Shown piece by piece: positions 1-64,000 of a stretch of DNA of 64,000 nucleotides. The first letter of the stretch is position 1. Each line of letters begins with the position of its first letter. Both the position numbers and the translations under genes were made by a program. Where the stretch lies: the NCBI GenBank assembly GCA_017535665.1, contig JAFXTS010000025.1, positions 124,001 through 188,000 on the forward strand, given 5' to 3'. The notes below the pieces were generated by a model. The model was not told the DNA's origin, did not search any database, and was given only the letters and a program-made list of their open reading frames with translations. Source of the DNA: Bacteroidales bacterium (GTDB taxonomy: Bacteria > Bacteroidota > Bacteroidia > Bacteroidales > WCHB1-69).

Positions 1-2781
<2,781 letters not shown>

Positions 2782-2785
<4 letters not shown>

Positions 2786-4344
2786 CCGAGATACAGATTT
2801 CCAACATCCGCATTCCCGTCACCACTCCGCCAGAGCGGCTGCGCGACATAGTGCTTCAGAAATTCGCCATTGAGGATGATAATGTATTGGATTTCAAAAT
2901 CTTGCGTGCGTCAGTAGATGCCCGCAAGAAGAACGACATTGTGTATGATTATCGGGTGCGATTATCCCTAAAAAGTGTTAATGATGCGTTGTTGAAACAT
3001 CCTGATGTGAAGCTTTACGAGCCGCCCGTACCGATGCAATATCCGAAATGGCCGCATCAGATGCGCCCAGTGGTCGTGGGCTTCGGTCCGGCAGGGCTGT
3101 TTGCGGCCCTCTACCTGGCCCGCTGCGGCGCGCGTCCCATCGTGGTGGAGCGCGGCAGCTGTATTGAAGCGCGCAAGCAGGAGGTGCAGGAGTTCATGAA
3201 AGAGCGCGTGCTCAACCCCGACTCGAACGTGCAGTTCGGCGAAGGCGGCGCCGGCACCTTCTCCGACGGCAAGCTCACCACCAACCTGCACAACGAACAT
3301 ATCGGCTTTGTGCTGGAAGAGTTCTACCGGCACGGCGCCACGGAGGATGTCACCTACGCCGCGCAGCCGCATGTGGGCACCGACTACTTGGAGAAGGTGG
3401 TGCGCAACATCCGTCAGGAAATCCTCGAGCTGGGCGGCGAAGTCCACTTCAACACCTGCTTCACTGACTACATTTCCCACCCCGACCATCATCTTACCAT
3501 ACTTTGTAACAACAACTTACAATTTGAAACCCAGCATCTTCTGCTCTGCCTGGGGCACTCAGCCCGCGACACCATCCGCCATCTTTACCAAAAAGGAGTG
3601 GAGATGGAGCCCAAGAGTTTCTCCATCGGCGTGCGGGTGGAACACTTGCAGAAGAAGGTGAACGCCATGCAGTACGGCCGCTTCGCTTCCTGTCTGCCGC
3701 CGGCCTCTTACAAAGGGGCGGTGCATCTGAAAGAGCGGGGCGTATATACGTTCTGTATGTGTCCAGGCGGCACTGTGATGGCCTCAGCGAGCGAGCCGAA
3801 CACCATTGTCACCAACGGCATGAGCGAGAAGCGCCGCGACAAGGCCAACGCCAACAGCGCACTATTGGTGAGTGTGGAGCCGGCCGACTTCTACCGCGAG
3901 TCGCCGCTCGACGGCTTGGCCTATCAGGAGGTTTTCGAGCGCAAGGCCTTCGAGGTGGCCCGCGACTACCGGGCTCCTGCCAATCTGATGCGTGAGTTCT
4001 TGGCCGGCAAGGTGGCCGAGAAGGCACGAAGCGTGAAGCCGTCGTACCCGCACGGCGTGGTGTTCTGCGACCTGAAGAGCTGTCTGCCCGACTATGTGGT
4101 GGCGGCCTTGCGCGAGGCGGTGCCGCAGTTCGACCGCCGTCTGCGCGGCTTCAACGATCCTGATGCGGTGCTGACGGGTGTGGAGACGCGCTCCTCCTCG
4201 CCGGTGCGGATCTTACGCAACGAGCTGCGGCAAAGCAATATAGAAGGTATTTATCCTGTAGGCGAAGGGGCAGGTTACGCGGGGGGCATCACCTCCGCCG
4301 CCATCGACGGGCTGCGGACTGCCATCGCGATAGCGGAGAAGTAA
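2782..4344 (+). CDS. COG2509-type FAD-dependent dehydrogenase
   Basis: This 520-residue protein has a roughly 90-residue N-terminal extension before the dinucleotide-binding motif GFGPAGLFAALYLA (near residue 95). That extension, the VQFGEGGAGTFSDGKL segment and the C-terminal VGEGAGYAGGITSAAIDG are hallmarks of the COG2509 group of uncharacterised FAD-dependent dehydrogenases. The protein has no signal peptide and is probably cytoplasmic. It overlaps the preceding flavoprotein by four bases (ATGA) and ends the ligA operon; a terminator-like hairpin follows at 4379. The reaction is unknown. Two different flavoproteins coupled to a DNA ligase gene is a loose association and gives no clear functional hint. 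Confidence 0.85.
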
Positions 4345-4378
4345 AAGGAGGGCGGCGAGCAGCCAACCAAGAGCCAAG

Positions 4379-4406
4379 CAGCGACAAGAAATTGCCGCTG
4401 TTTTTT
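4379..4406 (+). terminator. Intrinsic terminator of the ligA operon
   Basis: CAGCG (4379-4383) pairs with CGCTG (4396-4400), extended by CAA/TTG across one mismatch around a GAAA loop, and is followed by six T. It lies 35 bases after the stop at 4344. The same hairpin recurs at 5439-5460 and, decayed, at 8218-8230 inside the flanking repeats of the island. Confidence 0.7.
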
Positions 4407-4420
4407 GTTTTGGATAATTT

Positions 4421-4456
4421 GTCTATTTTCTTTGCGATTGCCCAAAGAAAATAGAC
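4421..4456. repeat. 14-bp perfect palindrome
   Basis: GTCTATTTTCTTTG (4421-4434) and its exact reverse complement (4443-4456) are separated by 8 bases. The arms resemble the dispersed TTTCTTTG/CAAAGAAA inverted repeats scattered through many Bacteroidetes genomes. Confidence 0.75.
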
Positions 4457-4701
4457 GAAAAGAAATGCGCTTTGCCGCTGTGCAAATTCCGGCTAAAATC
4501 GGCACTCTCTCGCTAAACGGCGAAAAACTTGATGAGCTTCATTTCATTACGCTCATCTTCGGACAGTTCGCCGTTCTTCACGCTCGTTCGCTCCGATTTC
4601 TTCACGCCTCCATTTGCAAGGCGGCGGGTGGCCGATTCTTCATCGTTCTCTTCTCACTTCTTGGAAAAAGTACAACTTGATTGCTTTTGTTTTTTCAAAA
4701 C

Positions 4702-4734
4702 AAAACCGCTGCCGTGGTCTTTGGCAGCGGTTTT
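4702..4734. terminator. Bidirectional terminator-like hairpin
   Basis: AAAACCGCTGCC (4702-4713) pairs perfectly with GGCAGCGGTTTT (4723-4734) around a 9-base loop. The A and T runs on either side would let it stop transcription in both directions, between the ligA operon and the minus-strand lipoprotein gene at 4845. Confidence 0.65.
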
Positions 4735-4763
4735 GAAGTCGCAAGGAGAAATTCGAGCGGAAA

Positions 4764-4846
4764 GCATGCCCGGTCGCCCTAAATAAAGAATTAGACTTTA
4801 AGCCATCATTAGTTTAACGTACTCGGAATATCAAGTAATAAAAACT
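4764..4846. repeat. Island left-flank repeat A, copy 1
   Basis: About 83 bases align with 7326-7410 with one 2-base gap and about five substitutions. The repeat begins GCATGCCCGGTCGCCCTAAA and ends with the direct repeat GTTTAACGTACTCGGAATAT... (4812-4845), which recurs on the far side of the lipoprotein gene at 5203-5237. The last bases overlap the stop codon of the gene at 4845. Confidence 0.85.
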
Positions 4847-5159
4847 ATTTCTCCGTACAAGTGGTGATATAGTGTAGGCGAAGTCCTACTTCAGGATGGT
4901 CAACCCCGACAGAGTCGTAATAGTTGAGCGATTCGCAGTCGTCTGACTGGAGAAGCGTGTCATAAATGTATGTCTTGGGTTGGATGGATATGTCAGATTT
5001 AAAATAGTAATCCCCTCCTGAGGCAAGCCATGCGGCCGAGTCCACCACTTCGTTGCCGATATCGTTTGCACATTCACAAAGATGCTCTTTCTTGCAGCCC
5101 GTGACCATAATGGCCAGTGCGACAGTGACAAAATACAATGGAATTAGAATTTTTTTCAT
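4845..5159 (-). CDS. Small predicted lipoprotein, cassette cargo 1
   Basis: This 104-residue protein begins MKKILIPLYF and carries a lipobox (VTGC, Cys at residue 22), so it should be an acylated envelope lipoprotein. The mature part is cysteine-rich (CKKEHLCEC...DDCES...TTCTEK) and rich in aspartate and tyrosine. I recognise no family. It is the only gene between repeat A copy 1 and repeat B copy 1. The coding sequence is unrelated to the lipoprotein at 7421-7948, although the flanks are nearly the same. No typical minus-strand -7 box lies close to the start; CAAAACTA at 5332-5339, read on the minus strand as TAGTTTTG, is a possible distant promoter. Confidence 0.65.
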   Translation of the reverse strand: MKKILIPLYFVTVALAIMVTGCKKEHLCECANDIGNEVVDSAAWLASGGDYYFKSDISIQPKTYIYDTLLQSDDCESLNYYDSVGVDHPEVGLRLHYITTCTEK

Positions 5160-5202
5160 GTGGTAAGGATTTATATTAACTTTTCAATTCTCAGTTTTCA
5201 GT

Positions 5203-5460
5203 GTTTTAACGTACTCGAAATATCAGGTCATCAAAACCTGCAGAATGGTACGTTTTGTGAATCATAATTAGTACAACGATTTTTGTCTAAAAAAATTATG
5301 CACTTTCGCATTTTTTGCACTTTTTATGGCGCAAAACTACAAAAAAAGCCGTCACATAGTTGCAACGGCTTTCGGAAACTAATCAAATCAGACGCTTCTA
5401 CTCCTCCACCACTTCCCAATGGCCGCCCGAAAGCAAATCAGCGACAAGAAATTGCCGCTG
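5203..5460. repeat. Island right-flank repeat B, copy 1
   Basis: About 258 bases align with 7989-8230. The repeat opens with the direct repeat GTTTTAACGTACTCGAAATA (5203 on) that also ends repeat A, then a small hairpin CAGGT...ACCTG (5224-5240), an AT-rich middle, AAAGCCGT...ACGGCTTT (5345-5372) and the CAGCG...CGCTG hairpin (5439-5460). Copy 1 keeps the hairpins better than copy 2. Short open frames across it (for example 5283-5597) look accidental. Confidence 0.85.
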
Positions 5461-5484
5461 ATTTTTTGTTCAGCTCTTTAACGC

Positions 5485-5574
5485 GCTCCCGGAGGGAGCA
5501 ATTTTCAATAACCCCGCATGCAATGTGGGGCACGGGCAAGGCCATCCATATCATAGCGTGCAGGAAGCACGCGC
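5485..5574 (+). repeat. Three-hairpin element, copy 1
   Basis: Three stem-loops in about 90 bases: GCTCCC/GGGAGC (5485-5499), CCCCGCAT/ATGTGGGG with loop GCA (5512-5530) and GCGTGC/GCACGC (5556-5572). The linker TTCAATAA precedes the second hairpin, and CACGGGCAA follows it. The element recurs at 7215-7304 and, on the minus strand, at 20879-20974, with different stem bases but pairing kept. Confidence 0.8.
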
Positions 5575-5624
5575 TTATATTATTAGGCATATACTAAAAA
5601 AACATCTGCTATCGTTAATTAGAC

Positions 5625-6305
5625 ATGAGCCATATTGCTGAAAACATGGAGAATCCTACAGACAAACAGAAAGGGAAAGAAAAACCATTATTTAAACACA
5701 AAACCGCGCTTATTTTGACAGTGTTAACCGTGGTTTTATGGGTGACTTTCGCCACTGTTAGGTTGCTTTTGCCAAAGTTCACGCATTTGGCATATATGGG
5801 CGACGGTTGGCTGCTCATAGCGGCCACAATACTCACTTCCGTGATGTGTGCTTGTTGGTTTCATATACTTTCTAAACAATGGCATCCTGTTGGGAAGGTT
5901 GTGTTATGGATAGTCTATCCCGTGCTTACACTCTTTTGGTTATTTTGCATTTTGTTTGGATATGGGTATTTGGAACGGGACATTCTGACAGACAGATCCA
6001 TAAAAGCCACAAATGATGAACATTACGTGCTTCATCGCAACTTCGATGGCACTATCAACCTTACTTCATTATACCACCGACAAGGTTTTCTCGAAAAGGA
6101 GGTCTGTTGGCTCGACTTCTACTCCCCCTACACTTCAAAGGAGACTCTTCAGGTTTATGAGGATTTGGATGTCATTGTTTTCGAATACTTTGATGATTAT
6201 TCAAAGCAATGCCAAAAAGACCTGTATCATTTCAATGGAGATTTGTATGAAGGGGCGGCCCGGGATTCTGTTTTACGCCTGCTCCCTCCTCGTAAATCCG
6301 AATAA
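5625..6305 (+). CDS. Predicted three-helix membrane protein of unknown function
   Basis: This 226-residue protein has a charged N-terminus rich in lysine, three predicted membrane segments (about residues 27-48, 62-84 and 91-114) and a soluble C-terminal part of about 110 residues rich in tyrosine, aspartate and leucine. I recognise no family. It lies just after three-hairpin element copy 1 and converges on the minus-strand membrane-protein gene at 6327, leaving about 20 bases between stops. The two proteins share a layout of membrane helices followed by an acidic tail, and a similar HPV(G/R)KVV segment before the last helix, so they may be distant relatives. AT-rich codon use differs from the ligA operon and suggests accessory DNA. 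Confidence 0.65.
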   Translation: MSHIAENMENPTDKQKGKEKPLFKHKTALILTVLTVVLWVTFATVRLLLPKFTHLAYMGDGWLLIAATILTSVMCACWFHILSKQWHPVGKVVLWIVYPVLTLFWLFCILFGYGYLERDILTDRSIKATNDEHYVLHRNFDGTINLTSLYHRQGFLEKEVCWLDFYSPYTSKETLQVYEDLDVIVFEYFDDYSKQCQKDLYHFNGDLYEGAARDSVLRLLPPRKSE

Positions 6306-6326
6306 AATATCGTAGAAGTAAGATAC

Positions 6327-7100
6327 TTAATTCTCCTCCAGCACTTTCCATAAATCATCATCAAAATATCCGTTGTCATCAGATTCTATAGAACAGGCGC
6401 AGTCCGCTTTTACGGGATGCGACGGGTAGACGGCATGGTAGAGTACGACACGGCTTTCAAGGGGCATTCCTTCCAGAGGGTCCTTGTCACCCGTGAGGCG
6501 CATTCCCAGCACCATGGCGGGGTCGTGCAACGGCGGTCTCCAACCATCGAAAATACAAATGCGGGTATGATAACGGAAATGCATTCCCAAGATGCGCTCC
6601 GTCATCGGATTTTTGGTGGCATATTCTCCATTCTGAATCTTTTTGGCGGCACTGGAGAACAACAATGCCGACACAATGGCACCCACCACACATAAGGTAA
6701 CGCCGCTAAAATACCAGATTCTGACCACTTTGCGGACAGGATGCACCACATTATTCCAAATCAACAAGAAAAGAAACCATATCGGCACCGGGAACAGCAA
6801 TATTCCCCATTCCAAGAAAAGCAACCAATATGCGTAAACACCGGTGCTAATGCCGCAAATCAGCGCATTAACCTGCCAAAAGCGAGTGCGCTCAACCCAA
6901 GTGAAGGAGATAATATTAATGAAACAGATGATTTGCAATATCATTGCCCAAGGAACAAAGACACAGAAACCACCATTATAGCTAACATTAATCCATATTG
7001 AAATGGCAATAAGGATGGCGTTCAGAATAGGAAATACGCAATTCCAAATCTTATCGCGATGCTGCTGAAAGAAATAACGGATATTTTTCATAGAAATCAT
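6327..7100 (-). CDS. Predicted five-helix membrane protein of unknown function
   Basis: I set the start at the ATG at 7100 (MISMKN...). It has an AAGGTGG ribosome-binding site just upstream, and the further open frame up to 7253 has no such site. The 257-residue product has about five membrane helices (roughly residues 15-38, 41-64, 73-95, 96-118 and 128-150) and an acidic C-terminal tail of about 100 residues. No family is recognised. It converges with the gene at 5625, and the pair sits between two same-orientation copies of the three-hairpin element (5485 and 7215). An ATG at 7091 is an alternative start. Confidence 0.6.
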   Translation of the reverse strand: MISMKNIRYFFQQHRDKIWNCVFPILNAILIAISIWINVSYNGGFCVFVPWAMILQIICFINIISFTWVERTRFWQVNALICGISTGVYAYWLLFLEWGILLFPVPIWFLFLLIWNNVVHPVRKVVRIWYFSGVTLCVVGAIVSALLFSSAAKKIQNGEYATKNPMTERILGMHFRYHTRICIFDGWRPPLHDPAMVLGMRLTGDKDPLEGMPLESRVVLYHAVYPSHPVKADCACSIESDDNGYFDDDLWKVLEEN

Positions 7101-7214
7101 TGATGAGCCACCTTGGGAATAACGGATAACATAAACGGAATATTGTAAGGAGCATTTGACTTTTGAATCAATAGTGCTAAGGGGCCGAATCAGACTTGGG
7201 TGATTTCGTGACAA

Positions 7215-7304
7215 GCTCCCGAAGGGAGCAAGTTTCAATAACCCCACATGCAATGTGGGGTACGGGCAAGACCATCCATATCATAGCGTGCCAAAGGCAC
7301 GCGC
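7215..7304 (+). repeat. Three-hairpin element, copy 2
   Basis: GCTCCC/GGGAGC (7215-7229), CCCCACAT/ATGTGGGG (7242-7260) and GCGTGCC/GGCACGC with loop AAA (7286-7302). Compared with copy 1, the second stem changes a G.T wobble to A-T, and the third stem has an extra C-G pair with a different loop. These are changes that keep the fold. Confidence 0.8.
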
Positions 7305-7325
7305 TTTCATTCATCCATTGAGAAC

Positions 7326-7410
7326 GCATGCCCGGTCGCCCTAAATAAAAAGAATTAGACTTTAAGCCATCATTAGTTTAACGTACTCGAAATATCAGGT
7401 CATTAAAACT
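7326..7410. repeat. Island left-flank repeat A, copy 2
   Basis: This is the second copy of the sequence at 4764-4846, starting only about 20 bases after three-hairpin element copy 2. It ends in GTTTAACGTACTCGAAATAT... (7376-7409), 11 bases from the stop codon of the lipoprotein gene at 7421. Confidence 0.85.
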
Positions 7411-7420
7411 TCATAGCATT

Positions 7421-7948
7421 TTATTCTTCGTAATATAAATCCGTAACATTTATTTGTGGTATATATGATTGACAAGGAGATTCTTTTCGACCTTCACCAG
7501 CTGGTAAATCCACCATCTGAAGTGTACCAGTAACATAGCATCTTTTTGTCAAATCTACGCTGTCCGCATTAGGAAACAGCGTCGGTCGGTTCGAAAAATT
7601 GCAGTAAATGATCTCGTATGTTCCATCAGGAACCATATCATCTTCCCCTGCAAAATTTGGATTATCTGTAAGCGCAACAAGACAGACGCTGTTTGACTGC
7701 ATAAACCAACCACAAACCTTTACATTTTGTCCGTTATAGTGTTCAGCTTCTTTTGCCGATTCTGTTACGAGACTGTAATTATAAAAGATGGCATTACACG
7801 TATTGTAGCCCGTGTCAGAAAGAGAGGGGATATCCTTGCCTTTCAATTTATTATGACACTGTTTGTCGCAGGATATGGATGAAATGGCCATAACGATAAA
7901 AGTTGCAGCAAAGATGCAGAATGCGAAAAATAGTGATAGTTTTTTCAT
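7421..7948 (-). CDS. Predicted lipoprotein, cassette cargo 2
   Basis: This 175-residue protein has a hydrophobic signal and a lipobox-like SSISC (Cys near residue 27). The mature part has several cysteines and a VKVCGWFM...YEIIYCNFS...RCYVTGTLQMV pattern that could be an OB-like beta fold; that is a guess from the strand pattern. I recognise no family. It stands alone between repeat A copy 2 and repeat B copy 2, as does the unrelated lipoprotein at 4845-5159. The AT-rich composition matches the rest of the island. Confidence 0.65.
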   Translation of the reverse strand: MKKLSLFFAFCIFAATFIVMAISSISCDKQCHNKLKGKDIPSLSDTGYNTCNAIFYNYSLVTESAKEAEHYNGQNVKVCGWFMQSNSVCLVALTDNPNFAGEDDMVPDGTYEIIYCNFSNRPTLFPNADSVDLTKRCYVTGTLQMVDLPAGEGRKESPCQSYIPQINVTDLYYEE

Positions 7949-7988
7949 GATGAGTGGTTTTTATAGTTGATTCGTTGATTTTTTTATT

Positions 7989-8230
7989 GTTTTAACATAC
8001 TCGAAATATCAGGTCAAAAACCTGTAGAATGGTACGTTTTGTGAATCATAATTATTACAACGATTTTTGTCTAAAAAAAATTGTGCAATTTCGCATTTTT
8101 GGAACTTTTCAAGGCGCAAAAACACGAAAAATCCGTCTCATCATTGCAACGGCTTTTCGGATACTAATTCTATCAGTCTCTACTTCCTCCTTCCTAATGG
8201 CCACCCGAAGGTGAAGCAGCGACAAGAAAA
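7989..8230. repeat. Island right-flank repeat B, copy 2
   Basis: Aligns with 5203-5460. It begins GTTTTAACATACTCGAAATA, has the CAGGT...ACCTG hairpin (8010-8024) and ends with the decayed hairpin start CAGCGACAAGAAA. The inner AAAGCCGT/ACGGCTTT stem is broken here (ATCCGT/ACGGCTTTT). Copy 2 therefore looks older or less constrained than copy 1. Confidence 0.85.
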
Positions 8231-8252
8231 TGTAAAAATATTCTCAAAAAAA

Positions 8253-8284
8253 GTTTCCCATATGGAAAACTATTTATATCTTTG
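8253..8284 (+). promoter_or_regulatory. Promoter and likely autoregulatory operator of the HTH gene
   Basis: A Bacteroidetes -7 element TATCTTTG lies at 8277-8284. Just upstream, 8253-8270 is an 18-bp palindrome centred on CATATG with a single mismatched pair. It covers the expected -33 position, so a bound dimer would block sigma-factor access. This layout fits autorepression by the XRE protein at 8306. Confidence 0.65.
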
Positions 8285-8305
8285 CAAACTCTAATTTGAA
8301 TTGAA

Positions 8306-8638
8306 ATGGAAATAAAAGAACCGTTTTATACGGAGGACGAAGTCCTTGACGAATTCATTGGCAAAGTTGGAACGACTGAACGTGATGAATTCGAAGCCAA
8401 GGTCAAAAAGGAGGTTGACGACTATTACATTGGCGAGGCTATCAAACAAGCTCGGAAGAGACAGGGGCTAACCCAAGATGAGCTGGGAGAACGCATGGGG
8501 GTCAAAAAATCCTTTGTTTCAAAGATTGAGAGCGGCAAAGGCATAGCCTACAGCACCATTATGCGTGCGTTCAAGGCTCTCGGCGCAGAAACCGCGACAC
8601 TTGACCTTGGCAAACTTGGACGAGTATCGCTTTGGTAG
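8306..8638 (+). CDS. XRE/HigA-like helix-turn-helix regulator, no partner toxin seen
   Basis: This 110-residue protein has an acidic helical N-terminal arm and a Cro/C1-type HTH (about residues 48-100: IGEAIKQARKRQGLTQDEL, then SFVSKIESGKG). The arm plus HTH arrangement is that of HigA-type antitoxins. A HigB/RelE toxin gene is normally adjacent, but none is present: the upstream DNA is repeat B, and downstream is a DUF4160 remnant. It may be an orphan antitoxin or a free-standing regulator. The palindrome at 8253-8270 is its probable binding site. Confidence 0.8.
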   Translation: MEIKEPFYTEDEVLDEFIGKVGTTERDEFEAKVKKEVDDYYIGEAIKQARKRQGLTQDELGERMGVKKSFVSKIESGKGIAYSTIMRAFKALGAETATLDLGKLGRVSLW

Positions 8639-8666
8639 AATTACCGATTAAAATGGAAAAAAATTG

Positions 8667-8674
8667 TACTTTTG
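8667..8674 (+). promoter_or_regulatory. -7 promoter element before the DUF4160 remnant / DUF2442 unit
   Basis: TACTTTTG matches TAnnTTTG and lies 24 bases before the ATG at 8698. It is probably the promoter for the unit running into DUF2442 and mtaB. Confidence 0.6.
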
Positions 8675-8697
8675 CACGCTAAAAATCTAATATTACT

Positions 8698-8776
8698 ATG
8701 GCCGAAATCTGTAGATTCTATGGGATGAATTGATGAGAATGGCGAATCATTAGCAACAATCAATCCATTAGACTAA
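8698..8776 (+). pseudogene. Collapsed DUF4160 gene
   Basis: The ATG at 8698 opens MAEICRFYGMN and stops at 8731. This matches the conserved N-terminus of DUF4160 proteins (M-P-x-I-x-x-F-Y/F-G). In another frame, 8729-8776 reads IDENGESLATINPLD and stop, which resembles the family's C-terminal end (...E/D-P-L). The middle of an approximately 80-codon gene is missing. DUF4160 genes usually stand directly before DUF2442, as this remnant does. An internal deletion with loss of frame is the simplest reading. Confidence 0.6.
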
Positions 8777-8777
8777 T

Positions 8778-9101
8778 ATGCTGAATAATAATAAATTAAT
8801 ATGGATCGTAGAGGCTGAGGCAATGGCCCATCACCTTTTGAGGCTGAAATTCAGCGATGGCAGCATCAAAATGTTCGACTGCAAGCCTTTGATTGCACAA
8901 TTGCCTGCACTCAAAGAATTGCAAAATGAAGCCGTATTTCGCAAAATCGCTTTAGATGGATGGACCGTCACACGGCTGAATGGCACGATAGACATCGCTC
9001 CAGAATACCTCTACGAGAAAAGCGTGCCGGCATACGATACCTCCGAAGTTGCGCCAGCAGTTGTGGCAGAATCACAAGTACCCTACAACCCGTCAAAATG
9101 A
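8778..9101 (+). CDS. DUF2442 domain protein
   Basis: This 107-residue protein has the DUF2442 core (a motif like LLRLKFSDGSIKMFDCKPLI, then FRKIALDGWTVTRLNGTIDIAPEYLYEKS). Members are small proteins usually encoded next to DUF4160 and thought by some to form a toxin-antitoxin-like pair; no activity is established here. The N-terminal partner gene has collapsed (8698-8776). The stop overlaps the mtaB start as ATGA, so translation is coupled. The last 25 residues are a low-complexity extension. Confidence 0.8.
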   Translation: MLNNNKLIWIVEAEAMAHHLLRLKFSDGSIKMFDCKPLIAQLPALKELQNEAVFRKIALDGWTVTRLNGTIDIAPEYLYEKSVPAYDTSEVAPAVVAESQVPYNPSK

Positions 9102-10330
9102 GCAAGACCTTCTCCATCCATACTTTGGGCTGCAAGCTGAACTTCAGCGAGTCGTCGGAGATTGCCCGGCGGCTGCAGGAACGCGGCTTTGCCCTCTCCG
9201 AACAGCCCGAGACCATCATCGTGAACAGCTGCGCGGTGACCGCCACCGCCGAAAAGAAGGTGCGCAACCTGACCTCCCACCTGCACAAGCTGTCGCCCGA
9301 CGCACAGATTGTGGTGCTCGGCTGCTATGCCGCCCTGCGGTCGGAGGAGATTCTTCGATGGCCCGGCGTGGCCGCCACTTTCGGCAATGAGGACAAGATG
9401 AATGTGGTGCCATTCCTGTGCGGCGAACCGCTATCCACTAACCTCCGTTTCTCGGCCGCCTTCTCGTCGAACGACCGCACCCGCTCGTTCCTGAAAATAC
9501 AGGACGGCTGCGACTACCACTGTACCTACTGCACCGTATGGAAAGCCCGTGGCGAGAGCCGCAGCGACAGCATTCCCAACGTGCTCGAACAAATCGACCG
9601 CATCGTCGGCATGGGCATCAAGGAGGTGAACCTCACTGGCGTGAACCTCGGCGACTTCGGCCGGAAGGATGGAAGCAGTTTCTACGAGTTGCTCCGCGCC
9701 ATCGAGGAGCGGCACTACCCGCTGCGTTTTCGCATCTCCTCCATCGAGCCCAACCTGCTGACCGATGAAATCATCGCGTTGGCGGCGCAGTCGAAGGTCA
9801 TCATGCCGCATTTCCACATCCCGCTGCAGTCGGCGTGCAACCGCGTGCTGGGCGAAATGCACCGCCGCTACACACGCGAACTGTATGCCGAGAAGGTGCA
9901 TCGCATCCGCCAGATGATACCCGACGCCTGCATCGCCATGGACATCATCGCGGGCTTCCCCGGTGAGACCGACGCGGAATTTGCTGACGGACTGCAATTT
10001 CTGGAAGACTTGGACATCAGCTACTGCCACGTTTTCACCTACTCGAAACGCCCCGGCACACCGGCAGCCGCCATGCCCCAGCAGGTGCCGCCACCCGTGA
10101 AAAGAGAGCGCACCAACCAGCTGCTCGAACTGTCGGAACGGAAGAAGATCGCCTTCTACCGCCAACATATCGGCGAAAAACGGCCTGTGCTCATCGAGTC
10201 GGAAAAGAAAGGCAACCTCATGTTCGGCTTTACCGACAATTATATCAAACTACAAATCCCCTACGACATCAGCAAAGAAAATTCTATTCAAATTATTGAA
10301 ATTCAAGAAGATAATCTTTCTTATAAATAA
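9098..10330 (+). CDS. mtaB: tRNA threonylcarbamoyladenosine (t6A37) methylthiotransferase MtaB
   Basis: MtaB adds a methylthio group to t6A37 of ANN-decoding tRNAs by radical SAM chemistry. The 410-residue product has the N-terminal cluster cysteines (GCKLN Cys12, NSCAVT Cys45, GCYA Cys76), the radical SAM triad CDYHCTYC (Cys138, 142, 145) and a C-terminal TRAM-like region. The length is normal for the family. The open frame extends upstream to 8960, but the ATG at 9098 overlapping the DUF2442 stop gives the conserved N-terminus. The GC content is higher than in the island to its left. Confidence 0.93.
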   Translation: MSKTFSIHTLGCKLNFSESSEIARRLQERGFALSEQPETIIVNSCAVTATAEKKVRNLTSHLHKLSPDAQIVVLGCYAALRSEEILRWPGVAATFGNEDKMNVVPFLCGEPLSTNLRFSAAFSSNDRTRSFLKIQDGCDYHCTYCTVWKARGESRSDSIPNVLEQIDRIVGMGIKEVNLTGVNLGDFGRKDGSSFYELLRAIEERHYPLRFRISSIEPNLLTDEIIALAAQSKVIMPHFHIPLQSACNRVLGEMHRRYTRELYAEKVHRIRQMIPDACIAMDIIAGFPGETDAEFADGLQFLEDLDISYCHVFTYSKRPGTPAAAMPQQVPPPVKRERTNQLLELSERKKIAFYRQHIGEKRPVLIESEKKGNLMFGFTDNYIKLQIPYDISKENSIQIIEIQEDNLSYK

Positions 10331-10394
10331 AATACAAGTGTAACAAAAAGAAGCCTTTTTCGTAATACCAACGAATAATAGAAGTCTATAAAGA

Positions 10395-12296
10395 ATGCCC
10401 ATCCGTCTATACATCAAGCATTTTCTCAAATCGCTCGGCATTGTCAGCAGCATCTGGATATTGCTGGTGGATGCCCTTTGCATTTTTGGAGCCACGCTCT
10501 TTGCCATGCTGCTCCGCTCCGACTTTCTACTCTATACCAAAGCCAACTTCAGCACTACAGAATACGTTTCTATTCCCATACTCATCACCCTCTTACGTAT
10601 TCTTTTCTTCTTGATTTTCAAGACTTACAAAAGCATTGTACGCTATACCAACACCACCGATATTTTCCGTATTTTGTTAGCTAACCTGGCAGGTTCGGCG
10701 GCACTGATGGCTCTCAACTTTATCTCTCGCGGTCTCATCAGTCATTACATCGTACCCATTTCCGTGGTGGTAATGGAATTTACGTTCACCACGCTCATCA
10801 TGGTATTTTACCGACTGACTTTCAAGGTGTTGTATCTTGAAACCATCAACCCTGCCCGTAAAAAACGCGATGTGGTGATTGTAGGAGCAGGTGCATCGGG
10901 CGTCATCACCAAGCGTGCCCTCGACCGCGACATCCGCACCAAATACAATGTGTTGGCATTTTTCGACAAAGACGCCAACAAGATTGGCAAAAAGATTGAG
11001 AATGTGAATGTTTACGATGCCCTTTCGATGACAGAGTTTCTTGAGCATCACAACATCAACTTCCTGATTGTGGCTATCCAGAACATGCCGCCCTCCCAGC
11101 TGAACGAAATTACGGAGATCGGCTTGCAGCACAATGCCAAGGTGTTGGTGGTACCGCCCGTGAAAAAATGGATCAACGGCGAGCTGAGTTTCAAGCAGAT
11201 TAAGAAGGTAAAGATTGAAGACCTGTTGGAACGCGGAGAGATTGTTCTTGATACACATCTGATAACCAGGGATTTGTGCGGAAAAACCATTTTGATTACG
11301 GGAGCTGCGGGTTCCATTGGCAGCGAGATTGTGCGCCAGGTGATGAAATACCAGTACAAGCGTCTGATTCTGGTGGACAATGCCGAAACACCCGTCTTTT
11401 ATCTTCGCAACGAATGCTATACCACCAACGGACTGCGTGACATTGACATACAGATTGTAGATATCCGCGATGTGGTGAAGATGGAGGAGATTATTTCGCA
11501 AGAAAAACCCGACCTCATCTACCATGCCGCCGCCTACAAACATGTGCCCATGATGGAGGAGAATCCGAGCGCGTCGGTGAAGAACAACGTGCAGGGCACC
11601 AAGATTTTAGCCGATTTGGCCGTAAAATATGGGGTGAAGAAATTCGTGATGGTATCGACCGACAAGGCCGTCAACCCCACCAATGTGATGGGCTGCAGCA
11701 AACGAATTGCCGAAATTTATGTGCAGTCGCTGAATTTCGAGCAAGACACCACCAAGTTCATCACCACCCGTTTCGGCAACGTATTAGGCACCAACGGATC
11801 TGTCATTCCGATTTTCAAAAAACAGATTGAAAATGGCGGTCCTGTCACCGTTACCGACCGCGAGATCACCCGTTTCTTCATGACCATTCCGGAGGCCTGC
11901 CAGCTGGTGATCAACGCAGGCGCTATGGGCAACGGCGGCGAGATCTTCATCTTCGACATGGGACAGCCCGTGCGCATCTACGACCTCGCCGTGAAGATGA
12001 TCCGCCTTTCGGGCCTCACCCTCGGCAAGGATATCCAAATCACCTTCACGGGGTTACGACCGGGCGAAAAGCTCTACGAGGAGCTGCTGGCCAACAAGGA
12101 GAACACCACCGAGACCCCCAACCCGAAAATCATGATTGCGAAAGTGCGCACCTACGATTACAAGGAGGTGTCGAAAGAGATTGACGAGCTCATCGCCTTA
12201 AAAGACAACACCGACTTTGCCATTGTGAAGAAGATGAAGGATATCGTGCCCGAGTACATCAGCAAGAATTCCGTTTTTGAGGCGCTGAATCAGTAA
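10395..12296 (+). CDS. Membrane-bound nucleotide-sugar 4,6-dehydratase/epimerase (CapD/WbpM/FlaA1 family)
   Basis: This 633-residue inner-membrane enzyme has four to five N-terminal helices (residues 15-140), a CoA-binding-like Rossmann segment (VIVGAGASGV, about 161-170) and a second NAD-binding domain (LITGAAGSIGSE, about 299-311). The active-site region STDKAVNPTNVMGCSKR sits near residues 421-437. Relatives convert UDP-GlcNAc to a 4-keto-6-deoxy sugar, the first step to rare amino-sugars in capsule, O-antigen or glycoprotein glycans. In this phylum such enzymes also feed O-glycosylation of surface proteins. It stands alone 64 bases after mtaB, without other sugar genes beside it. Confidence 0.9.
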   Translation: MPIRLYIKHFLKSLGIVSSIWILLVDALCIFGATLFAMLLRSDFLLYTKANFSTTEYVSIPILITLLRILFFLIFKTYKSIVRYTNTTDIFRILLANLAGSAALMALNFISRGLISHYIVPISVVVMEFTFTTLIMVFYRLTFKVLYLETINPARKKRDVVIVGAGASGVITKRALDRDIRTKYNVLAFFDKDANKIGKKIENVNVYDALSMTEFLEHHNINFLIVAIQNMPPSQLNEITEIGLQHNAKVLVVPPVKKWINGELSFKQIKKVKIEDLLERGEIVLDTHLITRDLCGKTILITGAAGSIGSEIVRQVMKYQYKRLILVDNAETPVFYLRNECYTTNGLRDIDIQIVDIRDVVKMEEIISQEKPDLIYHAAAYKHVPMMEENPSASVKNNVQGTKILADLAVKYGVKKFVMVSTDKAVNPTNVMGCSKRIAEIYVQSLNFEQDTTKFITTRFGNVLGTNGSVIPIFKKQIENGGPVTVTDREITRFFMTIPEACQLVINAGAMGNGGEIFIFDMGQPVRIYDLAVKMIRLSGLTLGKDIQITFTGLRPGEKLYEELLANKENTTETPNPKIMIAKVRTYDYKEVSKEIDELIALKDNTDFAIVKKMKDIVPEYISKNSVFEALNQ

Positions 12297-12363
12297 TTAC
12301 ACATCCCTTTTATCATTTTCACAAAAAACATTAACGAACAGTACAATCGTTCAGTTTTTTTTG

Positions 12364-12371
12364 TACTTTTG
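12364..12371 (+). promoter_or_regulatory. -7 promoter element before the secreted FISUMP-like gene
   Basis: TACTTTTG matches TAnnTTTG, 25 bases before the ATG at 12397. Confidence 0.6.
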
Positions 12372-12396
12372 CTTCGTCAAAAAAATCCCATCAATA

Positions 12397-12861
12397 ATGA
12401 AAAAAATCCTCTTTGTAATTACATTGTGCCTTTCGGCACTCACCATCCATGCCCAAAAATACGTTGATCTTGGACTTCCAAGCGGCACGCTGTGGATGGA
12501 CCAAAACGAGGAGGGCGGATTGAATGGCCTTTTCACCTACGAACAAGCCCTGCTTGATTTCGGGAACCAATTACCTACCCGCACACAATTCCAAGAATTG
12601 ATAGATAATTGCCAGTGGAAATGGACCGGTAAAGGCTATCAGGTTACTGGCACTAACGGCAATTCCATCTTTTTCCCAGCCTTAGGTTTCTACCTCTGCG
12701 ATGGCACACTGGAGAGTTTTGGAACATACGGCGGTTATTGGTCATCAACCCCTGGTGATGTTGAGACGGCATGGGCGCTCTACGGCTCTTCTGGCCGTTA
12801 TGGACAGGGAGCAGTCAAACGCTGTAGCGGACGCTCTGTACGATTGGTAAAGATTCAGTAA
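12397..12861 (+). CDS. Secreted stand-alone FISUMP/DUF1566-type domain protein
   Basis: The ATG at 12397 gives a clear signal peptide (MKKILFVITLCLSALTIHAQ); the open frame further upstream crosses the promoter. The 154-residue product opens with YVDLGLPSGTLW. It continues LPTRTQFQELIDNCQW, FFPALGFY, GGYWSSTP and ends GRSVRLV, the typical order of the Fibrobacter-succinogenes major-paralogous-type fold. Such domains are abundant on secreted Bacteroidetes proteins and may bind ligands. A longer domain of the same kind forms the C-terminal tip of the fibre protein encoded at 16198-20832. It has no T9SS sorting domain, so export may end in the periplasm. Confidence 0.75.
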   Translation: MKKILFVITLCLSALTIHAQKYVDLGLPSGTLWMDQNEEGGLNGLFTYEQALLDFGNQLPTRTQFQELIDNCQWKWTGKGYQVTGTNGNSIFFPALGFYLCDGTLESFGTYGGYWSSTPGDVETAWALYGSSGRYGQGAVKRCSGRSVRLVKIQ

Positions 12862-12870
12862 TTACCATTC

Positions 12871-13968
12871 ATGAAAAAGATAGTTTTATTCGCCTCCCTA
12901 CTATTATCTACGCTTGTCGTCAATGCCCAGATTCCGCCTGTGAGTCCGGCGGCCTGTGCGGAATGCGGCGCCCAAAACGGCGAACCTCATAAATCGTGGT
13001 GCCCCTATGCCCCCCAACAAGAGCCGGAAGCCGAACCCGAACACTACTCCGACCCGGTCACACCACCTGCCCCCAAGCCAGCTGCACCGTCCGCCTCGCA
13101 CTACACTGCCCCCGCCACGGCACCTGCCACTCAGGAAACCAAGCCCGATTTCTCCACGCTGCCCCATCCCCAAGTGCAGGACCGACCGCTTTTTTCTGGC
13201 ATCAACGAACATAACCTCACGGTTGCGCCCACCGAACTAACCTCTCACACCCAGTGGGGCGAAGTGGATTTAAAAGACATCGGCTCATTCACTTACGACA
13301 TCTGCCGTTACACCAATTTCAACAATACTGCCGTGGTGTTGGGCCACACCCAACCCAATGGCATAGTGGAGTGGATGATTCTCCAAAAATTCCCATACGG
13401 GTACTATAATCAGAATAATTTTATCCAACCCAAAAAGGAAGGGGTTCGCATTGTGAACATCCATCTGGAGGCCGAGGGCAGATTTATTTTTGTGGACTAC
13501 AGCGATGGTACGAATCGTGTTTTCGACTCATGGGGAAATATGCTCTTTGTTGCTGAAAATAATGAAGTTCGGTTGCTGAATTTCAAAGATGGGGAGCGAT
13601 ATTTTTTTGAAGTGCGGGATAGAGAGACATCGAAATATCTGTTATGGACGGCGGAACAGAGAGAGACTGAGCTCATCGGAATTTCCACAAAAGAAATCCA
13701 ATACCTCAACAATGCGTTTATCACCTTTGACTATCATTACAACATCAAAGATTTTAATGGGAACTCTTTAACGCTCAATATGGATGGGCGCAGCATCATG
13801 TTCTTTGATGACGTGACGGTTTGTCAAATTGATATGAAACCTTTTTATATTGTAGAGGTTAAAGATTGGAACACATCGAAATACACCCTCGTATCATCAG
13901 ATCTAAAGCAGTATGGAGGGTGGTATGCTACTACGGAAGAGATGCTGCGACACGCTTGGGGCTATTGA
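12871..13968 (+). CDS. Secreted protein with Cys motif and Pro-rich linker, unknown function
   Basis: This 365-residue protein has a signal peptide (MKKIVLFASLLLSTLVVNAQ) and a short cysteine cluster (CAECGAQNGEPHKSWCPY, about residues 34-51) that could bind a metal. A proline/alanine-rich linker follows (about 52-110), then a beta-rich domain of about 250 residues with repeated R(E)TSKYLLW / NTSKYTLV-like strands. I do not recognise the family. It starts 9 bases after the FISUMP-like gene and is probably co-transcribed with it. The linker region is much more GC-rich than the rest. Confidence 0.65.
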   Translation: MKKIVLFASLLLSTLVVNAQIPPVSPAACAECGAQNGEPHKSWCPYAPQQEPEAEPEHYSDPVTPPAPKPAAPSASHYTAPATAPATQETKPDFSTLPHPQVQDRPLFSGINEHNLTVAPTELTSHTQWGEVDLKDIGSFTYDICRYTNFNNTAVVLGHTQPNGIVEWMILQKFPYGYYNQNNFIQPKKEGVRIVNIHLEAEGRFIFVDYSDGTNRVFDSWGNMLFVAENNEVRLLNFKDGERYFFEVRDRETSKYLLWTAEQRETELIGISTKEIQYLNNAFITFDYHYNIKDFNGNSLTLNMDGRSIMFFDDVTVCQIDMKPFYIVEVKDWNTSKYTLVSSDLKQYGGWYATTEEMLRHAWGY

Positions 13969-14146
13969 TAAAAGGAGACATGACCACAGATGGTGATGCT
14001 ACAGTCATAATTTTGTCAAAAATTTCCTAAAACCAATAACCAGATTTTGGCAGGAGCTGCCCGAATATTATCTATCTATTTGATTGAAAACAAAATACAA
14101 TTTCAAATTATTTTTCAATCAGTTGAAAGGATGATAGTTTTTTTTC

Positions 14147-14154
14147 TATCTTTG
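14147..14154 (+). promoter_or_regulatory. -7 promoter element before the orphan hicB
   Basis: TATCTTTG matches TAnnTTTG and lies 20 bases before the ATG at 14175. It leaves no room for a hicA gene in between. Confidence 0.65.
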
Positions 14155-14174
14155 CATTGCTAAATATGCGATGA

Positions 14175-14564
14175 ATGGAAAGAATCAAAGCAATCATAGA
14201 AGTGGGGCGCGACGGCATGGTAGCCATACACGCACGAAGCGAAATGCACAAGTGCATGTTTTTGGGGTGTGGAAATACCGAGCAAGATGCAAAGGAGGAT
14301 TTTTTTGAATGTTACACCGAGATGAAGGAATTAGAGGAATTGCCTGAATTTGAGTTTGAATTTGCCTATGATACCGCAAGTTTCTTGCGATACTACAGCA
14401 ACACGATCACGCTAACAGGCCTGCAAAAAATCACCGGCATCAACAGCAAGCAACTGAGCCACTATGTGACTGGCCACCGGAAGCCATCTCCCAAGACCGT
14501 ACAACGCATACGGGAGGGTGTCAGCCAATTCGCCGAGACGCTCAGCCGTACACGGTTGATTTGA
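14175..14564 (+). CDS. HicB-family antitoxin-like protein, orphan
   Basis: This 129-residue protein has an N-terminal HicB-like fold (KAIIEVGRDGMVAIHARSE), an acidic linker and a C-terminal HTH (about residues 75-125: LTGLQKITGINSKQLSHYV, then HRKPSPKTVQRI). It is clearly a paralogue of the HicB at 22093-22503: the HTH halves align almost throughout, including the FxxYYS and ITGIN...QL..Y..G..KP segments. Unlike that copy it has no HicA before it; its promoter is directly upstream. It could be a solitary regulator or an antidote to the toxin encoded at 21886. A GC-rich hairpin cluster follows. Confidence 0.8.
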   Translation: MERIKAIIEVGRDGMVAIHARSEMHKCMFLGCGNTEQDAKEDFFECYTEMKELEELPEFEFEFAYDTASFLRYYSNTITLTGLQKITGINSKQLSHYVTGHRKPSPKTVQRIREGVSQFAETLSRTRLI

Positions 14565-14623
14565 CCTTTCGCGTAACGATAGGGACCGTGAATGGAGAGG
14601 ATGTGGGCGAAAATGTTAGGAGG

Positions 14624-14988
14624 TTCCGTTGCTGCGCTACGCTTGCAACGGAATGGTGGGGCAACGCAATCAATATCAAGGGGTTGAGGGGCGGCGAAGC
14701 CGCCCCTCAACCCCAATTTCCCCCTTGGGCACCGCACCATTCCGCCGGCCGCAGGCTGGCGGAATCTCCCCCGCACACCTGACGGCGTGCGATGATGACA
14801 TCGCGACCATTCCGGTTCTACCGGTTCCTGCACCCCTGGCGGGGTGCAACGGCGCGGCGACGGTGTGCGTGGATGATACCCCCAGCCAGCGGGCAGTCCG
14901 CCAGTACTGCCGGTATCGGTAGCACCGGTGCGGATGTACCCGCCGGGCGGTTCCAGACGGAGGGATGTTCGCAGGCCGCAGGCCTGCG
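14624..14988. repeat. Cluster of GC-rich palindromes between hicB-like gene and 15132
   Basis: At least six hairpins lie in 365 bases: TTCCGTTGC/GCAACGGAA (14624-14653); a perfect 16-bp stem with GAA loop (14680-14714); ATTCCGCC/GGCGGAAT with inner GCC/GGC (14739-14765); GCGATG/CATCGC (14789-14804); TGCACCCC/GGGGTGCA (14829-14848); and CGCAGGCC/GGCCTGCG with GCA loop (14970-14988). No credible gene is present. The rest of 14565-15130 holds weaker pairs and then AT-rich DNA. The composition is far more GC-rich than either neighbour. I read it as nested REP-like or MITE-like elements. Confidence 0.7.
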
Positions 14989-15131
14989 GGGGGAAGGGAA
15001 TGACCGCGAATTGCGCAAATGAGAATACTTAGCGAGTGTTTTGTGAACAATTAATAGAAATAGATGACGGAAGTATGTGGTCTTCCATAAACATTGCAAT
15101 GCTGCCAATGATTTCTTTGGGAGACATTTAT

Positions 15132-15773
15132 TTATACATTTGGCTGTTTTTTCTTTTTGTTAACGGATTGGATACTTTCCCCTCTTTTTTTCAATTCAAT
15201 TAAGATAGGATTCAACAATTCATCAATCAATTGACATACTTCCTTGATGGTATTGAGTTGCATAGTCCTCTCTTGCTGTTGCATACAATTACTATACGCT
15301 TCAATTATAGGATATTTATCCCTTATTTTGTAGATTTTCAGTAATTCTTTCCTATTAAGAATGTCCTTATATAAGAAACAATCATTCAACCGTTTAGATA
15401 ATTTTTCGCGAAACATATAATACACATCATCTGTGAAGTATTCATAATTCGCAAAAGGGCCAATAACTTGTTCGGTTTCCAAGTCGCAAACTACATCGCG
15501 CAGATTTGTGAACACATCTCTGATTTCAAAGATTCTGCGTTTGCGTTCCTCTCGGTTCTTTTGGATAACAGTAAGATAGTAAACAAACAAACCTGACAGA
15601 TAGCCCACTGCCAAATTTTCAAAAACAAGGTTCAGATTTCTTGTACACTCATTGTCCAAAATGCTGAAAGGTATTCTGATAATTGGGAACACCGCTGATA
15701 CTAAAATGTACAAGGATATAACTTTGAATCCCCTCAAAATGAATTGATTACAATTTCTTTCTGAATTATTCAT
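15132..15773 (-). CDS. Predicted two-helix membrane protein with cytoplasmic helical domain
   Basis: This 213-residue protein has two membrane segments (about residues 18-38 and 52-70), a basic cluster (KNREERKRRIF) and a long helical C-terminal part rich in charged residues that ends in a poly-lysine tail. No family is recognised. It lies 8 bases downstream of the gene at 15782 on the same strand, so the two are probably co-transcribed. Low GC and isolated phylogeny-free features suggest accessory DNA between a hairpin cluster and the fibre locus. Confidence 0.6.
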   Translation of the reverse strand: MNNSERNCNQFILRGFKVISLYILVSAVFPIIRIPFSILDNECTRNLNLVFENLAVGYLSGLFVYYLTVIQKNREERKRRIFEIRDVFTNLRDVVCDLETEQVIGPFANYEYFTDDVYYMFREKLSKRLNDCFLYKDILNRKELLKIYKIRDKYPIIEAYSNCMQQQERTMQLNTIKEVCQLIDELLNPILIELKKRGESIQSVNKKKKQPNV

Positions 15774-15781
15774 TTTAACGA

Positions 15782-16117
15782 TTATTTAATAATTATTTTA
15801 TTGTCTTCGATTTTAAACTTATCAATGTACTCTTCTGCAAATGCAATTGTTCCACTTCCAGTCCTTGTTTTGGAAAACTCCGTTAGAGGTACTGAAAATT
15901 CCGCATACTCTCCTGTTCTGTAATCAGCCATTCCCATATCAATATTGGTCGATTGTTCTTCAATAGCTGTTCCGATAAACTCAAAGTAGTATAATTCCCT
16001 TTCGATTTTATCAAACACCCAAAATGACATATCAGACACACGGATAATGAGGGTCTTGTCTCCATTGTTCTCATTGTTTAATTGTTCTTTAACTTCTTCG
16101 ATAACAGTTTTACTCAT
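15782..16117 (-). CDS. Small soluble protein of unknown function
   Basis: This 111-residue protein starts MSKTVIEEVKEQL. It is acidic and has alternating strands and turns (DKTLIIRVSDMSFWVFDKI, ELYYFEFIGTAIEE). It has no signal peptide or membrane helix. No family is recognised. It is encoded upstream of, and likely with, the membrane protein at 15132. It follows the fibre gene (stop at 16198) on the same strand after about 80 bases, so read-through from the fibre transcript is possible. Confidence 0.55.
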   Translation of the reverse strand: MSKTVIEEVKEQLNNENNGDKTLIIRVSDMSFWVFDKIERELYYFEFIGTAIEEQSTNIDMGMADYRTGEYAEFSVPLTEFSKTRTGSGTIAFAEEYIDKFKIEDNKIIIK

Positions 16118-16197
16118 AATGATTTTTTTATCTTATTTCCGCCTACTCTCTTACAGGATTTTCGGCTTCCTCCGATGGTAAATATTGAATGTTATTT

Positions 16198-19100
16198 CTA
16201 ATCGCGGACACAACGCACTGAATAGCCTTGGTACTTATACCCGTTGTAGCGGCCTACTCCTGCCTTTTGGTAGAAGAGGATGCGGTACCAGGCGTGTGTA
16301 CTACTACCCTGGGTGGCACTCCAGAAGTAGGCATAGTTGCCGACTGTCCCCCCGTTGGTGCTACGACCAGCAGGAAGCGCACTGAAACCAGATGAATTGC
16401 GCTCTACGGCAGAAGTGTTGCCAGCTGAATTGGAGGATGGAATGGAGGTGTTGTAAGATGTCCAGCCCGTGTTTCCACAAAGTCGGGCGGCAATAGTGCC
16501 CCTATATTGTCCCTCGTCAGCATCGCTCTGGCTCATACCCACCACTATCTCCATCTGCTTCCACTCCGCATCGCTCGGCACATGCCACCCTGTGGGGCAG
16601 ATGCCCTGCACCCCGCTGGGATTGGCGCTGGAGGATGATGAGTTGCGCATCACTGCTTTCCAATTGTACAAGAGCCCGTAGGTGGCTTTGTTGGAGGAAC
16701 TACCATTCGGATAGTACCAGTAAGCAGTTGTAGTATTTTGAGTGGTGGAGCTACTTCCTTGGAAAATGGAGGTACCATCGGCATATTTGGTGGTTTTCAG
16801 ATTCTGCTTCATCCAGCACTGGGTACCGATGAGAACTGTGTTGTAGGTATTGCCATCACGGTCGGTAATGGTGGAAATACCACATGTCCAAGTATTGAAG
16901 GAACACTGTTCTCCGTATCCAGTTCCGGTACTATTAGTGGCATAGGCACGCACATAATAGGTGGTACCAGAAGAAAGTCCGGTAATTGAAGAGGTAAAAC
17001 TGCCAATGCCGCTTCCATCGGTAGTGTGAGCATCGGCAAGGGTAGGATTCTGGCTCGTACTCCAGCATACGCCACATGCGGTTACTTCAGAACCATTGGA
17101 AGAAGTTACGTTGCCGCCACATATTGCATTTGTCTCATTTATTGAACTTATTGCTGCCGTGCTGACGTATGGAACCTCATTGGAAGTCACAAAGTCCAAT
17201 ACATTTCCGTAACCTGTGCCTTCACTATTCGTGGCGTAGGCACGCACATAATAAGTGGTGGCAGGAGTCAGGCCTGACATGTTGATGTCATAATTTGCCG
17301 AACCGAGTTCTGCGGTAATTGTGTTGTCTGCCGTGGTCGGGTTTCCTGTCGTGTTCCAGCAGATTCCTTGCACGGTCACATCGGCTCCGTGGTCGTCGGA
17401 GACACTGCAACTGATGATAGCTGAAGTTGCGCTCGTGACATTCACATAATTAGTTGTCATAGACGGAACATCGAACGTGGTAAATGAAATTTGTGGGCCA
17501 TAACCAGTGCCATTTTCATTCACTGCAAATGCTCGTACATAGTAGGTGGTAGCGGGAATGAGTGATGTTAGTGAGGAAACGAAGTCCCCGACGCCATTTC
17601 CATCAGAGGTATGGCTGTCAGCAATTGTAGGTGATCCGATCGTATTCCAGCATACGCCCCGTTCCGTTACGGCTGATGCTGAAGACACAACGGTTCCACC
17701 AGATAGGGCAGAAGTGCTGTTGATGTTTGAAGCGGATTCCGTATTCAGCACGGGCAATGTGAGTTGCTGCTCCAATGCTGCTATTCTATCAAGCAATTCC
17801 TGAATAGTAGATGTGGTAATATCCTCCAAAGAATCTCGTGTCAAATACCCCGCATCATTGCTGAATGTGGAGACATTTTCAGGTACATCGGTCAAGTCAT
17901 TATAACTTCCACTGAATCCGGCGGGGAGCTTGGCGAAACTGCCGCCCGTGAGATAGATGGTGTCGTTGCTGATGCTCAACACCTGCTGCTCGGTGTAAGA
18001 GGTGAGGTAGTGGGCATCGTTCTCGAAAGCGGAAACCTGCGTGGGAATGGTCGGGATAGCGGGAATCGAATCCATTGTAATGTAGCCCGCATCGTTGGCA
18101 AAGGAACTCACATTGGTGGGAACAGTCGGAATGGCAGGAATGGAATCCATCGTGATGTAACCTGCATCGTTGGTGAAAGCGGAGACATTCTCGGGAACGG
18201 TCGGAATAATGGGCTTATTCATAATTTGCGCAGCACCGCTGGTAGCGTTCCAGTCGGCATTCACCTGAGCTGGCACGTCAGCAGAAGTGATGAATCCAGA
18301 GTTGTTGGTCAGTTCCCCTGTCGTGGTCGGAATCACGGGTCTGTTAATCAAGTCGTTGTAATCCTTATCCCAAGCGTTGAACTGCGGATCGGTTTCAGTG
18401 TAAGAAGTGAGGTAGTGCGCATCGTTCTCAAATGCAGAAACCTGCGTGGGAACTGTCGGAATCGCAGGAATGGAATCCATGGTAATGTAACCAGCATCAT
18501 TGGTGAAGGCAGACACGTTGGTCGGGATGTCAGTGGTTGTCACGTAGTTATTGGTAATCAAATCGTTTTGCGTGATATAGTTCTCGGTGGTGAGCATGCT
18601 TTCGGTAACATATCCAGCATCGTTGGTGAAAGCGGAAACATTAGTCGGAATGGTCGGTACAGAGTCCATTGTGATGTAACCGGCGTCATTGGTGAAGGCA
18701 GACACGTTGGTCGGGATGTCGGCGGTCGTGATGTAGTTGTTGGTAATCAAATCATTTTGTGTGATGTAGTTCTCGGTGGTCAGCATACTTTCGGTAACGT
18801 AACCGGCATCGTTGGTGAAAGCGGAGACATTGGTCGGAATTGTGGGGATAGAGTCCATGGTAATGTATCCGGCGTCATTAGTGAAAGCAGACACGTTGGT
18901 TGGAATCTGCGGAATTTGCGGTCTGTTAATCAGGTCGTTGTAGTCCTTGTCCCAAGCATTGAACTGCGGGTCGGTTTCGGTGTAGGAGGTGAGGTAGCCA
19001 GCATCGTTGGTAAAGGCACTCACGTTAGTCGGGACAGTGGGGACAGCGTCCATTGTGATGTATCCGGCATCGTTGTTAAATGCAGACACATTCGTGGGAA

Positions 19101-20832
19101 TGTTTGCGGCCTCCTGCACTGTAGCGGAAGTCAGATAGCCCGCATCATTGATGAATGCGGAAACATTGGTCGGTACGGTCGGAATTTCAGGAATTGAATC
19201 CATCGTAATGTAACCTGCATCGTTGGTGAAGGCACTCACGTTGGTCGGAATGTCGGCCTCGGTCACATAGTTGTTGGTGATGAGGTCGTTCTGCGTAATG
19301 TAGTTTTCAGTGGTGAGCATACTTTCCGTCACATAACCCGCATCATTGGTAAAGGCAGACACGTTAGTCGGAATCGCGGGAACGGAGTCTATCGTGATGT
19401 AGCCGGCATCGTTCGTGAATGCAGATATGTTGGTCGGGATGTCGGCAGTAGTCACGTAGTTATTGGTAATGAGATCATTTTGTGTGATGTAGTTCTCAGT
19501 GGTCAACATACTTTCCGTCACATAACCCGCATCGTTGGTGAATGCCGATACATTCGTGGGTACCGTCGGGATTTCTGGAATGGAATCCATCGTGATGTAG
19601 CCAGCATCATTGGTGAACGCGCTCACGTTGGTCGGGATGTCGGCCTCAGTTACGTAGTTGTTGGTAATCAAGTCGTTCTGCGTGATGTAGTTCTCAGTGG
19701 TGAGCATACTTTCCGTCACATAACCAGCGTCATTAGTGAATGCTGATACATTCGTGGGTACGGCAGGAATTTCTGGAATGGAATCCATTGTGATGTAGCC
19801 TGCATCGTTGGTGAACGCGCTCACGTTGGTCGGGATGTCGGCCTCAGTTACGTAGTTGTTGGTAATCAAGTCGTTCTGCGTGATATAGTTTTCGGTGGTG
19901 ATCATGCTTTCTGTCACGTACCCAGCGTCATTGGTGAATGCGGACACATTCGTGGGAACTTGCGGAATCTGCGGCTGGTTGGTGAGGTCATTATAGTCGC
20001 CGCTGAACAGGTTGGGACGGTTCGTCAGACTGTTGTAGTCGCCGTCGAAACCCGCAGGCAGGACAGCGTAACCGCCATTACTCAGGAAAATCGTGTCGTT
20101 GCTGATGCTCAACACCTGATACGCCGGAACATCGTTAGCAGTGATGTAGCCTGCATCATTGGTAAATGCACTCACGTTGGTAGGAATGTCGGCAGATGTC
20201 ACATAGTTGTTGGTAATCAAGTCATTCTGCGTGATGTAGTTCTCGTTGGTCAGAGTACTTTCCGTCACGTAACCCGCATCATTGACAAAGGCAGACACGT
20301 TGGTCGGAATCTCCGGCACGGAGTCCATCGTGATGTATCCGGCATCATTGTTGAACGCACTCACATTCGTGGGAATGTCAGGCATCTGCGGAAGGTCGGT
20401 CAGGTCGTTGTAGCTGCCGCTGAAGCTGTTGGCCGCACTGCCCGCATACAGCGCATACGGCACGCTCAGCAATTGCTGGGTACCCTCGATGGTGTAGTTG
20501 GTGCCGCCGTTCGGGTCGGTCTCGGTCTTCAGGAAGTAAGGACCATCGGCCCAGTCGATGCTGGCGAAGTCGCCGCTGAGAACGGCGCCCCCACCGATTT
20601 CCAACGTCATCAAACCGTTGATGTTGGTGGTGGTAGTGTGGGTTTCTTGATAAACGACGGGGCCGTTTACACCACCCTGCAGGATGGAGACACGCACGCC
20701 CACCGTACCCCGCACGAGGGTGTTGCTCTCATTGCGCACCACTGCCTGGTACGAGAATTTCTGCGGGGCCTGGGCGAAGCTGGCCGCGATTACGCTGAAA
20801 AACAGCGTCAAGGTGATAAGGATTCTTTTCAT
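16198..20832 (-). CDS. Giant secreted fibre-like protein with phage-fibre-type repeats and FISUMP tip
   Basis: The start is the ATG at 20832 (MKRILITLTLFFS..., signal peptide ending ASFAQ); the open frame further upstream runs into an intergenic repeat. The 1544-residue product has an N-terminal domain common on Bacteroidetes surface proteins (KFSYQAVVRN...LLSVPYALYA, about 20-140). It then has 24 copies of a P(T/E)(N/Q)VSAFxNDAGY(I/V/L)T motif, seven alternating with NYITQNDLITNNY(V/I)T. A short coiled coil follows (IQELLDRIAALEQQL), then three FN3-like repeats (GVCW...TTYYVRAYA) and a C-terminal FISUMP domain (about the last 190 residues). The VSxFxNDxxY motif is typical of phage tail and head fibres. 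I infer a trimeric stalk with a binding tip. There is no T9SS sorting domain; the neighbour at 20994 has one. Confidence 0.85.
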   Translation of the reverse strand: MKRILITLTLFFSVIAASFAQAPQKFSYQAVVRNESNTLVRGTVGVRVSILQGGVNGPVVYQETHTTTTNINGLMTLEIGGGAVLSGDFASIDWADGPYFLKTETDPNGGTNYTIEGTQQLLSVPYALYAGSAANSFSGSYNDLTDLPQMPDIPTNVSAFNNDAGYITMDSVPEIPTNVSAFVNDAGYVTESTLTNENYITQNDLITNNYVTSADIPTNVSAFTNDAGYITANDVPAYQVLSISNDTIFLSNGGYAVLPAGFDGDYNSLTNRPNLFSGDYNDLTNQPQIPQVPTNVSAFTNDAGYVTESMITTENYITQNDLITNNYVTEADIPTNVSAFTNDAGYITMDSIPEIPAVPTNVSAFTNDAGYVTESMLTTENYITQNDLITNNYVTEADIPTNVSAFTNDAGYITMDSIPEIPTVPTNVSAFTNDAGYVTESMLTTENYITQNDLITNNYVTTADIPTNISAFTNDAGYITIDSVPAIPTNVSAFTNDAGYVTESMLTTENYITQNDLITNNYVTEADIPTNVSAFTNDAGYITMDSIPEIPTVPTNVSAFINDAGYLTSATVQEAANIPTNVSAFNNDAGYITMDAVPTVPTNVSAFTNDAGYLTSYTETDPQFNAWDKDYNDLINRPQIPQIPTNVSAFTNDAGYITMDSIPTIPTNVSAFTNDAGYVTESMLTTENYITQNDLITNNYITTADIPTNVSAFTNDAGYITMDSVPTIPTNVSAFTNDAGYVTESMLTTENYITQNDLITNNYVTTTDIPTNVSAFTNDAGYITMDSIPAIPTVPTQVSAFENDAHYLTSYTETDPQFNAWDKDYNDLINRPVIPTTTGELTNNSGFITSADVPAQVNADWNATSGAAQIMNKPIIPTVPENVSAFTNDAGYITMDSIPAIPTVPTNVSSFANDAGYITMDSIPAIPTIPTQVSAFENDAHYLTSYTEQQVLSISNDTIYLTGGSFAKLPAGFSGSYNDLTDVPENVSTFSNDAGYLTRDSLEDITTSTIQELLDRIAALEQQLTLPVLNTESASNINSTSALSGGTVVSSASAVTERGVCWNTIGSPTIADSHTSDGNGVGDFVSSLTSLIPATTYYVRAFAVNENGTGYGPQISFTTFDVPSMTTNYVNVTSATSAIISCSVSDDHGADVTVQGICWNTTGNPTTADNTITAELGSANYDINMSGLTPATTYYVRAYATNSEGTGYGNVLDFVTSNEVPYVSTAAISSINETNAICGGNVTSSNGSEVTACGVCWSTSQNPTLADAHTTDGSGIGSFTSSITGLSSGTTYYVRAYATNSTGTGYGEQCSFNTWTCGISTITDRDGNTYNTVLIGTQCWMKQNLKTTKYADGTSIFQGSSSTTQNTTTAYWYYPNGSSSNKATYGLLYNWKAVMRNSSSSSANPSGVQGICPTGWHVPSDAEWKQMEIVVGMSQSDADEGQYRGTIAARLCGNTGWTSYNTSIPSSNSAGNTSAVERNSSGFSALPAGRSTNGGTVGNYAYFWSATQGSSTHAWYRILFYQKAGVGRYNGYKYQGYSVRCVRD
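17830..20400 (-). repeat. Long tandem/interspersed coding repeat array within the fibre gene
   Basis: Units of about 60 and 120 bases are repeated with high DNA identity over 2.5 kb. An example is the 8-kb-distant-looking but locally repeated stretch at 18541-18640, 18721-18820, 19261-19340, 19441-19540 and 19621-19720. Near-identity between units suggests recent duplication or gene conversion, so the copy number is probably variable and assembly here is error-prone. The repeat also creates long accidental open frames on the plus strand. Confidence 0.85.
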
Positions 20833-20878
20833 TGTTGTTGTTTTATTGATTATTTGTTGATTCGTTGAATTGTTTGTC

Positions 20879-20974
20879 GCGTGTCTTCGACACGCTGGTC
20901 GGACAGGTGGTTGCCGTACCCCACTCTGCACTTCGTTTGAGTGGGGTTATTGAGATTGCATGCTTCCAGCATGC
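20879..20974 (-). repeat. Three-hairpin element, copy 3 (minus strand)
   Basis: On the minus strand this reads GCATGC/GCATGC (20958-20974), linker TCAATAA, CCCCACTC/GAGTGGGG (20919-20946), TACGGCAA, then GCGTGTC/GACACGC with GAA loop (20879-20895). Order, spacing and linkers match the copies at 5485 and 7215, but the first stem has a completely different sequence. It lies between the fibre gene and the T9SS partner gene. Confidence 0.75.
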
Positions 20975-20993
20975 GCCGCCAGCATCTACGACC

Positions 20994-21473
20994 TTAAAAG
21001 CTGGTTTTCACCACCTTAAACGTCTTCATCACATCCTTCCCACTGCACACAATAATGTAGTACGTTCCTGTGGCATACGGCGACAAGTCCAGTTGGGTGT
21101 TTTCTCCGTCTATCTGCCTTGAAAACAAGAATTTGCCATTCGCATCAAAGACCTTCACTTCACCTTCGAATTGTACATTGTCAATTGTCAATTGTACATT
21201 ACCTTGCGTGGGGTTTGGGTACACCACGGCGTTGAGCGTGATACCCGGGTAATTGTCCACGCCCACCACATTGATTTCGTAGGGCTGCTGCACTCCTTCG
21301 GAAATGCTGGTGTTGCCCTCGCTATTGCTCTGCACGGCAATCTGTCCGACGCTGTAGCTCACACTGCCGCCGCCACCAGCCGCCTCGCCGCCCGTGCCGA
21401 CCACAGCCGACTGTGCGGAGAGTGACATCGCCGCCAGCATGATCAATGAAATTGTGCTGAAAACTTTTTTCAT
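20994..21473 (-). CDS. Small secreted protein with T9SS type A sorting domain
   Basis: The start is the ATG at 21473 (MKKVFSTISLIMLAAMSLSAQ, signal peptide). The mature 138 residues contain the recurring Bacteroidetes pattern SVSYSVGQIA...SISEGVQQPYEI, followed by a type A C-terminal sorting domain (VVYPNPTQGNVQL...FDANGKFL...GTYYIIV...KTFKVVKTSF). It should cross the outer membrane through the type IX system and be anchored at the surface. It is upstream of, and probably co-transcribed with, the fibre gene at 16198-20832, so it may cap, anchor or help display the fibre; that is inference. Bases 21172-21206 of the sorting domain are built from the same TTGTACATTGTCAATTG-type repeat found between genes elsewhere. 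Confidence 0.8.
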   Translation of the reverse strand: MKKVFSTISLIMLAAMSLSAQSAVVGTGGEAAGGGGSVSYSVGQIAVQSNSEGNTSISEGVQQPYEINVVGVDNYPGITLNAVVYPNPTQGNVQLTIDNVQFEGEVKVFDANGKFLFSRQIDGENTQLDLSPYATGTYYIIVCSGKDVMKTFKVVKTSF

Positions 21474-21797
21474 AGGTTCTTTTTTATGTTTGTAATTATC
21501 ATTCTTTCTATCGGTTGCCAACCGTTTCCGCTTTTCATCACAAACACAAAAAAATCCGTGAGACTCTCTGTCTGGACGGAGGCTCTGGACAAACCATGTT
21601 ACAAACAAGAAAGCTCACGGAAAATACCCGTAAGCATTTCTGCTCTCTCGTGCAACATTGAGGAAATTGTCCAGATTTCCATCCACTTGAAAAGCAAGAA
21701 AACGCTTTATATATCAGTATGTTATAATATCAAATTATCTATTCTGTACAATTGTTTTTGGTAAAACGATAGGGTGACTTTTGAAGCCACAAAATTA
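21474..21797 (-). promoter_or_regulatory. Long structured leader with promoter and terminator-like hairpin
   Basis: No gene fits the 412 bases 21474-21885. On the minus strand a -7 element TAATTTTG (plus-strand 21790-21797) would start an approximately 310-base leader. Within it TCCGTGAG/CTCACGGA (21555-21621) closes a long stem-loop followed on the minus strand by seven T (21548-21554), which looks like an intrinsic terminator placed before the coding region. It could act as an attenuator. The hicA promoter lies at the other end (21856). Confidence 0.4.
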
Positions 21798-21855
21798 CAA
21801 AAAAATCTGAAAAAAAAGAAAAATAAAAAATCATTGCAAGTATTCATATTTTTAC

Positions 21856-21863
21856 TATATTTG
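21856..21863 (+). promoter_or_regulatory. -7 promoter element of hicAB
   Basis: TATATTTG matches TAnnTTTG, 22 bases before the hicA ATG at 21886, after an A-rich tract. Confidence 0.65.
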
Positions 21864-21885
21864 CAGTCTCAAATCTACACTAATA

Positions 21886-22077
21886 ATGAGCTACAAGACA
21901 GTGAAATTCGTCATTGACCTATTGAAGAAGAATGGTTTTACGTTAAAAAGTCAGAAAGGAAGTCACATGAAATTCGTGAAGGATGGCAAAATTGTAGTCG
22001 TGCCCAATCATGGGAGTAAAGGGATAGAGAAGGGCACTTATTACACCATACTTTACCAAGCTGGAATCAAAGAATAA
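21886..22077 (+). CDS. hicA: HicA mRNA interferase toxin
   Basis: This 63-residue protein has the dsRBD-like HicA fold. It begins VKFVIDLLKKNGFTLKSQKGSHMKF, with the catalytic histidine in GSH (His27), and ends VVPNHGSKGIEKGT...ILYQAGI. HicA cleaves mRNA independently of ribosomes and is neutralised by HicB. Length and motifs are normal, so it is predicted to be active. It precedes hicB by 15 bases in the usual toxin-first order. Confidence 0.93.
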   Translation: MSYKTVKFVIDLLKKNGFTLKSQKGSHMKFVKDGKIVVVPNHGSKGIEKGTYYTILYQAGIKE

Positions 22078-22092
22078 TCAACAAGTTGCAAT

Positions 22093-22503
22093 ATGAAAAC
22101 GATTGAAGTCATTGTAGAATTTGCGGGCAAGAACTTGAGCGCCTATATTAAAGGGGTACCCGTCATCACGGTTGGCAACAACCTGCATGAAGTGGAGACC
22201 AACATGCGAGAGGCCATAGAACTCTACCTGGAAGACAATCCTGCCCCCTGCGAGAAACTCAGAGGAGAATATGAGTTGAAGTATCTCATTGATACGGCCA
22301 CCTTTATAAACTATTATAGTGGAATTTTCACCAAGGCAGCCTTAAGCCGCATCACCGGAATCAACGAGCGCCAACTATGGCACTATGCCGCCGGCGTTCA
22401 CAAACCGCGGCGCAAACAGGCTGAAAAAATCCAAAACGGAATCCGCTCCCTTACAAAGGAGCTGGATTCCATTCGTTTAGCAACGACCTGTAGGGGCAAA
22501 TGA
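22093..22503 (+). CDS. hicB: HicB antitoxin with C-terminal HTH
   Basis: This 136-residue protein has an N-terminal HicB-like partial RNase H fold (IEVIVEFAGKNLSAYIKGVP) and a C-terminal DNA-binding HTH (about residues 80-130, LSRITGINERQLWHYAAG). It should bind HicA and repress the operon. The last residues run into the direct repeat TGTAGGGGCAAATGATGAT; the C-terminal TTCRGK is encoded by it, so the original stop may have been displaced by the repeat. It is a paralogue of the orphan at 14175. Confidence 0.9.
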   Translation: MKTIEVIVEFAGKNLSAYIKGVPVITVGNNLHEVETNMREAIELYLEDNPAPCEKLRGEYELKYLIDTATFINYYSGIFTKAALSRITGINERQLWHYAAGVHKPRRKQAEKIQNGIRSLTKELDSIRLATTCRGK

Positions 22504-22592
22504 TGATTGTAGGGCGAATGATGATTCACCCCTACAATTTGGAAATCGAATGTATGTCACGGCCGTAGAGACGTGGTGCACCGCGTCTCTAC
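22489..22592. repeat. Palindromic repeats between hicB and rpoD
   Basis: Two near-identical direct segments (TGTAGGGGCAAATGATGAT at 22490 and TGTAGGGCGAATGATGAT at 22508) occur, the second folding with ATTCACCCCTACA (22508-22536). A 28-bp palindrome follows at 22565-22592, GTAGAGACGTGG...CGTCTCTAC, with one mismatched pair. Elements of the GTAGAGACG type are dispersed in many bacterial genomes. They may also serve as the terminator between the convergent genes. Confidence 0.75.
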
Positions 22593-22608
22593 AGAAAACC
22601 GATCTTCC

Positions 22609-23475
22609 CTACCCCAGGTAAGACCTTAGGTTCTTGCACTTGGCCTGGTTTTTCAGGCGGCGGATGGCCTTCTCCTTGATCTGGCGTACACGCTCACGGG
22701 TGAGGTTCTGCCGCTCGGCAATCTCTTCCAACGTCCACGGGTGCTTCTCGCCGTCAAGTCCGAAATAGAGCTTGATGATGTCGGCCTCGCGCTCGGGCAA
22801 CGTGGCAATGGTGCGGTTAATTTCCTGACGCAAAGACTCATACAACAGCTCTCTGTCGGGCGGAGTGGAATCCTCCGACTTGAGCACATCGTACATGTTG
22901 TTGTCCTTGTCCTGCGTGAGGGAGGCGTCCATGGAAAGATGACGCGACGAGTTGCGCATCGAGTCCTTCACCTCCGCCTCGGTAATATCGAGCAGCGCAG
23001 CGATTTCATCAGCGCGGGGCTCGCGCTCGTACTCCTGCTCCAGATAGGCGTATGCCTTGTTGATCTTGTTGATGGTGCCGATCTTGTTCAACGGCAGACG
23101 AACAATACGAGACTGCTCGGCCAACGCCTGCAGAATGGACTGACGAATCCACCAAACAGCGTACGAGATGAATTTGAAACCACGGGTCTCATCGAAACGC
23201 TGTGCAGCCTTGATCAAACCGAGATTGCCCTCATTGATCAAGTCGGGGAGACTAAGTCCTTGATTCTGATACTGCTTGGCTACAGAAACCACAAAACGGA
23301 GGTTGGCCTTGGTGAGTTTTTCCAGCGCAGCCTGGTCGCCCTCTTTGATTTTGCGGGCCAGCTCCACCTCTTCCTCAGCCGTGATCAGCTCCACTTTTCC
23401 AATATCATGCAAATATTTGTCTAACGACGCGGTCTCGCGATTGGTTACCTGTTTAGTGATGTTGAGTTGTCTCAT
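22609..23475 (-). CDS. rpoD: Primary RNA polymerase sigma factor RpoD/SigA, short Bacteroidetes type
   Basis: This 288-residue protein lacks region 1.1 and has region 1.2 ([20 protein letters not shown]), region 2 with the -10-binding helix ([20 protein letters not shown]), region 3 and region 4 ending in the [21 protein letters not shown]. This is the usual length and layout of the housekeeping sigma of Bacteroidetes, which recognises the TTTG/TAnnTTTG promoters seen across this window. It is transcribed convergently with hicAB. The first residues [14 protein letters not shown] are the conserved family start. Confidence 0.95.
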
Positions 23476-23564
23476 TTCAAAACTTTTTGCTCGCTTTTAC
23501 GGCGGTTATTTTCATTTTGTTACAGATAAAATAACAACAAAATTCACCCTGCCAAAAAAGTTTG

Positions 23565-23572
23565 CAAAAGTA
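23565..23572 (-). promoter_or_regulatory. -7 promoter element of rpoD
   Basis: CAAAAGTA on the plus strand reads TACTTTTG on the minus strand, about 90 bases upstream of the rpoD ATG at 23475. Confidence 0.55.
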
Positions 23573-23649
23573 CAACTTTTCATTGAAAAAAGAGCCTCAA
23601 TTTCAGCATTTTTTCAAAAAAAATCTTGCCATCATTATATGATTTTGAC

Positions 23650-23657
23650 TATTTTTG
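23650..23657 (+). promoter_or_regulatory. -7 promoter element before 23680
   Basis: TATTTTTG with TTG at 23626-23628 (21-base spacing), 22 bases before the ATG at 23680. Confidence 0.65.
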
Positions 23658-23679
23658 CGTTTTAATCAAAAAACAAACC

Positions 23680-24366
23680 ATGTACCGACGTTTCACCGCC
23701 ATTCTGATCGCCATTTTTCTGGGCATGTTTCTCATAACGAACACTGTACACGCACAAGTGCTCAATGAGATTCTGCTTCATTTTTCGGAAGAGGAGATGG
23801 AGGTGCCGATGAGCGTACGCGAAAAGATGGTGGCCGAAAAAGGAAACACGCTGCTCAACTACGACAACTACAAGCTGTTGGTGTACGACAAGCGCGCCGG
23901 ATTTCTCCAGCTTCGCACCCCATTAGATGTTACCTACGAGATTGCCACATGGCGGCGCGACGGACACGGCGACCTGCTGGTGGCCCTTTGCGAAACCCGC
24001 TGCGGCAACAGCTGCGGCTCGAAAATTTCCTTCTACGCCGTCACCAAGGATGCAGAAGAGGACACCTGGCAACCGCTTCCCACCGAAGACTATATCCCCA
24101 CTTTTACCCTGTCCGACATCTTCAACGAGCAGAAACTCTCGAAGAACTACCTCACCACAGAGACCGTTTTGAAGGATTTTGAAGTCAAGACGCAGTTCAT
24201 GCTACCGCAGACCGGCCACGACATTATCGTGATTTTCACCTGTTTAGATGAGTTAGATAAAAAAGAATACCAGCGTATTTATAAGTATTTGGACGGCGTG
24301 ATGCTGGACCTGATATGGAAGAAAGGCACTTTCATCAAAAGCGATCCCTATTTCCCCGCCTATTAA
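23680..24366 (+). CDS. Secreted Bacteroidales protein, possibly DUF3256-like
   Basis: The ATG at 23680 gives a signal peptide (MYRRFTAILIAIFLGMFLIT...VHAQ); the longer open frame starts inside the promoter. The 228-residue protein has an LNEILLHFSEEEMEVPMSVREKMV opening, a CETRCGNSCGSKISFY cysteine segment and a C-terminal half with F...DELDKKEYQRIYKYLDG. The layout recalls the Bacteroidales DUF3256 family, but I cannot confirm it by eye. It stands 22 bases before murF and may share its transcript. Envelope location is likely; function is unknown. Confidence 0.6.
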   Translation: MYRRFTAILIAIFLGMFLITNTVHAQVLNEILLHFSEEEMEVPMSVREKMVAEKGNTLLNYDNYKLLVYDKRAGFLQLRTPLDVTYEIATWRRDGHGDLLVALCETRCGNSCGSKISFYAVTKDAEEDTWQPLPTEDYIPTFTLSDIFNEQKLSKNYLTTETVLKDFEVKTQFMLPQTGHDIIVIFTCLDELDKKEYQRIYKYLDGVMLDLIWKKGTFIKSDPYFPAY

Positions 24367-24388
24367 ACCGACCATAACCTTGATTACC

Positions 24389-25660
24389 ATGATTGCAAAA
24401 CTCTATGAGGCTTATCTGAAACACCCCAAAATCTGCACCGACACCCGCAACATACAGACTGACAGTCTGTTTTTCTGTTTGAAGGGTGAAAATTTCGACG
24501 GCAACACCTTTGCGCTGCAAGCGTTGGAGGCGGGTGCCGCCTACGTGGTCACCAACCGGCAGGATTTAAAGGACAATGACCGCTGCTTTGTGGTGGACGA
24601 CACCTTGACCACCCTGCAACAGCTGGCGCACCACCACCGGACGCAGCTACACATCCCTTTCATCGGCATTACGGGCACCAATGGCAAAACCACCACCAAG
24701 GAGCTGACCGCCCAAGTGCTGCAAACAAAATACAAAGTGGCCTTCACCCAAGGGAACCTCAACAACCATATCGGCGTGCCGCTCACGCTGCTCTCCATAA
24801 CAGCCGACACCGAAATCGCCATCGTGGAGATGGGAGCCAACCACCCGGGCGAAATCGCCGACCTGTGCCGCATCGCCGAGCCCACCCACGGCCTCATCAC
24901 CAATATCGGGGTGGCGCATATCGAAGGTTTCGGATCGCCAGAGAATATTATCACCACTAAACGTGCTTTGTACGAGTCGGTTATGCAACGCCAAGGCACG
25001 ATTTTTGTCAATGCAGGTGATGCAATTTTAGCGCAGTGTGCAGGCAGCTACCAGCCACAGGTGCGCTACGGCGACGCTTCTGACAGCAGCTGTCGCGGTA
25101 CCATCACCGACATGAACCCCTGTCTCACCGTACAGGTGGAGGATACGACCATCCATACCCACCTCACCGGCGAGTACAACCTGCACAACATCCTCGGTGC
25201 CATTGCAGTAGGTCGTTTCTTCGGCATCAGCACAGAGGAAGCCGGCAGGGCCATCGAAGCCTATATGCCCAGCAACCACCGCTCGCAAATCATCGAGGCC
25301 GGGAGCAGCACTATCATCGCCGACTACTACAATGCCAACCCCACCAGCATGACGGCGGCGATCCTCAACCTCGCCCATCTTCCCCACCCCGACAAGTACG
25401 CCATCCTGGGCGATATGCTCGAGCTGGGCAGCGTCAGCGAGCAGGAGCACCGCAACATCATCACTCTTTGCGAACAGCATCACATCCATCCCATCTTTGT
25501 GGGGCATATCTTCCACCAACTCACACCCAATCAAGCATTTGAAGATGTGGAGCAGGCCAACCAATACCTTGCTGCACACCCCATCCGCAACGCCATGGTC
25601 CTCATCAAGGGTTCGCGTGGCATCCATTTGGAAAAAATTTCCCTTCAAAATATTCAATAA
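24389..25660 (+). CDS. murF: UDP-MurNAc-tripeptide--D-Ala-D-Ala ligase MurF
   Basis: MurF adds D-Ala-D-Ala to the UDP-MurNAc tripeptide, the last cytoplasmic step of peptidoglycan precursor synthesis. The 423-residue protein has the N-terminal MurF domain (CTDTRNIQTDSLFFCLKGENFDG), the ATP-binding loop GITGTNGKTTTKE (about residues 92-104), the EMGANHPGEI segment, and the C-terminal ligase domain with YYNANPTSM and LGDMLELG. Length is normal. I prefer the ATG at 24389 over the upstream TTG because it fits the family start. No other mur genes are adjacent. Confidence 0.95.
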   Translation: MIAKLYEAYLKHPKICTDTRNIQTDSLFFCLKGENFDGNTFALQALEAGAAYVVTNRQDLKDNDRCFVVDDTLTTLQQLAHHHRTQLHIPFIGITGTNGKTTTKELTAQVLQTKYKVAFTQGNLNNHIGVPLTLLSITADTEIAIVEMGANHPGEIADLCRIAEPTHGLITNIGVAHIEGFGSPENIITTKRALYESVMQRQGTIFVNAGDAILAQCAGSYQPQVRYGDASDSSCRGTITDMNPCLTVQVEDTTIHTHLTGEYNLHNILGAIAVGRFFGISTEEAGRAIEAYMPSNHRSQIIEAGSSTIIADYYNANPTSMTAAILNLAHLPHPDKYAILGDMLELGSVSEQEHRNIITLCEQHHIHPIFVGHIFHQLTPNQAFEDVEQANQYLAAHPIRNAMVLIKGSRGIHLEKISLQNIQ

Positions 25661-25685
25661 ATCATTATTAATTAAGCATTTATAT

Positions 25686-26024
25686 ATGAAGAAAATCTTT
25701 ATCCTTTTCATCTTCACCCTCCTCACCGCAGGCTATATGAAAGGTCAGACCGTGTATAGCTGCAACTACAAATACGATGCAGATGTGAAGGTGTATGTAA
25801 CTGATTACAAATATGATGCAGATCTTGTGGTATATAAATGCAGCTACAAATACGATGCCACCGACAACAAAGGGCTGTGGTACTTCTGCGACTATAAGTA
25901 CGACGCGAAGAAAAAGATCTATTTCGTGGACTACAAATACGACGCCGATCTGGTCATCTATTTCACAGATTACAAGTACGATGCCGGCTGGCGCAAGCAG
26001 GAAAAGAAGCACCTCATGTACTAA
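25686..26024 (+). CDS. Secreted YKYDA-repeat protein (DUF6150-like)
   Basis: This 112-residue protein has a signal peptide ending near MKGQ and then six short repeats of a (D/N/S)YKYDA(D) motif alternating with VYV, LVVY, IYF strands. The pattern matches DUF6150, a small beta-repeat family of unknown function. Repeats are about 13 residues, suggesting a regular beta-sheet or solenoid. It starts 25 bases after murF. The gene is AT-rich and its repeats are also visible in DNA. Confidence 0.75.
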   Translation: MKKIFILFIFTLLTAGYMKGQTVYSCNYKYDADVKVYVTDYKYDADLVVYKCSYKYDATDNKGLWYFCDYKYDAKKKIYFVDYKYDADLVIYFTDYKYDAGWRKQEKKHLMY

Positions 26025-26089
26025 TGTTTTTCAAAAAAATCCTGTTGATAATTTGTTGAAAACTCGCACGTCAGCTGATATCTCTTTTA

Positions 26090-26097
26090 TAAATTTG
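26090..26097 (+). promoter_or_regulatory. -7 promoter element of the TPR/barrel operon
   Basis: TAAATTTG matches TAnnTTTG, 32 bases before the ATG at 26130. Confidence 0.55.
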
Positions 26098-26129
26098 TAT
26101 ATTAGAATTTAAAATGAATATCACTGATT

Positions 26130-29100
26130 ATGAAGAGGTTAATCATTCAAAGCATCCTCATTATCGGGTTGGTGCTTGCCCACATTTCGGTTGATGCGCA
26201 GAGACCGCTGAACTACGAATCTCCTTTACGCCAGTACAACACGGCTTTGGAACTGATGCAGATGCATGAATATGGCTCTGCTCAGGAGTATTTCCAATAC
26301 GTGTATGAGAACACGACCGACGAGCAGTACGACATGAAGTCCACCTCCTACTTCTACCAAGGGGTTTGTGCTGCCAAGCTGAACCACGGCAATGCCATGT
26401 ACCTGTTGCGCGACTTTGTGCAACGGTATCCCATCCACACGCGCGTGCCGGAGGCCTATCTGTACATCGCTCGCTCCTACTATTACCAGAAGCAGTACAA
26501 GAAGGCGCTTGAGTATTTCAATGATTTGGATGAGAGAAAGATAGAAAAAGAAGACTTAGCAGAATTCTATTTCAAGAAAGGCTATTGTTTACTCCGCGAA
26601 AAGGATCGCGACGAAGCCAAGTATTATTTGAGAAAAGCCCGTGAGTATGATGGCCAGTACAAGGACAAGTCCACCTATTATGTGGCACACCTCGAGTATG
26701 AGGATGGTCAGTATGAGGCAGCCTTGGCCGACTTCAACGAAATCAAGGATGTGAAGGAGTATTCAAAAGTGGTGCCTGCATACATCATGCAGATTCATTT
26801 TATGCAAGGCGAATACGAGACTGTGGTAAGGGAAGCCGGCAATGCTGGTGCGCAAGCTGGCGACCCCAACGAGCTGAAACGCATCGTGGGGTTGTCGCAC
26901 TACAACCTCAACCACTACCAGGAGGCCTCTAATTATTTCGCGCAAATTCTCCAAAAGAAGTCCGCCAACGATGCCTCCACCTACAGCCGTGCCGACCGCT
27001 ACGCCTTCGGCTACACCTTCTACAAGACCGGCGACTACAGCGAGGCCATTGCCCAACTCTCGCAGGTGACCGACACGGTGGATGCCATGACACAGAATGC
27101 CTACTACATCATCGCCGACTGTTTCCTCAAGCAGAACAAACTCGCCGATGCTTCCAACTATTTCTACGAGGCCTCAAAGATGGATTATTCTATTGACATT
27201 CAAGAAGATGCATTCTACAATTATGCCAAACTGCAATATGAGGCCGCCAATGCCCTCAACCAGCAAAAGGCGCTCTCCACCATCGAAGAGTACATCAACC
27301 GTTACCCGTACACCGCCCGCGCACAGGAGATGAGTTCCTACCTCGCCGCCATCTACGCCTCCACCAAAAACTACGTTGAAGCCATCAAGGCCATTGAGAA
27401 ACTCGACCGGACCCACCGCAGTCCGGAAATCCTGCGCTCGTACCAACGTTGCACCCACTTCCGCGCCATGGAGCTAATTGGCGACAAAAAATACCGCGAC
27501 GCTGGCAAGATGCTCGACAAGTCGCTACAAACGCCGCTGAACAGGGAGTTGCACCTCTCGAACCTGTACTGGAAAGCCGAGTGCGAATACCGCGCCGAAC
27601 AATACCGCGACGCCTACAACTCCTTCCTGTTGTACCATAACAGCGACAAAGTGACCTCTGACGAAAACTACCCGCTGTCGCTCTACTCGCTGGGTTACGC
27701 CGCCATGAAAATCGAGAAGTACAAAGAGGCTCAGAAAGCCTTTGAAAAATTTATTACCTTCTGCAACACAGACAAATACAGTTCTTACAAATCTGACGCA
27801 TACGCTCGTATGGGCGACTGCTACTTCATGCAGCGCAACCTCAAATCGGCCATCACACAATACGAACGCTGCGAACAACTGAAAGGCAGCAATGCCGATT
27901 ATGCGCTCTACCAGCAGGCATTGTGCCACGGCTACCAGCAGCATAGCGCCAAGAAGGTGGAACTGCTCGAGAAATTCACCCAATACTATAGCAAATCACC
28001 CTATATTGTGGATGTGGAATATGAATTAGCAGGCATCTATCTCACTCAAAACCAGTATAATCTGGCCATCAACTCCTACAACAGTTTCATCCGCAAATAC
28101 ACGAAGAGCACCTACGTGCCGAAAGCCTACAACAAGTTGGCACAGGCCTATCAGGGTGCCGGACAGAAGGACAAGGCTATCGAAACCTTCAAGTTGGTGG
28201 TGGACAAATATCCGGGGTCACAAGAAGCGAAAGAGGCTGTTTCCAATCTGCAGGACATTTACTCCGAGATGGGCCGTCCGGGCGACTTCCTCGACTATGT
28301 CACCTCCAAGGGTAACATTTCCATCTCGCCCGAGCGACAGGATTCCATCACCTACAAGTCGGCAGAGTCGAAGTTTGTGCAGGGCAACTGCGAGATGGCC
28401 GTGGCCGGATTCACCGACTACATCAACAAGTTCCCCAATGGCTTCTTCATCGCAGATGCCTATTTCAAACGTAGTGAATGCGAATATGGAGACCGCAACT
28501 ACGAAGATGCTTTGAGAGATTGTGAATATCTGCTCAACAACTTCCGCACCGAGAACAACGAGATGGCCGCCAAGCGGGCTGCCACCATTCTTTTCAACAA
28601 AAAAGAATACGAGCGTGCCATCACCCGTTTCAACGAGCTGCTCACCCTCTCCACCAGCGAAGAGAACACCTCGTATGCCTACAACGGCATCATGCGCTGC
28701 GCCTACGAGATGAAGAATTACCGGGAGGCCCTCGAGGGTGCCAAAGGCTACATCGCCTCCCCCAAGGCCGACCCCGAACTGATGGATGATGCCAACCTCA
28801 TCGCCGGCAAGTCGTCGTTCGAGCTCCGCGACTACAGCGCAACCATCAAGTACCTGAAGCCGCTCTCCACCGCCAGCACCAACAGCACTTCCGCAGAGGC
28901 CGCCTACTACTGCGCGCTGACCGAGTTCAAACGGGGCGACTACACCGCCTGCGAAAAACAAATCACCGAGATCATCGAAGCACGCTACACCTCCGCCTAT
29001 TGGATTGCCAACACCTTCATTTTGTATGGCGACTACTACCGCGCCGTGGGCAACGAATTCCAAGCACGCCACACCTACCAGAGCATCGTGGACAATTACG

Positions 29101-29222
29101 ACGGCGAAGACCTGCGGCAGATCGCCCGCGAAAGAATCGCCCAAATGGAGGGGACAACCCAACCTCAAAAGCCTGCCCCCACCAACAACGACGATGACGA
29201 CACCCTGAACCCCGAAGATTAA
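26130..29222 (+). CDS. Large secreted tetratricopeptide-repeat protein
   Basis: This 1030-residue protein has a signal peptide (MKRLIIQSILIIGLVLAHIS...DAQ) and is almost entirely TPR-like helical hairpins. These include repeated AYxxLAQAYQGAGQKDKAI, AEAYFKRSECEYGDRNYEDAL-type units from about residue 30 to 990. An acidic, proline-rich tail (TNNDDDDTLNPED) ends it. It should be periplasmic or outer-membrane-associated and act as a scaffold. It starts an operon with the outer-membrane barrel at 29243 (20-base gap), a pairing that suggests the TPR protein docks on the inner face of the barrel. No partner substrate can be named. Confidence 0.85.
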   Translation: MKRLIIQSILIIGLVLAHISVDAQRPLNYESPLRQYNTALELMQMHEYGSAQEYFQYVYENTTDEQYDMKSTSYFYQGVCAAKLNHGNAMYLLRDFVQRYPIHTRVPEAYLYIARSYYYQKQYKKALEYFNDLDERKIEKEDLAEFYFKKGYCLLREKDRDEAKYYLRKAREYDGQYKDKSTYYVAHLEYEDGQYEAALADFNEIKDVKEYSKVVPAYIMQIHFMQGEYETVVREAGNAGAQAGDPNELKRIVGLSHYNLNHYQEASNYFAQILQKKSANDASTYSRADRYAFGYTFYKTGDYSEAIAQLSQVTDTVDAMTQNAYYIIADCFLKQNKLADASNYFYEASKMDYSIDIQEDAFYNYAKLQYEAANALNQQKALSTIEEYINRYPYTARAQEMSSYLAAIYASTKNYVEAIKAIEKLDRTHRSPEILRSYQRCTHFRAMELIGDKKYRDAGKMLDKSLQTPLNRELHLSNLYWKAECEYRAEQYRDAYNSFLLYHNSDKVTSDENYPLSLYSLGYAAMKIEKYKEAQKAFEKFITFCNTDKYSSYKSDAYARMGDCYFMQRNLKSAITQYERCEQLKGSNADYALYQQALCHGYQQHSAKKVELLEKFTQYYSKSPYIVDVEYELAGIYLTQNQYNLAINSYNSFIRKYTKSTYVPKAYNKLAQAYQGAGQKDKAIETFKLVVDKYPGSQEAKEAVSNLQDIYSEMGRPGDFLDYVTSKGNISISPERQDSITYKSAESKFVQGNCEMAVAGFTDYINKFPNGFFIADAYFKRSECEYGDRNYEDALRDCEYLLNNFRTENNEMAAKRAATILFNKKEYERAITRFNELLTLSTSEENTSYAYNGIMRCAYEMKNYREALEGAKGYIASPKADPELMDDANLIAGKSSFELRDYSATIKYLKPLSTASTNSTSAEAAYYCALTEFKRGDYTACEKQITEIIEARYTSAYWIANTFILYGDYYRAVGNEFQARHTYQSIVDNYDGEDLRQIARERIAQMEGTTQPQKPAPTNNDDDDTLNPED

Positions 29223-29242
29223 CCTTGTAAAACATCACAGCA

Positions 29243-30964
29243 ATGAAAAAATATATCGCAACCGCACTTCTGATACTGGCCGCCAGCTGCCTCAGCGCCC
29301 AAGTGGACACCTTCTACATCAAGATGGAGTACACCCCCAAACTGAAAACCTTCAAGAAAATCAACGAGAGCCCTAACATGACCGACACCGTGAGCGAGAA
29401 GGTACAGTTCAACTACTACATCACGCCGCAACGCTATGATGCGACCTTCACCCCCACCCCCATCGAGTACAACAAAGTATCGCCCGACATTCAGGAGGTG
29501 CTCTACCGCAACTACATCAAGGTCGGCTTCGGCTACCCCGTCACCCCACTGCTCGACTTCTCTTTCCACAATCTCCAGACCGACCGCAAAAACCCCAACT
29601 CCTTCGGACTCAATGTGCATCATTTCTCTTCATGGGCCAAACCTATCGGCAAGTTCATGAAACAGTATGCCTACTACCCCACCTCCGACACCCGCGTCCA
29701 CCTCAATTTCAAACATTTCTTCAAAAACCAAACTCTTTACAGTGCCATCAACTACAACCATGAAGCTGCCCGCTTCTATGGTTTCAAGGTCAATCCTGAA
29801 AAGGAGTACAACGTGGATTCTCTCAAGAACAACTTCCACCACCTCAACGCCCGCATCGGCATCGCTTCCAACTACGTGCTGGAAGACCGCAAACTGAAAC
29901 AGGACGTACGCCTCGACTACGACTTCCTGTACACCAACTGGAAGGATATGGAGAACCATATTGGTCTCACCTCCTTCTTCGCCTACGACGCCCGCTGGGC
30001 CAAGATCACCGGCAGCCAACTTTATCGGCTCAACCTCAATTTCGACTACTTCAACGACGACATGGACTACAAGGGAAGCCGCAACGCCTTCCTATTCAAC
30101 CCTGAAGTATATGCCCACTTCACCATCAGAGAGTACCACATCCTGCTCGGTGTGGGCGGCATCGTCAACGCACTCGACGGCAAAGTGGGTGGCACAGCCT
30201 ATCCTATCGCAGAACTCCAGCTCGGCCTCATCCCCTTCATCCTCAACATCTATGCCGGCGTGAACGGCGACTGCCAGTACAACTCGCTCAAAGACATGCT
30301 CTACGAGAATCCTTTCCTCAAACCCCACCTCGACACTGCCGCCTTCACCACAAACTATATTAATATATATGGTGGTGTGAAGGGCAATCTCGTCAAAAAG
30401 CTGAACTACAACCTCTCCGCTCATTACAGCTATGCCAAAAATCTTCAATTCTTCATCATCGATACCCTCAGCGAAAACAAAAACCAATTTGACGTCTGCT
30501 ACAACAATGGCAACGTGCTGAATGTCAATCTGAACATCGACTACGAAATCCTCTCTAACCTGCATTTCGCCTTCGATGCCAACTACTGGCTTTATGTGCT
30601 GAAAGACAAGGCTGTTCCCTACCACAAACCCATGCTTGAGTTCCGCTTTGACGGTCGTTATACCTTGAAAGAGAAATTTGTGTTTGATGTGAATTTCAAC
30701 CTCGGATTCCTCAGCAAAGGCCTTGGTTTCAGTGCTAAAGAAGGTCATTGGACAGCCGTCGACATGAAGCCCACCCTTGATTTCGGCATCGGCTTCGAAT
30801 ACCTCATCAACAACCATTTCTCGGCCTTCGCCACCATCAACAACATCGGCTGCCAGTACTATTCCAAATACTACGACTTCCCGAACATGGGCATCAATGC
30901 CCTCGTAGGCGTGAAATATTCGTTCGGCAACGAGAGCATCCGCAAACCCAAGAAAAGAAAATAA
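29243..30964 (+). CDS. Outer-membrane beta-barrel protein
   Basis: This 573-residue protein has a signal peptide ending ...CLSAQ. A short N-terminal segment of about 55 residues precedes many amphipathic strands with aromatic girdles (for example YIKVGFGYPVTPLLDFSFHN, LDYDFLYTNWK), up to the terminal GVKYSFGNES plus a basic tail. The strand pattern matches TonB-receptor-like or porin barrels of Bacteroidetes, but there is no plug domain of normal size. It is co-transcribed with the TPR gene at 26130 and followed after 11 bases by the protease-like gene at 30976. Function is inferred only from topology. Confidence 0.75.
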   Translation: MKKYIATALLILAASCLSAQVDTFYIKMEYTPKLKTFKKINESPNMTDTVSEKVQFNYYITPQRYDATFTPTPIEYNKVSPDIQEVLYRNYIKVGFGYPVTPLLDFSFHNLQTDRKNPNSFGLNVHHFSSWAKPIGKFMKQYAYYPTSDTRVHLNFKHFFKNQTLYSAINYNHEAARFYGFKVNPEKEYNVDSLKNNFHHLNARIGIASNYVLEDRKLKQDVRLDYDFLYTNWKDMENHIGLTSFFAYDARWAKITGSQLYRLNLNFDYFNDDMDYKGSRNAFLFNPEVYAHFTIREYHILLGVGGIVNALDGKVGGTAYPIAELQLGLIPFILNIYAGVNGDCQYNSLKDMLYENPFLKPHLDTAAFTTNYINIYGGVKGNLVKKLNYNLSAHYSYAKNLQFFIIDTLSENKNQFDVCYNNGNVLNVNLNIDYEILSNLHFAFDANYWLYVLKDKAVPYHKPMLEFRFDGRYTLKEKFVFDVNFNLGFLSKGLGFSAKEGHWTAVDMKPTLDFGIGFEYLINNHFSAFATINNIGCQYYSKYYDFPNMGINALVGVKYSFGNESIRKPKKRK

Positions 30965-30975
30965 CCGCACTCGCT

Positions 30976-31398
30976 ATGGTGACCAAAATGGAGTTATGGG
31001 AGCTGGATGAACAAGGGTATCATCTGGTGGTGAAAGGCAGAGTCAACGGGCAGCCAGTTCGCTTTCTGTTGGACACGGGAGCCAATCACATCTGCTTCGA
31101 CCGCCAATTTGTGGAAGAAACCCTCCAAGAGCAATCATCTGTTGTCGGTCACGATGAAATTAACGTAGGGATAGGCGGCAATGATTTTGAGACCTCCATC
31201 ATCCATATCTCCGGATTGAAAATCGGCCGCATGAAATTCAAGGAGATGGATGTACGCGTGCTGGATTTGTCAGCCGTCAGCGAAATGTACCAATCGGTCG
31301 GTTTCAAACCCATCCAAGGCATCCTTGGCGGCGATTTTCTTCGCCAATATCAGGCGGTTATCAATTACCAAACCCTTGAACTGACGTTAAAAAAGTAA
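30976..31398 (+). CDS. Retropepsin-like aspartic protease
   Basis: This 140-residue protein has a single active-site motif LDTGA (about residues 33-37, in VRFLLDTGANHICFD) and a hydrophobic ILGGDFL near the end, the two marks of retropepsin-like folds. It must dimerise to build the full site. There is no signal peptide, so it is cytoplasmic. The ATG at 30976 is followed by ATG codons at 30988, so the exact start is open. It lies in a tight run between the barrel gene and ruvC (5-base gap). Confidence 0.85.
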   Translation: MVTKMELWELDEQGYHLVVKGRVNGQPVRFLLDTGANHICFDRQFVEETLQEQSSVVGHDEINVGIGGNDFETSIIHISGLKIGRMKFKEMDVRVLDLSAVSEMYQSVGFKPIQGILGGDFLRQYQAVINYQTLELTLKK

Positions 31399-31403
31399 CA
31401 GCC

Positions 31404-31982
31404 ATGCCCACCGAAATGCTCCACGACCAAACGATTCTCGGCATCGACCCCGGCACCAACGTCATGGGATTTGCCCTTTTGAGAACGCATGTCAGAAATA
31501 GCAGCATTGTGGAGATTGGCGTGGTAAAGATGCCTCGCACCGCAGACCAGAACACCAAGCTGACCACCATCTATGAAAGTGCGAATCAGCTTATCGAAAA
31601 GTATCATCCTGATATATTGGCTATTGAAGAGCCATTTTATGGAAAAAATCCGCAGTCGATGCTGAAGTTGGGCCGCGCGCAGGGCGTGGTGATGGGAGCC
31701 TGTCTGCATGCCGGTCTGCAGGTGTTTGAGTACACGCCGCGACGGGTGAAGCAGGCCATCACGGGCAAGGGGGCTGCCTCGAAAGAGCAGGTGGCCGCCA
31801 TGTTGCACCGCATGTACGATTTCACCAACGAAAGCAACCTCTTGGACGCCACCGACGCGTTGGCAGTGGCTGTGTGCCATCACCTGCAAAATCGTGTCAG
31901 CTTCGGTGAGGGCGGCAAGGCGAAAGCCAACAGCTGGGCGGCCTTCCTCACCCAGAATCAAGACCGCATCATCCAGAAATAA
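31404..31982 (+). CDS. ruvC: Holliday junction resolvase RuvC
   Basis: RuvC cuts Holliday junctions with RuvAB during recombination. The 192-residue protein has the acidic catalytic residues in place: Asp15 in LGIDPGT, Glu75/76 in AIEEPFYG, Asp148 and Asp151 in LLDATDALAVA. The KGAASKEQV DNA-contact segment is also present. Length is normal. The terminator hairpin of the opposing operon overlaps its stop. ruvA and ruvB are not in the window. Confidence 0.96.
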   Translation: MPTEMLHDQTILGIDPGTNVMGFALLRTHVRNSSIVEIGVVKMPRTADQNTKLTTIYESANQLIEKYHPDILAIEEPFYGKNPQSMLKLGRAQGVVMGACLHAGLQVFEYTPRRVKQAITGKGAASKEQVAAMLHRMYDFTNESNLLDATDALAVAVCHHLQNRVSFGEGGKAKANSWAAFLTQNQDRIIQK

Positions 31983-32012
31983 AAAACCACCGCGACGAAT
32001 AATCGGCGGTGG
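31981..32012 (-). terminator. Intrinsic terminator of the pssA-kal minus-strand operon
   Basis: CCACCGC (31987-31993) pairs with GCGGTGG (32006-32012). On the minus strand the stem is followed by six T (plus-strand A run 31981-31986). It lies 30 bases past the kal stop. Confidence 0.7.
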
Positions 32013-32041
32013 TCCATACGAATTTCGGTAATAGAATCCGA

Positions 32042-32434
32042 CTATTTGTTCTTGCGCTGGCACTGTTTCGGAGTGACACAGGTGCCAGAAGCACGGCAAA
32101 CCACGATGGGCTCTTCGAGCACGTCGGCAGCCGAGTCGGAAATGTCGGTGCGGGGGGTGATGACCTTGCGGGCCTCGAACACCATCTTACGGCTGGTGTT
32201 GCCAACATGGGTGATTTCACCAACGGCCTCGATGAAGTCGCCAGCATGTACGGGAGCCAAGAACTCCACATTGTCGTAAGCGCAGAAAAGTCCTTCATCA
32301 CCATCCTGGATGATGAGCAGCTCGGTAGCCACGTCGCCGAAAATAGCCAGCATGTGGGCACCGTCCACCAAATTTCCACCATAATGAGCATCGCCTGCGC
32401 TCATTCTAACTCTGATCATTGATTTTGCGTTCAT
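32042..32434 (-). CDS. kal: 3-aminobutyryl-CoA ammonia-lyase
   Basis: This enzyme removes ammonia from 3-aminobutyryl-CoA to give crotonyl-CoA in the lysine-to-butyrate and acetate fermentation. The 130-residue single hotdog-fold protein has the family's [19 protein letters not shown] opening, [10 protein letters not shown] and [18 protein letters not shown] core, and ends KVITPRTD...ICRASGT-like (VVCRASGT). The other lysine genes (kamA, kamDE, kdd, kce) are not in the window. Instead kal is the last gene of a run behind lpdA. The call rests on strong overall resemblance. Confidence 0.85.
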
Positions 32435-32451
32435 AGTACAAATAATATTTT

Positions 32452-32505
32452 AAGATTTGATGATTTAAAAATTTGAAGATTTGTAATTCTAAGATTTGAA
32501 GATTA
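32452..32505. repeat. AT-rich tandem motif between kal and lpdA
   Basis: Four imperfect copies of AAGATTTGA / ATTTGAAGATT fill the gap and run to the lpdA stop. They are similar in kind to the heptad repeats at 43388, 44786 and 53807. Confidence 0.6.
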
Positions 32506-33894
32506 AAGGTGTACGCACTTTTCGTACGCGGCGGCAGCAGCCTCCATAATAGCCTCTGAAAGAGTGGGATGCGGATGTACGGCATGAATCAGTTCGGGAC
32601 CTTTCACATGCTGCTGACGAGCCAGCACGATGCCGGAGACCATCTCGGTGACATTTTCGCCAATCATGTGGCAGCCCAGAATTTCATCCGTCTTTTTGTC
32701 AAAGATGATCTTGATCATACCATCGCGGCTGCCTGATGCGGTGGCTTTACCCGATGCGGTAAAGGGGAACTTGCCGATACGCAACTCGTAGCCGGCCTCC
32801 AGAGCCTTCTTCTCAGTCATACCCACAGAGGCGATTTCCGGAGTGGTGTAGGTGCAACCCGGAATGTTGGCGTAGTCAACGGGAACAGGATTCAGACCGG
32901 CGATTTTCTCCACGCAGACCAATGCCTCGTGGGAGGCCACGTGCGCGAGGGCCGGACCGGGCACGATGTCGCCGATGGCATACACGCCTTCGCAGCTGGT
33001 ACGGTAGTATTCGTCCACCACCACCTTGCCGCGCTCCGTCTGGATGCCTAACTTCTCCAAACCAATACCTTCGATGTTGGTCACCACGCCAACAGCCGAC
33101 AAAACGATATCGCACTCAATTTCAGCGATTTTACCCTTGGCATCCTTGACCGTCACCTTGCATTTCTCGCCGGTGGTATCCACACTCTCCACGGAAGAGG
33201 AGGTCATCACCTTCACGCCATTTTTGCGGAAGCAACGCTCGAGCTGTTTCGAAATCTCCTCATCCTCAACGGGTACGAGGTTGGGCAGAAATTCCACGAT
33301 GGTAACTTTCGTGCCGAGTGAAGAATAGAAATGGGCGAACTCGCTGCCGATGGCACCCGAGCCCATCACCACCATCGATTCGGGGAGTTTGGGCAAGGTA
33401 AGCGCCATGCGGTAGCCGATGATCTTCTCGCCATCCTGTTTGATGTGCGGCAGCTCCTTGGAGTGTGCGCCCGTAGCCAAGATGATGTGTTTAGCTTCGT
33501 AGGTGACCGTGCCTTCTTCTTTGAATACCTGTACCTTACGGTCGGCCGTCAAAGTGGCAAATCCCTCAATGACCTCCACGTTGTTCTTCTTCAGCAGGAA
33601 CTGAACGCCCTTGCTCATGGCTTCTGCTACGCCACGGCTGCGGCGCACGATGGCCTCAAAGTCGGGTTGGGCCGGTGCATCGAGCTTAATGCCGTAATTT
33701 TCGGCATGTTTCATATAATTATATACCTGTGCCGACTTCAGCAAAGCCTTGGTGGGAATACAGCCCCAATTGAGGCAGATACCCCCCAGTTCGCCGGCTT
33801 CAATCACTGCCGTCTTCATTCCTAACTGGCTGGCACGGATGGCCGCCACATAACCTCCGGGACCGCTCCCGATAACGATAACATCGTAATTCAT
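32503..33894 (-). CDS. lpdA: Dihydrolipoyl dehydrogenase
   Basis: This E3 flavoprotein re-oxidises dihydrolipoamide with NAD+ in 2-oxoacid dehydrogenase or glycine-cleavage complexes. The 463-residue protein has the FAD motif GSGPGGYVAA (9-18), the redox disulfide GGICLNWGC (Cys40, Cys45), an NAD-binding GSGAIGSEFA segment and the C-terminal catalytic HAVHPHPTLSE. No lipoyl domain is fused, and no E1/E2 or gcv genes are nearby. It lies between the membrane protein at 33930 and kal. Confidence 0.96.
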   Translation of the reverse strand: MNYDVIVIGSGPGGYVAAIRASQLGMKTAVIEAGELGGICLNWGCIPTKALLKSAQVYNYMKHAENYGIKLDAPAQPDFEAIVRRSRGVAEAMSKGVQFLLKKNNVEVIEGFATLTADRKVQVFKEEGTVTYEAKHIILATGAHSKELPHIKQDGEKIIGYRMALTLPKLPESMVVMGSGAIGSEFAHFYSSLGTKVTIVEFLPNLVPVEDEEISKQLERCFRKNGVKVMTSSSVESVDTTGEKCKVTVKDAKGKIAEIECDIVLSAVGVVTNIEGIGLEKLGIQTERGKVVVDEYYRTSCEGVYAIGDIVPGPALAHVASHEALVCVEKIAGLNPVPVDYANIPGCTYTTPEIASVGMTEKKALEAGYELRIGKFPFTASGKATASGSRDGMIKIIFDKKTDEILGCHMIGENVTEMVSGIVLARQQHVKGPELIHAVHPHPTLSEAIMEAAAAAYEKCVHL

Positions 33895-33929
33895 CTGATT
33901 TTATGTTTAATTTGACTTAATATGAATTT

Positions 33930-34610
33930 CTATTTTTTTATGCTTAAAATCAATCCTAACACCACCCCCAAGAAGGCTGCGAAAAGCACCTGGAAGTCGG
34001 CAGGCAACAGGAAAGTGATGGTATGCGCGGGATACCAGAAAAGCGGGATGGTTTTCTTGAAAACGAAGCCCCACTGCACCTCCCAGTTGATCTTGTGCGC
34101 CATGATGTCGCCGATGGGAATGGGCCTGAAAAAACGAATCAAAGAGCCGCCCGTCTCCTGAATATGGATGTCGGTGATTTTGTGCAAAGTCATGAACACT
34201 GGCGCAAAGATGCTGTTCATCAGCACACTGATACAGAAGGCCACCAGCACTTTACCCCATGACAAATCACCGGCAAACCACATCGCTGAATTTTCCAGTC
34301 CGAGATAAGAAAGGAAACCGATGGTGCCCACCGTGAAAATCTTCATCGCCATGGCGATGCCCATACCCAAGATACCCCAAACCAACATGCGGGGCAGGAT
34401 ACCAAAACCTTTCACATAATAGTTGCCCGTGCGGATGCGTAGTGCCAGCATTTCGCCAAACGAAGCGAGAATGGCAAACTTGAAAAAGCTCATGATCATG
34501 CCATGCTCACGCGTAGCATCCTTGAAGCCATCCATTACACAGGGCACAAAGGCAAATAGGGCCACCACTGCAGCCACACACACAATAGTTATAATATCAC
34601 TTTTCTTCAT
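33930..34610 (-). CDS. Multi-pass membrane protein, possibly Mpv17/PMP22-like
   Basis: This 226-residue protein has about five membrane segments. The C-terminal part, with IPLFWYPAHTITFLLP followed by FQVLFAAFLGVVLGLILS, resembles the WxxWPxxxxINFxxVP signature of Mpv17/PMP22 proteins. The GEMLALRIRTGNY loop near residue 52 is also similar in position. I hold this family call loosely. The stop at 33930 leaves 35 bases to lpdA, and the start at 34610 is 9 bases after the LOG gene, so it belongs to the pssA operon. Confidence 0.55.
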   Translation of the reverse strand: MKKSDIITIVCVAAVVALFAFVPCVMDGFKDATREHGMIMSFFKFAILASFGEMLALRIRTGNYYVKGFGILPRMLVWGILGMGIAMAMKIFTVGTIGFLSYLGLENSAMWFAGDLSWGKVLVAFCISVLMNSIFAPVFMTLHKITDIHIQETGGSLIRFFRPIPIGDIMAHKINWEVQWGFVFKKTIPLFWYPAHTITFLLPADFQVLFAAFLGVVLGLILSIKK

Positions 34611-34619
34611 ATTTGAAAA

Positions 34620-35228
34620 TTAGCGTTTGTTGAGTCTCATATATTTTTCCAACCAAGCCGGATCATTGGAATAGGAGAAGCCTTCCACGGCCGTAAAGAC
34701 CTCTTCCACACTCGTGGCAATGAGGAGCAAACCGCTGTGGAAAGTTCTCAGAAATCCTTCTTTTTCAAACATTTCCAGCTGTTTGATCAGATGGTCATAG
34801 TAGCCGAAAGCATTCAATACGACGATAGGCTTCCGATGGAGTCCGAGCTGTGCATCCGTAAGTACCTCGAAGAGCTCGTCCATGGTGCCGAAAGCGCCGG
34901 GAAGCACCACGAAGGCATCGGCCAGCCGCTCCAGCGTCTGTTTGCGTTCACTCATCGACTTGACCCAGATCTGCTCGGTAATATTCTGTGCCACAACAGC
35001 ATCTCCGGAAAAGAAATCGGGAATCACCCCCACCACACGGCCTCCGCCAGCGAGGGCGGTCTCGGCGGCAGCTCCCATCAGTCCTATTTTCGCTCCGCCA
35101 TAGTAAAGCGTCACGCCACGGCTCGCGCACTGCCGACCCAACTCGGCGGCAAGGTCGCGGTACCGAACATCATGGCCTGCCGTTGAACCACAAAAAAGAG
35201 CGATAGAGTGAATGTGAGAATTATTCAT
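34620..35228 (-). CDS. LOG-family protein (TIGR00730, nucleotide 5'-monophosphate phosphoribohydrolase type)
   Basis: The LOG family releases bases from nucleoside monophosphates, as in cytokinin activation in plants. The 202-residue protein has the LYYGGAKIGLMGAAAE loop, the SMSERKQTL active-site segment (Arg95, Lys96) and the glycine-rich motif near 110-118. That motif reads PGAFGTMDE, where the family consensus is PGGxGTxxE, so one glycine is alanine. It overlaps the upstream pssA stop by 8 bases, implying coupled translation. The true substrate is unknown. Confidence 0.88.
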   Translation of the reverse strand: MNNSHIHSIALFCGSTAGHDVRYRDLAAELGRQCASRGVTLYYGGAKIGLMGAAAETALAGGGRVVGVIPDFFSGDAVVAQNITEQIWVKSMSERKQTLERLADAFVVLPGAFGTMDELFEVLTDAQLGLHRKPIVVLNAFGYYDHLIKQLEMFEKEGFLRTFHSGLLLIATSVEEVFTAVEGFSYSNDPAWLEKYMRLNKR

Positions 35229-35943
35229 GAGCCGTATGTTTGAAATGTTGAATGGGTATAAGTATCAGAGAGGTAAAGATATAGACCAAGATGATAATCG
35301 GACAAGCACCAAGTCGGAAAATGAGCAGAAGTACGGCAGCAATCAGCAGGAAGATGTAGCGGACTAAATTTTCCTTAAAGCGCAAATTCTTGAATTTGAG
35401 CGAAAACATAGGAAGGTCGGTCACCAACAGCACAGCGAAAATCAGCACGAGCGTCAGCACCACCCAAAAGTTGCTGAAGAGCGGGATGGAGCGTGCCGAG
35501 AAGTGGAGGAAGCCGATAAAAAGCGCGTTGGCGGGGGTGGCCAGACCGCGAAACTCCTCATGTTGCCGCTCATCGTGGTTGAATTTGGCGAGACGGAAGG
35601 CCGACATGGCGGGCACCACGAAGACGCAGAACGGCAACAGGTGCACCCAACTGTCGCGAAGCGCCGGCGAAAGCGTGTCCACCAACTGCGTCAGGAATAC
35701 GAACACGATGGTCGTAGGAGCCACACCGAAGGATACGACATCCGCCAACGAGTCCATATCCACACCCATCGGCGACTGCACCTTCAGCATGCGAGCCGAA
35801 AAACCGTCGAAAAAGTCGAAGGTCGCCGACAGCAAAATCAGCAGGGAGGCCACATCCAACATTCCTCGCGTAGCGAACAAAATCGACAGACAGCCAGAGA
35901 CCAAATTGCAGCTGGTGATGAGGTTTGGAACGTGCTTTTTCAT
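35221..35943 (-). CDS. pssA: CDP-diacylglycerol--serine O-phosphatidyltransferase
   Basis: PssA makes phosphatidylserine, the precursor of phosphatidylethanolamine, in the inner membrane. The 240-residue protein has the complete CDP-alcohol phosphatidyltransferase motif DGx2ARx8Gx3Dx3D (Asp46 to Asp68) and about seven membrane helices. It is the first gene of the minus-strand run pssA, LOG, membrane protein, lpdA, kal, with a -7 element 16 bases upstream. psd is not visible. Confidence 0.94.
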   Translation of the reverse strand: MKKHVPNLITSCNLVSGCLSILFATRGMLDVASLLILLSATFDFFDGFSARMLKVQSPMGVDMDSLADVVSFGVAPTTIVFVFLTQLVDTLSPALRDSWVHLLPFCVFVVPAMSAFRLAKFNHDERQHEEFRGLATPANALFIGFLHFSARSIPLFSNFWVVLTLVLIFAVLLVTDLPMFSLKFKNLRFKENLVRYIFLLIAAVLLLIFRLGACPIIILVYIFTSLILIPIQHFKHTAHE

Positions 35944-35959
35944 CTATAGAAATTTGCTG

Positions 35960-35967
35960 CAAAAATA
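35960..35967 (-). promoter_or_regulatory. -7 promoter element of pssA
   Basis: CAAAAATA on the plus strand reads TATTTTTG on the minus strand, 16 bases before the pssA ATG. Confidence 0.65.
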
Positions 35968-36035
35968 CATCTTTTTTCACAATGAATTGTGTAAAAAATT
36001 CAGGAATTACAATAAAAATATGATACAAATAGTTT

Positions 36036-36043
36036 TATCTTTG
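36036..36043 (+). promoter_or_regulatory. -7 promoter element of the EnvC-like gene
   Basis: TATCTTTG, 44 bases before the ATG at 36088, divergent from the pssA promoter. Confidence 0.65.
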
Positions 36044-36087
36044 TAAATTGTAAAATTGGGTATTAATAACTTGGTTAAGAAAGCAAT

Positions 36088-37371
36088 ATGAAGAAATTTT
36101 GGATTCTACTCATCTTCTCACTTTTCTCGCTGACCTACTGCGGGCTCGTAGCGCAAAGCAAGAAGAGCGACCAGCTGAAGAAGGACAAACAGAAGATACA
36201 GACCGAAATCAACAAAAAGCAAAAACTGCTTGACGAGACACGGAAAAACAAGAAGGCCTCACAGCAGCAGTTGTGCGTGCTCCGCGACCAGATTGCCACT
36301 CGTGAAATGTACATGACGGAGCTGCAAAACGAAATCGACCTCCTCGCCGACGAGCGCCGACAGAACGAAAATGAGGCCTCCCGTCTCACCCGCAAACTCA
36401 CCTACCTCCGCGAGGACTACTCCCGCGTGGTCTATAACACCTTCAAAAACAGGAGACAAAACGACCCGCTGCTGTTCATCCTTTCCGCCGAGGAATACAA
36501 CGACATGTTCAAACGGATACATTTCTACGTGGAGTATTCGAAAGACGTGAAACAGAAGGTGGATGAAATCACCGCCACCCGCGAAGGCATCGCAAAGAAG
36601 TGCGAGGAACTCACGCTGATAGAAAACGAAAAACAGGGCGTGATGCGCGAACAAGAGGCCACCAACGCCAAGCAGCAACAGCAACGACGGGAGGTCGAGA
36701 AACTCTCCAAAGAACTCAAGAAAAAAGAGTCAAACCTTGTAGCCGAAATCAAGAAAAAACAACAGGAAAAGGGGCGCCTTGATGCCGCGATCAAGAAAGC
36801 CATCAATGAGGAAATAGCTGCAGCTGCAGCAAAACAAAAGGCCAATAGCAACAAGTCCGGCGGCAAGTCGGGCACCACCACCAGCAGCAGCGGCAAGTCG
36901 GGCGGCAAGTCCACCACCCCCACCATCGTGCTCACCCCCGCCGAACAACAACTCAGCAACAGCTTCGCCAGCAACAAGGGAAAACTCCCATGGCCCGTCT
37001 CCGCCTGCGCCAAAACCCTCGACTACGGCACCTACCAACACCCCGACGCCCCCTCCGTCACCCTATACAACAACGGCATCGAGCTCCTCACCCACGCCAA
37101 CGCCGACGTCAAGGCGGTCTTCAAAGGCACCGTCTCCACCATCCGCAGCTTCGAGGGCTCCTACTTCATCATCATCCGCCACGGCGAATACCTCACCACC
37201 TACCAGAACGTCACCGGCGTCACCGTCAAGGTAGGACAAGAGGTGAACACCGGACAGAAAATCGGCACCGTAGCCAAGAAATCTGCCACCGGCACCTACG
37301 AACTCTCCTTCTTCATCACCAAAGGCACCACCTACCTCAACCCCAACTCCTGGCTCCAACGGCTTAAATAA
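36088..37371 (+). CDS. EnvC-like murein hydrolase activator with degenerate LytM domain
   Basis: This 427-residue protein has a signal peptide ending ...CGLVAQ, a long coiled coil (about residues 28-240, rich in K, E and Q), a low-complexity Ser/Gly/Thr linker (about 250-285) and a C-terminal M23/LytM domain (about 296-427). Active M23 enzymes have a His/Asp pair and an HxH motif. Here the positions read NNGIELL, YQNV and YELSFF, so at least three zinc ligands are absent. As in EnvC, this implies an activator of amidases in septal peptidoglycan splitting, not a peptidase. The coding sequence of the linker and LytM part is unusually C-rich. Confidence 0.85.
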   Translation: MKKFWILLIFSLFSLTYCGLVAQSKKSDQLKKDKQKIQTEINKKQKLLDETRKNKKASQQQLCVLRDQIATREMYMTELQNEIDLLADERRQNENEASRLTRKLTYLREDYSRVVYNTFKNRRQNDPLLFILSAEEYNDMFKRIHFYVEYSKDVKQKVDEITATREGIAKKCEELTLIENEKQGVMREQEATNAKQQQQRREVEKLSKELKKKESNLVAEIKKKQQEKGRLDAAIKKAINEEIAAAAAKQKANSNKSGGKSGTTTSSSGKSGGKSTTPTIVLTPAEQQLSNSFASNKGKLPWPVSACAKTLDYGTYQHPDAPSVTLYNNGIELLTHANADVKAVFKGTVSTIRSFEGSYFIIIRHGEYLTTYQNVTGVTVKVGQEVNTGQKIGTVAKKSATGTYELSFFITKGTTYLNPNSWLQRLK

Positions 37372-37377
37372 ACCGCC

Positions 37378-37968
37378 ATGTTCCTCAACGAAAAACTCTT
37401 CACCGACTTTCTCTCCGAAAAAGAAATCTTGTGGCTCGGCATCGACTTCTCCAAAGCCAAGTTCACCAAGAAGGGTTTTGACATCTCGCAGGACAACCTC
37501 CGCCAGCTTTTCAACGAGTGGAACCTCCTCATCATCTCCGACCAGAAAAAATATGACATCCGCCTCAGCTTCCGCAAACCGATCATGTCGTACGACCTCT
37601 CCACCCTCTCCAAAAGAAACCGCTCCATCCGCCTCTCCAGCATCCTCCGCGAACATATCCACCTCAACGACCTCCTCGATGAAGAGCACATCCAACAGTA
37701 TATCAACACCATAGAGATGCCTCAACAGCACCGGTTCGCCCTCCTCTTCATCGTCGAATCCTTCGATGCCGTGAGCAAAACCGGCTCCGTCTGGGTGACC
37801 ATAGCGGAGACCGCCACCAAAAAAATCGTCCTCTGCGAAAAATTTATCAAACTGCCCAGCGGCTTCGGTACCAAAAACTACTGGGGACGAATCTTCTACA
37901 ACATCCTTTTCGACATCAAAAATTACGCCTTCTACCGCTGGGAAAACCTCGTCAGTCAAGAACAATAG
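37378..37968 (+). CDS. Conserved-looking cytoplasmic protein of unknown function
   Basis: This 196-residue protein starts MFLNEKLFTDFLSEKEILWLGIDFSKAKF. It has no signal peptide and appears to be an alpha/beta protein with strands such as LWLGIDF, RFALLFIVESF and SVWVTIAE. I recognise no family. It follows the EnvC-like gene by 6 bases and precedes the phosphohexomutase by 36, so it is probably co-transcribed. A role beside cell-wall or sugar metabolism is only suggested by position. Confidence 0.65.
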   Translation: MFLNEKLFTDFLSEKEILWLGIDFSKAKFTKKGFDISQDNLRQLFNEWNLLIISDQKKYDIRLSFRKPIMSYDLSTLSKRNRSIRLSSILREHIHLNDLLDEEHIQQYINTIEMPQQHRFALLFIVESFDAVSKTGSVWVTIAETATKKIVLCEKFIKLPSGFGTKNYWGRIFYNILFDIKNYAFYRWENLVSQEQ

Positions 37969-38004
37969 TACAATAACCCACTTCAAACCATAATTTCAAC
38001 CACT

Positions 38005-39345
38005 ATGAGCGCATTCAAAGCATACGATTTCAGAGGAGTCTTCGGAAAAGACTTCACCCTCGACGACATCTACCGCATCGGGTTCTTCCTTCCCGAACTG
38101 CTGAAAGTCAACAAAGTGCTGATAGGCCGCGACATGCGGACCTCCTCACCCGCCATCTTCGAAGCCCTCACCCGCGGCATCACCGACGCCGGCGCCGATG
38201 CCTACGACATGGGACTCACCACCACCCCGATGGTCTATTACTTCACCGCCCGCCACGGCTTCGATGCCTCCGTCATGATTACCGCATCGCACAACCCCAA
38301 AGAACATAACGGGCTCAAAGTCTCCACCACCAACGCCCTCCCCGTCGGCTACGACACCGGTCTCGGCAAACTGGAACAGATGATCCAACAAACGCCCATC
38401 CCCACTCGACCGAAAGGGAAAATCATCCCCCACCCCGTCAAGGAAGAATACCTCGAATTCCAACGGCAGTTTGCCCACGACACCAGCAACCTCAAGATTG
38501 CCATGGACTGCTCCAACGGTATGGCAACGATACTGGTGAAGGACATCTTTGGACAAAGTCCTGTATATCTGTATGATGAATTGGACGGCACCTTCCCCCA
38601 CCACGAAGCCAACCCGCTCGAACCCCAGAACGTGAAAGACCTCCAAGCCCTCGTGCTGAAGGAAAAAGCCGACATTGGCGTCATCTTCGACGGCGATGCC
38701 GACCGCGTGATGTTCGTGGACGAAAAAGGCACCTTCATCCCACCGGATCTGATGATTGCCGTGTTAGGACTCTACTTCATCAAAGAAAAGAACGTGCAGG
38801 GAAAAGTCATCCAAGACATTCGCACCTCCAAATCAGTGACCGAATATATTGAAAAACTCGGACGCGAAGTGGAAATCTGGCGTGTGGGGCGCGCCTACGC
38901 AGCCATGAAACTGCGCGAGATCGACGGTGCCTTCGGCGGAGAGTTCGCCGGACACTACTACTTCCGCGACTTCTACTACTCCGACTCCGCCATGATCGCC
39001 GCTCAGGTTATCCTGCACATTGTCAGCGGCATGAAAAGAAAAGGCATCTCGGTCTCCCAACTCATCGCACAAATTGCCACCTACGCCAACTCCGGCGAAA
39101 TCAACTTCAGAATTGAACAGAAAAAAGAGGCCATGGAAGCGATGAAAGAGCATTTTATGGCCCAAGAAAAATGTACGCGCTACATGGATTTTGATGGATA
39201 TAGAATTGAATTCCCAGAATGGTGGTTCAACATAAGACCTTCCAACACAGAACCTTATCTCCGACTCCTAATGGAAGCACAAACCCGTGAACTGCTGGAT
39301 GCCAAATTGGAGGAGGCCAAAACGATTCTGAAAAAATTCATGTAA
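38005..39345 (+). CDS. Phosphomannomutase/phosphoglucomutase
   Basis: This alpha-D-phosphohexomutase moves phosphate between C1 and C6 of hexoses, feeding nucleotide-sugar synthesis. The 446-residue protein has the phosphoserine loop TASHNPKEHNG (about residues 92-102), the metal-binding DGDADR (about 229-234), the sugar-specificity segment GGEFAGHYYF and the phosphate-binding RPSNTEPYLRL near the end. Length is normal. Which sugar is preferred cannot be told from sequence by eye; the GEFAGH loop fits dual PMM/PGM enzymes. Confidence 0.92.
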   Translation: MSAFKAYDFRGVFGKDFTLDDIYRIGFFLPELLKVNKVLIGRDMRTSSPAIFEALTRGITDAGADAYDMGLTTTPMVYYFTARHGFDASVMITASHNPKEHNGLKVSTTNALPVGYDTGLGKLEQMIQQTPIPTRPKGKIIPHPVKEEYLEFQRQFAHDTSNLKIAMDCSNGMATILVKDIFGQSPVYLYDELDGTFPHHEANPLEPQNVKDLQALVLKEKADIGVIFDGDADRVMFVDEKGTFIPPDLMIAVLGLYFIKEKNVQGKVIQDIRTSKSVTEYIEKLGREVEIWRVGRAYAAMKLREIDGAFGGEFAGHYYFRDFYYSDSAMIAAQVILHIVSGMKRKGISVSQLIAQIATYANSGEINFRIEQKKEAMEAMKEHFMAQEKCTRYMDFDGYRIEFPEWWFNIRPSNTEPYLRLLMEAQTRELLDAKLEEAKTILKKFM

Positions 39346-39348
39346 TAT

Positions 39349-40083
39349 ATGTATCTCGCCATCGATATCGGCAACACGCGGCAAAAAGCGGCAGTATTCT
39401 CCTCCGAAGGGGAGCAGTTAGCCGTGGTTTCCGAGCAGTTGCTGCCAACTGAAACAATTACACAACTAATTGAGGAATACAAAGTTACACACTCCATTCT
39501 GTCGAGTGTGGGGGCAGAGCGCACCGACATCCGGCAACTGTTAGCCGAACTCACGCTGCTGACCGATTTCACCCACGCCACTCCCCTCCCCATCCAAATC
39601 GACTACCAAACGCCACAAACGCTCGGCTTGGACCGCATAGCCAGCGCTGTGGCCGCCCACTCCTTCTTCCCCCACGAGAACGTCCTCACCATCCAGGCCG
39701 GCACCTGCCTTGTCACCGACTTCGTCACTGCCGACGGCCACTATCTCGGCGGCTCCATCTCGCCCGGACTGGACATGCGGCTCGCCGCCCTGCACCACTT
39801 CACCCAACGACTCCCGCAAGTGGAGCGACAGCCCGTAGGTAAGCTGACAGGAACCACCACCGAAGAGAGCATTCTGAATGGTGTGACCTACGGAATTGTG
39901 GATGAAATTAACGGCATTATCGAGCGCTATCAGCAGCAATATGAGACCATAAAAGTGGTGTTTACAGGTGGAAATAAAGATGATTTGCAAAATTCAATAA
40001 AATTTCCTATCTTTGCCGCCTCTAATATCGTCCTATATGGACTTTATAAAATATTGATATTCAATGCTAAAGGCAAAATATAA
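39349..40083 (+). CDS. coaX: Type III pantothenate kinase
   Basis: CoaX phosphorylates pantothenate, the first committed step of coenzyme A synthesis. The 244-residue protein has the ASKHA-fold phosphate loop AIDIGNTRQKAAVF (4-17), the catalytic GLDRIA and QAGTCLVTDF segments and a C-terminal TGGN. It starts 3 bases after the phosphohexomutase stop. Its 3' end overlaps the next gene by 20 bases and contains that gene's promoter. panC and panD lie 3.5 kb downstream. Confidence 0.93.
   Translation: MYLAIDIGNTRQKAAVFSSEGEQLAVVSEQLLPTETITQLIEEYKVTHSILSSVGAERTDIRQLLAELTLLTDFTHATPLPIQIDYQTPQTLGLDRIASAVAAHSFFPHENVLTIQAGTCLVTDFVTADGHYLGGSISPGLDMRLAALHHFTQRLPQVERQPVGKLTGTTTEESILNGVTYGIVDEINGIIERYQQQYETIKVVFTGGNKDDLQNSIKFPIFAASNIVLYGLYKILIFNAKGKI
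39984..40015 (+). promoter_or_regulatory. Internal promoter within the coaX 3' end
   Basis: TTTG (39984-39987) and TATCTTTG (40008-40015) with 20-base spacing form a full Bacteroidetes promoter inside coaX, 48 bases before the ATG at 40064. The barrel, TPR and lptC genes can thus be expressed apart from coaX. Confidence 0.7.
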
Positions 40084-41344
40084 GATAATCTTGTCCGCGA
40101 TTTTCGTAGTCGCATTCTGCATTTATGCCCATGCGCAGAACGAGATTAGCACCCCATATTCCAAATATGGGTACGGTTTGCCCAGCAACATCACCTCAGG
40201 AGCTTACGATGCCATGGGCAAAGTGGGATATGCGGTTCAGCATCCCCATCTCATCAACTTCAAGAATCCTGCTTCGTACGTTGCCTTTGACTCGCTTTCT
40301 TTCATTGCGGATGCCTCTTTCAGCATCTATTCCGGCACGTTAAAGACGGCCGAAGTCACCCAAAAGACCACCTTCGCACGCCCTGCCTACATCACTTTAG
40401 GCTTGCCGGTAACAAGGCATTGGCGCACATCTGCAGGTATCCTGCCCTTCAGCAATCTCGGTTACAACATCGCCGACAGCAAAGTGCTGCCCAACGACGT
40501 AACGGTCACCTACAACTACAAAGGAAGTGGCGGCCTGCTGCAACTGTACTGGGGCAACGCCTTCAAAATCTGCAAAGGTCTTTCCATCGGTCTCAACGTC
40601 TCCTACCTGTTCGGACGGCTCAACTACACCAAAACCGCCGAATTTGACGGCAGTTACTTCTTCCATTCCATGGTGGACAACACCACCAACATAGATGGTC
40701 TGTACCTGTCGGGCGGCCTTCAATATTTTGCTACCATTAAGGGAATTCACACCATCGGTTTGGGCGTAGTGTACGAGAACAGTGCCTTTATCAAGACACG
40801 AAGCCAACTGCTCACCTACAACTACGAAGGGACAGGTGCCAGCGCTTCGCCTAACGACACCGTGGATATCAAAGAAAACAAAGGGAGAATGCAGACACCA
40901 CAGTCCATTGGCGGAGGCTTTTCCTACCAATACCGCGACAAATGGTTAGTGACAGCTGATGTGACATGGCAGGATTGGTCGCACTATTATCTCAACGAAA
41001 ACAATAACGGCAACCTTCAGGATGCCATCACCGTTTCAGCGGGTTTCCAATTTGTTCCCAACTCCGCTTCCACCAACTATTTCAACAAGATCCGATTCCG
41101 TGCCGGTTTCCGCTACTGCACCGGACAGATTTTCGTCAACGAGCGCTCAATCAACGACTTCAGCGTTTCTGTTGGACTCGGATTCCCCCTCAGGATGTAC
41201 AACAGCAACTCCTCAATGGGTATCCTCTTCGAATACGGACAGATGGGCACTTTACAGAACGAATTGCTCAGAGAAAATTACTTTAGATTCTCCTTGCATT
41301 TTACTTTGCAAGAAAAATGGTATCAAAGAGTGAAATTAGAATAA
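40064..41344 (+). CDS. Outer-membrane beta-barrel protein (FadL/PorV-like)
   Basis: This 426-residue protein has a signal peptide (...FCIYAHAQ) and then NEISTPYSKYGYGL and a GKVGYAVQHPHLINFKNPASYVAFDSL segment. That opening, with NPAS near the N-terminus, is seen in FadL/OmpP1- and PorV-type barrels. Strands with aromatic girdles continue to the C-terminal FRFSLHFTLQEKWYQR. It overlaps coaX by 20 bases but has its own promoter. It is followed by a TPR protein and lptC, all envelope genes. The transported ligand is unknown. Confidence 0.75.
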   Translation: MLKAKYKIILSAIFVVAFCIYAHAQNEISTPYSKYGYGLPSNITSGAYDAMGKVGYAVQHPHLINFKNPASYVAFDSLSFIADASFSIYSGTLKTAEVTQKTTFARPAYITLGLPVTRHWRTSAGILPFSNLGYNIADSKVLPNDVTVTYNYKGSGGLLQLYWGNAFKICKGLSIGLNVSYLFGRLNYTKTAEFDGSYFFHSMVDNTTNIDGLYLSGGLQYFATIKGIHTIGLGVVYENSAFIKTRSQLLTYNYEGTGASASPNDTVDIKENKGRMQTPQSIGGGFSYQYRDKWLVTADVTWQDWSHYYLNENNNGNLQDAITVSAGFQFVPNSASTNYFNKIRFRAGFRYCTGQIFVNERSINDFSVSVGLGFPLRMYNSNSSMGILFEYGQMGTLQNELLRENYFRFSLHFTLQEKWYQRVKLE

Positions 41345-41357
41345 TTCAAAATTTATA

Positions 41358-42815
41358 ATGACTATGAAAAAGACACTGTTAACCTTAGTTGCGGTCATCG
41401 TAGCTCTGACCGCCACCGCGCAGAACCCCTGCCCGTTCAAGTATGGCGCCACCGAGGAAGACTCGCTGAAATGCGCCGAGCAAGTCACCCTCTTCCGCAC
41501 CTTCTACAACCAGAAACAGTACGAAGAGGCCTACGTTCCGTTCCAATACATCGTCAACACCTGCCCCTGCGCATGGAGCGGCACCTTCAACTATGGCAAA
41601 ACCATGCTCGAAAAGATGGTCAAAGCCGAAAAAGATTCCGTACGCAAAGAACACCTGATCGACACCTTGATCTGGGCACAGACCGCGTACAGCACCTATC
41701 ATCCGCAGTACTACTCCTACGGTAAAGGTCTGGGATGGAAGGCCTACTACACCATCAAATACCGCGCTTCCAACAAGGAACTCCGCGACCAGGCTTTCGA
41801 GGATTTCGTCACCTCTGTGGAGTTGGAGAAAGAGAACACTCAGCCGGCAGTTTGGGAAGCCTACTTCCAATTAGCCGTCCACAAAACCAAGGAGACGAAA
41901 GACACCACTTACGTGATTGATGCTTACGAGCGTGCTACCGAGTACATCGACGACGCCATCATCTCCAACCAAGAGGCTTTCGAAAAAGCGCTCGCCGACT
42001 TCGACACTCTTGACAGTCAGCTGGCCAACAACCAGATTGGTAAAATGCAGTATGACAAAGCCGTGGAGAAACTGGTGAAAGATACCACTACCCGTGTCAA
42101 TGCTATCAACGCATACAAAAAAGTGACGGCCAAGTTGGAGAACGGCTTCGGCCCCTACGCTAACGGTAGCATCCTGCTCGGCATCTACGAGAAAAAGTTC
42201 GAGGAGAACAAGGATGACCTGAAGGCCCTCAAGAAGATGCTTGGTATTTTGAGCAAAGACTCCCTCTGCCGCGCCTCACAGATGTACAGCGACATTCTTT
42301 ACATCCTGCACCAGGCCGAACCGAGCGGAAAAGTCGCCTTCTTCCTTGGCGTACAAGAGTTCCAGAAGAAGAAATATGACAATGCTATCAACTTCTTCAA
42401 TGAAGCCATCCGTTTGTACACCACCAACGAAGAAAAAGCTCAACCCTACTACTTCATCGCCACTATCGAATCGGTGAGAGGCAGTTTCTCAGCCGCCCGC
42501 ACCCATGCCTTAGAGGCCGCAAGATGCAACCCGAAGTTCGGTCGTCCCTACATCCTGATTGGCGACATGTACCGCAACTCCTACAACCAATTCACCAACG
42601 GTGGTGAGGGTGTCATCGCAAGCGCCGTGTATTGGGCAGCCGCCGACAAGTACAACAGGGCACAAGCTGTTGACCCGTCACTCGCCAACGAATGCGCCAG
42701 AAAACGCGCCGGTCTCCCCGCAGTCAGCGGTAAGACCCTCGTGGAAAACAACCTCCAACCCGGCCAGAGCTACCACGTAGGCGGCTGGATCAACGAGAAC
42801 ACCACCGTACGCTAA
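41358..42815 (+). CDS. Secreted TPR protein
   Basis: This 485-residue protein has a signal peptide ending VALTATAQ (start ATG at 41358 or 41364). It has an N-terminal TPR-like block (FRTFYNQKQYEEAYVPFQYI), a middle helical region and a C-terminal TPR block (FFLGVQEFQKKKYDNAINFFNEAIRLY). Several conserved cysteines (NPCPFKYG, NTCPCAWSG) suggest disulfides in the periplasm. It is sandwiched between the barrel gene at 40064 and lptC (2-base gap). It is the second TPR-plus-barrel pairing in this window. Confidence 0.8.
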   Translation: MTMKKTLLTLVAVIVALTATAQNPCPFKYGATEEDSLKCAEQVTLFRTFYNQKQYEEAYVPFQYIVNTCPCAWSGTFNYGKTMLEKMVKAEKDSVRKEHLIDTLIWAQTAYSTYHPQYYSYGKGLGWKAYYTIKYRASNKELRDQAFEDFVTSVELEKENTQPAVWEAYFQLAVHKTKETKDTTYVIDAYERATEYIDDAIISNQEAFEKALADFDTLDSQLANNQIGKMQYDKAVEKLVKDTTTRVNAINAYKKVTAKLENGFGPYANGSILLGIYEKKFEENKDDLKALKKMLGILSKDSLCRASQMYSDILYILHQAEPSGKVAFFLGVQEFQKKKYDNAINFFNEAIRLYTTNEEKAQPYYFIATIESVRGSFSAARTHALEAARCNPKFGRPYILIGDMYRNSYNQFTNGGEGVIASAVYWAAADKYNRAQAVDPSLANECARKRAGLPAVSGKTLVENNLQPGQSYHVGGWINENTTVR

Positions 42816-42817
42816 CC

Positions 42818-43384
42818 ATGCGTATCTTAAAAACATTCATAAAAATCGCCCCCTGCCTCCTGGCATTGGGGGTGATTTTTGTTTCATGCAAACAAGAGGA
42901 GTTCTCCAAAAACAAGCTCCTCTCCTATCACGGCAAATATCCCGACGAGTCGGCAGAAGACCTGCACCTCACCTATAGCGACTCGGGAAGACTGAATTTT
43001 GAAATCCGCACCCCCATCCTCAACAAATATTATGGCGACCATACGTACATGGATTGTCCTGAGGGAATTGAAATCATTTCTTACGACGTTTTCGGAAATC
43101 CAGAGGCCGTGATGAAAGCCGATTACGCCATCAATGCTGAAAGGGATATGCGCATGGAAGCGCAGAAAAATGTGGTCATCACCAACCTTAAGAAAGGCGA
43201 CACCATCTTCACGGAAAAAATCGTGTGGGACAAACGCTTCCGCAGAATCTATTCCGATGTGCCCGTACGGCAGGTGCGCTCCGATGGCACCATCTACAAC
43301 GGCAGCGGATTCGATGCCGACGAGAGATTCACCCACTACACCGTGCGGAATCCGAGAGGCGAAATCATCGCCGACGACCTCTGA
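42818..43384 (+). CDS. lptC: LPS export ABC transporter periplasmic protein LptC
   Basis: LptC bridges the LptBFG transporter and LptA in LPS transport. The 188-residue protein has a lipobox (IFVSC, Cys near residue 25), which fits the lipidated LptC of Bacteroidetes. It then has the beta-jellyroll pattern YPDESAEDLHLTYSDSGRLNFEIRTP, MKADYAINAERDMRMEAQKNVVI, GDTIFTEKIVWDKRFRRIYSD and YTVRNPRGEI. It is last in the barrel-TPR-lptC run. Confidence 0.82.
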   Translation: MRILKTFIKIAPCLLALGVIFVSCKQEEFSKNKLLSYHGKYPDESAEDLHLTYSDSGRLNFEIRTPILNKYYGDHTYMDCPEGIEIISYDVFGNPEAVMKADYAINAERDMRMEAQKNVVITNLKKGDTIFTEKIVWDKRFRRIYSDVPVRQVRSDGTIYNGSGFDADERFTHYTVRNPRGEIIADDL

Positions 43385-43387
43385 CAA

Positions 43388-43425
43388 ATTGAGATTTGAA
43401 AATTGAAAATTGAAAGCAAATTTTC
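43388..43425. repeat. AAAATTG-type heptad repeats after lptC
   Basis: AATTGAGATTTGAAAATTGAAAATTGAAAG, of the same kind as the repeats at 44786 and 53807. Confidence 0.6.
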
Positions 43426-43483
43426 GAAGGTGAAAAATTGATATTTGGTAATAAAAATCATCAATTTTTTTCAGAAAATCGTG

Positions 43484-43491
43484 TAAATTTG
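43484..43491 (+). promoter_or_regulatory. -7 promoter element of panC
   Basis: TAAATTTG matches TAnnTTTG, 74 bases before the panC ATG; the leader between is very AT-rich. Confidence 0.55.
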
Positions 43492-43565
43492 TCGGTTAAT
43501 TTTTTTTGATAAAAAAAAAATATAATATATTGATATTCAATTTTTTATAAAAATCAAATTGAATT

Positions 43566-44402
43566 ATGCTGCTGATTGAAACGATTTCAGATTTACAAAA
43601 TAAACTCGAACAGGCACACCGCACCCACCAAACCATCGGACTGGTGCCTACCATGGGGGCTCTGCACGAAGGCCATCTTTCGCTTATCAAACGTGCAAGA
43701 AAAGAGAATGACCTCTGCGTGGTCTCCGTCTTTGTAAACCCCACGCAATTCAACAATGCGGAGGATTTGGAGAAATACCCTCGCACATTAGAACAGGATT
43801 TGCAACTGGTGAGCGACTATGCCGACATCGTCTTCGCACCCTCTGTGGAGGAGGTTTACCGCGTGCCCGCCACCGAGCAATACGACTTCGGACCGGTGGC
43901 AGAAGTGATGGAAGGTCCCGCCCGCCCCGGCCATTTCAACGGCGTGGGCATCATCGTCAAGCGACTCTTTGACTGGGTGCAGCCGACCCGCGCCTACTTC
44001 GGTGAGAAAGACTTCCAACAAATCGCAGTCATCAAGACGCTGGTGCGCCAATGCGGACTGAACCTGCAGATTGTTCCCTGCCCCATCGTGCGGGAAGCCA
44101 GCGGATTAGCATTGAGTTCGCGTAATCGCCGCCTTTCTGAAGAAGAGCGAGCAACGGCCGCCAACATCTACCGCATCCTCAAAGCCTCCACCCAGCTCAA
44201 AACCACCAACACACAGGAAATCAGAAAGTTTGTGGAAGAGGAAATCAACAAATATGACCTTTTCCGCCTGGAATATTATGAGATTGTGGATGATGAAACT
44301 CTTCAGCCCGTCGCCGATCTCAACGACAGCAACGGCGTGGTGGGCTGCATCACCGTGTGGGCCAACCAAGTGAGACTTATCGACAATATTCGTTATAAAT
44401 AA
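43566..44402 (+). CDS. panC: Pantothenate synthetase
   Basis: PanC joins pantoate and beta-alanine with ATP. The 278-residue protein has the HIGH-like TMGALHEGHLSL (29-40), the pantoate/ATP residues VFVNPTQFN and FGEKDFQQIAVI, and the KMSKS-like SGLALSSRNRRLS. Length is normal. It precedes panD by 34 bases, giving a two-gene unit that makes pantothenate; panB is not in the window. With coaX this covers part of the route to CoA. Confidence 0.96.
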   Translation: MLLIETISDLQNKLEQAHRTHQTIGLVPTMGALHEGHLSLIKRARKENDLCVVSVFVNPTQFNNAEDLEKYPRTLEQDLQLVSDYADIVFAPSVEEVYRVPATEQYDFGPVAEVMEGPARPGHFNGVGIIVKRLFDWVQPTRAYFGEKDFQQIAVIKTLVRQCGLNLQIVPCPIVREASGLALSSRNRRLSEEERATAANIYRILKASTQLKTTNTQEIRKFVEEEINKYDLFRLEYYEIVDDETLQPVADLNDSNGVVGCITVWANQVRLIDNIRYK

Positions 44403-44436
44403 TTATCAATCAATAAAATAAACAAGCACTACGGTC

Positions 44437-44784
44437 ATGCAGATTGAAGTTCTTAAATCAAAAATACATCGCGTCACAGTTACCGAAGCCGACATCAACT
44501 ATGTGGGAAGCATCACCATTGATGAGACCTTGATGGAGGCCGCTAATCTCATTGAGAATGAGAAAGTTCAGGTTCTTGACATGAACAATGGCGAACGGTT
44601 TGAAACCTACGTCATCAAAGGGAAACGCGACTCCGGCGTCATCTGTCTCAACGGGCCGGCGGCCCGAAAAGTGCTGGTGGGCGACATCGTGGTCATCATC
44701 TCCTACTGCACCATGGATTTCGAAGAAGCCAAAACCTTCAAACCCACAGTCATCTTCCCCGAAAACAACCGAGTGGGAAAATAA
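44437..44784 (+). CDS. panD: Aspartate 1-decarboxylase proenzyme
   Basis: PanD makes beta-alanine for PanC and needs self-cleavage between Gly24 and Ser25 to form a pyruvoyl group; the site NYVGSITID is intact. The 115-residue length and the [20 protein letters not shown] segment are normal. It is co-transcribed with panC. Confidence 0.95.
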
Positions 44785-44785
44785 G

Positions 44786-44840
44786 AATTGAAAATTGAAA
44801 ATAATTGTAAATTGTACATTGTAAATTATTAATTGTTAGA
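44786..44840. repeat. AT-rich repeat between panD and gpmA
   Basis: GAATTGAAAATTGAAAATAATTGTAAATTGTACATTGTAAATTATTAATTG: heptad-type and ATTGTA(C/A) repeats, like those embedded in the coding region at 21172-21206. Confidence 0.55.
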
Positions 44841-44841
44841 T

Positions 44842-45591
44842 ATGCACAGATTAGTATTGATTCGCCACGGCGAAAGTGAATGGAACAAAGCCAATCTCTT
44901 TACAGGTTGGACGGATGTAGATCTTTCTGAAAAAGGATTACAGGAGGCTGCAGAGGCTGGCATCGCACTGAAAGAGGCTGGTTTCCAATTTGAATATGCT
45001 TACACTTCCTTCTTAAAACGCGCCATCAAGACCTTGAACATCGTTCTGGAAAAGATGGATCAGCTGTGGATTCCTGTGGAGAAAAGCTGGCGCTTGAACG
45101 AGAAACATTACGGCGCCCTCCAGGGTTTCAACAAAGCCGAAATGACAGAGAAATATGGTCCTGAAAAGATCAAACAGTGGCGCAGAAGTTACGACATCCG
45201 TCCCGAGAGTCTGACCGACGACGACGAGCGCAATCCCGCCCTCGACCCGCGCTACAAGAACATCGACGACCCGATGGCCAAGCCTCACACCGAGGCACTT
45301 TGCGACACCATCGCCCGTATCATCCCTTACTGGGAGAACGTCATTCTTCCCAGAGTGAAAAGCTCCAACGACATCATCATCGCCGCCCACGGCAACAGTC
45401 TGCGCGGCATCATCAAGGTGCTCAAGAACATCTCCGACGAGGACATTATCGGTCTCAACCTGCCCACCGGCATCCCGTACGTCTTCGAATTCGATGACAA
45501 CATGCAGCTTCAGAAGGACTATTTCCTCGCTGATGAGGAGAAAGTGAAAGCGCTGATGGACGCAGTCGCCAATCAGGGCAATAAAAAGTAA
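44842..45591 (+). CDS. gpmA: 2,3-bisphosphoglycerate-dependent phosphoglycerate mutase
   Basis: GpmA interconverts 3- and 2-phosphoglycerate. The 249-residue protein has the phosphohistidine motif [10 protein letters not shown] (His9), the [16 protein letters not shown] segment, and the second histidine in [10 protein letters not shown] start at the ATG at 44842; a TTG nine bases earlier is in frame but unlikely. It lies in a run with typA downstream (36 bases). Confidence 0.95.
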
Positions 45592-45627
45592 TTCATCCTT
45601 TATAAACATAACGAAAAACAACATACA

Positions 45628-47451
45628 GTGCAGAAAATCAAAAACATAGCCATTATCGCCCACGTTGACCACGGCAAAACTACGCTCGTGGATCGTTTCC
45701 TTTACCAGAGCAACCTGTTCCGCAAGGACCAGCAACAGCAGGAGTTGTTGCTCGACAACAACGATCTGGAGCGCGAACGCGGCATCACCATCTTGTCGAA
45801 GAATGTTTCCGTAAGATATAAGGACTACAAAATCAACATCATCGACACTCCCGGCCACAGCGACTTTGGCGGTGAGGTGGAGCGCGTGTTGAACATGGCC
45901 GACGGCGTACTGCTGATTGTGGATGCTTTGGAAGGCCCGATGCCGCAAACCCGCTTCGTATGCCAGAAGGCCATCGAGATGGGACTGAAACCCATCGTGG
46001 TCATCAACAAAGTGGATAAGCCCAACTGCAACCCGGAACTGGCGCAAGAGGCTGTGTTTGAGCTGATGTTCAACCTCGGTGCCACCGACGACCAGCTGGA
46101 TTTTCCCACTGTATATGGTTCGGCCAAGCAGGGCTGGATGGGTCCTGACTGGAGAACGCCTACTGAGGACGTGAGCTATCTTTTGGAAAAGATTATCGAA
46201 GTGATTCCCGACCCGAAAGTGGAAGAGGGTAACCTTCAGATGATGATCTCCTCCTTGGACTACTCCTCCTATGTAGGACGTATCGCCATCGGCAAACTGA
46301 AGAGAGGTACTTTGGACTGGGGGCAGAACGTCACCCTCGTAAAACGCGACGGCACCCATATCCAATCCAAAATCAAGGAGTTATATGTTTTTGAGGGGTT
46401 GGGAAAAGAGAAGATGAAACAGACCATCTACCCGGGTGAAATCTGCGCCGTGTTAGGTTTGGACAACTTCGACATTGGCGACACCATCGCCGACTTTGAA
46501 AATCCGGAACCGCTGCCGCCCATCAAGGTGGACGAGCCCACCATGAGCATGTTGTTCACCATCAACAACTCACCTTTCTTTGGAAAAGAGGGTAAATATG
46601 TAACTTCCAGACATTTGCGCGACAGACTTTTCCTCGAATTGGAGAAAAACCTGGCTTTGCGCGTGGAAGAGACCGACTCCCCTGACCGTTTGAACGTCTT
46701 CGGACGTGGCATTCTGCACTTGTCGGTGCTTATCGAGACCATGCGTCGCGAAGGCTACGAATTGCAAGTAGGTCAGCCTCAAGTAATTGTAAAAGAGATT
46801 GACGGGGTAAAATGCGAACCTGTTGAGCAACTCACCGTGCTGGTGCCCGAAGAGTTCTCCAGCCGTGTCATCGACTACGTTTCGCGCCGGAAAGGTACCA
46901 TGACCTCCATGGATACCGTCGGCGACCGCATCCACCTCAACTTTGAGATTCCGTCGCGTGGTATCATCGGTTTGAGAAACCAGGTACTCACCGCCACCGA
47001 AGGCGAGGCCATCATGTCGCACCGTTTCTTGGAGTACCAGCCGTGGAAGGGCGAGATTCCAGGCCGTCATTGCGGCGCGCTCATCTCCATGGAGACCGGC
47101 CAGTCGTTCCCGTACGCCATCAACAAGCTGCAAGACCGCGGCTCATTCTTCATCGAGCCCAACGACATGGTGTATGAGGGACAGGTCATCGGCGAGCATA
47201 TCCGTCAGGACGACTTGGTGATTAATGTGTGTAAGTCGAAGCAACTCAGCAACATGCGTGCAGCCGGTTCGGACGAAAAGATGCGCATTGCTCCTGCCGT
47301 GAAACTCTCATTGGAAGAGTACATGGAGTTCATCGCCAACGATGAGTACCTTGAAGTCACTCCCAAGTCGTTGAGAGTCAGAAAAATCATCTTGAACGAT
47401 ATTGAGCGCAAGCGTGCCCGCCAGCGTGCGGAAGCCGCCAACGAAGAATAA
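45628..47451 (+). CDS. typA: Ribosome-associated GTPase TypA/BipA
   Basis: TypA is a translational GTPase related to EF-G that aids 50S assembly and stress responses. The 607-residue protein has G1 AHVDHGKTT (11-19), switch ERGITI, G3 [15 protein letters not shown]4 NKVDKP, and a BipA-specific C-terminal domain ending [20 protein letters not shown]. It starts with GTG at 45628, since the conserved [15 protein letters not shown] follows immediately. Length is normal. Confidence 0.96.
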
Positions 47452-47471
47452 ACCATTCCAAAACACCTGCG

Positions 47472-48416
47472 ATGAGCAACGAAACCAAACCCTACGCGAT
47501 CGGCATTGACATGGGCGGCACCAACACCGACATCGGGCTGGTGGACCGCGACGGACATTGTCTGGCGCGCAAGAACCTGCCGATGGGCCGTTACACGGAA
47601 ATCGGAGCGTATGTAGCCGACGTGGCGGCTGCGATTCACCAGTTAGTAGCCGATAGAAACCTCACCTTCAGCGAGATAGCAGGAGCCGGCATCGGGGCGC
47701 CGAACGGCAACTTTTTCACCGGCTGCATTGAGCACGCCTCCAACCTCGTCTTCACGGGGGTGGTTCCGTTAGCGAAACTGTTGGGCGAGCAACTGCCGGT
47801 GCCGGTAGCGCTGACCAACGATGCCAACGCGGCGGCTTTGGGAGAGAAGGTGTATGGCGGGGCTCGCAATATGAACGACTTCATCGTCATCACGCTCGGC
47901 ACGGGCGTGGGCAGCGGCATCTTCGCCGACGGCAAGTTGGTATATGGCCACGACGGTTTTGGCGGCGAGGTGGGGCACACGATCCTACACCCCGGCGGTC
48001 GGTTGTGCACCTGCGGCCGGAAAGGCTGTTTGGAAGAGTACGCCTCAGCACGCGGCATCATTCAGAATTACAGAGAGGTATGTGAAGAAAACAGACGTGA
48101 GGCCTACATCGAAGCTGACTGCCGCTGGCTGACGGAAGCGGCCAACAAGGGCGACATGATGGCCATTCGCGCATGGGAGGTTACCGCATGGCACCTTGGC
48201 ATCGGTATTGCCAATGCCGCCACTACGTTAGCGCCGGAGGCTATCTTCCTGATGGGGGGCATCATCAACGCAGGGCGCTGGCTTTTCGACCCGCTGCGCG
48301 CGATTTTCAACGAGCACCTGCTCTGTATGCAAAAGGGCAAAATTACCATCCTTCCCACCCAACTCAACGCCAACGACGCTGCCATCCTCGGCGCAGCGGC
48401 CTTAGTACAGCTATAA
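47472..48416 (+). CDS. ROK-family sugar kinase (glucokinase-like)
   Basis: This 314-residue protein has the ASKHA phosphate loop GIDMGGTNTDIGLV (11-24), the ExGH-type GGEVGHTIL and the zinc motif CTCGRKGCLEEYAS (about 178-191). ROK proteins of this length without an HTH are sugar kinases, often glucokinases. The exact sugar is not set by sequence alone. Its stop overlaps the start of the dGTPase gene (TAATG), so translation is coupled. Confidence 0.9.
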   Translation: MSNETKPYAIGIDMGGTNTDIGLVDRDGHCLARKNLPMGRYTEIGAYVADVAAAIHQLVADRNLTFSEIAGAGIGAPNGNFFTGCIEHASNLVFTGVVPLAKLLGEQLPVPVALTNDANAAALGEKVYGGARNMNDFIVITLGTGVGSGIFADGKLVYGHDGFGGEVGHTILHPGGRLCTCGRKGCLEEYASARGIIQNYREVCEENRREAYIEADCRWLTEAANKGDMMAIRAWEVTAWHLGIGIANAATTLAPEAIFLMGGIINAGRWLFDPLRAIFNEHLLCMQKGKITILPTQLNANDAAILGAAALVQL

Positions 48417-49735
48417 TGATGGACTGGAACCGGCTCCTCACCACCGAACGCATCCGTCCGTCGCAGCGGCAGACCGATGCCCGCAACGCCTTCGAAAGCG
48501 ACTTCGGACGCATCATCTTCAGTCCGGCTACCCGCCGAATGCACGCCAAAACGCAGGTATTTCCGCTGACCGAAAACGACAACATCCACTCGCGCCTCAC
48601 CCACTCATTAGAGGTGATGTCGGTGGGGCATTCTTTTAGCATCCGTTGCTGCGAAAGTCCTGTTATACAGCAACGTGCGAACTGCGACACGCTGGAACTT
48701 TTCCGCAAAATCACCCTCATTTTGGAGAACGCCTGTCTCATTCACGACATTGGCAACCCGCCGTTCGGACATTTCGGAGAGACCGTCATCCAGGACTATT
48801 TCAAGGAGTTTTTCAGTCAGAAAGATGTGCCGTTGCAGTTGACGGAAGAGGAGCAGCGCGACTTCATCCATTTCGATGGGAATGCGCAGGGGCTGCGTGT
48901 GCTCACCAAACTGCAGAGTGTGAACGACTGTTATGGGTTGAACCTCACCTGCCCTACGTTGGCCGCCTGCGTCAAATATCCCAACTTTGGTGCGATAGAC
49001 AAAAGCCGCATTGAGACCAAAAAGGTAGGCGTTTTTCAATCGGAAAAATCTTATTTACAGTCAATTGCAGAAAAATGCGGATTAATGGTGAATGGACGGA
49101 TGGTACGCCACCCGCTGTGCTATCTGGTGGAGGCCGCCGATTCCATCTGCTATCTCACCATGGATTTGGAGGACGGTTTCAAGAACAATCTGTACAGTCT
49201 CAACATGCTGAGCGAGGCCATCGGGCAAGATTTTCCGCTAATTTACGACATTCTGAAAGAGGACATTCCCGATAAAGCCAAAATTACCAACATTCGCAAT
49301 TCGCTGATTACCCAATTAGTAGAAACTGCATTCCGTAATTTTGAAGTTCATATTGAAGAGATTGAGAAAGGCACTTACAATCAAGAACTTATCTTTGCGG
49401 ATTCTCCATTGGCGAATCATCTACAGATATTCTGCATTGAAAAAATCTTTTCCATTGAAAGCATTTATGAATTGGAGATGTTGGGCAGCAATGTATTGAG
49501 GGGGCTTTTGGACTTTTTCATCACCTCATTATTTATCAAAGGAAAAGAGTATCGGAAAAGAGCGCTTAAACTACTGTCTAATAGCATTGTAGAGGTGGCT
49601 CTGAAAGAGTGTGAGGTGGCACGATTTGAGGAGCAGCCCGACTATTACCAACTGCGCGTGGTAGTGGATCATCTGTCGGGAATGACGGACCGCTACGCAC
49701 TGAAAGTTTTCCGTAAAATTTCAGGGATGAATTGA
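48416..49735 (+). CDS. dgt: Deoxyguanosine triphosphate triphosphohydrolase
   Basis: This enzyme hydrolyses dNTPs to deoxynucleoside and triphosphate. The 439-residue HD-domain protein has the metal motif HSRLTHSLEV (about 58-67), HD in CLIHDIGNPPFGHFGE (about 105-120), and a later D in VEAADSICYLTMDLED. The start ATG at 48416 shares bases with the ROK stop; the frame further upstream is a shadow of that gene. dgt activity affects dNTP pools and phage resistance in some bacteria. Confidence 0.92.
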   Translation: MMDWNRLLTTERIRPSQRQTDARNAFESDFGRIIFSPATRRMHAKTQVFPLTENDNIHSRLTHSLEVMSVGHSFSIRCCESPVIQQRANCDTLELFRKITLILENACLIHDIGNPPFGHFGETVIQDYFKEFFSQKDVPLQLTEEEQRDFIHFDGNAQGLRVLTKLQSVNDCYGLNLTCPTLAACVKYPNFGAIDKSRIETKKVGVFQSEKSYLQSIAEKCGLMVNGRMVRHPLCYLVEAADSICYLTMDLEDGFKNNLYSLNMLSEAIGQDFPLIYDILKEDIPDKAKITNIRNSLITQLVETAFRNFEVHIEEIEKGTYNQELIFADSPLANHLQIFCIEKIFSIESIYELEMLGSNVLRGLLDFFITSLFIKGKEYRKRALKLLSNSIVEVALKECEVARFEEQPDYYQLRVVVDHLSGMTDRYALKVFRKISGMN

Positions 49736-49767
49736 GTTGTGGCTGCGGTGCATTGGAAGATTTGTTG

Positions 49768-49775
49768 TACATTTG
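49768..49775 (+). promoter_or_regulatory. -7 promoter element of rfbD
   Basis: TACATTTG matches TAnnTTTG, 27 bases before the ATG at 49803. Confidence 0.65.
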
Positions 49776-49802
49776 CAAACTGAAAATTTCTACACCTTTA
49801 AC

Positions 49803-50705
49803 ATGCAGCAAAACGTCCTCGTAACCGGTGCTAACGGTCAGTTAGGCAAAAGCTTACAAGCCCTTGCACCCCAATATTCTGAAGATTTCCGCTTCATTTT
49901 CACGGATGTGGAAGAGTTGGACATCACGCAGCCGGATGCCATACGGGAGATGATGCGGCGCGAAAAGGTGCAGTGCATCATCAATGCGGCGGCGTACACG
50001 GCGGTTGATAAGGCCGAGAGTGATGTAGAAAAGGCCTACCTACTGAATGAGACAGCGGTTTCACTTCTGGCCCAAGCTGCACAAGAATCGAATGCCCTAC
50101 TCATACACGTATCCACCGACTATGTATTTGACGGTCAGAGCAAAACGCCCTACACGCCCGACATGATGCCGAATCCATTATCGGTATATGGGAAGTCGAA
50201 ATGGGCGGGCGAGCAGGCCATCATGCGCAGCGGCTGCAAGGCCGTGATTGTGCGTACCGAATGGCTCTACTCTCCTTACGGCAACAACTTTGTGAAAACC
50301 ATGCTGCGGTTGGCTTCCACCAAAGAAAGCATTGGGGTAGTGAATGACCAGGTAGGCTGTCCCACTTTGGCGGCCGACTTGGCGAATCTGCTCATCCGCA
50401 TCCTGCAACAATCTGATAATCTGAAAGATGTATCAGTCTATCATTTTGCAAACAGCGGAAAATGCTCGTGGTATGACTTTGCCTGTGAGATTATGCAGTT
50501 GGCAGAAAAGGAGATGGGAAAACGCTGCCAAGTCAATCCCATCAGCACGGCTGAATATCCCACGGCGGCCACAAGACCCAACTTTTCGCTTTTCGACCTG
50601 TCTAAAACGGCACAAGACTTCCACTTCGACATTCCCGACTGGCGGGACAGTCTCCGAGCCGTCTTCCCGCAAATCTGCCATAACTTCTTGAACGACATTC
50701 GATAA
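49803..50705 (+). CDS. rfbD: dTDP-4-dehydrorhamnose reductase
   Basis: RfbD makes dTDP-L-rhamnose, the rhamnose donor for O-antigen and other glycans. The 300-residue SDR protein has the GANGQLG nucleotide motif (9-15), NAAAYTAVDKAE, the STDYVFDG segment and the catalytic YGKSK (about 129-133). The start ATG at 49803 follows a promoter. rfbA, rfbB and rfbC are not adjacent, so rhamnose genes are dispersed or the partners are elsewhere. Confidence 0.93.
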   Translation: MQQNVLVTGANGQLGKSLQALAPQYSEDFRFIFTDVEELDITQPDAIREMMRREKVQCIINAAAYTAVDKAESDVEKAYLLNETAVSLLAQAAQESNALLIHVSTDYVFDGQSKTPYTPDMMPNPLSVYGKSKWAGEQAIMRSGCKAVIVRTEWLYSPYGNNFVKTMLRLASTKESIGVVNDQVGCPTLAADLANLLIRILQQSDNLKDVSVYHFANSGKCSWYDFACEIMQLAEKEMGKRCQVNPISTAEYPTAATRPNFSLFDLSKTAQDFHFDIPDWRDSLRAVFPQICHNFLNDIR

Positions 50706-50724
50706 CCTTCTAAAAAGTACAGTT

Positions 50725-51366
50725 ATGAAAAAGATTATCGTCATCCTGATCATGTTGAGCCTCACGGTGGTGGGCGTTGCCCAAAAGACCGACGGAGGCG
50801 CCAATGCCATCATGCAAGAGCTGGACACCAAGTACAAAGGTTTCACCACGATGAAGATCAACTACACCTATAAAGCCGAAAAAGAGAAAAAAATCCTGTC
50901 GGCTCTGTCGGGTGTGGCGCTCATCAAAGGTGACCAATACTACATCACCTTCGACGACCAAGTGTTTTATTGCGATGGAACGACGATGTGGAACTACCAA
51001 AAATCCACCAACGAGGTTTCAATTTACGACTACGAGGAGAGCGACGATGACGCTTTGAATCCTGCCAAGATGCTGGCCACGTGGTCGAAAGAGTTCACTG
51101 CCAAGTTCATACGGGAAGATACCGAAAAAAACAAGGCGGTGCAAATCATCGACCTTACGCCGAAGAAAGGGCAGTCGTACTACAAAATCAGAATTGTGGT
51201 GGACAAGGCGAAGAAAGAGATTGTGCGCACCTCCATTTACGAAAAAGACAACACCATTTACACCTACTATTTCGACACTTTCACCACCAACACTGCCATG
51301 GACGACAGCACCTTCAAGTTCAACAAGTCGAAGTACCCGGGAGTTGAAGTTAATGATATGAGATAA
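50725..51366 (+). CDS. lolA: LolA-like outer-membrane lipoprotein carrier protein
   Basis: LolA ferries lipoproteins across the periplasm. The 213-residue protein has a signal peptide (...SLTVVGVAQ), followed by MQELDTKYKGFTTMKINYTYKAE, a KGDQYYITFDDQVFYCDGTTMWNYQKSTNEVSIYDY segment and a TPKKGQ...KIRIVVDKAKKEIVRTSIYEKDNT region, the usual LolA half-barrel order. It precedes tamL by 2 bases, so both outer-membrane biogenesis genes are co-transcribed. Confidence 0.88.
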   Translation: MKKIIVILIMLSLTVVGVAQKTDGGANAIMQELDTKYKGFTTMKINYTYKAEKEKKILSALSGVALIKGDQYYITFDDQVFYCDGTTMWNYQKSTNEVSIYDYEESDDDALNPAKMLATWSKEFTAKFIREDTEKNKAVQIIDLTPKKGQSYYKIRIVVDKAKKEIVRTSIYEKDNTIYTYYFDTFTTNTAMDDSTFKFNKSKYPGVEVNDMR

Positions 51367-51368
51367 CG

Positions 51369-53810
51369 ATGCGAAGACTCCTGTTCCCCCTTATTATTCT
51401 TGGCCTGCTGTTGAGTGCCTGCAATCCGTCGAGGCATTTGGCGGATGGCGAGTACATGCTGACCAAGAACAGCGTGAAGGTGGTGGACAAAAATCGGGAC
51501 GTGCTGTTGGATGACCTCAGCTACATGGTGCGTCCCATCACCAACAAGAAGTTTTTGGATGTATTCCCCATTCGCACCAGTCTGTATGTCAACAACCTGC
51601 CCAAAACCGACTCGGCGGGAAATGTCATCAAGGACACGAAATTCATGCAGAAGATGCGCAATGCGGGTGAAGAGCCAGTATTGTTGGACACCAGCATGAT
51701 TTCCTATTCCTTGGACCAGATATACACGGCCACCAAGAACTGGGGCTATTTCGAGGCAAAGGCGTGGGACACCATCATTTACAAAGACCCCAACAAGCTG
51801 CATCCGCGCCGTCACAAGGCCGAAGTGATTTATTATGTGGAGGCTGGTGAGCCTTATTATATCAGGGACATCCGTTATTTTGTGGATATTTTCGAGTACA
51901 AGCGTATCATCCAGAAAGATACGGTGAACCGGCTCATCAACCCGGGCGACAAATACAATGCCGAGACATTGTTGGAAGAGAGAGACCGCATCGTTGGCAA
52001 CATCCGCGACAACGGCTATTACTATGTTTCCAACGACATCATCTCCTTCAGCATTGACACCATTCATGCGGCAGACTACCGCGACAAGAAGGGACATAAA
52101 ACGCTGGTTGTCAACATCCTCGTCAACTTCAACCGCATCAAAGACCCTGCTATCAAGGAAAATCACGCCTACAAGTTCTACTTCAACGATGTAACCATCT
52201 ATCCGAATTTCAACACACAAGCTGACTCGTCGCAGTTACTGACCACCAAATATCACCGCAGCAAGAGCGACAACACCAACTACTACATCGTCTCCACACG
52301 TCGCGACTCCATCCCCAAAAATGCCAAGGACAAGCCAGTACGCGACATCCGTCCGAGAATCTTGGTGGACAACATCCTCACCAAGAAGGGCGAGCCCTAT
52401 TCGGAATCGTTGGTCACCCGTTCGCGCAAGAAGCTCAACGACTTACGCAACTTCAGCTACCTTGATGTGGTGTTGATGGAAAATCCCGGCAAGCGCGATT
52501 CGACCAACAGGACAGGGCAGTTGGACACCTATTACTACATGAAACGCAACAAGTTACACTCTCTTTCCATCGAATTTGAAGCCCGCAGCGACAAAACCGA
52601 CTTGTCGCTCACCTATACCAACAAAAACCTGTTTCGCAGTGCTGAATTTTTCAGCATTAACGTTTATGGTGGTTTAGGCTTCCGTATTCGTACTAAGACC
52701 GAGGAAGAGCCGGCTGCTTTCGTTTGGGAAAACAAGGAAATAGGTGCCGAAGTCTCAATGGACTTCCCGCGTCTTCTTTTCTTCCGACAAACGCAAAAAA
52801 TTGACGCCACCACCTACAAGACCTCCATTAAACTCGGTGCACATTACGAGGACAGTTACCTATTCAACCGCGGCATTTACAATGCAGCCTTGATTTACAC
52901 ACTAGCCTACACCGCCAATCTCACCCATACTATCACACCGGCTGATTTGAGTATTATCGACATCCGTCCGAAAGGCGATGAGTTTTATGAAGTCATGTCA
53001 CTCTATTCCAAAGACTTCCAATCAAAATACAAGGACAACATCCTATTATCCTTCAAATACGGTCTCACCTACATCCATCCTTTTGCCAACACCCGGAACT
53101 CGCTCATCATTCGTTTGAAGTTGGAGTCATCGGGCATGTTATTGTCGAGCATCTGCGCGATGGCTAAGGCTCCCAAGGATGAATACGGGCACTATCTGAT
53201 TGCGAAACGCAACTATGGTAATTTCGAGTTGGCTGAGATAGACCTGCGGTACAGCTACACCATCAACAAAAACAACTCCATCGCCACGAGGTTCAACTTC
53301 GGATTGGGAATCCCGTTGTGGAATGCGCACACGATGCCGTTTGAAAAGAGCTTTTATTTGGGTGGTTCGAACAGCATGAGGGCATGGGACTACCGCACGC
53401 TGGGTCCGGGCTCGTACTACAACGAGGCCAATGAGAATCTTAAGAACGACATCCGTACGGGCGACATGAAGATAGAGGTGAACCTCGAGTACCGCGGCAC
53501 GCTGTACAAGTTCATCAAGTATGGTGTCTTTGTGGATGCCGGCAATATCTGGCTGACACACAAAGATGAAGACATGCCAAATGCTGAGTTCAACTTCGGG
53601 CGTTTCTACAAAGAAATTGCCTTAGGGGCTGGCGTGGGTATCCGTTTGGACTTCAACTTCTTCATCATCCGTGTGGATGCGGCTGTGCCGATTTACGACC
53701 CCTGCAAGGCGGAAGGCGACCATTGGATTGGAGTCGCGCCCACCGACAAGGGGCGGATGTGGCTCAACAGGCCCATCAATATCATATTTGGTATCGGACA
53801 CGCTTTTTAA
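51369..53810 (+). CDS. TamL-type Omp85 lipoprotein (BamA/TamA family)
   Basis: This 813-residue protein has a lipobox (LLLSAC, Cys near 18) and the NPSRHLADGEYMLTKNSVKV start typical of Bacteroidetes TamL. POTRA-like repeats (about 30-390) follow, then a C-terminal surface-antigen/Omp85 barrel with GGSNSMRAWDYRTLGPGSY (the conserved RGF/RAW loop) and the final FGIGHAF. TamL with TamB supports outer-membrane assembly; tamB is not adjacent here. It is downstream of lolA. Confidence 0.88.
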   Translation: MRRLLFPLIILGLLLSACNPSRHLADGEYMLTKNSVKVVDKNRDVLLDDLSYMVRPITNKKFLDVFPIRTSLYVNNLPKTDSAGNVIKDTKFMQKMRNAGEEPVLLDTSMISYSLDQIYTATKNWGYFEAKAWDTIIYKDPNKLHPRRHKAEVIYYVEAGEPYYIRDIRYFVDIFEYKRIIQKDTVNRLINPGDKYNAETLLEERDRIVGNIRDNGYYYVSNDIISFSIDTIHAADYRDKKGHKTLVVNILVNFNRIKDPAIKENHAYKFYFNDVTIYPNFNTQADSSQLLTTKYHRSKSDNTNYYIVSTRRDSIPKNAKDKPVRDIRPRILVDNILTKKGEPYSESLVTRSRKKLNDLRNFSYLDVVLMENPGKRDSTNRTGQLDTYYYMKRNKLHSLSIEFEARSDKTDLSLTYTNKNLFRSAEFFSINVYGGLGFRIRTKTEEEPAAFVWENKEIGAEVSMDFPRLLFFRQTQKIDATTYKTSIKLGAHYEDSYLFNRGIYNAALIYTLAYTANLTHTITPADLSIIDIRPKGDEFYEVMSLYSKDFQSKYKDNILLSFKYGLTYIHPFANTRNSLIIRLKLESSGMLLSSICAMAKAPKDEYGHYLIAKRNYGNFELAEIDLRYSYTINKNNSIATRFNFGLGIPLWNAHTMPFEKSFYLGGSNSMRAWDYRTLGPGSYYNEANENLKNDIRTGDMKIEVNLEYRGTLYKFIKYGVFVDAGNIWLTHKDEDMPNAEFNFGRFYKEIALGAGVGIRLDFNFFIIRVDAAVPIYDPCKAEGDHWIGVAPTDKGRMWLNRPINIIFGIGHAF

Positions 53811-53905
53811 ATTGAGAATGGAGAATTGAAAATTGAAAATTGAGAGTTGAAAGTTGAAAGTTGAGAGTTGAGAGTTGAGAAGTTAAGGAGTTAAGGAGTT
53901 AAGAA
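53807..53905. repeat. Heptad tandem repeat array (GAAAATTG / GAGAGTTG / AAGGAGTT)
   Basis: About 100 bases of imperfect 7-8 base units begin at the tamL stop: GAGAATTGAAAATTG units change gradually to GAGAGTTG and then to AAGGAGTTAAGGAGTTAAG. It is the longest such array in the window. Confidence 0.8.
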
Positions 53906-53922
53906 TTAGGGGGCACGGTAAA

Positions 53923-55374
53923 ATGAGGAATGGGATGAGTCCGTTGGAGTTTGCAAGGATATTCAGGAATCAGATTCCGTTTGAGTTGACGGCATCGCAG
54001 GCGGTGGCGGGACGTGCGCTCACCGAGTTTGTGTGCGAGCCGGAAGGTCATCAGTTGTTCATTCTGAACGGATATGCCGGAACGGGCAAGACGACCTTGG
54101 TGAGCGCGTTGGTGCGGTCGTTGCAGCAGGTGCACAAGAACTGCATCCTACTGGCGCCTACGGGGCGGTCGGCGAAGGTGTTCTCGATTTATTCGGGCAT
54201 GAAGGCCTACACCATACACAAATGTCTTTACTGGGTGAAGAACAAAGACGGGATGAGTGTTTTCTCGCGCCGTCCGAACCGACTGGTGAACACCCTCTTC
54301 ATCGTGGATGAGGCCTCGATGATTGCCGACGGGGTGTCGGAGTCGTCGCTGTTCGGCAACAACAGTCTGATGGACGACCTCTTCTCATACGTTTTTGAGG
54401 GGAGTGGCTGCCAGTTGCTGTTGGTGGGCGACGGAGCACAGTTGCCACCCGTCAACTTCGAGGAGAGCCCGGCACTTTCCATTGAGTACATCCAGCGCAA
54501 CTTCTCACTGACAGCAGGACAGGCCACGCTGACCGATGTGACGCGGCAGAATATCGAGTCGGGCATCTTGCGCAATGCCTCTCAGTTGCGTCAGCGCATG
54601 GAGGACGAAGCCTTCGCTTTCCCGATACTTCCCGCTCCAAAATTCCCTGATTGTAAGCGCATTAACGGCGAAGACCTCGAGGAACTGTTCAATGAACTTT
54701 ATGGCCGTTACACGCCCGAGGAGATTGTCACGATCACCTATTCCAACAAAAGGGCATACATCTACAACCAAGAGATTCGTCATCGAATTCTGTACAAAGA
54801 GGAAGAGATTGCCGCCGGCGACTTGGTGATTGCCGTGAAAAACAACTATTTTTGGATCAAAGATGACCAAGAAGTGGGATTTATAGCCAATGGCGACAGT
54901 CTGGAGATATTGTCCATCAACAAGATACAGGAGCTTTACGGCTTCCGTTTTGCAGATGTGACCGTACGTTTGTGCGATTATCCCAACCATGGTGATATCG
55001 ACATCAAGATTATTTTGGAGAGTCTGACCTGTGAGGGGGCATCGTTAAGCAGAGCAGATTTAGAGAAATTGTATTACGCTGTCAGTGAAGACTATGCGGA
55101 CATTCCCACCAAGCGGGAGCGGTATGCGAAGATGAAGGAAGATCCTTTTTTGAATGCGGTACAGGTGAAGTTCTCGTACGCGCTGACGTGCCACAAGACG
55201 CAGGGCGGGCAGTGGCCGGTGGTGTTGTTGGACCAAGGGCTCATTCGCGACGGGGTGCTCACCAAGAGTTATTTCCGCTGGCTTTATACCGCCATCACCC
55301 GAGCCAGTTCGCAGGTGTATCTGCTCAATTTTGCGGACAACTTCTTTGAAAAAGAAGGGGCTGACGAACGATAG
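53923..55374 (+). CDS. SF1B ATP-dependent DNA helicase (RecD2/Pif1-like)
   Basis: This 483-residue protein has Walker A NGYAGTGKTTLV, motif Ia LLAPTGRSAKV, Walker B IVDEASM, motif III LVGDGAQLPPV and a C-terminal UvrD_C_2 segment HKTQGGQWPVVLL...YTAITRA. These are AAA_30/RecD-type helicase marks, 5' to 3' polarity being usual. It is shorter than full RecD and has no N-terminal helix-hairpin-helix domain. Met at 53935 is an alternative start. Often annotated as exodeoxyribonuclease V subunit in this phylum, but recB/recC are absent. Confidence 0.88.
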   Translation: MRNGMSPLEFARIFRNQIPFELTASQAVAGRALTEFVCEPEGHQLFILNGYAGTGKTTLVSALVRSLQQVHKNCILLAPTGRSAKVFSIYSGMKAYTIHKCLYWVKNKDGMSVFSRRPNRLVNTLFIVDEASMIADGVSESSLFGNNSLMDDLFSYVFEGSGCQLLLVGDGAQLPPVNFEESPALSIEYIQRNFSLTAGQATLTDVTRQNIESGILRNASQLRQRMEDEAFAFPILPAPKFPDCKRINGEDLEELFNELYGRYTPEEIVTITYSNKRAYIYNQEIRHRILYKEEEIAAGDLVIAVKNNYFWIKDDQEVGFIANGDSLEILSINKIQELYGFRFADVTVRLCDYPNHGDIDIKIILESLTCEGASLSRADLEKLYYAVSEDYADIPTKRERYAKMKEDPFLNAVQVKFSYALTCHKTQGGQWPVVLLDQGLIRDGVLTKSYFRWLYTAITRASSQVYLLNFADNFFEKEGADER

Positions 55375-55428
55375 CCGCAGTTTTTTGATAAAAATTTTCT
55401 CAAAAGGTTTCTGTTACAGAATAATTTG

Positions 55429-55436
55429 TATTTTTG
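55429..55436 (+). promoter_or_regulatory. -7 promoter element before the YiiX-like gene
   Basis: TATTTTTG matches TAnnTTTG; the ATG at 55444 follows within 8 bases, so the transcript has a very short or no leader unless the start is later. Confidence 0.55.
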
Positions 55437-55443
55437 CCGCTGT

Positions 55444-56085
55444 ATGAGAAGGAACCCAAAAGCCCTATATTGCTTCATCTTGGTGAATGTGCTGATGCTG
55501 AGTGCCGTGTTGTGCACACTCATGGCGGCATGTTCCAAGTCGGCAAATACGACCGAACGGGTGCAGTACGACACGGTGGGTTTGCGCAATGGCGACCTGT
55601 TGTTTCGGAACGGCTGTGGGTACGAGAGTCATGTGGTGACGAACATGAGTGCGGGCGACTACTCGCATATCGGGATAGCCTACCGCACGGCGGAGGGGTG
55701 GTGTGTGATTCACGCGGTGCCGGGCGAGGCGGAGGAGGGTGAGCCGGAGGTGCTCAAGTGTGAGTCCATTGCCGAGTTCTATCGTTGCGACAGGGCGAAG
55801 GCGGGGGCTTGTGCGCGGGTGCACTGTGCTGATTCTTTGGCAGATGCAGCGGCTCGTCATGCGATGCGGTTGGTGGAGCGCCGGGTGGAATTTGACAACG
55901 ACTACGACCTTGAGGACAGCAGCCAGTTGTATTGCACCGAGTTGGTTCGGCTGGTGTATGCGGATTGTGGGGTGGACTTGTGCGAAGAGCGGCGGCACAA
56001 AGCGCCCATCATCGCCAAAGGTGAAGTCATTTATCCAGAGGATATTTGGAAGAGTCCCTTCATCATTCAGAAAAAAGAATTTTGA
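55444..56085 (+). CDS. YiiX/YebB-like permuted papain-fold hydrolase, lipoprotein
   Basis: This 213-residue protein has a lipobox (TLMAAC, Cys near 30). The mature part has the permuted NlpC/P60 layout: LRNGDLLFRNG, then the catalytic histidine in YSHIGIAY and the catalytic cysteine in LYCTELVRLVY. Members (family C92) are thought to be amidases or thioesterases. The active-site residues look intact. An approximately 45-base gap leads to the DUF4878 lipoprotein, and the two may be co-transcribed. Confidence 0.82.
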   Translation: MRRNPKALYCFILVNVLMLSAVLCTLMAACSKSANTTERVQYDTVGLRNGDLLFRNGCGYESHVVTNMSAGDYSHIGIAYRTAEGWCVIHAVPGEAEEGEPEVLKCESIAEFYRCDRAKAGACARVHCADSLADAAARHAMRLVERRVEFDNDYDLEDSSQLYCTELVRLVYADCGVDLCEERRHKAPIIAKGEVIYPEDIWKSPFIIQKKEF

Positions 56086-56129
56086 AACATATTATCAATC
56101 AACCCATTATTAACCAAATTTTTATCAAC

Positions 56130-56522
56130 ATGAAAAGAATTATTTTAGGAATTGCCGTTGTCATGGTCGCTGTTCTGGCAGCAGGTTGCACCCACAGTTC
56201 ACCAAAAAGCATTGCGAAAGCATACATCAATGCCCTCCAGAAAGGGGATGCTGAAAAGGCAGCTGACTGTTTCTATTATGAAGGCACCGATGAGGAGCAG
56301 GAACAAAGCCGCGCAACAATGACTGCCTTGTGCCAAAAGGGAATCCAGGGTATGGAAAAACGCCAAGGCATCCAATCATTCAGCTTCGGCGAAGTGGAGA
56401 TGGATGGTGAGACAGCCATTGTTCATGGTGTTGTAAAATATGGTGACGGCACCACCGACGAGGACGAAAAGATTGCCACCGTGAAAAAAGATGGCAAGTG
56501 GTATATTGACTCCAAAAAATAG
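56130..56522 (+). CDS. DUF4878-type lipoprotein
   Basis: The ATG at 56130 gives a lipoprotein signal (LAAGC, Cys near 20). The 130-residue product has the NTF2-like DUF4878 pattern SPKSIAKAYINALQKGDAEKAADCFYYEG, then IQSFSFGEVEMDGETAIVHGVVKYGDGT and the final VKKDGKWYIDSKK. Such lipoproteins are common in the Bacteroidetes envelope and of unknown role. An intrinsic terminator follows at 56543. Confidence 0.82.
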   Translation: MKRIILGIAVVMVAVLAAGCTHSSPKSIAKAYINALQKGDAEKAADCFYYEGTDEEQEQSRATMTALCQKGIQGMEKRQGIQSFSFGEVEMDGETAIVHGVVKYGDGTTDEDEKIATVKKDGKWYIDSKK

Positions 56523-56542
56523 TCATCCAACCCTCCCATAGC

Positions 56543-56568
56543 AAGGCCGGCATAAGTCGGCCTTTTTT
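56543..56568 (+). terminator. Intrinsic terminator after the DUF4878 gene
   Basis: AAGGCCG (56543-56549) pairs with CGGCCTT (56558-56564), followed by a T run. Confidence 0.85.
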
Positions 56569-56604
56569 ATTGACAAAACACCACTATTATTCTAAAAAAA
56601 TGCG

Positions 56605-56612
56605 TATTTTTG
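56605..56612 (+). promoter_or_regulatory. -7 promoter element of the glycosyltransferase gene
   Basis: TATTTTTG, 36 bases before the ATG at 56649. Confidence 0.65.
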
Positions 56613-56648
56613 CCGAATTAATGCAAAAAATCATCACACCACTCCATC

Positions 56649-57383
56649 ATGAAACTTTCCATCATCATTCCTGTATATAACGAAGAGAAGACCATCCATC
56701 TCATTCTTGATAAAGTATTGGCAGTAAATCTGATAGGTGGATTTACAAAAGAGTTGATTTTGGTGAACGACTGTTCGAAGGATGACTCTCGCGGGGCGAT
56801 TGCCCGCTATGCGGAGGCACATCCCGATGCGGACATCCGCTATTTCGACCAGCCCGTGAACAAAGGCAAGGGAGCGGCATTGCACCGTGGTTTCGAGGAG
56901 GCAACGGGAGATTATGTAATTGTGCAAGATGCTGATTTGGAATACGATCCGGAAGAGTACAACCTCCTCCTCCACCCTATTGTAGAAGGTTTCGCCGATG
57001 TGGTTTACGGCTCGCGCTATCGCGGGGGAAAGCCCCATCGCATCTCCTTTTTCTGGCATACCAAAGGGAACAAATTCCTCACATGGCTCTCCAACGTGTT
57101 TTCCAACCTCAACCTCACCGACATGGAGACCTGCTACAAGCTCTTCCGCGCCGACATCATCAAACGTATCGCCTTCAAGGAGAACCGTTTCGGTTTCGAG
57201 CCGGAGGTGACGGCCAAAATCGCCAAGATCGCCAAGCGCGAGGGCATCCGCATTTACGAAGTTGGCATTTCCTATTATGGAAGAAGTTATGCAGAAGGCA
57301 AACATATTGGTTGGAAAGATGGGGTGAGAGCCATCCACTGCATCATCAAATATAATTGGTTTACAAGAAAGTATTTAAAATAA
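56649..57383 (+). CDS. Family 2 glycosyltransferase (DPM1/polyprenyl-phosphate sugar transferase-like)
   Basis: This 244-residue GT-A protein begins [18 protein letters not shown], with the acceptor-site VNDCSKDDS, the [31 protein letters not shown] (DAD metal motif) and an RYRGGKPHR segment. It has no clear membrane helices. The pattern fits dolichol- or polyprenyl-phosphate mannose/glucose synthases that load a lipid carrier. The real donor is unknown. It has its own promoter and is followed by a T9SS cargo gene after 22 bases. Confidence 0.88.
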
Positions 57384-57405
57384 ATCCCTCTATATCCTTT
57401 TCAAA

Positions 57406-58620
57406 ATGAATTATAAAAACCTGTTCATCAATCTTTTAGCAACAATCGTCTTTGGGATTGCTGGAAGCATTGGTATGGCGCAGCCCACACCGGAGGCTTT
57501 CACCTCGTGGACCTTCGATGAGGCGGAGGAGCCGCAGTACTGGTACGGAACCTCTTTCATAGCAGGATTCGGCAACTTCAGCAACGCCGTGCTGTATGCC
57601 GATGGCACCCATGGCTCGTCGCAGTTCGCCACCGTCACCACCACCAACTATGCCCAGATGTTGAAAAACGACTGGACCGGCACAGAGCTGGGCGACCCTC
57701 GTGATGAACCCTTCGACGGCTATTGCTTGGGCATCAAGCACCCCAATTCAGCAGGGCGGCGCATCGTGCTCTCCACCCCCACCACCCTCTACTCCAAGAT
57801 CTCGCTGCGCTACGCTGTCACCCGTTCCAACACCGGTTTCAAGAAGATGATCTTCGAATGGAGTACCGATGGCAGCACCTACCATCTCATCCAAGAGAAA
57901 CCTTGCGAACCCCTTGATTTTGAGGTTCAATTTCTGAACCTGGAAGACCTCGCCGTACTGGAGGACCAGCCGATGATTTACCTTCGCATCACCGTGGACA
58001 GCATCCTCTCGACGGCATATCAGGGCAACATCAAATTCGACAACCTCACCTTCATGGGGAGCAAGTGCATGGACACGCTGGTGCTGCACGACACCATCAT
58101 CAGCGGGGAGAACTACTACGAGAACGGATTTTTCCTGCAAGGGTTGTATGGCGACGGCGAGTACCTGTACCAGCGGCGCGTGCGCTTTGTTGACCGCTGC
58201 GACTCGCTGTACCAGCTGCTGCTGTATGTGGATGACACCACCACCGTCATCCCCGACGATCCTGATGATCCGGAAGACCCGCCGATCGACACAACTGGCA
58301 TCCACGGTCTCACCCTTTCCACTCCCACCATCTTCCCCAACCCCTTCAACGACCAGCTGACCATACGTTCTGAGGGGAATGTTCCTTACCATTCCATCAA
58401 AATATTCAACAGCATTGGAGAATTGGTTTACTGCGATATTCCCCGACCACATGGTGGCATTCCAACGCTATATGGGGATTACACCATTGGCACAGGAAAT
58501 TGGCCAGCGGGCATTTACTTTGTACATATAGATGCTGGAAAGTCAAGTTGTATGAAGAAAATGGTGAAATTAAGTGAAGGGAATGGCATCAGAACCCTCT
58601 ATATTAGAATTGAGAATTGA
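57406..58620 (+). CDS. Secreted protein with T9SS type A sorting domain and unusual C-terminal extension
   Basis: This 404-residue protein has a signal peptide (...GIAGSIGMAQ), a jellyroll-like N-terminal domain (ASWTFDEAEEPQYWYGTSF ... about 20-220), a linker rich in Asp and Pro (VIPDDPDDPEDPPIDTT) and a type A sorting domain (TIFPNPFNDQLTI...GIYFVHIDAG...KMVKL). Sorting domains normally end at KMVKL or a few residues later. Here 15 more residues follow (SEGNGIRTLYIRIEN), the last ones encoded by AGAATTGAGAATTG repeats, so a repeat may have displaced the original stop. Surface display by T9SS is otherwise predicted. Confidence 0.78.
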   Translation: MNYKNLFINLLATIVFGIAGSIGMAQPTPEAFTSWTFDEAEEPQYWYGTSFIAGFGNFSNAVLYADGTHGSSQFATVTTTNYAQMLKNDWTGTELGDPRDEPFDGYCLGIKHPNSAGRRIVLSTPTTLYSKISLRYAVTRSNTGFKKMIFEWSTDGSTYHLIQEKPCEPLDFEVQFLNLEDLAVLEDQPMIYLRITVDSILSTAYQGNIKFDNLTFMGSKCMDTLVLHDTIISGENYYENGFFLQGLYGDGEYLYQRRVRFVDRCDSLYQLLLYVDDTTTVIPDDPDDPEDPPIDTTGIHGLTLSTPTIFPNPFNDQLTIRSEGNVPYHSIKIFNSIGELVYCDIPRPHGGIPTLYGDYTIGTGNWPAGIYFVHIDAGKSSCMKKMVKLSEGNGIRTLYIRIEN

Positions 58621-58652
58621 GAATTGAAAGGTGAGATAACTCGAATTCAGAT

Positions 58653-59060
58653 ATGAAAAAAAGACTTTTATTGGTTGTCGTAGCTCTGTTAAGCCTCACA
58701 AGCTGCACAAAATACAACTTCCACCGCCAGTGGCACGGAACTTATCATTACGTCTGCAAGACCAGTCATTGGTCCGGTGCTGGGCAATATTATCATGACA
58801 CAACCTATTATTCTGAGGGCGAATTACTTGTATCAGGAGTCAAAGGCAGCAAGGATGTATTTATTGCATTATTGCCAGACTCCTCTCACACATGGCAATG
58901 TGCTCTCACGGCAGACATGGAACTCAATTTAGTGGACAGCGAAATAGATTACAGAGGGTTCGGGGGCTGTTTTATCAGCCCTGACAGTTTATATTTTTTT
59001 TGCAGCAATTACAGTCCCGGCGGCGGGTACAACGAAGAATACAGCTGCAAGAAACAATAG
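58653..59060 (+). CDS. Small predicted lipoprotein
   Basis: This 135-residue protein has a lipobox (SLTSC, Cys near 18), then an aromatic beta-rich domain (RQWHGTYHYVCKTSHW, TTYYSEGELLVSG, GGCFISPDSLYFFCSNY) with paired cysteines. I recognise no family. It lies 32 bases after the T9SS cargo gene and its heptad repeats, and 62 bases before the dipeptidase. Confidence 0.65.
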   Translation: MKKRLLLVVVALLSLTSCTKYNFHRQWHGTYHYVCKTSHWSGAGQYYHDTTYYSEGELLVSGVKGSKDVFIALLPDSSHTWQCALTADMELNLVDSEIDYRGFGGCFISPDSLYFFCSNYSPGGGYNEEYSCKKQ

Positions 59061-59122
59061 TAGATTCATTTGCATATCTTAGCAATTTACTTTTTTAATT
59101 TTATAACAATAATCATTTAATA

Positions 59123-60712
59123 ATGAAAAGAATAGCAACCATCATTTTGTCATTGCTCACCTGCACGCTTTATGCACAGGTGGATTGGGAGTATGGAATC
59201 GACAACATGGAGTGCACCACCATCACGGTAGGCAAGAAGGCCTCGGCAGACGGCAGTGTGATGACCTCGCACACCGACGACAGCGGTCGCAGCCGCACCA
59301 ACATCATGGTGGAGCCTGCCGCCGACCATGCGGCGGGCGAGATGGTGACGTTGTACAAGCGCAAGGCTTGTCCGTCGGGCACCGCCCCGATGCCGACCTA
59401 CTGCTACGAGGAGACCGGCAAAATACCGCAGGTGGCGCATACCTACCAGTACCTCAACACCGCCTATCCTTGCATGAACGAGCACCAGCTGGCCATCGGC
59501 GAATCGACTTTCGGAGGCCGTAGCGAGCTGAAGAGCGACGTGGGCATGATCGACTGTCAGATGCTGTGTGCCCTGATGCTGCAGCGCTGCACCACAGCGC
59601 GGGATGCCATCCGTACAGCCGGCGCGTTGCTGAAAGAGTATGGCTGGATTGACGGAGGCGAGTGCCTCACCATTGCCGACAAGAACGAGGTGTGGCATTT
59701 GGAAATTGTAGGTCCCGGCAAGGGCAAGATGGGCGCCGTTTGGGCGGCTCAGCGCGTACCCGACGACCATGTGGGAGTGAACGCCAACGCCTCCACCATC
59801 CGCGAAATCAACCTGAAAGACAAGGACTACTTCATGGCTTCCGACAACGTGTACAGTGTGGCCGAGGAGAACGGCTGGTACGACAAAAAGAAAGAGACCT
59901 TCCGTTTCGCCTACGCCTATGCGCCCGACAGTCGCCAGCACATGGCCTGCCGCCGCAGGGAGTGGCGCGTGTTTGACCTGCTCGCCCCCTCGCTCAAGTT
60001 AGATCCCAACATGGAGAACTACCCCTTCTCGGTAAAGCCCGACTCATTGGTGAAGCTCTCCGACATGGTGCGCGTGTTCCAAGATTACTATGAAGGCACC
60101 GAGTACGACATGCGTAAAAACCTGACAGTGACCGACAAAGAGGGCAAGAGCGTGATGTCGCCGCTGGCCAATCCGTTCATGAAGAGCGACGAGCTGAAGC
60201 TGCACAAAATCAATGGTGGCTGGCACGAGCACGGCGAGCGCAACATTGCGGTATGGTTCACGGTGTATGCCACCATTCTGCAGTGCCGTGCCGACCTGCC
60301 CGACGAGGTGGGCGCGCTCTGCTGGTTCTGTCTCGACAACGTGGCCTCCTCGGTATATGTGCCCATCTACGCCAACTGCAGCGATCTGCCGGACGAGTAC
60401 GAGACCTGCGGTCGCGAGACCGGTTTCAGCCGCGATGCCGCCTGGTGGGGATTTAACCGCCTGGGAACACTTGCCTGCCAGCGTTGGGGCGACATGCGGA
60501 AATACATCGACAATGCCTGGAAGCCCCTACAGAAAGAGTTCTTCGACAACCAGACGGCTACCGAGCAGCAGGCGCTCCAGCTGTTGGAAAAGGACCGTAC
60601 AGCAGCCATCCGCTTCCTTACGCAATACACTAATAATCAGTGCAAAACTGCATTAGACAAGGCATGGCAGACTGGCGACCTCATCTGGACCAAGTTTGAC
60701 GGAGCGTGGTAA
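59123..60712 (+). CDS. Family C69 dipeptidase
   Basis: This 529-residue protein has a signal peptide (...LTCTLYAQ) and the Ntn-hydrolase nucleophile cysteine in NMECTTITVGKKASADGS (Cys31). The C69 core follows (HTYQYLNTAYPCMNEHQLAIGESTFGGR, VGVNANASTIREI). C69 dipeptidases release dipeptides from short peptides. The predicted signal peptide places it outside the cytoplasm; the mature chain must be trimmed to Cys31 by self-processing. Length is normal for the Bacteroidetes form. It fits an amino-acid-fermenting lifestyle together with kal. Confidence 0.88.
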   Translation: MKRIATIILSLLTCTLYAQVDWEYGIDNMECTTITVGKKASADGSVMTSHTDDSGRSRTNIMVEPAADHAAGEMVTLYKRKACPSGTAPMPTYCYEETGKIPQVAHTYQYLNTAYPCMNEHQLAIGESTFGGRSELKSDVGMIDCQMLCALMLQRCTTARDAIRTAGALLKEYGWIDGGECLTIADKNEVWHLEIVGPGKGKMGAVWAAQRVPDDHVGVNANASTIREINLKDKDYFMASDNVYSVAEENGWYDKKKETFRFAYAYAPDSRQHMACRRREWRVFDLLAPSLKLDPNMENYPFSVKPDSLVKLSDMVRVFQDYYEGTEYDMRKNLTVTDKEGKSVMSPLANPFMKSDELKLHKINGGWHEHGERNIAVWFTVYATILQCRADLPDEVGALCWFCLDNVASSVYVPIYANCSDLPDEYETCGRETGFSRDAAWWGFNRLGTLACQRWGDMRKYIDNAWKPLQKEFFDNQTATEQQALQLLEKDRTAAIRFLTQYTNNQCKTALDKAWQTGDLIWTKFDGAW

Positions 60713-60780
60713 GAATGCGGGGTGGATATATTTTTTGTAACAAATTTTATAAACATACGTAGGTTGAAAAGAAAAATTTG

Positions 60781-60788
60781 TATTTTTG
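60781..60788 (+). promoter_or_regulatory. -7 promoter element before 60817
   Basis: TATTTTTG, 28 bases before the ATG at 60817. Confidence 0.65.
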
Positions 60789-60816
60789 CCTGACGAAATC
60801 AACAAAATCAACCGAT

Positions 60817-61056
60817 ATGAAAATCAAAAAATACTTCATACTTCTTATCCTCTTGATTTTCTGCACTTCCGGCATCATGGCGGAGAACTGCAAGCCTGCT
60901 TATCGCAATGTGAGAAAAATCTCAAAGAATAAAAAAATGCAGAGCAAGCGCAGCAAAGCCTACAAAAAACGCACCTCTGCCAAATCGAAGAGCTCGCGTC
61001 CTATCAATACCACATACGTTGTAAGAAGCAAACGCAAAACCACCTACCATTACTAA
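60817..61056 (+). CDS. Small highly basic secreted protein
   Basis: This 79-residue protein has a signal peptide (...CTSGIMAE) and a mature part made up largely of Lys, Arg, Ser and Tyr (KNKKMQSKRSKAYKKRTSAK). No family is recognised. The start ATG at 60817 follows a good promoter, and the stop is one base before the start of the FG-GAP gene, so it is the leader gene of a two-gene operon. The basic, probably unfolded character suggests binding to polyanions such as LPS or DNA; this is inference. Confidence 0.6.
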   Translation: MKIKKYFILLILLIFCTSGIMAENCKPAYRNVRKISKNKKMQSKRSKAYKKRTSAKSKSSRPINTTYVVRSKRKTTYHY

Positions 61057-61057
61057 A

Positions 61058-63298
61058 ATGGGAAGATGGTCCCGATTGGTGGCACTCTGCACCCTGCTTT
61101 TAGCAAGCTCGGTGTTGCATGCCCAAACATTATACGATTTCGGATTCATCAGAACACAGCAGCCCCCTGTTCATCACGACGGGAGGCTGTTGCTTTTTTC
61201 ATGGGGCGGCGGAATTAACTCGGTAAGTTGCTCCCCCTTCGACCTGAATGGCGACAGTTATCCTGACCTTATCCTGTTTGAAAAGCACGGCAACCGTCTG
61301 CTCACCTTCATCAACAACGGTATCGATGACAGTTGCAGTTATACCTTGGCGTTAGAATACGCCCAGCGCTTCCCCACCCTGCACGACTGGGTGATCTTTC
61401 GCGACTACGACACCGACGGCCGGCTCGACATCTTCACCTACGGCACCGCCGGCATCACCATATACCATAATATATCTATAGGAACACAACTGGAGTTCGA
61501 ATGCGTGACTACGCAATTGCAGTCGGAGCAGTATGGGCAGCTCACGAACCTGTATGCCTCGCCCGATGACTATTTGGCCATTGAAGATGTGGATGGCGAT
61601 GGTGATTTGGACATCTTAAATTTTTGGTTATTAGGAAAATACGTGCATCTTCATCGGAATTATTCGATGGAAAATTATGGCGACTGCAACCATCTGAATT
61701 TCAAGTTAGAAGACGAATGCTGGGGACATTTTGAGGAAGGCGGTGAAGACAACAGCATTCTGTTGAACAGCAGTTGCGGGCGGAAGAGCGAGCCCACCCG
61801 GCACGTCGGTTCCACCATCGTGGTGCGCGACCTCACCGGCAACGGACTGCCCGACATGGTGCTTGGCGATATTGACTACCCCAACCTCGTGTTTTTGCAG
61901 AACGGTGGCACATTAGATGATGCACTGATGGTGGCCATCGACACGCTGTTTCCCAACCCAGAGCAGCCCGTGCGCCTCTACTCGATGCCGGTGCTCAGCT
62001 TCGTGGACATCGACAACGACGGTGTGGAGGAACTGCTGGCCTCCCCCTCCGACCCGGTACTAAACAAGTCGCAGGACTTGAACAGCGTATGGGGATATCG
62101 CATCAATGAACAATCTCAGTATGAAAAATTTACAGAGAACTTTCTACAAGATGAAATGATCGATGTGGGCAGCGGTGCCGCGCCAGTTTTCTACGACTGG
62201 GATGGCGACGGGCTTGCCGATCTGTTTATCGGCAACTATGGCCGGTACGAAGGTTCGGTGCTGATCAATGGGTTTCTCACCTCCTCCTTCATCTCGTCCA
62301 TCACCTATTACCACAACAGCGGCAGCGAGACAGAGCCCGCCTTCGAGTGGGTGACCGACGACTTCGGCGGCTTGTGGCAGTATGGTCTCATCGGACTGCA
62401 TTCTGCCTTCTGCGACCTTGACGGCAACGGCACCACAGACCTGCTGTGCGGCACCAGCGACGGGAATATCCTCCTGTTCAGCAACCGCAATCTGCCGCCT
62501 GCCCTCCCCGACTTCGAAGCACCCAACAGCGACTTCATCAGCCACGACTTCGGCGACTTTGCCAAGCCGCAGCTTTTCGACCTCGACCGTGACGGCCATA
62601 CCGACCTGCTGGTAGGCAACCGCCGCGGACGCATCGCGTATTTTCGTAACACCTCCAACACGGATATTTGTAATTTTCAATTCGTTACCGACACTTTAGG
62701 CGGGGTGGATGTGCGCGATGCAGAGTCCTCCTACTTCGGTTTCTGCGCGCCATGGTTCTTCCGCAATCAGGCTGATGAAACCGTACTGTTCTGCGGCAGC
62801 GAGCAGGGCGAAATCTTCTATTACCAAAACATCGACAACAACCTTACGGGGACCTTCGTGCAGGATGAAGTGGCCTGGAGTGAAATGGGAACCGACTGGC
62901 ACACCTACAACCGTGAGGGGCTGCGCACCGTGCCGGCCGTAACAGACCTCAACGGCGACGGCTATCTTGAAGTGGCTATCGGCAACTATGCGGGCGGCGT
63001 GACTTTGTTTTCTGGCACCACACCTCCGCCTGTCAGCATTACACAATATCCTACTGTACAATTCATTACATCAATAAAAGCATTCCCCAACCCAACCCAC
63101 GATCACTTTACCCTGGTAAGTGAAGGCGGCGGACAACTCCTCGTGACCGATGCCATGGGGCGGCTCATTCTGCGCCGTGAGGTGACGGAGAATGAATCCG
63201 TAATGGTGGGCTGCAGCGGGTGGCCGACAGGCATCTATTTCTGCGAAGTACGTTCTGACAGAGGCCGTCAAACCTGCAAAATAGTAGTGGTACGATAG
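61058..63298 (+). CDS. FG-GAP/VCBS repeat protein with T9SS type A sorting domain
   Basis: This 746-residue protein has a signal peptide (...SSVLHAQ) and about nine calcium-binding FG-GAP/VCBS motifs of the DxDGDGxxDL type (for example DLNGDSYPDL, DVDGDGDLDI, DWDGDGLADL, DLDRDGHTDL, DLNGDGYLEV), which fold as a beta-propeller. It ends with a type A sorting domain (AFPNPTHDHFTLVSEGG...GWPTGIYFCEVRSD...CKIVVVR). It should be exported by T9SS and anchored on the cell surface, where integrin-like propellers often bind ligands. It is co-transcribed with the basic protein at 60817. Confidence 0.85.
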   Translation: MGRWSRLVALCTLLLASSVLHAQTLYDFGFIRTQQPPVHHDGRLLLFSWGGGINSVSCSPFDLNGDSYPDLILFEKHGNRLLTFINNGIDDSCSYTLALEYAQRFPTLHDWVIFRDYDTDGRLDIFTYGTAGITIYHNISIGTQLEFECVTTQLQSEQYGQLTNLYASPDDYLAIEDVDGDGDLDILNFWLLGKYVHLHRNYSMENYGDCNHLNFKLEDECWGHFEEGGEDNSILLNSSCGRKSEPTRHVGSTIVVRDLTGNGLPDMVLGDIDYPNLVFLQNGGTLDDALMVAIDTLFPNPEQPVRLYSMPVLSFVDIDNDGVEELLASPSDPVLNKSQDLNSVWGYRINEQSQYEKFTENFLQDEMIDVGSGAAPVFYDWDGDGLADLFIGNYGRYEGSVLINGFLTSSFISSITYYHNSGSETEPAFEWVTDDFGGLWQYGLIGLHSAFCDLDGNGTTDLLCGTSDGNILLFSNRNLPPALPDFEAPNSDFISHDFGDFAKPQLFDLDRDGHTDLLVGNRRGRIAYFRNTSNTDICNFQFVTDTLGGVDVRDAESSYFGFCAPWFFRNQADETVLFCGSEQGEIFYYQNIDNNLTGTFVQDEVAWSEMGTDWHTYNREGLRTVPAVTDLNGDGYLEVAIGNYAGGVTLFSGTTPPPVSITQYPTVQFITSIKAFPNPTHDHFTLVSEGGGQLLVTDAMGRLILRREVTENESVMVGCSGWPTGIYFCEVRSDRGRQTCKIVVVR

Positions 63299-63344
63299 GT
63301 GAAAATAATTGCCGAAAGCGAATTCCCGATTCCGAATTAAATCG

Positions 63345-63352
63345 TATTTTTG
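63345..63352 (+). promoter_or_regulatory. -7 promoter element of asnS
   Basis: TATTTTTG, 41 bases before the asnS ATG. Confidence 0.7.
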
Positions 63353-63393
63353 CACTCTCAAAATTTAAACAACAAAATTCATAATAAAAGATA

Positions 63394-64000
63394 ATGAAAC
63401 GCACAAAAATCATTGACGCCATCAAGCGTTACGAAGAGATTGGATTAGGTAGCACTGTCAGCGTAAAAGGCTGGGTAAGAACGAAAAGAGGCAACAACGC
63501 CGTAGCTTTCATCGCACTGAACGACGGCTCCATCGTGCATAATCTCCAGATTGTGGCCGACCTTTCCCGTTTTGACGAGGAGTTGATGAAAAAAATCACC
63601 ACAGGTTCCTGTCTGCACGTCACCGGCACGCTGGTGGAGTCGCAGGGCAAAGGACAGGTGGTAGAAGTACAGGCCCAAGAGATTGAGGTGTACGGCACCG
63701 CCGACCCCGAGACCTATCCGTTGCAGAAGAAAGGCCACAGCTTGGAGTTCCTCCGCGAGATCGGCCATCTGCGTCCCCGCACCAACTACTTTGGCTGCGT
63801 GCTTCGTCTGCGTCATGCCATGGCATTTGCCATCCATAAATATTTCAACGACAGAGGGTTCTACTATTTCCACACACCGCTCATCACCGCCTCCGATGCA
63901 GAAGGCGCCGGCGAGATGTTCAACGTTTCCACCCTCGATCCCAACAACCTGCCCATGACTCCCGACGGCAAGGTGGACTACACCAAGGACTTCTTCGGGA
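63394..64000 (+). CDS. asnS: Asparaginyl-tRNA synthetase, N-terminal part (3' end outside window)
   Basis: About 202 codons are visible from the ATG at 63394. They cover the N-terminal OB-fold anticodon-binding domain ([24 protein letters not shown]) and the start of the class II catalytic core (motif 1 around [26 protein letters not shown]; then [12 protein letters not shown]). The [22 protein letters not shown] segment is typical of AsnS, not AspS. The frame is open to the window edge. Confidence 0.95.

Follow-up and report, generated by a model that had tools for sequence, protein, structure and literature searches.

In integrons, each cassette consists of a gene and one recombination site, an integrase belongs to the system, and the attC site folds into a single-stranded hairpin; cassette clusters without an integrase also exist. 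In the plasmids and chromosomes of Acinetobacter, modules bounded by dif/pdif (Xer) sites have been described, and the host XerCD was proposed as their mover (excerpts of PMC12907356 and PMC13141974). The neighbouring sites of these modules alternate between C/D and D/C, and a pdif site whose XerD arm departs from the conserved sequence at a single base was called likely inactive (excerpt of PMC13141974). In Bacteroidales, rAID arrays are defined by an adjoining tyrosine recombinase and carry orphan immunity genes as cargo (excerpt of PMC12247911), and the Bfi proteins of Bacteroides fragilis are C10 protease inhibitors, small exported or lipoprotein barrels encoded beside C10 proteases (excerpt of PMC2873492). 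No description of the cassettes reported here was found for Bacteroidales among the open-licence papers listed in literature searches.

The locus lies in a window of 64,000 nucleotides (the whole stretch of DNA that was analysed) from a Bacteroidales genome, where a 35-base core brackets small cargo genes between two flanks, A and B. It shares with integrons the unit of a gene plus one site, the arrays, genes that mostly point one way, a predicted promoter in the platform and an empty platform state. In contrast to integrons, the integron integrase is absent from this genome, whose tyrosine recombinases are XerC and XerD, and the core, unlike attC, does not fold as a single strand (-0.7 kcal/mol for the 35-mer, with a z of 0.3 for one strand and 0.4 for the other); folding was seen for a single extended palindrome of 51 bases in a relative, G003. 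As in dif/pdif modules, one or a few genes lie between putative Xer sites, the module is devoid of a recombinase, and arrays are found on chromosomes (excerpts of PMC12907356 and PMC13141974). XerC and XerD are both encoded by the host, the XerC call falling 1.2 bits below the cut-off. The orientation of the sites differs from that of the Acinetobacter modules: all cores within an array point the same way, so that a single cassette can come or go alone. Further differences are the partial likeness of the site to dif (19/28), the fixed platform with conserved flanks, the phylum and the cargo; no resistance or toxin-antitoxin family was matched by any cargo examined. A resemblance to rAID arrays may lie in short, mostly co-oriented genes of low GC content (below 41% in rAID; mean 40.2%, range 27.6-47.7%, for the cargos here), in conserved intergenic sequence, and in orphan immunity, which is cargo there and is suspected for cargo 2 here (excerpt of PMC12247911). 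Unlike in rAID, no tyrosine recombinase lies next to the arrays in this genome and 14 others, and the cargos showed no recognisable immunity domain, SUKH or other.

Platforms and cargo in the window

The preliminary description reported that A and B each occur twice in the same order and orientation, that a 33-35 base direct repeat brackets one minus-strand lipoprotein gene in each pair (104 and 175 residues), and that the window is free of an integrase. Each of these points was borne out (Table 1). By blastn, the copies of A (4760-4846 and 7322-7410) are 92% identical over 89 columns and those of B (5195-5454 and 7981-8232) 83% identical over 262 columns. The direct repeat is a 35-mer core, GTTTTAACGTACTCGAAATATCAGGTCATAAAAAC, present in three copies, the fourth being a 33-base form with two bases missing; both genes were recovered as ORFs, and no tyrosine recombinase is encoded in C24:124001-188000. 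A 28-mer of the core gave three matches in the window at three or fewer mismatches and none in each of 100 shuffles.

Table 1. Features of the two platforms (positions within the window)
Feature	Position	Strand	Remark
Flank A, first platform, left of core	4760..4810	+	92% identical to 7322-7374 plus its core; kept beside core in relatives
Core, A-adjacent copy, cassette 1	4811..4845	+	Final base within stop codon of cargo 1
Cargo 1, 104-aa lipoprotein-like ORF, no known family	4845..5159	-	ORF
Core, B-adjacent copy, cassette 1	5203..5237	+	
Flank B, first platform	5238..5454	+	83% identical to second B; ~150 bases kept across 15 loci
TAnnTTTG box, predicted -7 promoter element facing cargo 1	5332..5339	-	
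Flank A, second platform	7322..7374	+	blastn
Core, A-adjacent copy, cassette 2	7375..7409	+	
Cargo 2, 175-aa lipoprotein-like ORF, predicted OB-type barrel	7421..7948	-	Relatives upstream of C10 proteases
Core, B-adjacent copy, cassette 2	7989..8021	+	Two bases shorter
Flank B, second platform	8022..8232	+	

Flank B is predicted to carry the cassette promoter. The TAnnTTTG box was found in 13 of the 15 B copies (shuffle mean 1.8) and is missing from the second B of the window; a clear -33 box was not recognised beside it in the B copies. The far part of B recurs without the core in many genomes and is probably a common terminator.

The two lipoproteins had been described as unlike each other, and the comparisons agree: BLASTP gave just a 5-residue match (E 22), and profile-profile alignment joined 24 columns, which correspond to the signal peptide. 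The homology that the preliminary description associated with an ordinary duplication was found neither by sequence nor by profile. The predicted structures have a mean pLDDT of 42.6 for cargo 1, which makes it unusable, and 80.6 for cargo 2. No Pfam family scored above the cut-off in ten cargos, one each from 10 of the 14 cargo groups, and cargo 1 is family-less; PADLOC returned nothing for seven cargo, core-adjacent or related ORFs. The structural matches listed for the cargo 2 model are OB-type domains, with no staphostatin or lipocalin among them, and a sequence-profile search of the PDB gave a nanobody as the sole match (E 0.68). At three of the eight loci examined, relatives of cargo 2 are encoded directly upstream of C10 proteases. 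This position of the relatives recalls Bfi, as does the predicted barrel of the lipoprotein-like cargo 2 (excerpt of PMC2873492). Cargo 2 differs from Bfi in its OB-like predicted fold and in that no C10 protease stands beside the cassette gene. For cargo 2, the prediction is an orphan lipoprotein of inhibitor- or immunity-like type, directed at C10 cysteine proteases. Among the cargos, a functional clue exists for cargo 2 alone.

Core distribution and cassette exchange in relatives

Two checks proposed in the preliminary description were carried out, namely a search of the genome and its relatives with the core and a comparison of cargo presence and absence. The core proved to be rare and tied to these loci, and its further copies bracket other genes. 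In the 2.56-Mb source genome, a 21-mer of the core gave six matches (reversed control 0), all of which bracket cargo; they form three pairs, two in the window and one on contig C32, a third island with other genes inside. Within the taxonomic family, 16 of 104 genomes carry the core (reversed control 0), as do 2 of 393 genomes of an order-wide sample, both from the same family. Most 21-mer matches with three mismatches look like chance: they occur once per genome, in distant genomes that the reversed control hits as well. Neither the core nor cargo 2 had a match in the viral contigs searched, and the empty platform had no match in plasmid or phage collections. The core-bearing family consists of Bacteroidales found in ruminant guts.

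The order at platform loci is flank A-core-(cargo-core)n-flank B, where n ranges from 0 to 3. The 19 bracketed cargos fall into 14 groups; they sometimes are not lipoproteins or comprise more than one gene, and in 16 of them the longest ORF has the same orientation. The comparison of relatives revealed an empty site and exchanged cargo with junctions at the core, which, together with the arrays, supports the earlier reading as modular exchange. The empty site is a single case, alignable on the left flank only: G012 has A-core-B without cargo, and its left flank is ~89% identical to the C32 locus. Between G087 and G089 the far flanks can be aligned on both sides (89.6 and 92.8% identity on the left, 88.5% on the right) and the cargos are unrelated. 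Conversely, cargo X is identical at 486 of 487 positions (99.8%) in G028 and G089, which belong to different genera, whereas A is 94.4% and B 90.7% identical and the far flanks do not match, which places the ends of the exchanged stretch close to the core. The cassette of cargo 1 has an ortholog in G005 and G010, with 95.8% identical DNA. Cargo shared between addresses, and cargo that differs at one and the same address, amount, on the evidence of these alignments, to cassette exchange with junctions at the core. The exchanged unit is, as judged from sequence, the cargo plus one core, and A and B form a platform present at several addresses. At the C32 address, G007 has the tRNA-His gene and no A, core or B in the adjoining 1.35 kb, and hence the platform itself may come and go; the stretches covered in G004 and G001 contained no tRNA gene.

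Dif-likeness of the core and candidate recombinases

It is proposed, with about an even chance of being right, that these loci hold mobile, mostly single-gene cassettes (cargo and one 35-bp core), in rows of one to three at a platform core, that are likely moved by the host XerC/XerD. The core would be a diverged dif-like site which, on the reverse strand, has an XerD-type arm at bases 2-12, a spacer at 13-18 and an XerC-type arm at 19-29. A circular cassette would recombine with the platform core, which would thereby be duplicated; excision would be the reverse of insertion, and the cassette gene would be transcribed from a putative promoter in B. The broader picture is somewhat less likely: an integrase-free counterpart of the integron, in which platforms on the chromosome, each with its own promoter and a diverged, dif-like site for docking, would allow the housekeeping XerC/XerD to gather small genes and exchange them between genera of Bacteroidales in the ruminant gut. 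Many of these genes would be exported, and some would be orphan lipoproteins of the inhibitor or immunity kind. If this is true, modular gene capture, known from integrons and Acinetobacter dif modules, also operates in gut Bacteroidales, on the chromosome and with no dedicated integrase. The core would then be a direct handle to find cassettes in metagenomes and to catalogue exchanged, uncharacterised cargo, and it would allow one to ask whether the enzymes of chromosome-dimer resolution double as an engine of gene exchange.

A role of XerCD is proposed only by exclusion and similarity. The reverse-complemented core aligns in register and without gaps to the genome's own putative dif, with 19 of 28 bases identical; an equally good match was obtained for 0.08% of 20,000 genomic 35-mers and 0.065% of shuffles (~1 in 1000). 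Counted against XerCD are the agreement of 16-18/28 with the four other dif sites and a core that is without the inner TATAA and TTATG bases of dif. A conserved dif was found in at least five of eight genomes, and there was none among the ten matches of G003. The A-adjacent cores are marked at bases 1-2 (12/14 vs 0/25) and at base 13 (6/14 vs 2/25), and cassette Y differs between its two contexts only at bases 1, 2, 9 of the left core and base 22 of the right core. Both patterns would fit a crossover between bases 13 and 22, while cassette X, with a left-half difference at base 10 of the right core, is counted against it.

The source genome encodes two PF00589 proteins, at C24:46391 and C2:29150, and none other. 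One was called as XerD (343.6 bits, cut-off 329.6) and one as XerC (334.0 bits, 1.2 under the cut-off of 335.15). No serine recombinase (PF00239) was found in this genome either, so that the lack of a dedicated enzyme of the tyrosine or serine type extends from the window to the entire assembly. A dedicated site-specific recombinase, brought by a visiting mobile element or present in only some genomes, may nevertheless move the cassettes at the core, a possible if doubtful explanation under which the arrays of this genome would be stranded in the manner of integrase-less clusters of integron cassettes. Exchange at the core speaks for it as much as for XerCD, the core is just partly dif-like, and between 3 and 8 PF00589 proteins are encoded in 10 of the other 14 genomes with a core. 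It is opposed by the source genome, G003 and G086 (94-99% complete), which have two PF00589 proteins each, and by the position of the genes: none of the 63 PF00589 matches in the 14 genomes is on an array contig (G034 left out), and the XerD gene of the source genome is ~82 kb from the arrays of the window. Moreover, a serine recombinase was found in one of eight genomes.

It is unlikely that cargo is exchanged by homologous recombination, with A and B of an incoming and a resident platform as the arms, the core a mere border and cargo loss due to slippage between 35-bp repeats. A and B, about 77-94% identical between genomes, might be used as arms; but arrays of two and three cassettes in relatives hold nothing but core between the cargos, core pairs in G003 stand without A or B, and cargo X is more alike between genera than the A and B around it. 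A further reading, in which one lipoprotein gene and its flanks were duplicated in tandem long ago and the two genes have since lost all recognisable likeness, would account for similar units close together in the window and for two lipoprotein-like genes, yet it was rejected as very improbable given the arrays, the shared cassettes, the many cargo groups, the empty site, and a cargo similarity that ends at the signal peptide while the non-coding flanks are 83-92% identical.

Core-bracketed units in the source genome and its relatives

The source genome (2,559,928 bases in 33 contigs, 97% complete) carries two units in the window, which spans bases 124001-188000 of contig C24. Each is ordered as flank A, a 35-bp core, cargo, core and flank B; a blastn comparison of the two gave 92% identity for A and 83% for B. 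The preliminary description had regarded their cargos as unrelated, which was confirmed: BLASTP found no similarity, and profile comparison joined only the signal peptides. It also asked whether further repeat copies bracket other genes, and they do: a genome-wide search with a 21-mer of the core gave six matches (reversed control, none), and the two that fall beyond the window belong to a third unit, on contig C32, which shares A and B, carries a different cargo and adjoins a tRNA-His gene. In this assembly, the ends of contigs C3, C17 and C13 (stretches L249 and L250) hold three relatives of cargo 2. Two of the three share 96% identity over 477 columns, and near-identical copies probably account for the assembly breaks there.

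Coordinates and contents of the features discussed (L numbers, locus stretches of family genomes)
Feature	Location	Strand	Description
Cargo 1	window 4845-5159	minus	104-aa ORF, lipoprotein-like
Cargo 2	window 7421-7948	minus	175-aa ORF, lipoprotein-like
Cargo of third unit	C32		84-aa and 223-aa ORFs
97-base direct repeat	window 5485-5581, 7215-7311		copies 89% identical, built of three small palindromes
XRE-type helix-turn-helix gene and 107-aa ORF	window 8306-9101		immediately right of second B
51-base palindrome, G003	L068 8022-8072		core, then reverse copy of its own first half
Cargo-2 relative, G003	L068 8113-8598		adjoins the palindrome
Three-ORF cassette, G086	L120 6943-8352		tandem related ORFs of 127, 126 and 108 aa; family non-exported-looking
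Extra bases, G005	L070 7752-7775		about 25 bases between last core and B

With up to three mismatches, the core was found in 16 of 104 family genomes including the source, in 4 of 17 genera (reversed control, none), and in 2 of 393 genomes sampled across the order, both belonging to this family. Among named assemblies it occurs in ten stretches on eight contigs of seven assemblies, all titled Bacteroidales or Bacteroidetes; two titles give yak abomasum or sheep rumen as origin, and the RUG-named assemblies are rumen genomes. In 20 normalised loci with 39 cores (two degenerate-set cores of G110 left out), most loci hold one cassette; two are present in G028 and in one G111 contig, whose locus was read without its B side, three in G064 and none in G012. 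In G003, neither A nor B is recognisable beside its two core pairs, and G065, G084, G034 and G090 have one core each, yielding no cassette. The extra bases in G005 are perhaps a cassette remnant; they are missing from G010, which has the same cassette and left flank.

Exchange of cargo between conserved flanks

Three comparisons, in which the address is kept, the cargo is kept or the cargo is absent, form the heart of the case for cassette exchange. Far flanks were compared 400-2500 bp away. At a shared address, G087 and G089 are 89.6 and 92.8% identical on the left (374 and 249 columns) and 88.5% on the right (1130 columns), and their cargos differ (762 bp with a 231-aa ORF vs 487 bp with a 152-aa ORF). 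At flanks that match theirs (left 91.8% to G087, right 89.3% over 244 columns), G086 carries yet another cargo. The 487-bp cargo of G089 recurs in G028, of another genus, at 486 of 487 positions, between A and B copies 94.4 and 90.7% identical and far flanks without a match. Likewise, the second cargo of G028 is the first of G064 (95.0% identical), and cargo 1 of the window is found in G005 and G010 (95.8%). In G012, a single core links A to B, and the DNA left of A matches that of C32 at 89.6 and 89.1% over 3764 and 1391 columns, with additional DNA near A in G012; right of B the two stop aligning, so their orthology is one-sided. The cassettes almost certainly move as units with the core as boundary. 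The database protein P0016, a relative of cargo 1, almost equals cargo 1 over its final third and is unrelated to it in its first part, as if recombination had occurred within the gene.

The core, dif and candidate recombinases

A putative dif, the chromosomal XerC/XerD site, was recognised as a conserved site in five of eight genomes searched (the source, G064, G086, G028 and G111); it was not among the ten matches of G003 or the matches listed for G010 and G012. The reverse-complemented core matches the source dif 28-mer at 19 positions, ungapped and with the spacer in register, and the four other dif sites at 16-18. Among 20,000 35-mers drawn at random from the genome, cores included, 0.08% matched equally well, as did 0.065% of shuffled cores, and in 129.5 kb of the source's own loci dif alone outscores the core copies, one unrelated site tying. 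The inner TATAA and TTATG of dif are not in the core, and this is the chief argument against XerCD. Bases 1-2 mark A-adjacent cores (12 of 14 vs 0 of 25 others), as base 13 does in 6 of 14 vs 2 of 25, and cassette Y differs between its two contexts solely at left-core bases 1, 2 and 9 and right-core base 22. These marks and differences fit a crossover near the core middle; cassette X departs from this pattern in part, with a difference at right-core base 10. As single-stranded DNA, the G003 palindrome has a strong calculated fold (-15.7 kcal/mol, z -7.3).

The source genome encodes two tyrosine recombinases (PF00589): XerD (343.6 bits, cut-off 329.6), on the window's contig C24 about 82 kb from the arrays, and XerC (334.0 bits, just under the 335.15 cut-off). 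Among 14 other core-bearing genomes (G034 left out), the count is two in G003, G084 and G086 and three to eight in the remainder, with none on an array contig. Serine recombinases (PF00239) were detected in one of eight genomes, G012, and none in the source. The chances that XerCD moves the cassettes appear evenly balanced.

Core platforms belong with the site-specific gene-cassette systems, as a new form. The nearest in working are the dif modules of Acinetobacter, in which, unlike here, site orientation alternates and the sites are closer to dif (PMC12907356, PMC13141974). The logic of platform and cassette is also that of integrons, which depend on an integrase and on attC sites that fold; the source genome has no tyrosine recombinase other than XerC and XerD, and the 35-bp core does not fold as a single strand. 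rAID arrays are alike in cargo logic but differ in having an adjoining recombinase (PMC12247911).

Cassette contents and neighbouring genes

The 19 core-bracketed cargos fall into 14 groups by blastp of their longest ORFs, which run from B towards A in 16. Judged by eye, a signal peptide or lipobox opens the protein in eight groups, and two more look membrane-bound. Cargo GC averages 40.2% (27.6-47.7%), every cargo lying under its locus value (44-53%). The counterpart of the G086 three-ORF cassette in G068 has one ORF, a difference that, from the sequences, is read as growth within a cassette.

The core-proximal 150 or so bases of B are conserved in 15 loci, and 13 of these copies, which are homologous and hence non-independent, contain TAnnTTTG (shuffle mean 1.8, maximum 6), facing the cassette at a distance of 100-107 bases from the core, or of 126 in G005. 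A promoter in B is a prediction, since no -33 box was recognised near this motif in the B copies and the second B of the window is without it.

Between the two window islands, the 97-base direct repeat encloses ORFs of 226 and 308 aa. The XRE-type gene has as top NCBIfam match a HipB-type antitoxin model, under its cut-off; the 107-aa ORF beside it had no match in that search, and the two are possibly a toxin-antitoxin-like pair.
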